A stretch of DNA of 64,000 nucleotides, from positions 12,579,200-12,643,199 of the forward strand of contig OX439131.1 of the NCBI GenBank assembly GCA_949318235.1, in the 5' to 3' direction. This stretch comes from Ecdyonurus torrentis. Its lineage: Eukaryota > Arthropoda > Insecta > Ephemeroptera > Heptageniidae. Made by a program: the position numbers and the translations under genes. Below, piece by piece: positions 1 through 64,000 of the stretch; the stretch's first letter is position 1, and each line of letters opens with the position of its first letter. The notes beneath the pieces are model-generated. The model searched no databases. It had not been told where the DNA came from and worked only from the letters and a program-made list of their open reading frames with translations.

Positions 1-237
1 ATTCTTTATAGTATACTTTATATATATATATATATATAATATATAGTATTTATATACCAAAGTGTGTTTAATCATACAACTTATTCTCGCTCTAATACTT
101 TTCTATATTGGTATGCAAAGAAGAAGTATTATTCCACATTCCTAGTACGTCAAAGAGTTTCACAAAGCAGCAAACACTTGTTGATGTTTATGAGTCACGT
201 GTATGTTAAATATGTTGACACGTGTGTATAATTACAG

Positions 238-3200
238 GTGGGCGCGGCGCTGGTGGCGCACGGTCACTCGGTGTCAGTAGGTCTTTGTCAGGGCTACTCT
301 GCTGTGCTCTTACCACAACTTGCCGCACCGGCAACAGATCTCAACGTAATCACACCAGAACAGGCGTCATGGATTGGTAAGTATTATATTGGGTGTGTGT
401 ACTGTACATTACTTACATTACCCTATCATTACATAATTATATAACATGTATGTACATTTTATTATTACCCTCTATCATTATAATATAACATGTACTTAAA
501 CCTGCAGGCTTGACTCTGTTACATAACAAAAGACACGAAAGGTTATTTTAGTTTTTATAAAAAAACTGGAAAGATATATTCTGGAAGTTTTTATTTTAAT
601 TATCATGTGATTATTAATAATAAAAAAAAGCCTTGTTTTTGTGCTTGAAAGGTTAAAAAATAAATACTTGTTTTAACAGTTTTTCCTTCCTTTTATACGT
701 AGAGGTAACAATATATTATATATATTTTTTTTAATATTCTTTATATTAGAGGTGATATATAGTCACTCAAAATACCCTTATAATTTAAATAAATTTATAT
801 TGTTAAAAACCATCATAAGCAAATTAAGGAAATTCTTACCAGAGAAAAAAATAAGCATTTATATTACAAAACACTTGACGGGATTTACATAAATAACATT
901 AGTTTGTCTCAAAACCCAACAGTAGCCCCGTAGCAGTGATCAGAAAACTCGATTTATGCAACCCACACAACATTTTCATACTAATTTTTACATGTTTCTG
1001 ACGTCATAAACATGAATTTTTACGCAAATTGCATACTTTACAGTATTTTCACGCTCTCTCGTGGGGCTACATTTACATTCTGGTAAAAATTGTCATCAGT
1101 TTTGAAAATCCCATTTCGTGTTTATTCATTAAAAAGCACATGTTGTTTTATGTGGTATATGGCTTTAATAAGACATATTTCGCGGTGACCTATTCGATCG
1201 ATATATAAGAAAAAAATGTTCATTGAAATAACGCACTGACGATTAAATAATATTAATAACTTGACAGGTACTTGTATGTAAGCAAAATTAAAATATAATT
1301 GCTCAAATTTTGTAACTATAATTGTTCAAGTTATAAGTAATGAAGTAAATCCAGGAAGTGTTCTAAATTTGTTCAATGTTATTTATATATAGATGAAAAT
1401 ATTTTAATTTGACGATTAAAATTTTTAGTGCAATCCATACGGTGTAGCTGACCTCCTATCAAAATATTAGGTGACAGTTTAGTATTATAAGAGGCAAGGC
1501 CAAGGTTGTTTCCGTATTCCGCATTACATATGTATGTATGATTATCAAGGCTTAAACCCGTCTCATGTCAGACATCAATACACAATGATAACTTTTATAA
1601 CGCTATAGTGAAAGTGTTGTAGACATTAATGTTTGTGGTTGGAACGATCTACAACTATTTTGTAGTAAAAATATATAATGTAGGTAATATCCGCAAGGAT
1701 TTAAACAAAAAGAATAATATGAATATAAACTTAAGCAAAAATAGGTCAATATAATAATAATTGAGTAATTTTTTTATAATTCCATTTTTTTTCCTTCGAT
1801 TTCAAAGTTTTTTTTTATTATTGACAAAAGCAAAGCGCCTGCGTGAAGAAAGTGATACTATCCCGCATTACATGCAGTGTGAAATAGTTGCCTATCTTTC
1901 AGGGGCTAATATAAATAGTTTTTTAATATTTAGTTTCAATCTGCCATTTCTGAGATTATAAAAACCCTTTGAAATTGAATTGTTTTCTTTTTTAGTAAGT
2001 TTTTTTTTTTAATATTAATTATTGTTACTTTAATTATACAGCATGTTTTAATGTTGGATAGAGATATAATATTATATATTTAATAAAATTCATTTTATCC
2101 ATTGCACGTTTACTGAAACGAATGTTACAAAAAAAAAAAAATAATAATAAAAAAAAGAACAACTATTGCATAACTTTACTTACTGTTTGTTTTTGTTCCA
2201 GCTGCACTTGGAGTGATCTCGAACCCTGTGGGTGCTTTGCTTGGGGGTGCACTGGCAGACTCTCTAGGACGTCGCACCACCTTACTCGCCGCCTCTCTAC
2301 CTTACGTTGCAGGATGGTTATTAATTGGCTTTGCTCCTGACCTGACTTGGTTAGGTGCGGGACGATTCGTGACCGGCCTCGCCGTGGGTATGGGCTCTGT
2401 CAGTTACGTGTACGTGGCCGAGGTGAGTGACGCGGCTCATCGTGGCACCCTCGCGGCGTGCGGACCAGTTCTCGTCTCTCTCGGCGTACTTGCAGTGTAC
2501 GTTCTTGGAGCAGCTATGCATTGGAGGCTCGTGGCATTGCTTGCGGCAGCAGTCGCACTTGTCACTGGTCTCATGGCTTTTATGCTTCCTGAAACCCCAC
2601 CTTGGCTGGCATCACGTGGTAAATTGAGAAAAGCAAACGACGCGCTGACTTGGCTAAGACATTCGCACGAGGAAGCGCAGCTCGAGCTCAACAAGTTGCA
2701 GCTTGACAAAACTGACACTACAGACAGCATATCCAGGTAACTTCCTACTACAACTTATTTCAACTTATTCAACATATGCATAAATATATAATTCCATTAT
2801 TACAATATTACATTTAGAAAATAATTACTAATTCCTGATTTTTTTTTCCAGATCACATTTCTTTAGATCAGCACTAGAACCTGCAGTATGGAAACCATTT
2901 TTTATTCTCTTAGCTTTTTTCTTATTTCAAGAAGGATCGGGAATTTACGTAATATTATTTTATGCAGTTGATTTTTTCCGTGAAGTTGGCAGTAGTGTAG
3001 ATGAATCTATGGCATCTGTGAGTGTTGGTGCCGCAAGACTGATCATGAGTGTGGTGGGTGCTGTATTGTTGGGCAGATTTGGACGTAGAACTCTTGCAAT
3101 ATTCTCAGCAACCACAATGGCAGTGATAATGTCCGTAACAGCAGGGTATGAATTCACATTCCTCAATACAGTTACTGAGATGAGACCCCTTGCATGGATA

Positions 3201-3602
3201 CCTGCAATCTGCGTTATGTTACATGTTTGTGCAAGTATGACAGGTACTTTACAACTACCTTGGATCATGACAAGTGAACTTTTCCCAATTAGAATACGAA
3301 GTATAGCTTGTGGACTTGTAACAGCGGCAGCTCACTTACTTATATTTGCCTCAGTTAAAACATATCCAAGTTTGGTACATTTTGTAGGTATGCCAACTAC
3401 TTTGGTCTTATTTACTTCTGCTTCTATCTGTGGAGCAATTTTTGCGTACTTTATTTTACCTGAAACAAAAGGTAAAACTTTAATTGAAATTGAAAATGAA
3501 TTTAAAAAATGTAATACCATTGAAAATATTCAAGCATGTAATAATGATGTTTTTACAATTAGTAATTCATCAATGAAAAAGACAAATTATTTGAATGTTT
3601 AA
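238..3602 (+). CDS. MFS sugar transporter, facilitated trehalose transporter (Tret1)-like, 5' end missing
   Basis: Exons at 238-376, 2202-2736 and 2852-3602 join in frame (475 codons with the stop); the first visible exon follows an acceptor at 237, so the N-terminus lies left of the window. The product is a multi-spanning plasma-membrane carrier of the major facilitator superfamily, sugar-porter family, probably moving trehalose or another sugar by facilitated diffusion. Visible signatures are GLCQGYSAVLLPQL in the first helix, ADSLGRRTT in the first inter-helix loop, YVAEVSD, PETPPWL at the end of the N-terminal half, FQEGSGIYVILFYA in helix 7, the second loop GRFGRRT and the C-terminal PETKGKT. 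Hydrophobic segments recur throughout. The family resemblance to arthropod Tret1-like proteins is clear, but the substrate is inferred and paralogues are numerous. The first intron holds a copy of repeat family A. Confidence 0.88.
841..1170 (+). repeat. Dispersed repeat family A, copy 1
   Basis: This intronic stretch matches 28872-29200 in the same direction and 24682-25040 in reverse. Shared blocks include CAAAACCCAAC, GTAGCCCCGTAGCAG, GCAACCC.CACAACATTTTC and TTTCTGACGTCATAAACATG. It carries no ORF and is probably a MITE or other non-autonomous element. Confidence 0.8.
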
Positions 3603-6600
3603 TTTAAATAATAATAATTAATGTTTATGATCACTAAAAAAATATTTATTAAATTTTTAAAAATGTGACTTTCTAAAAAGTACTTTTGAGAAAAAAATAA
3701 TAACGCCAAAGAGTGTTCGGTGCTATATATCCACAAGCGTATTACAAATATTTCAAAAATCATAAATTCTTAAAACACGCAAAGTAGCGTGTACTTGTAA
3801 AGTGACGTTTACACTGTGAAATCTTTTTATGTTGACTTGACTATAGTATACGTCATATAAAAGAATTACGTTTAAATACGCAAGCGCAGCTGCTACCCAA
3901 TTTCTTTATATTACGTAAAAACATTTCACAGTGGGAAAATGAGAAAAATGTCCATGCAAAGGTTCCATATTATGCAAGCGAGCATTTCCAAACCAGCATT
4001 TGACTGAGAAAAAAAAAAGTTCTCTAATATATATTTTTTTTATGTAGTATGTAGATACTATAATATAATATGATAATGTGAGATCATATTATCAACTACT
4101 TGACTGATTGTACCTATTTAATTTAATTGTGAATTAATTAGGTGTATATTTATAATAATTTATAATTATTTTCTTATTTAAAAATAAATTGTAAGTTTAT
4201 ATTAAAAAAACACAACAACAAAAAATAACCAAGTTGTTTAATTTTACCACCTGAAACTCAATACTGATTCAAAATTGATAATATATGGTAAGAAGCATAC
4301 TTTCACTTAAAAGTTTTCTTACAAATTGACAGGGTTATTAGATTTTTGAAGTTTAATTTTTTGATTATAAGAAAAATTATTTTATTGTTTTTTTATAGTT
4401 CAAACACAATGAAACAATTATTGTACAATAAGTACAATTTGTATACTGTTAAATCAAAAAGCTTTCTGTACTTTTACTCCTCTTCCTCGTACATTTAATT
4501 AAAAAAAAGTGTACTATCCTAATTATTTTATAATATTATAAAATCGTCTTGAAAAGAAAAAAATATAATACTAACAATCAAGTAAAATTTAACATATAAA
4601 AGTTTTATAGGAATGAGAAAAAAAAAATAATACTATAAATAATTTCTTTGAATTAAATACATTTTAAAAATGGGAAAGGTACATGGGGAACAAATTAAAA
4701 TTAATAAAAAGAATAAATATGTTAAATTCAATTATTTTTTTTTTATATGAATTGAGTCATCAAGCGAGCATAATAGTCAACAACATATGGTGCAAGACAC
4801 AAGTATACATTAGTTATTACAAACTGTGGCTGAAAAGCACTCAAATACGAAGTAATAAGAATTAAAGTGTTTATTTTTTATTTAAATTGGGTAGTAGAGA
4901 ATTGTGAACAAACTACCCACTATTTTCTTTTAATAGTAACAAATACATGGCAAGTACCCAAATATTTTAAGAAATAAATAATAATAATTATAATAATATT
5001 ATTAAATTTCTCACAGCTTCATTAGAATTCAGTAAAAAGTTGTTAAAAACTTGGCACTTTATATAAAAACAGGCTAATTTTTAATATATATGAAGACTCA
5101 TTTCATATTTATAAAAATGAATTTTTTTTCCCACGAGTCTTTTATTACAAAAGGAATGCATATTATTATAAATTAAAAATAAATAATTTTTGTTATAAAA
5201 TACATGTGTTTGAACTACAAAAATCTGAATATTAGCTATTGAAACTTTGAGATATTTATTATTATTTTATTTTTTTAATATAGATATATAATTATATCAA
5301 CAGAATAGAAGATATTATATATAAAAATGTTAAAAAGCACTAGACTACAATTCTTTCTTAGTTAATGTAAAAACTCTAAGCAATAATATTAAATGTACAC
5401 AATGCACTTTTTTTTTTTTTTTATTTTGTAAATTGCAGAAACTGTAGTCTTTTAAATACATTTTGTTTTGTTATAGAAAACAAAATATCAAAATAATAAT
5501 TATTTTAATAATTTTACTGTCATTAATTATTAAAATATATATTATTTTAAAATTTTGTTACTGGGGAACAGAGATACAATAGACAATTAAAATTGAAGTG
5601 AAGAGTTTTATGCTCTAATTAAATATCTCTATTTTTTTTTTTTTTTTTTTTTTTAATGTATATAAATTCTGAAATTATCTTTACTTATTCATAAGATACA
5701 GTTAATTTTATTATAGTACCATATTTAATAATAATGAAATTTCATTTTCGATTTGGATCATTTAATGTACCATAGTAAAAGTAACTACTATGAAATAATA
5801 AAAAGTAGAAGTATTTAACTTAAAATATAATACTTTTCACGAGAATTCAAAAAGTATATTGTTTTTTATTTCACTAATTTCACAAGAATATTATTCACTT
5901 TGCTTGCAAGGGCACGCAAATTATGTTCCAGTGGAATTAGTTAATCAGTATATTTTATTAAAATTTATTTCCATTGGTTTCTGTTCAATTAAATAACAGA
6001 TGGTTTACTGTACATTTTCATAATAAATAAGTTTATATACAGTAAAATTTTATTAACTAAGAAGATAGTAAGGGTATTGCCATGCAAAATATGTTTGTGT
6101 CAATGTATATATATATATATATTTTCCTTTATTAAATTTCATCATTGGGCTTCAAGTCTTGAAATAATAAATTCACCACTGCTTCTTTCACAGATTTTAA
6201 AATAATAAGATGCTCACTACATTTTTTTTTTTAAATCATCAAAAAAACAAACAAACAACAGTACGAACAAAGAAAGTGGGGAGAAGTAAAAAGAAAGAAA
6301 AAATTGTTCATCATGTTTTTAGTTTTTTTTCCCACTATGAATTAGTTATTATTAAACAGTAGTCTTTTTCAGCCAATCTCTATCACACTGGCACTATATT
6401 TATATAAAGGCATAAAGACAAGGGCACCTCAATTAGAGTTGATTATTATTAAACTTTTATTTTTTTTTAAACAAAATTTAGTACAGATAAGCGTTTTATT
6501 TATTTATTTTTTGAAAACAGAATTATATTAGGACATAGGCGGTGGGGTGGGGAAAAAATTAAATATAAGCAAAAAGAGAGAGAAAAAAAATCACTTTTTT

Positions 6601-8089
6601 CCATTGTTACAAATGTTAAGTTCATTTTTTTTTTTTTAGTAGCAGAAGGAAAAAAATAATCAGTCTTGACTTATTTTAACATTATCACTGACTTGCAAGC
6701 ACTTAATTTAATCTTGATAAAAGCTTATCACTTTATTATTATTAATTTTTTTTTAAATTAATTATTTATAATTATTTTTCCATGACTGCTTATAAAGTTC
6801 CAACGTAAATCGGACTGGCGCATGTTCACTTTGTGTTAGTTTCAAACATAGTTTCAGAGTGAAAGCATACAACATTTATACACACCTCTTTACAATAATA
6901 ACTTTTCCTGCCTTTTTTTTTTTTAATTACAAGTACAATTGGGCAGCTTCATTCAATTTCAATTGCAATTAAAAAAAGAAGCAGGAAATACATTTATATA
7001 AATAAATATATTTAACATAAAATATAGAAACAAAGTTATATATTTTCACTCTTTGATATTATTATTATTTTAACAATGTTATTTTTAAAAAAATTGGATA
7101 CGTTCTGCAGTTTACAAATATTTAATTGTTTATTATTTTGTTATTAAAAAAAATCACACTTTTTTTTCTTTTCAAGGCTTTTTCATTTGTAAAAGAGCAG
7201 CTCAACTGTTCTTTTTTTAAAATTTATGTTTTATTTATACAAGCCTGTAAAGTTTAATTTTATTAGCAACACTTGTAAGTATTGCGATTAAATTACAAAT
7301 TAAATGTTAAGAGCAAATGACTTGAGAATTGTCTCATTGAGTGAACCACCTGCAGTTGAGAGCAGTGATGAGCAAAATATTTTGCTCATACACTTTTGTC
7401 ACATTGAGCAAACAACACAAAAACATAAGCACATAATTCACCAGCTTCTTTTATTTTACATTACGTACATTTAATATTTTATTATCCAATTTTTAAACAC
7501 TTGTTATAGCCAAACTCTCATAAAAATGCTTTTCATCAAAAATACGTACAAAGAAACAAAAAAAGACTTTTACACATTTGGAAATAAATAGTAAATTTCC
7601 TTATTTTCATATTTAATAATTTAATAGATAAATCTTACAGATGTTTTATTATTACTATTATTATTTTTTTTTTTAATATTTTTTTATACAATTTCTTACT
7701 CAACTTTTCAAATCTTGGTGTTATTATAATTATTTTACAAAGAAAAATTATTGTAAGTTTTCACAAATTGATACATAACAAAAAAAAAAAAAAAAAAAAA
7801 AAGAAACAGATCAAATTGAAAATAGCAAAAGTTATTTGCATTTTTCTAGTTCTAAGACTGAAGGGGGGAAAAAAAAAAGAGACATTGATACAAAGAGCAA
7901 TATAAAAAAGCTAAGTTCTTTGTGATTTTTTTTTTAATTATTTTGTTATGTACAGGCTTTGGTAGCTTCTGAGTTCAATTAACTTCAGATTGCAGTGACA
8001 ACAAAATCTTGTGTATGCTTGCTTGGTTGGTGTCCCTTCCCTCCCTCAATTGGTAGGTACAAAAATTACAAGGCTATCAGAGGTGAATG
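3603..8089. other. Intergenic 3' flank between convergent transporter and deubiquitinase genes
   Basis: AT-rich DNA with many homopolymer runs and no supported gene. It must contain the 3' UTRs of the transporter (left side) and of the deubiquitinase (right side). Notable runs are a T tract near 5632-5655 and an A tract near 7780-7802. Polyadenylation sites cannot be placed by eye because AATAAA-like words are everywhere. Confidence 0.6.
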
Positions 8090-34127
<26,038 letters not shown>

Positions 34128-35894
34128 GTGTCTTCAGCGACGTCGCTGAGACAGCGAGATTTCCCACTCCCTCTCGTAGTAGTAAGCGCTGTTCAACATG
34201 CACTCTAGTTTTCTGGAGAACTTGGGGGGCCTCAACTACATCATCTGTAAAAAAAAAAAAAAAAAAAATACACACACAAAATAGGAATATTATAAGTAAT
34301 TTCAAATGCTGAGAAAGTAGTTAAGTGAGATATGGACGCAATGTAGGTAAGTAGTTTTCATGTATAAACATATTATGTAATGAACTGATTATCACCTGTA
34401 CAAAATAATTTTTAATCATGCATATGTACAATGACCTGAGAAGAATACAAAATCGTTTTAGCTGCACGTTTTACATTTGTTGTTATTCAAGACGAGAAAT
34501 TTCTTTCCTATTCAGGGAATTATTTGACACTAAAAAACTTTTAACGAGCGTTCACAATAAGCAGCTTGCCAAGATATTTCAATCATGAGGGAGGGAGTCG
34601 TCTAATAAGTCCTATCTATCATGCCGATGTTACATATTTAATTTTGACAAAAACGTCGAATAAATCACACCAATAAATAATATAACTACAATTTTTCTTT
34701 ACCATAAATATGGCAATACACGAAACATTTATTACGTATCTATATTAAATTAACAAATTATAGACACACACACACTCAAAAAAAAAAAGAGGCACAACAG
34801 GACGAACTTAGTGCATTTGCGAAGACAAGAGGTGTGCCCAGTCACACATTACAACGTAAGTTTACAAAAAAATTAAGCCTTACCCGTAAGCCGGCGAACA
34901 GTGCAGTGTCTTCAATACACTTGAAATAATTCTTCTAATCAAATTAGTTGATATAAATCTTAAGAAAACATGAAATATCCAATGATTATTTCCTTGCGTG
35001 TTCACAACCCGCACAAAATGGCGACGGTTGCGAAGTTTGAGATTTTGCACGCAAAGTTTGTAAAATTACCGAGTCACCAGAGAAATGTTTCAACTTTCAC
35101 CGTAAATGGGTGTTTTTTATTAACTAACTCTACAATATCTAGATAAATACAAATCACTAATCAATTAAATAAATATTTTATACTAAAATTTTCCTCGGTG
35201 AGAAATTCTTCTCCTTCTCACCGATTTGACGTCTGGAAGGCATAAATTTACAGAGCCTTCATAACAAATAAAATTTTAGTTCTAATATTTTACGTTTTTT
35301 AATGCAGTATTTTGATGCTTATGTAATGCGGTGGCGGTAGAATCGAACTACAAATAATTTTACGTCAACTTTTAAAATCTTTTCATTATTATGCAACTTT
35401 GCAAAGTTATCATCAGTTTGAATAAGCTACAGTTATCGTTTAATTTGAAATTAAATCTTCATAAGCTTTAAAATTTTAGTATTAAAGAAGCAAATATATG
35501 AGTTTAAAGTCCTTAAAAAATATAATTCAAGCAGGAAAATAAAAACTATCAGGAGCTCATTTGGTACAAAAATTCTGCAATGTTGGTGAACTTTGCATAG
35601 ATTTGATTGGAGCATAATTAATCACGTGATGTTTATCCAATTGAAGTAAGTTAAACAAAAGTAAAGTCCTTTATCTTTAGATAAACTTACCTTACATTTA
35701 AAGGGAATTTTATCACGCCCAACAGCTGAAATAACAATTTATGGTACAGTGAAGAATTTATTATTTTTTAGTTGAAAGGAAAGCTTATCAATCCTAAAAT
35801 CTAATTACAATACAAAGCTAAGATGGTAAGGTATACGTATTTGCATAGAAAGTTTATTCATTTTCATTCTTATGAGTAAAAACTGACATTTAAA
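34128..35894. promoter_or_regulatory. Divergent promoter region between faf/USP9X and the LRR gene
   Basis: The faf start codon is at 34127-34125. The 5' UTR continues to 34244, where an acceptor (TTTTTTTACAG) lies. A donor-like CTTAC at 34879-34883 suggests a first non-coding exon beginning at 34884 and running rightward. The LRR gene starts at 35895 on the other strand, so roughly 1 kb separates the two transcription units. No TATA box stands out; exact start sites are unknown. Confidence 0.5.
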
Positions 35895-38410
35895 ATGCCG
35901 CCTTTCGTGTCTGTAAAATCGTTGTATAGAATTTGCATCGACAATATATCTGAAATTTTATATAGACTTGCCGATTCTAGCAAATGTACAGATGAAGTAA
36001 GAAAATACTTACTTTCTTCATTACACGCTGGCATCCGACAAGATCTTATTAGTGATGCTACACGCAAATATAAATACAGTACTTACGTCAGTGTTGCAAG
36101 CCGCAAATACAAGTACAACACGTACAAGCTATTTGACTTGCTTGGGCTGCTCCTTGATTCTACCATTAAAATACTTCATCCAGTTGATGAAGACTCCAAT
36201 CTGTGGATTGATGAATGTCTTGAACTATTCTCTCGTCTGGAGAGCTGTCATGCCATCGGCTTAGAGGAGTTGAGTGTAAGAGTCCGCATCAACCCTCGAA
36301 ATGACTTGGAGTTTGTCTCCGTCATGAATGCTTCATTCCATCGTACCCTATTTGGCATGCAGAATCTACGTATTTTAGTATTACGTAGTGTATGTGACAA
36401 CGAAGTTCTTCGTCTTCTTGGTGTTCATTGCCCAAACCTAGAACAGCTTGACATGACATCATCTTGGTTGGTTGATGACAAGGGAATCAGACAGCTATTA
36501 CTGAAGAATCCTGGGGCATTCTGTGAAGATGATCTGTCTTCCAGTGCACGCTGCCAGCTTACACCATGCTGCTGCAGCTTAAAGGCAAATATATACATAT
36601 ATTTTTAATTTTTATGTCATAATAAATTGATTTATAATTTACAGGTTGTCCGCATCCAGGACACCAACACTACAGAACTTGGAGTCATTCTCCTGCTGTT
36701 GTTCGTGCCACAGCTGAGATCTCTTGGGGGGTTCATCTACTATCGTAACATAGGAGATGCTGTGGTATGCCTCCTCAGCTGGAAGCCTGACCTTGCTTTG
36801 CGTCTCACAGACTTGTGGGATACATTTCTGCCTCCAGATAAGGCAGATCGCTTGGTTGGGGCATTGCCAGACTTGCGTAGTCTGTACACTCGTGGAACGT
36901 ACCTTCCCAATCTGTCAGCATGGCAGCATCTCTCTTCTCTGACCATTGACTTTGACTTCATTGACTTTGGTATTCTCTTCGAGGATTACCTCACAGTTGC
37001 TGGCCATCGTCTTCAGAAGCTGACTCTCATTGATCAGGTTTGTATGAGTGTTTTCTAATTAGAAACGCAATATAAACTTATGATTGTTGTATGATTAGGT
37101 ACATGCAGTGGACCTGGGTACTCTATGTGCTTTGTGTCCTATGCTGAAGGAGTTGAGTGCTAAGATCAGCTGTGATCTCACTGAAGTAATTGGCCAGGGA
37201 GAGGTGCTGTTACTTCACTTGCATGTAGCTCGGATTCGCCTAGCCTCAGCAGAAGTACTGCCAGCTCTACTTTCTGTCACACCAGCACTTAAGACTCTGG
37301 AGATCTCATATGACCAGGATGGTTCATCTGTTGATGTGGATGACAGAACTATGGAGCAGTCAGTTAGAGCTATGCTCTATTCAAATGAGCCGCCAGCGTT
37401 GGAGGTACTATCAAAAATAGTAAAATTAAAAATTAGAAGAAACAAGACAATGTTTCTGTCTTGATTTAACATTGTAGGAATAAAGAAACTAAAGTAAGCC
37501 ACTGCAAAAATTTCAGCTTCATGAAAAAAATTATATCTCAAATTATAGTTGCTGCATTTCCCCATAAGCACAAGTTGTCTGCTACAACTTTGTTAATATC
37601 ATTGGGCTGTTTATTATTATTATTATTATTTTAAAATCTGTTCCTATTAATGTATGTACACCCTGTCATATTCAATTTTACTATATTGCCTTAGAGTAAA
37701 AGCAAAGAATAAAATTGTCTATGACAGTGTATGCACAAAAATGCAACAATTAGAAATCATTTAGATATATTTTTATACATACATACTTACATATCATGAC
37801 GCTATAATCCCTTTCGGGGTAAGCCAACAACACAGATGTTTTATCCTGACCCAGTGATAGACCTCCACAACTTCCTATCCTGACATACTTCACTTGCTTC
37901 CTCCAGTCTCATACCTTGTTTCATACATTTCCTTTTGCATTTCATACTGCGTACATTCTTATTTTTCAAACATATTCCAACCACCTCAGACCATGATGTT
38001 TTAGGCCTGCCTCTATCTCTCCTTCCATCCACTCTACTATGAAATACCTGCTTTGCTATTCTTTCATCACCCATTCTCTCAACATGACCAAACCACCGTA
38101 ATACACTGTTCTCATACTTCTCAGTCACAGTTTCTTTTAATAGAAGATAGGGATAGTATTAACACTTTGATTTACTTTTTTTTTTCAGACTCTGGCTGTC
38201 CGCACAGAGAGCTCACTTGGCTGGCAAGGTCTCTCACATCTTCTGGATTCATGTCCCAACTTGACATGTGTAGGGGATCTCTACCACTTTGCAGGTCTTA
38301 CAAGAGCCAACCTTGAGGAATTAGAGCGAATGAGAATTACTCAGAACTGGGATCTCTCTATCATATTCCAAGGTGCCAAATTACCCCCTCGCAGCTTAGT
38401 AAGATTGTAA
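35895..38410 (+). CDS. Leucine-rich-repeat protein of unknown function, 536 residues
   Basis: Exons 35895-36584, 36645-37037, 37099-37404 and 38189-38410 join in phase 0 and end at TAA. The start ATG of MPPFVSVKSLYRICIDNI is the first in frame. The N-terminal 60 residues look helical, as in F-box-like or similar adaptor modules, but no F-box consensus is certain. Irregular leucine-rich repeats follow, for example LRILVLRSV...NLEQLDMTSSWLVDDKG, LVGALPDLRSLYTRG, LCPMLKELSAKI and LLSVTPALKTLEISY. A short near-duplication ATRKYKYSTYVSV / ASRKYKYNTYKLF occurs near residues 55-80. There is no signal peptide or membrane segment, so it is probably cytosolic. The first intron appears to use a GC donor (AAG|GCAAAT). 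The third intron holds a LINE fragment. The product family is not recognised by name. Confidence 0.8.
37787..38130 (-). mobile_element. 3' end of a LINE (RTE/CR1-like tail), copy 1
   Basis: The minus strand encodes [19 protein letters not shown] and [17 protein letters not shown], the arginine-rich C-terminal tail common to animal non-LTR reverse transcriptases. A 3' UTR with CCCGAAAGGGATTATAGCGT follows. It ends in a TATGTATG-type tail inside intron 3 of the LRR gene. A near-identical copy is at 44340-44650. Confidence 0.85.
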
Positions 38411-38694
38411 GAGCTTATATCAATAGGTAGTATAAGTATATTACATTAATGTATAGTACATTTTATTATTTGTTCCTTTCCTTTAATAATGTCATAGTAA
38501 AATTTAAGGCTGTAAGCCAATTGTAATAATATTAATTCAGAATTAACTGTTAAAATAATTCAAATTTCTAATAACAGTACTATAAATATACACGTTTTGA
38601 AAAAGATTAATAATTATTAATACTTATTAATAACTTTTAAAAGAGATATTAAGGAAAGTAAACTATTGCGGTTAGGAATGATAAATTTGAGTGT

Positions 38695-38955
38695 AAAGGA
38701 TAGGAGAAACCAGCAAGAGCAATACCACAATGAAAAAAGTCCCATAGCTTGGTGAAAATCTTGCTAGCACAGGATAGCTTTTGGCTTACTCCAAGAGACA
38801 CAGAGTGTCTGTTTTAAAAAGATTTAGTTTAGTGCCAATAAAAGTAATATTATTATTTTATTATTATTATCTCTGCTAGCAAGATTTACACCTTACTGTT
38901 GGGTAAGGCTCATCTTTCTGGGTTCTCCTACCTCTTTCTCTTAAATTCATTATTA
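38695..38955. mobile_element. Family D fold-back element, degenerate copy 2
   Basis: AGGAGAAACCAGCAAGAGC and AATCTTGCTAGCAC are mirrored by CTCTGCTAGCAAGATTTACA and GGTTCTCCTACCTC. It resembles 49094-49440 and 18590-18925. Confidence 0.6.
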
Positions 38956-41596
38956 ACTTAAGTTATTAAAAGTATAGCTTAGAATACACTAAGAGTAATT
39001 AATCTTAATTTTTGTTGTCATGGGGCATAGCCTGAGCTCAAAGATATTTACAAATTTTTGGCAAGTTATTTTTCATGCATATCAAATATGTTGTTGTGTG
39101 AATGTATTTTTGTCATGCAAGGTTTTCAAATTATATATACATAAATATACAAAATATATAAATGTACTTTCAGGCCAAGTTATACATAAGATAATGCACT
39201 TAAACTTAGTAATAAAATAGAATGAAACTTTTTTGGTTTCTTTATAGTATATAATTTGTATGTATAGATAAATACAATAGAGGGACAACATTTTAATTTA
39301 ATTGGTGGAGATCAAAGAAGAAGTAGAGATAGAAATTTAATTTTTTGAGCTGCAATAGTTGTTAAAATATAAGCACAACAAATTAAGTAATTTAATTAGT
39401 TATTGAATAGTGCCATACATGATGTGCGTCTTTTCTTTCTTGTGCACTCTGTTCTGTCTTTAGCCAAGATGAAATCATAATTTATTTGTAATTGACCGCC
39501 ATTGAAATATATACCTATTTTTATTGTTTGAAATGAAATTAATTAATTTTCATGCATTTGAATTAAAAATTAATATTAAAAGTCCATCGTTTTTTAAATA
39601 TTAACTTAAATGTTTTGACATATTTTATTGCAGTAAAACTCTCCCTTCCCCCTCCCCATCTTATTGTACTATTGTTGTTGTTTTAGTTTTTTATCATTCT
39701 CTTTCTCACACCAGATATAGTTGCAATTTATGTTTTTCCATACTAAAAGTACCAGTTTTATTGATTTGTTGTACCATTGGTGTATAAATATGGTTTCATC
39801 TTGCAATAAGACTCAAGGTTCCATTTGATTCTTTGAAAATACTTTCTAATAATCCTCTTTGATTAGAAAACAACTCTTCGTCTCCTTTTTTCTTTTTCAT
39901 TATTATTATTTTTTTTTATTCTTCAATGAAACTGTCTTCTATCATGTACATAAATATTTCATATTTAAATTTAATTAAATTTCAAAGCACACACAGCTTC
40001 AAAATCCAATATTGAATGTCATAAATTTTGTGACAAAATTATCAGTTGATCTCACATAGTAGAATTAAAACTAAAAAACAAAAACAAACAAACAAAAATT
40101 TTGAACTGAAATTTCAAAATTAGATTTACAAAAATTATAAAAATGGATTTTGAAAGGTAATTAATGAGACTTAATCAATATTTTGTATTGAAAATTTATT
40201 TTGTGAAAAGTAAAAATAATGCACTTTTAAAACATAAAAAAAGGAAAAATGTTATAAAGGCTGTTAGGAATATAAATTAAAATTAATTTCAATCTATATA
40301 TAAACCATAAAATATTTAAAATTAATTGAGATATTATTATATATTATAATAACCTCTGCTGTAAAGAGGGTTCATATTTTAAACCTAGAAATATTTGTAG
40401 ATTAAACTTTACTCTTAATTGTATTTGGACTAGAAATAATAATGTAGCATACATAATTTTAAATTAAGTTTCAAATTTTAGTGTTAACGTGTCTATTTAA
40501 TCTGATGAATGTGTAAGTCAGCTTACAAAATTTAAAATGAAAATTTCATTTATGTAAGATATTATATATATATATAATAAGTATAAAAATATTTTTGATC
40601 GATGATTTCAAATTGTTTAAAAATCAGACTATGATGTTAATTTTTTTGAACATCTAAAATTTGGGGGGGGGGGGGGGGGGTAGTTAAAAAAGATAGATTT
40701 TGGTAAAAAAAAAATTTAATAATACATGTCAGTATTTTCTGAAGTACACTCTGAAAAAAAAAAATGTCATCACTATATAGTTTTTACATATTTGTTCTTG
40801 TGTTGATTTCTTCTTCTTCTTCTTCTTCTTCTTCTTCTTCTTCTTCTTTTTTTTTTGTGCTTTAATCTTTAATTTGTGGATTTTTCTTGTGTGCTTCTTT
40901 TATTTTTAGTGAATAAGGAAAATAAAAATATTATAGGCCTGTTTCCTATGTAGTGTTTACATCTATGGTGTAATCATATTATATAGTGCCAGGCTTTTAT
41001 CTTCATATTCATATATGATATATTTTTTAGCTTCTTAGATTTTTTTTCTGGAATATTCTAGCTTATAAAATGTTGTGTAAGTGTTTCATCCCTTGCATTT
41101 TTATTATTTTTATTTTAAGTTTTGTAAAATATTTTTGACTGATTTTACATTGAGTTATTTTACAGTACATGTAGAGTACTAATTTCATTTTAATTTTTTG
41201 ACATTATGTGCAATCAAACTTGACTCTATAGTAAAAACAGCTTAATTTTTTTTAATGAGATTTATTTGGCGCTTTACATCCTCTTTTTATTAAAGTTTAG
41301 GGCTAAGAGAAATGTTAAAAGATCATATGTCTCTGAAAATCCTTTTGTAACCAAAGTAAAAGTAATGCTTTATCTGCAGTGCAATATTTATTAGTTGCAA
41401 TACACCCCACATATCCCACCCTAAAATATAATTTACTTTTATGCTAATTAAACTTTTTTCTTTGTACTTCATTGTCTGCATATGGGTTGTATACTTAAGA
41501 TACGTGTAGAATATAATTATATTGTAATAGCAATATAAATGGTTTTCTCTTCTATTAAAAAAAAAAATTAATAATAAATAAGGTTTATATTATAGG

Positions 41597-41697
<101 letters not shown>

Positions 41698-41699
41698 AT

Positions 41700-42003
41700 G
41701 TAGATATATCGATGTTGTTACAAGCAATATGCGTAACTCGTTTTTTTTTATCACTCAAAGCAGAATGTCTATATCTCGTTATTTGTCACACGTAGCAAAA
41801 TGTATATCTCGTTATTTGTCATGCAAAGCAAAATGTGTAAGTCGTTTCCGAACGTTACGTAGATGGCGCTCAACTTAAACATATTGCTTCGCGTGACAAA
41901 AAACGAGATACATATATTGCTACGAGTGACAAATAACGAGATAGACATATTGCTTCACATGACAAAAAACAAGTTACACATATTGCTCACAACAACATCG
42001 ATA
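41700..42003. repeat. Repeat family F, copy 2, with internal tandem units
   Basis: Units resembling ATTGCT.CG.GTGACAAAAAACGAGATA recur about every 50 bp and are mirrored across the element (ATCTCGTTATTTGTCA on the left half). The shared core GTTTCCGAACGT and AGATGGCGCTC matches copy 1 at 24140-24165. Confidence 0.8.
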
Positions 42004-42488
42004 TGTAGATCATAATATTATCTTCATCTTGAGGATGTACTTTTCTGTAGAGTAAATTCTGTAATTCATGGTTTTAATTTAAATATGTTGCATGAGATAT
42101 TATATCATACACAGTTTGTCATTAGTATAGAATATTTGTATGGAATTAAAAATATACTGTAGTTAACATTTTCTCCATTAATATCTTGATGTTTATGCAT
42201 GTTGTGTCAAAAATTGAAATTGTTTTGTATAAAATTATTGTACTTTATTTTCTTCTTATTTGTAATGAATAGATATAATTTTAAATTGTATATAACATCA
42301 CAATTTTCATTAAAAAATTACAAGTAAATATGTAATGTTCACAGAGTTATTATTTTTTTTTTCATAGATTTGAAAAAAAAAAAAAAAAAAAAAAACTGAA
42401 TACATCGTATACTCCTAAATATGAAGTAAATGGTGTTACTCGAGTTTTAAAATGATCATTTGTTTGTTTGTTTGTGTAATTGACTGTG

Positions 42489-43101
42489 TTTCATTTTACT
42501 CTTAAAAAGTTTAAAAAAAAAAAATATTTAGAAAATAGTTGTAGAGATTAGAGCACGTTGAATTGAAAATTAATAAAACGCGAAAATTCTCTAATTTAAA
42601 TAGTAAATTGGGACTAGGGATCAAATATTCTAGCTTTAGCTAGTTAAAAAGTAGACGTTAAAGGGATGGAGGTATAGTGTCAAAATAAAATACAATGTGC
42701 CTAGCATCTCACGTTCTCACACCACGTCAAAGACACAACATTATAAAACAGCATCAGACTTACTCTTTGCCTTAAACCGGTCTAAGGCAAAGAGTAAGTC
42801 TGATGCTGTTTTATAATGTTGTGTCTTTGACGTGGTGTGAGAACGTGAGATGCTAGGCACATTGTATTTTATTTTGACACTATACCTCCATCCCTTTAAC
42901 GTCTACTTTTTAACTAGCTAAAGCTAGAATATTTGATCCCTAGTCCCAATTTACTATTTAAATTAGAGAATTTTCGCGTTTTATTAATTTTCAATTCAAC
43001 GTGCTCTAATCTCTACAACTATTTTCTAAATATTTTTTTTTTTTAAACTTTTTAATACTAACCGCGATGGTTTTTTCCTAATACGCATTTCATTTTACTC
43101 T
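42489..43101. mobile_element. Family E fold-back element, near-perfect hairpin (E1), 14-bp target duplication
   Basis: TTTCATTTTACTCT lies at 42489-42502 and 43088-43101. The two arms, about 250 bp each (from about 42520 to 42774 and 42783 to 43040), are almost identical inverted copies. The hinge AACCGGTC (42775-42782) corresponds to hammerhead stem III plus the cleavage base, while the CTGATGA core and stem II are missing. The right end has AACCGCGATGGTT as a small hairpin, then TTTTCCTAATACGCA. It lies between the LRR gene and UXS1. Confidence 0.88.
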
Positions 43102-44022
43102 GCCAAACATTACACTTTACTTATAACTTTTATTTCAAAAATTTTGGTTTAGGAATTTAAAGACTGTAAACATTTTTTTTTCTACTTAGATCAGAAATTT
43201 TACTAAAAATATATGGGCTATTCCAAAATTTTGTTTTATGAATTATTTTTGGTAAATTATGTACACTCGTAAAATAAAATAAAAATGTCTTCTCTTTTTG
43301 CAGGTTTTAAGACCAGTTTGACAAGTTGTAGGCATATTTTAAAATTTATAAGTGTATGTGTAAACTTTGATTTTTTATTTTATTGTAATTCAATCATTTA
43401 ATCTTTAAAAATATGTGTGTAGCCCATTTTTTTTTATTTTTTTTTTTAATTTCATATATGCCTTAACAAAATTTGTGTTGTGTGATTCAATTAAAAATTG
43501 AAACAGAAATTGTAAGACTGACTTAATTGTGATGTGATCTTTTTTCTTGAATTAAACAAATGAAAAAACAAGAATTTAGTTTTATTTCTCTTGAAAATAA
43601 CCTATCAATTTTTCTATAAAATTGGCGCAAGAAAAAATCATAATATAAAAATTAACCATAAAAAGATGTAGTAGAACAAAAAAGTACATAATATTTAAAG
43701 AATAATATCTTTATTTTTAAATTCATATTTACAAATTTAAAGTCAAATCACATATATATTTATATATGCACAATACCTTTTCTTCAAATCTCAAGTTTTA
43801 AAATTGTTTAAAAATATTAAAAACATTCATTGAAGGATTTATGTTATGTGAATTAAAAAAAGAATACAGTAAGAGAAGGAAAGTAATATAATATATATAT
43901 ATATATTTTTTTTTTCTTGTTTTTTTCTTCTTTTGTTAAAATGATTGGCACAGTTTGTAGGTTTAAAAAAATCACAACATGATAGACACAAACACCTTAA
44001 TTAAATGAAATATTTTATCACT
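43102..44022. other. UXS1 downstream flank, nothing recognised
   Basis: AT-rich sequence that should contain the UXS1 3' UTR (transcribed leftward). No ORF or repeat family is supported. Confidence 0.55.
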
Positions 44023-44256
44023 TCATGAATCTGGTAAACGAAATTGTTGGTCAGGTTGGTACAAATTGCGTTCTGCATGACTTGATCTTTGAAGCTCCTT
44101 ACGAAAGTAAAACACTGTTTTACGTAAACCAACTTCTAGGGGTACCTGTGGAAAACAATTTAATTTAGTTATGCTTGAGTCTATGCTTTTATTGCATTTC
44201 TGTTAACTTTCCCTATATATTAGGTCTATATAGGCTATATATTTTATATATGCCTA

Positions 44257-44337
<81 letters not shown>

Positions 44338-45181
44338 AAATATATTATATAGAGAATGGGTGATGAAAGAATAGCAAAACGGGTATTTCATAGTAGAGTG
44401 GATGGACGGAGAGATAGAGGCAGGCCTAAAACATCATGGTCTGAGGTGGTTGGAAGATGTTTGAAAAATAAGAATGTACGCAGTATGAGATGCAAAAAGA
44501 AATGTATGAAACAAGGTATGAGACTGGAGGAGGCAAGTGAAGTATGTCAGGATAGGAAGTTGTGGAGGTCTATCACTGGGTCAGGATGAAACATATGTGT
44601 TGTTGGCTTGCCCCGAAAGGGATTATAGCGTCATGATATGTATGTATATATAAAATCAATAAAGCAAGGCAATAATTTTCTTGTCGTATACATCTTAAAG
44701 CGATGTTTTTTTTTAATATAGTGATCACCGGTTATTAAACTTCCTGAAAACACGGTCTCAAAAATTTAATTATTAACACACTGATAGCAAAAGTCGTTAC
44801 AGGAACCCTGACCCTATGTCACAGCTAAGTTGTTCTCACTCTAGCTTGACAAAAGTGTGAGTTACTTTATATATAAGATACAAGATTTCTTCATTGACCC
44901 AGGCAGTTCATAGTAACAGATGTTACAACTAGCGTAAAGTCATTGTTATCTTTGCATAAATCATTTTACTAGATATATAAAGCCATAAAAACCTTTTATA
45001 TATCTTAAATATTACAGCAAGAGCAAAGATAAGAGTAACTCCCGCTCCTGCCAAACAAGTGTGAGAGCAAATTTAGCTGTGACATACGTTCAGGCTTGCT
45101 TTAACAGCTTTTGCTCTCAGCGGGTTGATAATTAAAATTTTGAGATTGCATTTTTGAGAGGTTTAATAACACAATGGTCAC

Positions 45182-45214
<33 letters not shown>

Positions 45215-48200
45215 ACTCCCCTTCAAGAAATTGAAGCAATGAAAGTTGAAAACTATTGCAACATTACAAGTATTTCTGATATTAAATAGTAAAATAAGAA
45301 TAGCTGACTAAATTATACCTTTGGTTCCCATCCTAGGTATTTTCTAGCCCTTGTTATATCAGGTTTGCGTCGTTGTGGATCATCTTGCACTGCTGCTACT
45401 TGCTGGATCTTACTGGTACCTCCCACTAACTTCTGTATAATCTCAGCAAATTCTAAACAAATAATACAGCGACCGTCAATGTAATATAAATCTCAATTAT
45501 ATAATGTTATTTATCCATCATATTAAACAATTATTTTTTTCCTTAAATTATTTTAAGCACTTTTTTTTAATGTTTATATTTTTTTACACAATACAAAATG
45601 TATATTTGATGCAATAATCTGCCTGCGGGAGTGAGCCAGAATGAAGCTTTCCTGGTAATTTGGTGAAGGGCTGTGTCTTAATATACCACAGACCTAAAAT
45701 ACTGTACTCCTCTGAACTCCTACTACCAGACCTGTGCGGCTTGGACAACCTTTTACCATATGATGTCAGTACTCATTACCATGAACATCATCACCATCAT
45801 TATTATGATGGTTTAATTGCCAGGCCTGCCTCTCTGCACTGTGCTGACAACCCAAATGCTTAAACACACTGAGACATCACTGCTCAACACCATACAAGCT
45901 GGTCATTATGTTCATCCAGCACACTAGCCACTATACCACAGGGACAGGTTTATTTGTTTACATACTGTATAACAGAAATTACATACCTTCAATTGTATGC
46001 TCAGTTGGGTTGCCCAGATTGACAGGTTGAGACATGTTGGAAGCCATCAGCAATACCAAGCCATCCACCAAGTCAGAAACGTACTGGAATGATCTGGTTT
46101 GCTTCCCATGTCCATAAATCTAAAATTATGGAATAAATGTTTAAGTCAAGTCTAAATCACAGTATGCAATTTATTTGATTTCATGATATGATCACAATAT
46201 ATGTTATCCCTCAAAAAAAAAAAAAAAATCATCAACTTCAAAAAAAAAAAAAAAAAAAAAAGTACCCATATCTAATTGTAAAGTGATCTTACAATAATAA
46301 AACAACAATATGAACAATTTTTTTTTCTAGTTTTGGTCAGAAGACTTCGTAAACATTAGTTGTATTTTGATTATTAAAGAAAAGCTCAAGCTAGAATATT
46401 TGATCCCTAGTCCCAATTTACTCTATTTAAATTAGAGAATTTTCGCGTTTTATTAATTTTCAATTCAACATGCTCTAATCTCTACCAACTATTTTCTAAA
46501 TATATTTTTTAAACTTATTAATACTAACCCCGATGTTTTTTTCCTAATACGCATATTATCGCCAAGTCAATCTTTTTGTTTTAATTTTAAGCTTTTGTAA
46601 ATAATATTCTTTCATTTTTATTTTATTCGGCCCTGCTTTTACTTGCCAACGTCAATAAGAGCACGTACTAAATTAATTAAACTATATGCCAAAGCGCATA
46701 ATATTTATTCTATCTCTCCTACTCTATCATCTTTTTGCTTTTCCTACCCCAGTGTCAACATATAAAGCGATGTAACTAGCGTGAATCACGATACTGTGCA
46801 GTCGGTAGGCGTAGTGCTCTCGCGATCTTTCTAGAGTTGGGGAACTCTGGGAAATGAGGGAGGACACATATTGCTTGCTGGCTGCCTGTCTTACACCCCT
46901 CTTAGACACGATTTTATATTACAGTGTGAGGATGAGAGGTTTTAAACAGCAAGCCGAGTTTGCGCGCGCGATTTTAACCAATCAGCGCGTGCAGCTGCGG
47001 GGGCATCGCGTATAAAAACGCGACTGCCACTTGCTTCCTCAGCTCAGTCAGTTAGCAGATGTGGTGTGAGCCATCTCTAGCTGTACAGAGCTCTCTGCCG
47101 AGCCTTACTGATGAGTCCTAGGTAAAGGACGAAACCGGTTTAAGGCAAAGAGTAAGTCTGATGCTGTTTTATAATGTTGTGTCTTTGACGTAGTGTGAGA
47201 ACGTGAGATGCTAGGCACATCGTATTTTATTTTGACACTATACCTCCATCCCTTTAACGTCTACTTTTTAACTAGCTCAAGCTAGAATATTTGATCCCTA
47301 GTCCCAATTTACTATTTAAATTAGAGAATTTTCGCGTTTTATTAATTTTCAATTCAACGTGCTCTAATCTCTACCAATTATTTTCTAAAAAAATAATTAG
47401 AAAATAGTTGGTAGAGATTAGAGCACGTTGAATTGAAAATTAATAAAACGCGAAAATTCTCTAATTTAAATAGTAAATTGGGACTAGGGATGCAAATCAT
47501 GCTAGCTTGCGCTAGATAAAAATAGACGTTAAAAGGGATGAGGGGTATATAGTGTCAATGTAAAATACGATATACCTAACATCTCACGTTCTCACACTAC
47601 ATCAGAGGCACAACATTATAAAACAGCATCAGACTTACTCTTGGCCTTAGACCGGTTTCGTCCTTTACCTAGGACTCATCAGTAAGACTCGGCAGAGAGC
47701 TCTGTACAGCTGTACAGCTGTACAGCTGTACAGCACAGCTGTACATCAGAGGCACAACATTATAAAACAGCATCAGACTTACTCTTGGCCTTAGACCGGT
47801 TTCGTCCTTTACCTAGGACTCATCAGTAAGACTCGGCAGAGAGCTCTGTACAGCTGTACAGAGCTCTCTGCCGAGTCTTACTGATGAGTCCTAGGTAAAG
47901 GACGAAACCGGTCTAAGGCCAAGAGTAAGTCTGATGCTGTTTTATAATGTTGTGCCTCTGATGTAGTGTGAGAACGTGAGATGTTAGGTATATCGTATTT
48001 TACATTGACACTATATACCCCTCATCCCTTTTAACGTCTATTTTTATCTAGCGCAAGCTGGCATGATTTGCATCCCTAGTCCCAATTTACTATTTAAATT
48101 AGAGAATTTTCGCGTTTTATTAATTTTCAATTCAACGTGCTCTAATCTCTACCAACTATTTTCTAATTATTTTTTTAAACCGCGATGGTTTTTTTCCTAT

Positions 48201-51200
48201 ATTATAAGTATTTTCTAAATATATTTTTTAAACTTATTAATACCAGGCTACTTCATACCCTATGTTAATTGTGTCTCCGTTTTCAAGCATATTGCTGTTT
48301 TCGACAACCAGGGGGCTCTGGCTGACATCGCGAACACCCCACCCACCCACCCTCACACGATGCATTCGAACACTCATCCCTCCCTTTTGTACATAACATT
48401 TTGCCTTTTTCTTATAAATATATTTTTTTTCTTTTGCGCGATCTTTTTCAAGAGGAGGTGAAAACTATAATGCATTTCTTGACTTATAATTGTCGTAGAA
48501 TCATGAATGAAACGAGAAAATAAGTTATTTTTTTCCAAAACTATGTAATAAATGATAAAATTAAGGCTATCATGAATATTTAAGAAAGTTAATATTTCGA
48601 TTGAATTTTATTACTCCTGCGGTTTCATGCTGTGACTACCCTTTTCGGTCCTTTTTGGGAGGGAGTGAAAAATATCAATGCATTACTTGACTTCTAATTG
48701 TCGTAGAATCACGAATGAAACGAGAACATAAGTTATTTTTTTACAAAACTATTTAATAAATGATAAAATTAAGGCTATCATGAATATTTGAGAAAGTTAA
48801 TATTTCGATTGAATTTTTATTACTCTTGCGATTTCACGCTGTGACTACCCTAAATACCCTTCCGGTTGCCTCGTCCCCCTCCTCCCCCGTTGGAGGGAGA
48901 TTGTAAATTTTTCTTTCATACTGAAAAAGACCTTTCGAGAGTAAGAAAAAGGGACAATGAGTACAACTACTGCCATCCAGTGAACAGAAACACGATGAGA
49001 AAAAACGGCGACATTCCGTCCATATGGTCTAGAGTTATATATATTCTTTATTATATGTTAATACTAACCGCGATGGTTTTTTCCTAATACGCTTATTAAA
49101 GAAAAGGATAGAAATACCAACAAGGGCCAATCACAGTAGAAGTTCTATGGGGAGGCTGAGGCCTCCTGTGACACAGAGTTATATTTATAATGTTTGTATA
49201 ACTGAGAGCTTTTGTCATCATAATGACATTTTCAATGAAAGAATAGATTTACTTGAGCACATCAAAGAGGGGGCAAATCTTGTACTGCTATAGAGTAAGC
49301 TATTCAACATGTGTTAGTTTTTTTGTTTGTTTTTTTATCTCTGTGCTAGCAAAATTTAAAACTTTCTTCACCATGGTAAAGCTCTTGCAGGGTTTCTCCT
49401 ATCCTCTTCTTTCAAATTTACCACATATCTAACCATAATTGATACATCTTTAATTTATTTTCAATGTATTTAAAGTGAGAAAATGATTTAAAAAAAGGTC
49501 TTACTGTTATTGAGAATCACAGGAAAGATAATAATTTAACAATTAAAGCACATCATTTGAAAAATTTATATCACGGGAAAATCTTTAATTATTGAAACAA
49601 CTAATGGGACATTTCTATAATTAAAAGTTTTCATGAAGTAACATAATTTTCCATGTGATATGCTTTAATTATTAAACTATATTATCTTAACTTTGATTTA
49701 TATTATAAACTTTTTTTTTTTAATAGTATATAATCTTACTGTTATTGAGTCATTTTTTAGAGCTTGTAAAATGAAGTTAGAAACTACTCTGCCATCATTC
49801 ATATGCATTCTTGGTCCAAATGTGTTGAATATCCTGGCAACTCGTACTGCTACATTTTCTTGTTGAGCATAAGCATAGCTCAAAGTTTCTGCTACTCGTT
49901 TTCCCTCATCATAGCATGCACGGGGTCCTGCAAATCAATTGAATACATTTACAGACAATATATTGATTATATTTCATTTTTATAGTTAATTTTATTGTCT
50001 TCTGCAAATGCTATACAGTATGTTATACACAGCATACTACATAATTACAGTTATATAAATATCAATATTCCAAATGATTTATTTCTAAATCCCCACTATC
50101 AAAAAGCAGCAATGATTTAAAGACTCTGTACTTTTATTAAACTTATGAATACAGTGCATGGCATGGCCTAAGGCCACAATGAGGAAGGCAAATTGAAATT
50201 TTTTTTGTTGAGTTTATGATATTTTTGGAAAGTGCTTTAAAAATTTTTGAGGTGCTATTTTTTCTTAGGATGATTGGAGCATGCGAATTATTTTTAATTA
50301 ATTTTTGAAAATCGGCCTAGAAAGCCTGTGACGTCATCAGTCCACTTTTTTCTCGGCAAATACTAATCGTTCGAGGTTCAGCAAACAGTTTAATGAAATC
50401 AGCTTGTCCTCAGGATTTTAAAAATCTGGCCACTGAACCTTCTATGGTCAATACTTTTAAAAATAAATGCCCGATTGATGACGTCACAGGCTTTTTAGAT
50501 CGATTTTCAAAAATTAATTAAAAATACTTCCCATGCTCTACTCGTTCTAAGAAAAGATACCGCCTCAAAAATTTTTAACGCTCTTTACAAAAATGTCATA
50601 AAAAGTGGGGGTTAAAAAAATCCACCTTCCTCATTGATAAAGTTTTGTATCACACTGTCTGTACTAAAAATATATATCACAACTATTTAGTAGGAGATAG
50701 ATTAGAGCATGTTGAATTGAAAATAAATGAACATGAAGATTCTCTAATTTATATAGTTAATTGGGACTTGGGATCAAATGCTCTAGCACTCATCTATGCT
50801 AGAACATTTGCTCCAAGTGTCAATTAACTTTAAAAATTAGAGAATCTTTGTATTTTATTAATTTTCCATCCAACGAGCTCTAATCTCTCTCCTTCTATTT
50901 TCTATTATTATATTATTATTATTATTTAAAATCTAATGTATCCGCCGTTTTAACTCATTTTTAACTCACAACTATTTAGTATTAAATTGTTTTTATTTTA
51001 ATTACCTATTATTTTACTTTCATTATGATTATTATTTATTGCAGCATTCATAAGCTAATAATAACAAAACTACCAATTTAAAGTTAATACAAAAATAAAT
51101 GTCATGGCATATAGCCTACAGCTTTACTTGCAATTAAAAAAAACTATCATTAGTGTCAAATTAAGCTTACATTTGTAATTAATGACTTTTTCTTAACTTT

Positions 51201-52325
51201 CCCTGAGGCAATAAAAGTTATCATAGAATAATTAGTGATGTACAGATTGAATTAAGGAGTGAATGCATGCTTAACATGCTTTTTTATTGCTATTGCTTTA
51301 ATCGCAGATAATAATAATAATATTGCCGAACAGATTAAAAAATTGAAAAGACAGAAAAATAACTATAAACAGTAAATGGAAGTATACAATTTTTAGTACA
51401 GTACAAAACTTGGCTTTACAAATTAAAATTAATTGCAGAGAAAATATATATACAGACAATAAATCATATTTTTTTAATTAGCTTTATAGCTACACTAAAT
51501 CTCAAATTTATTTGCTAAATCATCAAATAATTTCCCTACATGAATAATTTTTTTTAATGGGTGCTACTAGTTGAATGAACTACCTAATCACAGGTAGTAC
51601 ATGAAAAAGACTCCTGATTTCCTACACTTTCACTTTATTGGACTTGGCTTTAGAATTCCTTGAAAAAACTACTGTCAATTGTCAATTGCAATAATAATAA
51701 TAACTTTAGGGTATTACTCACACTTGTATGTGTTTTAAGCTACTAAAAATATTTAAGTATATTCTATTATAAGTTCTATAACAAATTTACCAATAGCAAA
51801 TTAAAATATTGATGACCTAGAATCAAGAAGCCAATGTTTGTTCTCCCCCCCCCCCCCCTCCTCCCCATCCCTAAATAAAATTTTAAAGAAGTGAAGAGAA
51901 AATTTCAAAGTAATTTTGTTATGAATTTTTAGTAAGTAAAAAATGTTTACTTACCAATGGGGTTAACATGTCCCCAATATGTCTCTGGTTGAGGGTGCAC
52001 CTCTGGATCTCCGTACACTTCTGATGTACTGGCAATCAGTACTCGAGCCCCAACTCGTTTAGCCAGGCCTGCATCATAACAAAAGAATTCAGGTCACACA
52101 CATAGTAGAAAGTGAAAATTCTTTGTTTCACTAAAAATGTAAATAAATGACAAAAGTATTTAAAATATGTATAAATATTTTATATATTATGTTGAAAAAA
52201 AAAAAGAAAAAAGAAATTAAAGCTTCTTTTATAATGTAAATAAAATAATGCATATTTTATATATTAGAAAGCTTTAGCTAGGGAACAAATCCAGTTGACA
52301 AATTACTTTTAAAAAACAAGAAATA

Positions 52326-52383
<58 letters not shown>

Positions 52384-54928
52384 TACTCCAATGTGTACTT
52401 AAATGACTTAAGCCTTTTTTTTCCCTTGCTAAATAAACAAATGTGAATTGCAACAAATTGAATATCATAATGACGTAAGATAAAAATAACAATTTTTCTC
52501 TGTAAAACTATTTATTGCAAGTCATTTAAAACAACAAATCAAATATTGGCTGGTATTACATTATTGTGAAATAAAATTTAATGTTTTGAAAATTTGACGT
52601 AGGAAAACACACACAAACACAGTGTTGTTTAAAATTTTGCAAATATTTCAGGGTCTCATCGCAATGCATGCATCAACTTATTTAATACTATACTGTAATT
52701 ATAAAACTAAATAAAAAGAAAAAGATAGGCTCATCATTACACAGCTATAATGCAGAGCAATACACATATAGCTTTGTGTGCACGTAAGCGATAGATTCTA
52801 TCGCCTATTTGCACATGAAGGCTACGAGTATTTTTCTTTAGCATAGCTGTGTAATGATAGGCTTTTTACTATCCTTTTCTTATTATTTACCATCATTATA
52901 TAACTAATTACGTTTTAAAAAAATAATTAGAAAATAGTTGGTAGAGATTAGAGCACGTTGAATTGAAAATTAATAAAACGCGAAAATTCTCTAATTTAAA
53001 TAGTAAATTGGGACTAGGGATGCAAATCATTATAGCTTGCGCTAAATAAAAATAGACATTAAAAGGGATGAGGGGTATAGTGTCAATGTAAAATACGATA
53101 TACCTAACATCTCACGTTCTCACACTGCATCAAAGGCACAACATTATAAAACAGTATCAGACTTACTCTTGGCCTTAGACCGGTTTCGTCCTTTACCTAG
53201 GACTCATCAGTAAGGCTCGGCAGAGAGCTCTGTACAGCTAGAGATGGCTCACACCACATCTGCTAACTGACTGAGCTGAGGAAGCAAGTGGCAGCCGCGT
53301 TTTTATATGCGATGCCCCCGCAGCTGCTCGCGCTGATTGGTTGAACAATCGCGCGCGCAAACCCGGCTTGCTATTTAAAACCTCTCATCCTCACACTGTA
53401 ATATAATATTGTGCACTATTTTTATTTAGCGCAAGCTATAATGATTTGCATCCCTAGTCCCAATTTACTATTTAAATTAGAGAATTTTCGCGTTTTATTA
53501 ATTTTCAATTCAACGTGCTCTAATCTCTACCAACTATTTTCTAATTTTTTTTTTAAAACGTAATTAATACCAACCGCGATGGTTCTTTCCTATATATTAT
53601 ATCATTATATAACTGCGATTTTTTATCTAATTGTATGTACGTATATGTATATACAATTAGATTTTTTTTCAATAAAAAGTTATAATTTAGAGTAGATTTA
53701 AAAATACTGGAAGGGAATTTTTTTATGCATGTCAACTTTTTTTTGTCTTACTTATTCAAAGACTATATTTGCATCACTACCTAGAACTGTGCAATGTAAA
53801 AAGTACTTGCATAGCATATTAACATAACTCACCTAGAATGTTGATAGTTCCAAGAGTATTTGTTTTTATGGTCTTGACTGGGTTGAGCATATAATGAGGA
53901 GGTGATGCAGGACTAGCCAGGTGATAAATTTCATCCACCTCAATGAACAGAGGTCGAACGATGTCATGGTGAATCAGTTCAAAATTTTCATGCCCAAGCC
54001 AATGTTCAACGTTTCTCTTACGTCCAGTGAAGAAATTGTCCACAACGATCACCTCATGTCCAGCAAGCATGAGACGATCAACAAGATGAGAGCCAACAAA
54101 GCCTGCTCCTCCAGTTACCTGAAATCATATGTAAACTATTTTATTTTATTGTATTACGAGAGAGATTGCAGTGCAATAGTTTAAATATAAGTTTTTAATA
54201 GCTCATAGGGAATTTCTAATTAAAAAAAGGTTATACCACACCTAAATAAGAGATTATTCAAATTTAATTACTTACCAATATTCTTTTCCTTGTCAAAGTT
54301 AAAAAGTTAACGTTAGGATATTTTTTAGGTATCCTCTTATCAAGCTCGAGTAATTTTGACTCGAGCTCTCGTATTCTCAGCTTAGCTTCTTGTAGCTCTT
54401 GCTGATCACTTAAAGCTCCCAGAGGCTGAGGAGCCGTGTCATAGTCTGCCCTGTTGCTGATGATTTGCTTGTTGTTTTTGAACTCATCATCTGCTTCATG
54501 ATGATAGGATGCACCTTTAATGGCATTGTCAAGCTGGCCATTGTATTCATCAACTAACTCGCTGTGAGCCCAGTTTATGTAAAATCCAAGCACTGTAAAA
54601 TTAAAAAAAAATATTATACATCAATCTATTGATCAAGGTGGGAAATCAATAAATATTTTATAGTTTTTTTTCCCTCCATTATGACTTAAGTTATTTTAGT
54701 CTGTGCAATACATACTGTATATGATGTATATGTATAATAAGAACTTTTAAAAGTTGCTGTAAAAAGTTGGAACAGCACACATGAAACAAGTTTTAACTGT
54801 TTTTGTAGTAAGTCAAATCAATATTAACATTCACCACCCAAAATTCTCAATTATTCTATGCACTTACCCCCTAGTAGACAGACAAAAATGATGATAAGAC
54901 GTCTCATTTTTCTACCTACATAATTCAT
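44023..54928 (-). CDS. Uxs1: UDP-glucuronate decarboxylase (UDP-xylose synthase), complete
   Basis: Coding exons 5' to 3': 54868-54928, 54276-54592, 53833-54118, 51955-52068, 49740-49927, 45987-46119, 45319-45452 and 44023-44145; phases agree, giving 451 residues. The enzyme converts UDP-glucuronate to UDP-xylose using bound NAD, in the Golgi lumen, supplying xylose for glycosaminoglycan linkers. Two ATGs (MNYVGRK and MRRL) open the frame; the first is used here. A signal anchor ([18 protein letters not shown]) is followed by a coiled-coil-like stem ([16 protein letters not shown]). Then come the Rossmann motif [36 protein letters not shown], the STSEVYGDP box, catalytic YDEGK (Tyr near 265), [18 protein letters not shown] and [10 protein letters not shown]. 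All active-site motifs are intact. Its introns hold hammerhead-bearing repeats in sense orientation. Confidence 0.95.
44260..44333. repeat. (AT)n plus (AG)n microsatellite
   Basis: An AT dinucleotide run is followed by about 50 bp of AG repeats inside the last UXS1 intron. Confidence 0.95.
44340..44650 (+). mobile_element. 3' end of a LINE (RTE/CR1-like tail), copy 2
   Basis: The frame from 44356 reads [20 protein letters not shown] and continues [12 protein letters not shown] to TGA at 44589. GGGATTATAGCGTCATGATA and a TATGTATATA tail follow. It is nearly identical to 37787-38130 and lies antisense in a UXS1 intron. Confidence 0.85.
45453..45986. other. UXS1 intron, moderately GC-rich patch at 45620-45930 unexplained
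   Basis: The patch is richer in GC than the surrounding intron and has a short open frame (45660-45863), but no domain or splice evidence. It may be a remnant of a mobile element. Confidence 0.4.
46383..46556 (+). mobile_element. Family E element, 5'-truncated copy (E2)
   Basis: AGCTCAAGCTAGAATATTTG through the E arm to the 3' terminus ACTAACCCCGATG, then TTTTTTTCCTAATACGCA. It starts inside the arm and keeps the intact terminal end. No clear flanking duplication was found. Confidence 0.75.
46971..47050 (+). promoter_or_regulatory. CCAAT-TATA-initiator promoter of element E3
   Basis: AACCAATCAGCGCG lies just before 46990, TATAAAAACG at 47011-47020, and the initiator TCAGTCAGTT at 47044-47053, about 33 bp beyond the TATA box. 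The leader then carries GCAGATGTGGTGTGAGC and CTCTAGCTGTACAGAG before the hammerhead at 47102. Confidence 0.65.
47102..47146 (+). ncRNA. Hammerhead ribozyme, family E (E3, plus strand)
   Basis: Stem I GCCTTA (47102-47107), CTGATGA (47108-47114), stem II GTCC/GGAC with loop TAGGTAAA (47115-47130), GAA (47131-47133), loopless stem III ACC/GGT (47134-47139), cleavage base T (47140) and stem I return TAAGGC (47141-47146). All invariant core bases are present and stem I pairs perfectly. It is open at stem I, so type I. With no stem III loop, activity would be expected mainly as a dimer. Confidence 0.92.
47643..47692 (-). ncRNA. Hammerhead ribozyme, family E, tandem copy 1
   Basis: On the minus strand: TCTTA, CTGATGA, GTCC, TAGGTAAA, GGAC, GAA, ACCGGT, cleavage base C and TAAGGCC. 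The core is intact and the cleavage base is the preferred C. Stem I has four Watson-Crick pairs plus a G-U wobble. It is sense-oriented in the UXS1 intron. Confidence 0.9.
47787..47836 (-). ncRNA. Hammerhead ribozyme, family E, tandem copy 2
   Basis: Identical to 47643-47692, 144 bp away, in the second tandem unit. A transcript across both would carry two ribozymes separated by a short unit, able to release a 144-nt monomer. Confidence 0.9.
47870..47920 (+). ncRNA. Hammerhead ribozyme, family E, inverted copy
   Basis: The plus-strand mirror of 47787-47836 across the palindrome hinge, with CTGATGA at 47881-47887 and cleavage expected after the C in CCGGTC (about 47912). All core bases are kept. 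Antisense to UXS1. Confidence 0.9.
48459..48855 (+). repeat. Two-copy direct repeat of about 206 bp
   Basis: Blocks TAATTGTCGTAGAATCA.GA and ATGATAAAATTAAGGCTATC, then TGAATATTT.AGAAAGTTAA and TTCA.GCTGTGACTACCC, occur in both 48459-48655 and 48665-48852. It is non-coding DNA in a UXS1 intron. Confidence 0.85.
49060..49440. mobile_element. Family E 3' terminus (49060-49094) abutting a family D copy (49094-49440)
   Basis: AATACTAACCGCGATGG and TTTTTTCCTAATACGC form a lone E terminus. AAAGAAAAGGATAGAAATAC then starts a D element that ends GGTTTCTCCTATCCTCTTC. The D copy is diverged, with inner TTATCTCTGTGCTAGCAAAA. Confidence 0.65.
50178..50635. repeat. Palindromic MITE, family G
   Basis: AATGAGGAAGG at the left is mirrored by CCTTCCTCATT at the right. 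Inner arms AAAAATTTTTGAGG, AATTAATTTTTGAAAATCG and GCCTGTGACGTCATC are mirrored by their complements. It lies in a UXS1 intron. No ORF. Confidence 0.8.
50689..50915. mobile_element. Family E, degenerate short palindrome (E5)
   Basis: GATTAGAGCATGTTGAATTG and TTGGGACTTGGGATCAAATG are mirrored by AGAGAATCTTTGTATTTTAT and AACGAGCTCTAATCTCT. The cassette with promoter and ribozyme is absent; the hinge lies near 50793. Confidence 0.7.
52329..52381. repeat. (AC)n microsatellite
   Basis: About 26 AC dinucleotide units in a UXS1 intron. Confidence 0.95.
52722..52872. repeat. Palindromic repeat
   Basis: AGATAGGCTCATCATTACAC and AGCTAT are mirrored by ATAGCTGTGTAATGATAGGC. The hinge region has GCGATAGATTCTATCGC. 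It lies just left of element E4. Confidence 0.75.
53171..53220 (-). ncRNA. Hammerhead ribozyme, family E (E4)
   Basis: Minus strand: GCCTTA, CTGATGA, GTCC, TAGGTAAA, GGAC, GAA, ACCGGT, cleavage base C and TAAGGC. Stem I pairs perfectly over six bases and the core is canonical. It is preceded by the CTCTAGCTGTACAGAGCTC leader shared with E3. Confidence 0.92.
53265..53340 (-). promoter_or_regulatory. CCAAT-TATA-initiator promoter of element E4
   Basis: CCAATCAGCGCGAGCAGC from 53340, TATAAAAACGCGGC from 53307 and TCAGTCAGTT at 53274-53265. The spacings to each other and to the hammerhead match those of element E3. Confidence 0.65.
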
Positions 54929-55300
54929 CTTCTCATTTGATCACATCACTTTGAGGACCTCCTAAGTATAAACAAGAGAAAGTTTAGCTGACATGACGTT
55001 GAGATTTTAAAATTTAACCATAAACCTAGCTGACTTTGCTGTTTCTATTGTCCTCTCATCAAGGCAACATTTTAGCAGCTGGGCCCTGTTTGTTTGCAGA
55101 AGGGGGCGGGGCACAGAACAGACCAGGCACAGAGGAGTGGGGCGGGAACTTCGGGAAGGAAAGAGTATCGGACATGTTCGCGTACGTTCGTTCGTCCATT
55201 CGGTCGGACAAAAACAGCGCAAATTTATTCAAAAGCTTTAGAAAATATCAGGGGCGATCAGGGGCAAGTTCGCAGTTCAGAGGGACCATCGCACTGATGA
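54929..55300 (-). promoter_or_regulatory. UXS1 5' UTR and GC-rich promoter region
   Basis: An acceptor-like TATACTTAG at 54962-54970 (read on the minus strand) starts the first coding exon's 5' UTR. Further upstream, 55080-55290 is unusually GC- and CpG-rich, with GGGGCGGGGC and GGGGCGGGAA words resembling GC boxes and ACGTTCG repeats. That is consistent with a TATA-less housekeeping promoter and a first non-coding exon. Confidence 0.5.
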
Positions 55301-56126
55301 AAGTTCAATAAGTAAAAGATGGAGTGCGAGAAAAAGTTATCAGATTTAAAAATATTAATGAATTCCATACTGACTGTCACACAATAATACAAACAGTGGA
55401 AGGATAATATGTATATATTATAAATTATAAAATAGGTGAACTTTATTTTATCAAACGCACAAAATGGGTTTTCACTCATAGATTTGAGCTTTTATGGGCT
55501 TCCACGCCATAAGTGCAAAATTTCATGAGCAGAAAATAGCATTGACATTTGACACATAAGAGAAGGAAAAATTTAATTTTTCGCAAATTAAAAAATATAA
55601 AAAATTATTCAATAATAACCTCTTATAGTAACTATTACACCCCCCCCCCCTTCCGTTTTACAACCAAGAAAAATCAAATGATAATTAAATACGTATTTAA
55701 TTTATCGAATTTATCATTTTATTATTTTTCTTGGGTGTACACATTAATTTCTCTATTAAAGGCCAAAAACAAAAACAATGTTTTTCCTACGCTGAGACAA
55801 TGTAATATCATACACTTAAATTTATAAGTGCAATTTAATTAAGTTATTGAAGTATATCGATTGAGTACAATATAATCATCGTAATCAAAATGTGTTTTTG
55901 TTTTATAAGTTATCCTCTTTTCTCCTTTGTTGTTGTTTTAGTGTTTTTTAAACACATAAATTAATTTTATTGTTCCAATATATAAAACTCTCTACTACGT
56001 GAAATGGGTTATGCACATTACTATGTATATAAATATTAGAAATTTTGTATTATCAAATATTTTTAATTACAAAGACTTGAAAACTACAGGAATAATATGC
56101 TAGAACAGAAAAAAGTTGCGTTTCTG

Positions 56127-56165
<39 letters not shown>

Positions 56166-56437
56166 ACAAAAATAATTTTTTGTTTTGACTTATTTTATTT
56201 TGTTTACAAATTTTATTATTACAATAATTTTTATACTTATAGAGAATTCTGGACCCCCTACTATTATTTCTTTGCTTCAATTTCGTACCTTGAACATATT
56301 TGACATCATGTGGAGCACCCGCAGATTTAAATTGTGAACTAAAATGAACTTTTTACTTCTTCATACGTAGAATGCAAAAAAGTGACTTGTTAAATAGTAG
56401 AAACAATTTTTTTTAAGCTCGCGCTGAAATGAGGAGG

Positions 56438-56471
<34 letters not shown>

Positions 56472-57157
56472 ACCAGCGGAGGGGATATAGGCTTTTACGA
56501 AAAATTTCCCTCAGGTTACAACATCAAAATTATTTCAATTGGATCATAATTGACTATTATAGTATATATTTATAGTAGTTCTAGAGAAAGCAAGGATTCT
56601 TATCTTTAATGATTCAAATTGTTGTTTTTTTAAAGTGTGTGATTAATCTGTCAAATAAAATTAATTATTGCATGTTGATTTTGATTTCAGAAATTAAATT
56701 AAATATTTCCAAACATTAAAATTTAATGCTCATAATGAATTTACGCTCTATGTCGACATTATTCATGGTATATAAAACCACATTTTAAGTTTACCTTTGT
56801 TTGTATATACCGAAAGAAGTAAAAAACTGAACAATATTTATTTCGGATCACTACATAAAATTCTGGTGTAATTTAACACTCATGAACTTGTCCGAGAAAT
56901 CTACTTTATTTAACACATGTTTATAAAATTGAAGCTATATAAGTATTATACATACAATTAACGAATCAATTTAATTAATCTAGCAATAATAGAGAGCATG
57001 CAAAAAAAAAATTAAGGGCTGCGATATTATTTCATTTATTTTTTTTAATTCTTTGTAATCAATTGTACCTATATATTGGTATTTTGATCAATAAAGAAAC
57101 TGAAAATTAATATGACACTAACAAACATTATAATTTTTTTTAGTTGCTATAACTCTA

Positions 57158-57241
<84 letters not shown>

Positions 57242-57537
57242 GTATGCGGATGACGTCATATTTATTGCGCTTGGAGGCCATACTGGAGTAGTGCATAACA
57301 TTGCTCAGCATAGGACAAACTTCATTTAAGCCAATTTTCTTTGGGAAATCAGTTAATTTTTTGTTATTGTTATTTTTCTCACATACTTGAGACTAATTCA
57401 ACATAATATTTACAGCATCGAAATGCTCTCAAAAATATTACATATAGTGTTTTTAAACTGGCAAAAAGATTTTTATCCTATGTCACCCATGTTATTGAGT
57501 TATCCAATATGGCGTCGACTTTAACATGAATGCATAG

Positions 57538-57587
<50 letters not shown>

Positions 57588-57693
57588 TATATATCCCAAA
57601 TTCACGAGGGCCCTCGTCGATCAAAGAACTAATGTTTAAACCTCTTCGATTACACCACCCTTTATTAAAAATTGCAAATAAAGTCCTTGTAGA

Positions 57694-57764
<71 letters not shown>

Positions 57765-60700
57765 GATAGTATAATATACCAATGAGATAAAGGGTTAAAA
57801 AATAAAAATGTATGCATACATATTTTTTTAATTTTATAAATTAAAAGTCAAAGGTTTGTCCTAAAAATCTATTGCCTGCATGGAAAATTTTGACAGAAGA
57901 TTTTTGCAATAACTCAAAGAAGTTGATATATAAATAAAAGCAACTTCTTTCAGTACTTGCGATAAATTATGCTAAAATAAAATACAGGCACTATTCTATT
58001 ATTGGATCATATAATTTACTTAAAAAAAGGTCATAAAATGTTAATTTTTAAACATAATAATTAATTTTCTGTATTTTAATTATATATTATGTAAATTATT
58101 ATGTAGTATGAACAGTGTTAATTAAAATGAATTTTAATTAATCTATATCACTTTATGTACCCTATAGTACCCTACAGTACATCACAATTACATTACATCC
58201 TTATTTTTCCTTAAATTTTTATTGCCTTTTATTATAATAATAATAAAATAAAAAGATTACAGGGAATTAGGGATTTCAAAAGAAACACGGCAAGGCAGTG
58301 AGCAGTAAAATGTGATCTAAATCTTATAGCGGTAACGAAAATAATCGTACAATGCAGAGCATATGAATGTATGTATATAAAAGACAAAAGGAAATGTAAA
58401 TAATTATTTATAATTAAATAATTATTTTTAATGGCATTACAATTATTTTATAGCTGGCCGAATGTAACAAGTAAAGTAATTCCTGGGTACAGAAAAAATG
58501 GAGAAGAAGAAGAAGAAAAAAAAAATGAAGGTGTTTTTGCCTTATTTTTATTTGTTGTTGTTTTGTTCTCAATTCATCAAATAATAGTAAAAGATATACA
58601 ATTTACCCAAATTTTTATTTTTGCTTGCAAAATAAAAATGATGCCACATGTGTAAAACTCTCTATATATAATAGTTTTAAATTTTAACGATAAGGTTTTG
58701 TATAAATAAAATATATAATAATTACATATTATATTATTAGTAACGCCATTTTTGGTAAATAAAAAATAGCAATATGATTTTTTGTTCATTGGAATATTAA
58801 ATTATTATTACATTTTTCATACAAACAAATCACCTCTTATATTTATTAATTATTATTATTGCTGTAATGTGTACATTACAGTATATAGCTTGAAAAGTAC
58901 CTATATCTATCCAGTTTCCACGTAGCGTAAATCAAATAAAATTATAATTTGTGAAAACTATTTGTCAAATTTATTCAATAATAATTTATGTTTCTCCTTC
59001 CTTTGTAATCAAGTTGCAAAAAGACATCTTTTTAATAATGATGAAATAAAATAAAAATGCAAACAGCTTGTTCATTGAATTATGTATATATAATATCTAC
59101 ATGTATTGAGCATGCATTGTCTTGATACTATTTAATTTCTTTTGTTTCTATTTACACAATTTTTTTTACACAAAATAAAGATATTTGTACATATTCTTTT
59201 CTTTTACTTTAAAAAATATTTTCAGGTATTTATAAAGCGTTAAATATTTTTTTCTTTCTTGCACGCGTATGTAGGAGATAAACTTATTTAATTCTATAAC
59301 ATCCTCAATTTGTCATTGCAAAACATACATATATATATTTATATAGAAAAAAAAAATAAAAAAAAAATAATAATATAAATGGTGTGAAATAAAAATAAAA
59401 TCATTATATTTTCATTCATTTTAATTTATTTGCCAACAATTTTATTTCATATATATATATATATATGGACTTCAAAATTATAACACATAAAAGTATGACA
59501 TAGATACAGTAGACATGAATATTATACAAACATTATCCATCCTTTCTGTGACATACAGATTATGAAGCAAAATTGTTCTTGCACCACTTATTTTGTGGTA
59601 GAATACACTTCGAGTTTTGAAATATTAAAAAATAAAGTTTAGTCCATTTATTATATATTTTTCTTCTTGAAAAACCAAATGGAATTAACAGCTTATAGAA
59701 ATACTATTTGCAGTATTTTTTTTTTCTCCCCATAAAAAATGCATGAAAATCTCCTTCTGTTTAACAGAGAAGTTATTTTGTATTAAAATTTGTTATACGT
59801 GTAGGGTCCAATGAACGGTGCATACTTAACATAATGTCACTGAAACATTTAAAAATTATATCATTTAGAAAAGTGTGAGAAAGAATTTATGTAAAATACA
59901 TAGCAAAATACCTGTTTAATTATTATAATAGATTTTTTATTTGGTTTCAGTTATAAAGTTTACCTCAATTTAAATATTTTTACATGCTATACACAATATA
60001 AAAATTCAATGAGATTTTTTGTTTAATTTGTTTTTTTAAAGTTTAGTGTACAGTATATATGTGAAATAGGGTATACGTGCATTGTCATTATTTACTTATA
60101 TAATAATTATACAGCTAACTATGTTAGGATTTGAGAAAATATAATGTTTTTTTTCCTAGTCCAAAAAAAATCTTTTTATAATAAAAATGTTTACTGCAAA
60201 TAACAGTCTTATTATTACAGAGAGTGAGTCAAGAAAGAAAAAAAATATAGCACACAATTTTTTGTTAATTGAAAGATGAGATAAGAAAAAATTTCACGAC
60301 AAAAATGACTATTTTTCGTATAATTATTTTGTTTTCACGAAGTTTGTAAGTTTTAAGTAAATATATGTATAAGTAATGCATCAACAAAGAACAAAAAATA
60401 AAAATAAAAATAAAAAAAACGTGATTTTCTCACGCTAAATAACCACGCGCACACGGTCCTTTTTTAACACGAGAAGAAAGATTATTATAATTACAGCTGC
60501 TGCAACTTTTTTATATGGTAAGGCACCTACATATATAACTGCATCACTTAGCCATAAGAATTATAAATATATACAGTTTACATATCAATCTACAACACGT
60601 AAAGTGAAACAACATGTATAAAAACGAAGCGACTATTTATAACGGCAGATTATATTATATAGAATATTATTATATCCGGTATTATCATACTTTTTTTTTT

Positions 60701-62144
60701 TTATTATAAAGAAAAAATGTATAAAATATCACACATTTTTATATAAAGTGAAGAAAAAAATTGAAATAATGATTGAAAATTGTCATAGCATGTGCTCTGT
60801 AGATGATTAATAAATGAGGACTCGTCAAGTCATGCACTTCTTATTGGTATTTAGAGCAGTTTTGTTTTATATATTTTTTTTTTAATCATAAAAATGTTTA
60901 TATGATAGCCTATAACAAGAAAGTCCATACATTAAAAAATAATAATAATAATTCATCTTATTTATGTATTTGTAGTAAAAATATCAATCATAAAATTAGC
61001 ACAAGTTGTAAATACTTACAATATGAATAAATCAATCAATCAATAAATAAATAAATAAATAAATATACAAACAAACAAATAGATAAATTACAAATAAAAT
61101 TACATTTAAAAATTACGCTCTATTATCTTTATAACACATGAAACCTAATTTTTAAATATGAATAATAAATAATGGTCTGTAAAAAAATATGTTTTTATTT
61201 CGCACATAAGGTATTATAATAAAATTTACATAAAAATACAATAACAATTGTATATTTAAGTAGTTATTAAAATTTTTTTAGTTGCGAAGTGGGAATAAAA
61301 TTAGAGCAGAGACTTGAATGAGTGCAAACTTCTCACGCGGTAACGAGACATCTGGTTTGTTAAAATCTTACACTTAAAATAATCTCCAACCCTATTAAGC
61401 ATTGTGTTTGTAGTGGACCCAACAAGGTGGGAACTTGACCTATATATTTACAACTACTTCATGGTGTCACAAACTCCTCCTACACATGGTAATCCCGTTG
61501 ATTAATATTATTATTATTTTTCCTATATATTATAATCCAGTTTCAAGCAGCGGGTGTTCAATAAGTTACAATAACAAAGGTCTGATGTTGAAAAGACGTA
61601 AATAATAACAGTGATTTATACTTCTCTTTTTTTTTTTTTTTCCTACAAAATACGTTTTTCTACAAATTTATATAAAAATCAGCCTTTCAAATTCATATAT
61701 CTTTATTTAGATATCAATAAATTTTTTATATAGATGATTAATTTCTTTTTTCTTTTTGTCTAGTTTAATATAAAACAGTATATTATACGTATAAAATGTA
61801 ATTTGTTTCATTTTTTCCCCTTTTTTGCAATTAACGCAATTAATGCAAAATCATTTTATATTTTTAAATGTATAATAATACGAGCAGAGAGAATAACTGT
61901 TATATTTACATAAAAGTTTATCAAATTATAAACAAAAATGTTAAAAATTAATTAATTCTCATGCTGGAATGCTAATTATGTACATAATCGGTATTGACTA
62001 TACAATAATAATAATAATAAACTCTTGCTATAGTCTGGAACATGACTTTAAAAATTGAAACTGCTGAAAGTGTATATTATTTTAGTTTTATTATTTGCCA
62101 CTATATTTATTATTATGGCTCGTGCAGATTTCTTTATAAGAAAA
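55301..62144. other. AT-rich intergenic DNA with microsatellites
   Basis: No supported gene. It holds homopolymer tracts (T near 56131-56161, A near 56435-56469) and three long (AT)n tracts at 57163-57236, 57541-57585 and 57700-57760. The segment 57237-57540 has GACGTCATATTT and GGAGGCCAT near one end and ATGGCGTCGAC near the other, perhaps a MITE between the AT tracts. Confidence 0.55.
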
Positions 62145-62303
62145 TTACATGGTGCACATGTCGACGGTACGTTTGTTGCCCCGCGCCTGCTTGAGAACTA
62201 AGGTGGTCATGTGGGCGAAACGTCAACGACCCCAAGAATCAAACCAACCACCATCGATATTTTCATCAAGCATAAATAAACTCCATATGGGCCATGACGT
62301 AGG
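62145..62303 (-). CDS. Candidate 3' terminal exon of a gene extending beyond the right edge
   Basis: In very AT-rich surroundings this patch is GC-richer. Its minus strand reads PTSWPIWSLFMLDENIDGG, then WFDSWGR and a TGA at 62225-62223. The same frame continues RFAHMTTLVLKQARGNK, then RTVDMCTM, to TAA at 62147-62145. Both peptides look protein-like. The TGA could be the normal stop, a read-through codon or a sign that two alternative exons overlap. No convincing acceptor is fixed (TATGGAG at about 62286 and CACCTTAG at about 62200 are options). No family is recognised; all other exons would lie right of the window. Confidence 0.35.
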
Positions 62304-63621
62304 GGAAAAAAATAATATGAAAAAGTAAATATAGTAATTTTTTTTGTTTCCATTAAAAAGAAAAAGAAAAAAAAATCACATGAGCGAATCTAAATTAAAA
62401 TAATTTGAAAATATTGTTATTTTAGATGTAGTATTATAATATGTTACCATTGAAATTATAGTGTTTTCACTTTTTTACATTGTAAGTTTTACAAAACAAT
62501 AATTTTCGACTTTTTTTAACATAATTAAAATATATGAAACTCAAAAATAATATAATGTTCATTTTATTTAAATAGCAATTAAATTTTTACCGTTTCATGA
62601 AAAATATACTCAAATTCTTTAGAGAGTTAATTGCTATGATGTGTGGTATTATGCCATAAAGTCATATTTACAAATTATTAAGATTGCTAAAATCTTTATT
62701 TTTTTTTAATGTGTTCTAAGAATTATTAATATTTTCGTATACTTTTGCTCAATAAATCATAAAAATAGAATTAGCCTTGAAATTTTTGCAAAGATATTTC
62801 ATATTATATAAAAAGTGAATATAATTGCCATAACCAAAAATAAATTTTAATTTTATTATGAGAAATTTGAACAATACAAAGAATGAAAATCGCTTTTACT
62901 TTTTTTATTTGTAATTTTCGCGAGAGAATCTTGTTATAACAGATGCCACGACCAATAAAATATACTTTTGCTGATAGGTGCTACAGACGTGAAATAATGA
63001 GTAAAGGAAAGGAGAGAGGAAATAAAATAATAACAACTATAAAAACTTTTATAAATGTGTATGTACATAAGTAAATAATAACAAATATATTTTTCAGAGT
63101 TCATACACATTTAAAAAGGCTAAAAAACTTTAAAAGAAAAAAAATGCGATCAAACACTCTTGCGTCCAATTCTAGTGTTAAATTTCGAAGAAGTGTATTT
63201 TTATAAAAAGCAATTAAAAATATTATTTACAATAATTGAATTATTGTTATTCTAAAATTGTATAATATAATAAAATATGCATTATCATTATGTAATATTA
63301 TTAGAGGAAATAAATTTTACTTTCAATTCAATGCTACAAGCAGTTATAAAACATAACAATGCAAATTTGAATCAAACACCTGGTAGATACAGCTAAGGAA
63401 TTTATTGAAGTAGAAAATAATGTGTGTTTTTTTCCTCTACAAAAATATTGATGATTTTTCACTTTTATCTTCAAATTCTATGAGAAATCATCAGTGAAAA
63501 TTTATTACCTGTATAATTATATTGAAGTTGTTTGATAATAAATGACTAACGTCTTCCTAAAATAAGAAGAAGTACACAAATTTAAAGTTGCGATTATTGA
63601 CCTTTTCCTTTTTGTATAACT

Positions 63622-63622
<1 letters not shown>

Positions 63623-63684
<62 letters not shown>
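63623..63684. repeat. (CT)n microsatellite
   Basis: About 62 bp of uninterrupted CT dinucleotides. Confidence 0.95.
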
Positions 63685-63690
<6 letters not shown>

Positions 63691-63864
63691 ATCTCTGAAA
63701 TCTACAATTTTTAATTAAAACACTTATTACCATTACCGCACTGATGTAAAAAATGCATTATATAATTTTTAATTTATGCACGCACACAGTTGTTTGAAAA
63801 GTTATGCTTTTTATGTTTCCATACAAGTTCAACCACTTCTTGGTATGTATGTTTCATTTTTTTT

Positions 63865-64000
<136 letters not shown>

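Follow-up and report, generated by a model that had tools for sequence, protein, structure and literature searches.

Predicted type I hammerhead ribozymes in putative non-autonomous, Penelope-related retroelements of Ecdyonurus torrentis

Penelope-like elements (PLEs) and retrozymes are the described systems closest to the elements analysed here; what we say of them, here and below, is taken from the available portions of the cited reports. The PAc protein cuts and extends both strands of its target, with starts at a pair of internal sites delimiting a tail of 30-40 bp; the RNA that it inserted was uncut, and in the portion available no reads at its cut site were seen (PMC11167929). The rotifer Penelope has an inverted repeat 37 bp shorter, a 31-bp tail, TATA and Inr motifs, and palindromic junctions for which self-priming on the antisense template was proposed; published target duplications of PLEs measure 8-10 bp (PMC3846280). 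Second-strand synthesis and the role of the hammerhead in PLEs are unsettled in the literature (PMC11167929). PLEs have been proposed as the movers of animal retrozymes (PMC7229834), and an LTR promoter has been reported for plant LTR retrozymes (PMC4918200, PMC9695139, PMC12029980).

The window, a 64,000-nt stretch of E. torrentis contig OX439131.1, had been described from its letters as containing seven hammerhead self-cleaving ribozymes inside fold-back repeat elements. All seven places were recovered, two on the plus strand and five on the minus strand (Table 1), and they belong to five insertions, with 47643, 47787 and 47870 sharing one palindromic insertion (A3). The claimed anatomy was evaluated with a type I descriptor (stem I with at least 5/6 pairs, exact CTGANGA, 4-bp stem II, GAAA, paired stem III, and U16.1 and H17), which matched six places in the window and none in 200 dinucleotide shuffles. 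The type I core, the three stems and U16.1/H17 are thus present in 6/7 window copies. The copy at 21036 is matched when one core mismatch is allowed, a setting that yields seven matches in the window and a mean of 0.05 in 40 shuffles; its A6 is changed, the core reads CUGGUGA, and this copy is probably inactive. One stem I pair is broken in the copy at 28500 (GCCATG/CATAGC), where three sister loci carry CATGGC.

Table 1. Positions of ribozymes, promoter-like blocks and insertions in the window.
Feature	Position	Strand	Details
Type I hammerhead A1	47102..47146	+	Predicted cut 47140/47141, H17 = U
Type I hammerhead A4 (copy under study)	53172..53216	-	Predicted cut 53178/53177, H17 = C
Hammerhead, A3 left arm	47644..47693	-	Predicted cut 47650/47649
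Hammerhead, A3 second minus-strand copy	47788..47837	-	Predicted cut 47794/47793
Hammerhead, A3 right arm	47870..47919	+	Predicted cut 47913/47914
Hammerhead B1 (family B)	28505..28549	-	Predicted cut 28511/28510; one stem I pair broken
Hammerhead-like B2	21036..21076	-	Core CUGGUGA; Rfam match E 2.1 and descriptor with one core mismatch
Promoter-like block A1	46976..47049	+	CCAAT 46976-46989, TATA 47010-47016, Inr-like TCAGTC 47044-47049; consensus match
Promoter-like block A4	53269..53342	-	CCAAT 53329-53342, TATA 53299-53308, Inr-like 53269-53274; consensus match
Promoter-like block B1	28603..28641	-	TATA 28635-28641; Inr-like words at 28615-28620 and ~28603-28608 (22 and 34 nt from TATA, respectively); consensus match
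Promoter-like block B2	21131..21205	-	CCAAT 21192-21205, TATA 21165-21171, Inr-like 21131-21138; consensus match
Insertion A4	52906..53600	-	Tail ~53567-53600
A4 target duplication	52892..52905 and 53601..53614		Left copy ATCATTATATAACT
Insertion A5	42503..43087	+	Tail ~43056-43087
A5 target duplication	42489..42502 and 43088-43101		Left copy TTTCATTTTACTCT
Insertion A3	47390..48208	+	Nested in A1; arms 332 nt; tentative 11-bp target duplication 47379-47389 / 48209-48219
Copy A1	46383..47389	+	Resumes ~48209-48243 beyond A3; no target duplication found in its flanks
Insertion B1	28199..28729	-	TTAAGACAAAGAAA at 28185-28198 and 28730-28743
Second family-B insertion	28744..29486	-	Same target word as B1; third word copy 29487-29500
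Insertion B2	20548..21352	-	Target duplication in flanks unconvincing (10 bp)
Family-B palindrome without ribozyme	19012..19360	-	Target duplication 18999-19011 / 19361-19373
Family-C palindrome without ribozyme	18590..18962	+	Related tail; target duplication 18578-18589 / 18963-18974
Short relative without ribozyme	50693..50965	+	16-bp target duplication 50677-50692 / 50966-50981

The covariation within the stems that had been put forward as evidence for a folded RNA proved to be real, though it rests on three families. In a hand-made structural alignment of seven distinct ribozymes (five window types, one of them standing for three copies, and two from relatives), 83/84 cells pair and 7/12 pairs change on both sides; a MAFFT alignment was inconsistent with the structure and was left out. 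When each family was represented by a single sequence, 30/30 pairs formed between the true strand partners, compared with 22-27 when partners were swapped. Minimum-energy folds did not give a clean three-way junction (z -1.4 and -2.0).

The preliminary description had also named a covariance-model search as one check and the lack of any match over threshold as one ground for refutation. Within the window that lack is literally what we found, no match reaching the Rfam gathering score, but family B copies elsewhere in the genome exceed it. All seven window places were matched below the cut-offs: RF00163 gave 30.0 bits at 53172-53216 and 26.1 bits at 47102-47146 (cut-off 34), RF00008 gave 32.9 bits for three copies (cut-off 48.5) and 23.1 bits (E 2.1) at 21040-21101, and HH9 gave 32.2 bits at 28488-28561 (cut-off 52). 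Genome-wide scoring with RF00163, which covered 74 of 32,802 first-look candidates, placed 27/32 matches over the cut-off, compared with none in any of 14 control genomes. The three above-cut-off loci that were retrieved are all family B and sisters of the 28500 copy; family A copies in loci L010 and L025 score 30.0 bits, under the RF00163 cut-off of 34. Matches to Rfam microRNA models, all under their own cut-offs, were taken as long palindromes.

Genome-wide, exact ribozyme cores of the main family number 1,026 (513+513; none with a reversed-pattern control), and copies are spread along a 58-Mb contig. Its tandem unit measures 886-904 nt between predicted cleavage sites, and at least one complete unit lies between exact cores in 7/40 loci. 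Two complete plus-strand units in L010 are identical over 901 nt, and with both arms counted this locus has four complete units with 0 mismatches, one with a 3-nt length difference. L014 has three units (mismatches 0/888), and arrays compared within a subfamily show 0-7 mismatches plus length changes. No coding capacity was found in the unit, where the longest ATG open reading frame has 45 aa, and the frames of 46375-47000 are rich in stops. The reverse transcriptase (RT) and GIY-YIG endonuclease of an autonomous PLE are absent from it. The unit can therefore be at most a non-autonomous client of PLEs. The earlier proposal of non-autonomous retroelements akin to PLEs and animal retrozymes is supported as to class by the tandem, ribozyme-bounded, non-coding units, the variable target duplications of 12-16 bp and the PLE-like layout with one tail and head-to-head arms. 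Two points differ from it, the fold-back form being a mark of insertion and the unit being larger than that of the usual small animal retrozyme and equipped with promoter-like sequence; kinship at the level of sequence was not seen in the PLEs examined.

In one group of autonomous PLEs of the same genome, one tailed and one tail-less end lie 36 nt apart in 6/6 loci (12 loci were inspected, of which six show both ends). No tail or terminal-repeat sequence common to PLEs and the ribozyme families was found in L051-L062 or L063-L065, and no ribozyme-family tail words in L051-L065 or L069-L073, a thin sample in which L051-L062 form one group and only L069 among L069-L073 has a recognisable PLE start. 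The GIY-YIG Pfam model had two matches over its cut-off; judged by eye, one is an SLX1-like frame and the other combines OTU-like with GIY-YIG parts. It misses the PLEs of this genome (L056 no match; L063 16.8 bits, cut-off 22.6) because their domain is too divergent. The units could instead be the terminal repeats, either solo or with internal deletions, of an autonomous PLE yet to be discovered, members of its family and not an independent lineage, which we consider doubtful though worth keeping in view. Terminal repeats of PLEs bear TATA/Inr motifs and hammerheads and follow a like tail logic, according to the available parts of two reports (PMC3846280, PMC11167929), and the L063 repeat has, by eye, a TATA and a minimal hammerhead-like sequence. 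What repeats here, however, is a constant tandem unit of ~900 nt with no open frame, and it has no sequence in common with the PLEs examined, which represent few groups.

By consensus match, the unit includes a block resembling CCAAT, TATA and Inr elements. The TATA lies 34-35 nt from an Inr-like word in all four window copies holding both (A1, A4, B1, B2; two families) and 97-100 nt from the ribozyme core. Each copy offers a second Inr-like word (at 30, 30, 22 and 11 nt), which makes the 34-35 nt spacing a value selected from two. If real, this block would explain how such elements stay transcribed.

The fold-back form of the preliminary description corresponds to inverted arms, which are a signature of insertion and not the ends of a terminal-inverted-repeat (TIR) element. 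Insertions consist of head-to-head arms between target duplications of 12-16 bp, with a tail of ~32 nt on one arm. The tail carries a stem-loop of AACCGCGATGGTT type. Our sample comprised 35 tail-bearing insertions, 33 from 40 loci (seven loci with no recognised tail were left out) and two in the window. In 22/35 the flanks hold a target duplication of 12 bp or more (12-16 bp), compared with 14/1,190 when flanks were swapped between insertions; 18 of these 22 are two-armed and four single-armed. All 18, each picked because it has a tail and read with a script that modelled head-to-head order alone, combine one tail, a shorter inverted arm end and head-to-head order. Their second arm ends at or before unit 285 in 18/18, and therefore none is two-tailed; the end falls at one site in 12 (unit 282-284, with an equivalent site in the A4-type subfamily accepted by eye within ~3 nt) and is shorter in six. 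The single tail per insertion contrasts with PAc, for which no strand difference of start site is seen. Over a 101-nt stretch, arms of one insertion differ by a mean of 0.53 (n=19), compared with 1.57 between insertions (n=171). Over longer stretches they are not closer (19.5 mismatches/kb in 25 matches within insertions, 14.8 between insertions of the same subfamily, n=348), and whole-arm identity was set aside as uninformative; several of the 25 matches are other repeats.

Within the window, the left arm of A4 is long and tail-less, bears both promoter block and ribozyme, and meets a short right tail arm head-to-head; A5 is an almost perfect palindrome whose centre is stem III of the ribozyme; and A1 consists of one sense arm that extends over more than one tandem unit (direct repeats spaced 889 apart). 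Palindromic centres such as ACCGGT (A5, L091), AGCT (A3) and CCTAGG (L044), seen by eye, would fit a cDNA initiated at the tail that forms a hairpin on a short palindrome and then serves as its own template, yielding the inverted arm, and the one-base asymmetry of A5 fits a G-T primed end. Such a self-priming hairpin is nonetheless unlikely. The tail-less arm is the longer one in 7/18 insertions, or in six (L014, L025, L028, L038, L045, A4) after removal of L010, whose arm contains a 756-bp later insertion, and a longer tail-less arm is not copyable from the tail arm. At most junctions, the two unit positions that are united differ and have few bases in common, or none, and a hairpin does not predict that the second end lies at a constant distance of ~32 nt from the first. 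While the unequal arms speak against self-priming as the general route, it could be the source of the near-perfect palindromes.

Less probable again is a SINE-like element mobilised by a LINE, for which the window offers an example in the endonuclease-RT element at 10947-13868. Variable target duplications and 5' truncation do have a target-primed look, and that nearby LINE frame appears intact, but neither an A nor a B box word of Pol III occurs in the unit and there is no tail-like word near the window LINE. LINEs are also not known for two 3' ends or for arms placed head-to-head. A TIR DNA transposon (MITE or fold-back element) carrying a ribozyme by chance would account for the length of the inverted arms and for the target duplications but is very improbable, as the ends are asymmetric where identical inverted termini are expected, duplication length varies over 12-16 bp where it should be fixed, the tail is at one end only, 4/22 insertions are single-armed, and arms have up to three tandem laps.

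Exact starts at unit 1, the predicted cleavage nucleotide, were found in L081, L082 and L088, and likewise in L093 after filler. They come from 100 listed unit 1-24 sites, 73 with an exact core and the other 27 all inspected; the unit 1-24 pattern is blind to heads just downstream, and position 1 is subject to an edge effect. In the core-selected sample, 1/82 arm heads lies at the cut (A5). Because a few copies start exactly at this nucleotide, the sequences are suggestive of some templates having been ribozyme-cut before copying, as is probable. Unit-1 heads indicated by BLAST ends in L017, L038 and L044 were rejected, the letters placing them 4-27 nt upstream. The insertion of uncut RNA by PAc, in the portion of the report available, counts against ribozyme-cut templates here (PMC11167929).

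We favour, as the probable interpretation of these sequences, non-autonomous, promoter-bearing type I hammerhead retroelements of ~900 nt that are moved in trans by Penelope machinery. RNA polymerase II would start at the Inr-like site, which precedes the predicted cut by ~100 nt, and in tandem copies the ribozymes would cleave the transcript to give RNAs of unit length that have 5'-OH and cyclic phosphate ends and may be ligated into circles. A unit cut out in this way would keep its own promoter, which a simple single-copy transcript would not. Target DNA would be cleaved with a stagger of 12-16 bp, as the observed duplications suggest, and both target 3' ends may serve as primers for reverse transcription within the RNA, one where the tail ends (unit ~315) and the other ~32 nt further upstream (unit ~283). 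The two antisense cDNAs would then meet head-to-head and be joined at little or no homology, consistent with the observed ends, independent arm lengths and junctions. More tentatively, and on balance with less than even expectation, the genome might preserve a natural record of integration by Penelope machinery, in which both target strands prime one RNA from starts ~32-36 nt apart (perhaps the two active sites of an RT dimer), each used exactly once per insertion, on a template supplied by the ribozyme. The ribozyme would cut and circularise tandem transcripts, carrying the upstream Pol II promoter into the next copy, and starts at the cleavage nucleotide would be run-off products of ribozyme-cut germ-line RNA. 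The insertions appear to match the chemistry of the purified Penelope enzyme partly. With more than 1,000 exact cores, a one-tail rule, independent arm lengths and occasional cut-site starts, the questions of retrozyme movement by PLEs and of second-strand synthesis and hammerhead function in PLEs can both be tested by counting, and the family offers a compact substrate for in vitro tests.

Compared with known systems, the elements resemble plant LTR retrozymes in being non-autonomous hammerhead retroelements (PMC4918200, PMC9695139, PMC12029980), but those, found in plants, have type III hammerheads and LTRs (PMC7761336), whereas ours are type I and animal. Terminons are likewise PLE kin with hammerheads but are giant and telomeric, unlike these small elements with copies along a 58-Mb contig (PMC6431247). 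Metazoan retrozymes are also non-coding repeats in many copies bounded by type I hammerheads (PMC7229834), with a weak and often palindromic helix III (PMC7229834, PMC7761336). Their unit is ~150-400 nt, compared with 886-904 nt here (PMC7229834, PMC7761336), though circles from 150 to >1000 nt are also mentioned (PMC7229834); in the source as available, they seem to carry no promoter-like block such as the one in our unit (PMC7761336). Head-to-head arms plus a tail further distinguish our elements from them. Penelope/Poseidon PLEs differ in encoding the RT and endonuclease missing here, and those examined have no sequence in common with our families; the ribozyme here has a fuller type I form with its cut ~315 nt upstream of the tail end, while the cut in PAc is at an ORF start. 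With these PLEs, as the available sources describe them, the elements nevertheless have in common a one-sided tail of 30-40 nt, a shorter inverted repeat, head-to-head arms, partial tandems, TATA/Inr motifs, target duplications and a hammerhead in the repeat.

The seven hammerhead-shaped sequences of the preliminary description are all present in the window, which is animal DNA with numerous palindromic repeats and with minus-strand exons from a USP9X/FAF-like gene (top match 73% identity; best matches unnamed). They lie in five insertions: A1, A3 (three copies) and A4 of the main family, family A, and B1 and B2 of family B, the ribozyme core of B2 being altered. A complete type I descriptor matched six places in the window and none in 200 dinucleotide shuffles; 21036 joined the matches when one core mismatch was allowed. 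The expectation that Rfam covariance models would recognize the ribozymes failed in the window, where nothing was found at the gathering score and sub-threshold matches covered all seven, but held elsewhere in the genome, where 27 of 32 matches to the hammerhead model RF00163 were above threshold. No RF00163 match was above threshold in 14 control genomes. The three above-threshold loci that were fetched are sister copies within family B, with stem I intact; fetched sister loci of this family scored 44 and 39.2 bits against a threshold of 34, and family A copies scored 30.0, below it. The covariation claimed earlier was borne out, as stem sequences vary among three families with pairing retained. 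From these comparisons (descriptor against shuffles, Rfam scores in the genome, and varying but paired stems), the predicted RNA structure is real. In a further copy, L090, an internal deletion takes out stem II of the ribozyme.

Features located in the window and in other loci of the same genome
Feature	Position	Remarks
Open LINE frame	window 10947-13868	973 aa; endonuclease and RT domains
Family C palindrome	window 18590-18962	without ribozyme
Hammerhead	window 21036-21076	B2
Hammerhead	window 28500-28555	B1
Stem III palindrome centre	window 42774-42781	same centre in L091, on a different contig; cleavage base C in one, T in the other
Hammerhead	window 47102-47146	
Hammerhead	window 47643-47692	
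Hammerhead	window 47787-47836	
Hammerhead	window 47870-47920	
Family C palindrome	window 49058-49288	without ribozyme
Hammerhead	window 53171-53220	
Family C palindrome	L066, about 739-1001	without ribozyme
Terminal repeat of another Penelope-like group	L063, 464-676	contains TATATAAG

The exact core of family A has 513+513 occurrences in the assembly (503 Mb, 117 contigs). From the first part of 100 listed core places we fetched 40 clusters, all on one contig and all selected for an intact core, and in seven of these loci two exact cores on the same strand enclose one complete unit or more. The unit is non-coding and tandemly repeated: consecutive predicted cuts in L010 have a spacing of 901 nt, and two of its full units do not differ at all. 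When the units on both arms are counted, there are four complete ones in L010 and three in L014, with 0 mismatches within an array. Arrays of the same subfamily differ by 0-7 substitutions plus length changes, and arrays differ from the L025 subfamily by about 100 substitutions. Consensus matches to CCAAT, TATA and Inr-like words lie 5′ of the ribozyme, although CCAAT was not found in the upstream block of B1. For A1, A4, B1 and B2, an Inr-like A stands 34-35 nt from TATA, a second Inr-like word 30, 30, 22 and 11 nt from it, and the ribozyme core 97, 97, 97 and 100 nt from it, respectively, a spacing similar in the two families despite their differing sequence. This block is a putative promoter, judged by its consensus words, from which Pol II would transcribe the element; the hammerhead would then cleave the transcript. 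A splice-donor-like word, GAGTAAGT, lies at unit position 10, shortly 3′ of the cleavage site.

Target duplications of 12-16 bp flank five window insertions (A5, A4, C1, B3 and E); A3 has a tentative one of 11 bp, and three copies of one 14-letter word surround B1 and the insertion next to it. Duplications of at least 12 bp were found at 22 of 35 tail-bearing insertions (A5 and A4 among them), versus 14 of 1,190 in an exchanged-flank control. Eighteen of the 22 are two-armed and head-to-head, the only order modelled by our script and also the one observed. The tailed arm stops at unit ~315, and the tail-less arm ends at unit ~283 in 12 insertions and short of that point in six. None of the 18 has two tails, in a sample chosen by presence of a tail that left out wholly tail-less insertions. 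Arm lengths are independent: the tail-less arm is the longer in 7 of 18 (six without L010) and is therefore not, in general, a copy of the tailed arm. Read by eye, most arm junctions show little or no homology and a few have a short palindrome at their centre. The tails of families A and C are related (AACCGCAATG..TTTTTTCC); a single reverse transcriptase may therefore serve several element families.

A pattern of unit positions 1-24, where position 1 is the predicted cleavage nucleotide, occurs at 1,100 places in the genome, and an exact core precedes it at 73 of the first 100 listed. We inspected each of the remaining 27 (25 in L074-L095, one each in L017 and L038): 11 carry point or single-base changes (one, L085, also seems truncated at about -36), one has an internal deletion, and 15 reduce to ten separate truncations, all within 32 nt. 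The predicted cleavage nucleotide is itself the start in three events (L081, L082, L088) and, after filler, in a fourth (L093). Single events lie at about -4, -8, -12, -21, -30 and -32, those at -4 and -12 repeating in apparently duplicated DNA and that at -8 being two arms of a single palindrome. By our arithmetic, the chance of at least three of ten events at one given position of 33 is near 0.003; the pattern is blind to starts just downstream of the cut. Only one of 82 arm heads in the core-selected sample lies at the cut (in A5). These starts are suggestive of copies made from ribozyme-cut templates.

By our count, 50 of 82 matching stretches, in a ribozyme-selected sample favouring long arms, exceed ~411 nt, the most that a single copy could supply as a linear transcript starting at the Inr-like site and ending with the tail. 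Such arms therefore call for tandem read-through or circular templates, the two being indistinguishable here. We propose that cleaved RNAs would form circles, that both target strands would prime on one RNA, and that a Penelope-like element (PLE) would mobilize the ribozyme elements in trans.

Generic PLE reverse transcriptase motifs matched at least 146 places in the genome, with frames up to 915 aa. The representative L056 has an RVT_1 domain and, by eye, a GIY-YIG-like C-terminal stretch. Its relatives in insects and other animals are labelled PF00078, PF28514 and PF26215, the last two of which we take to be labels that go with PLEs. Among 12 PLE loci compared, all of one group, six have both ends visible, and each of the six has a 36-nt tail at one end and stops 36 nt short of it at the other; the ribozyme elements thus follow the one-tail rule of the resident PLEs. 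Neither tail nor repeat of the ribozyme elements was found in any PLE sequence read, and a family C match in L054 adjoins a PLE, outside the PLE proper. The visible ends of L051-L062, one group of autonomous PLEs, are AT microsatellites, and C12 holds a tandem PLE array with a 2,775-bp period. By eye, the L063 repeat contains a minimal hammerhead-like sequence with ATG at stem II, resembling that of PAc, which Rfam did not report. A further locus that is not a PLE, L050, holds a long open frame that matches GIY-YIG and, judged by eye, includes an OTU-like segment.

Among literature on retrozymes, hammerheads with inverted repeats and Penelope(-like) elements, judged mainly by title and including few subscription journals, no title described family A. 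Small animal retrozymes are described with PLEs proposed as their movers (PMC7229834, PMC7761336), seemingly without promoters (PMC7761336). Penelope elements are described as having a tail at one end only, inverted repeats that are shorter, and palindromic junctions, for which self-priming was favoured (PMC3846280). The purified PLE protein PAc is reported to cut and extend both strands, with two internal start sites that bound the tail and are the same on both strands; its hammerhead is protein-dependent and dispensable for in vitro insertion, of which later steps await validation (PMC11167929).
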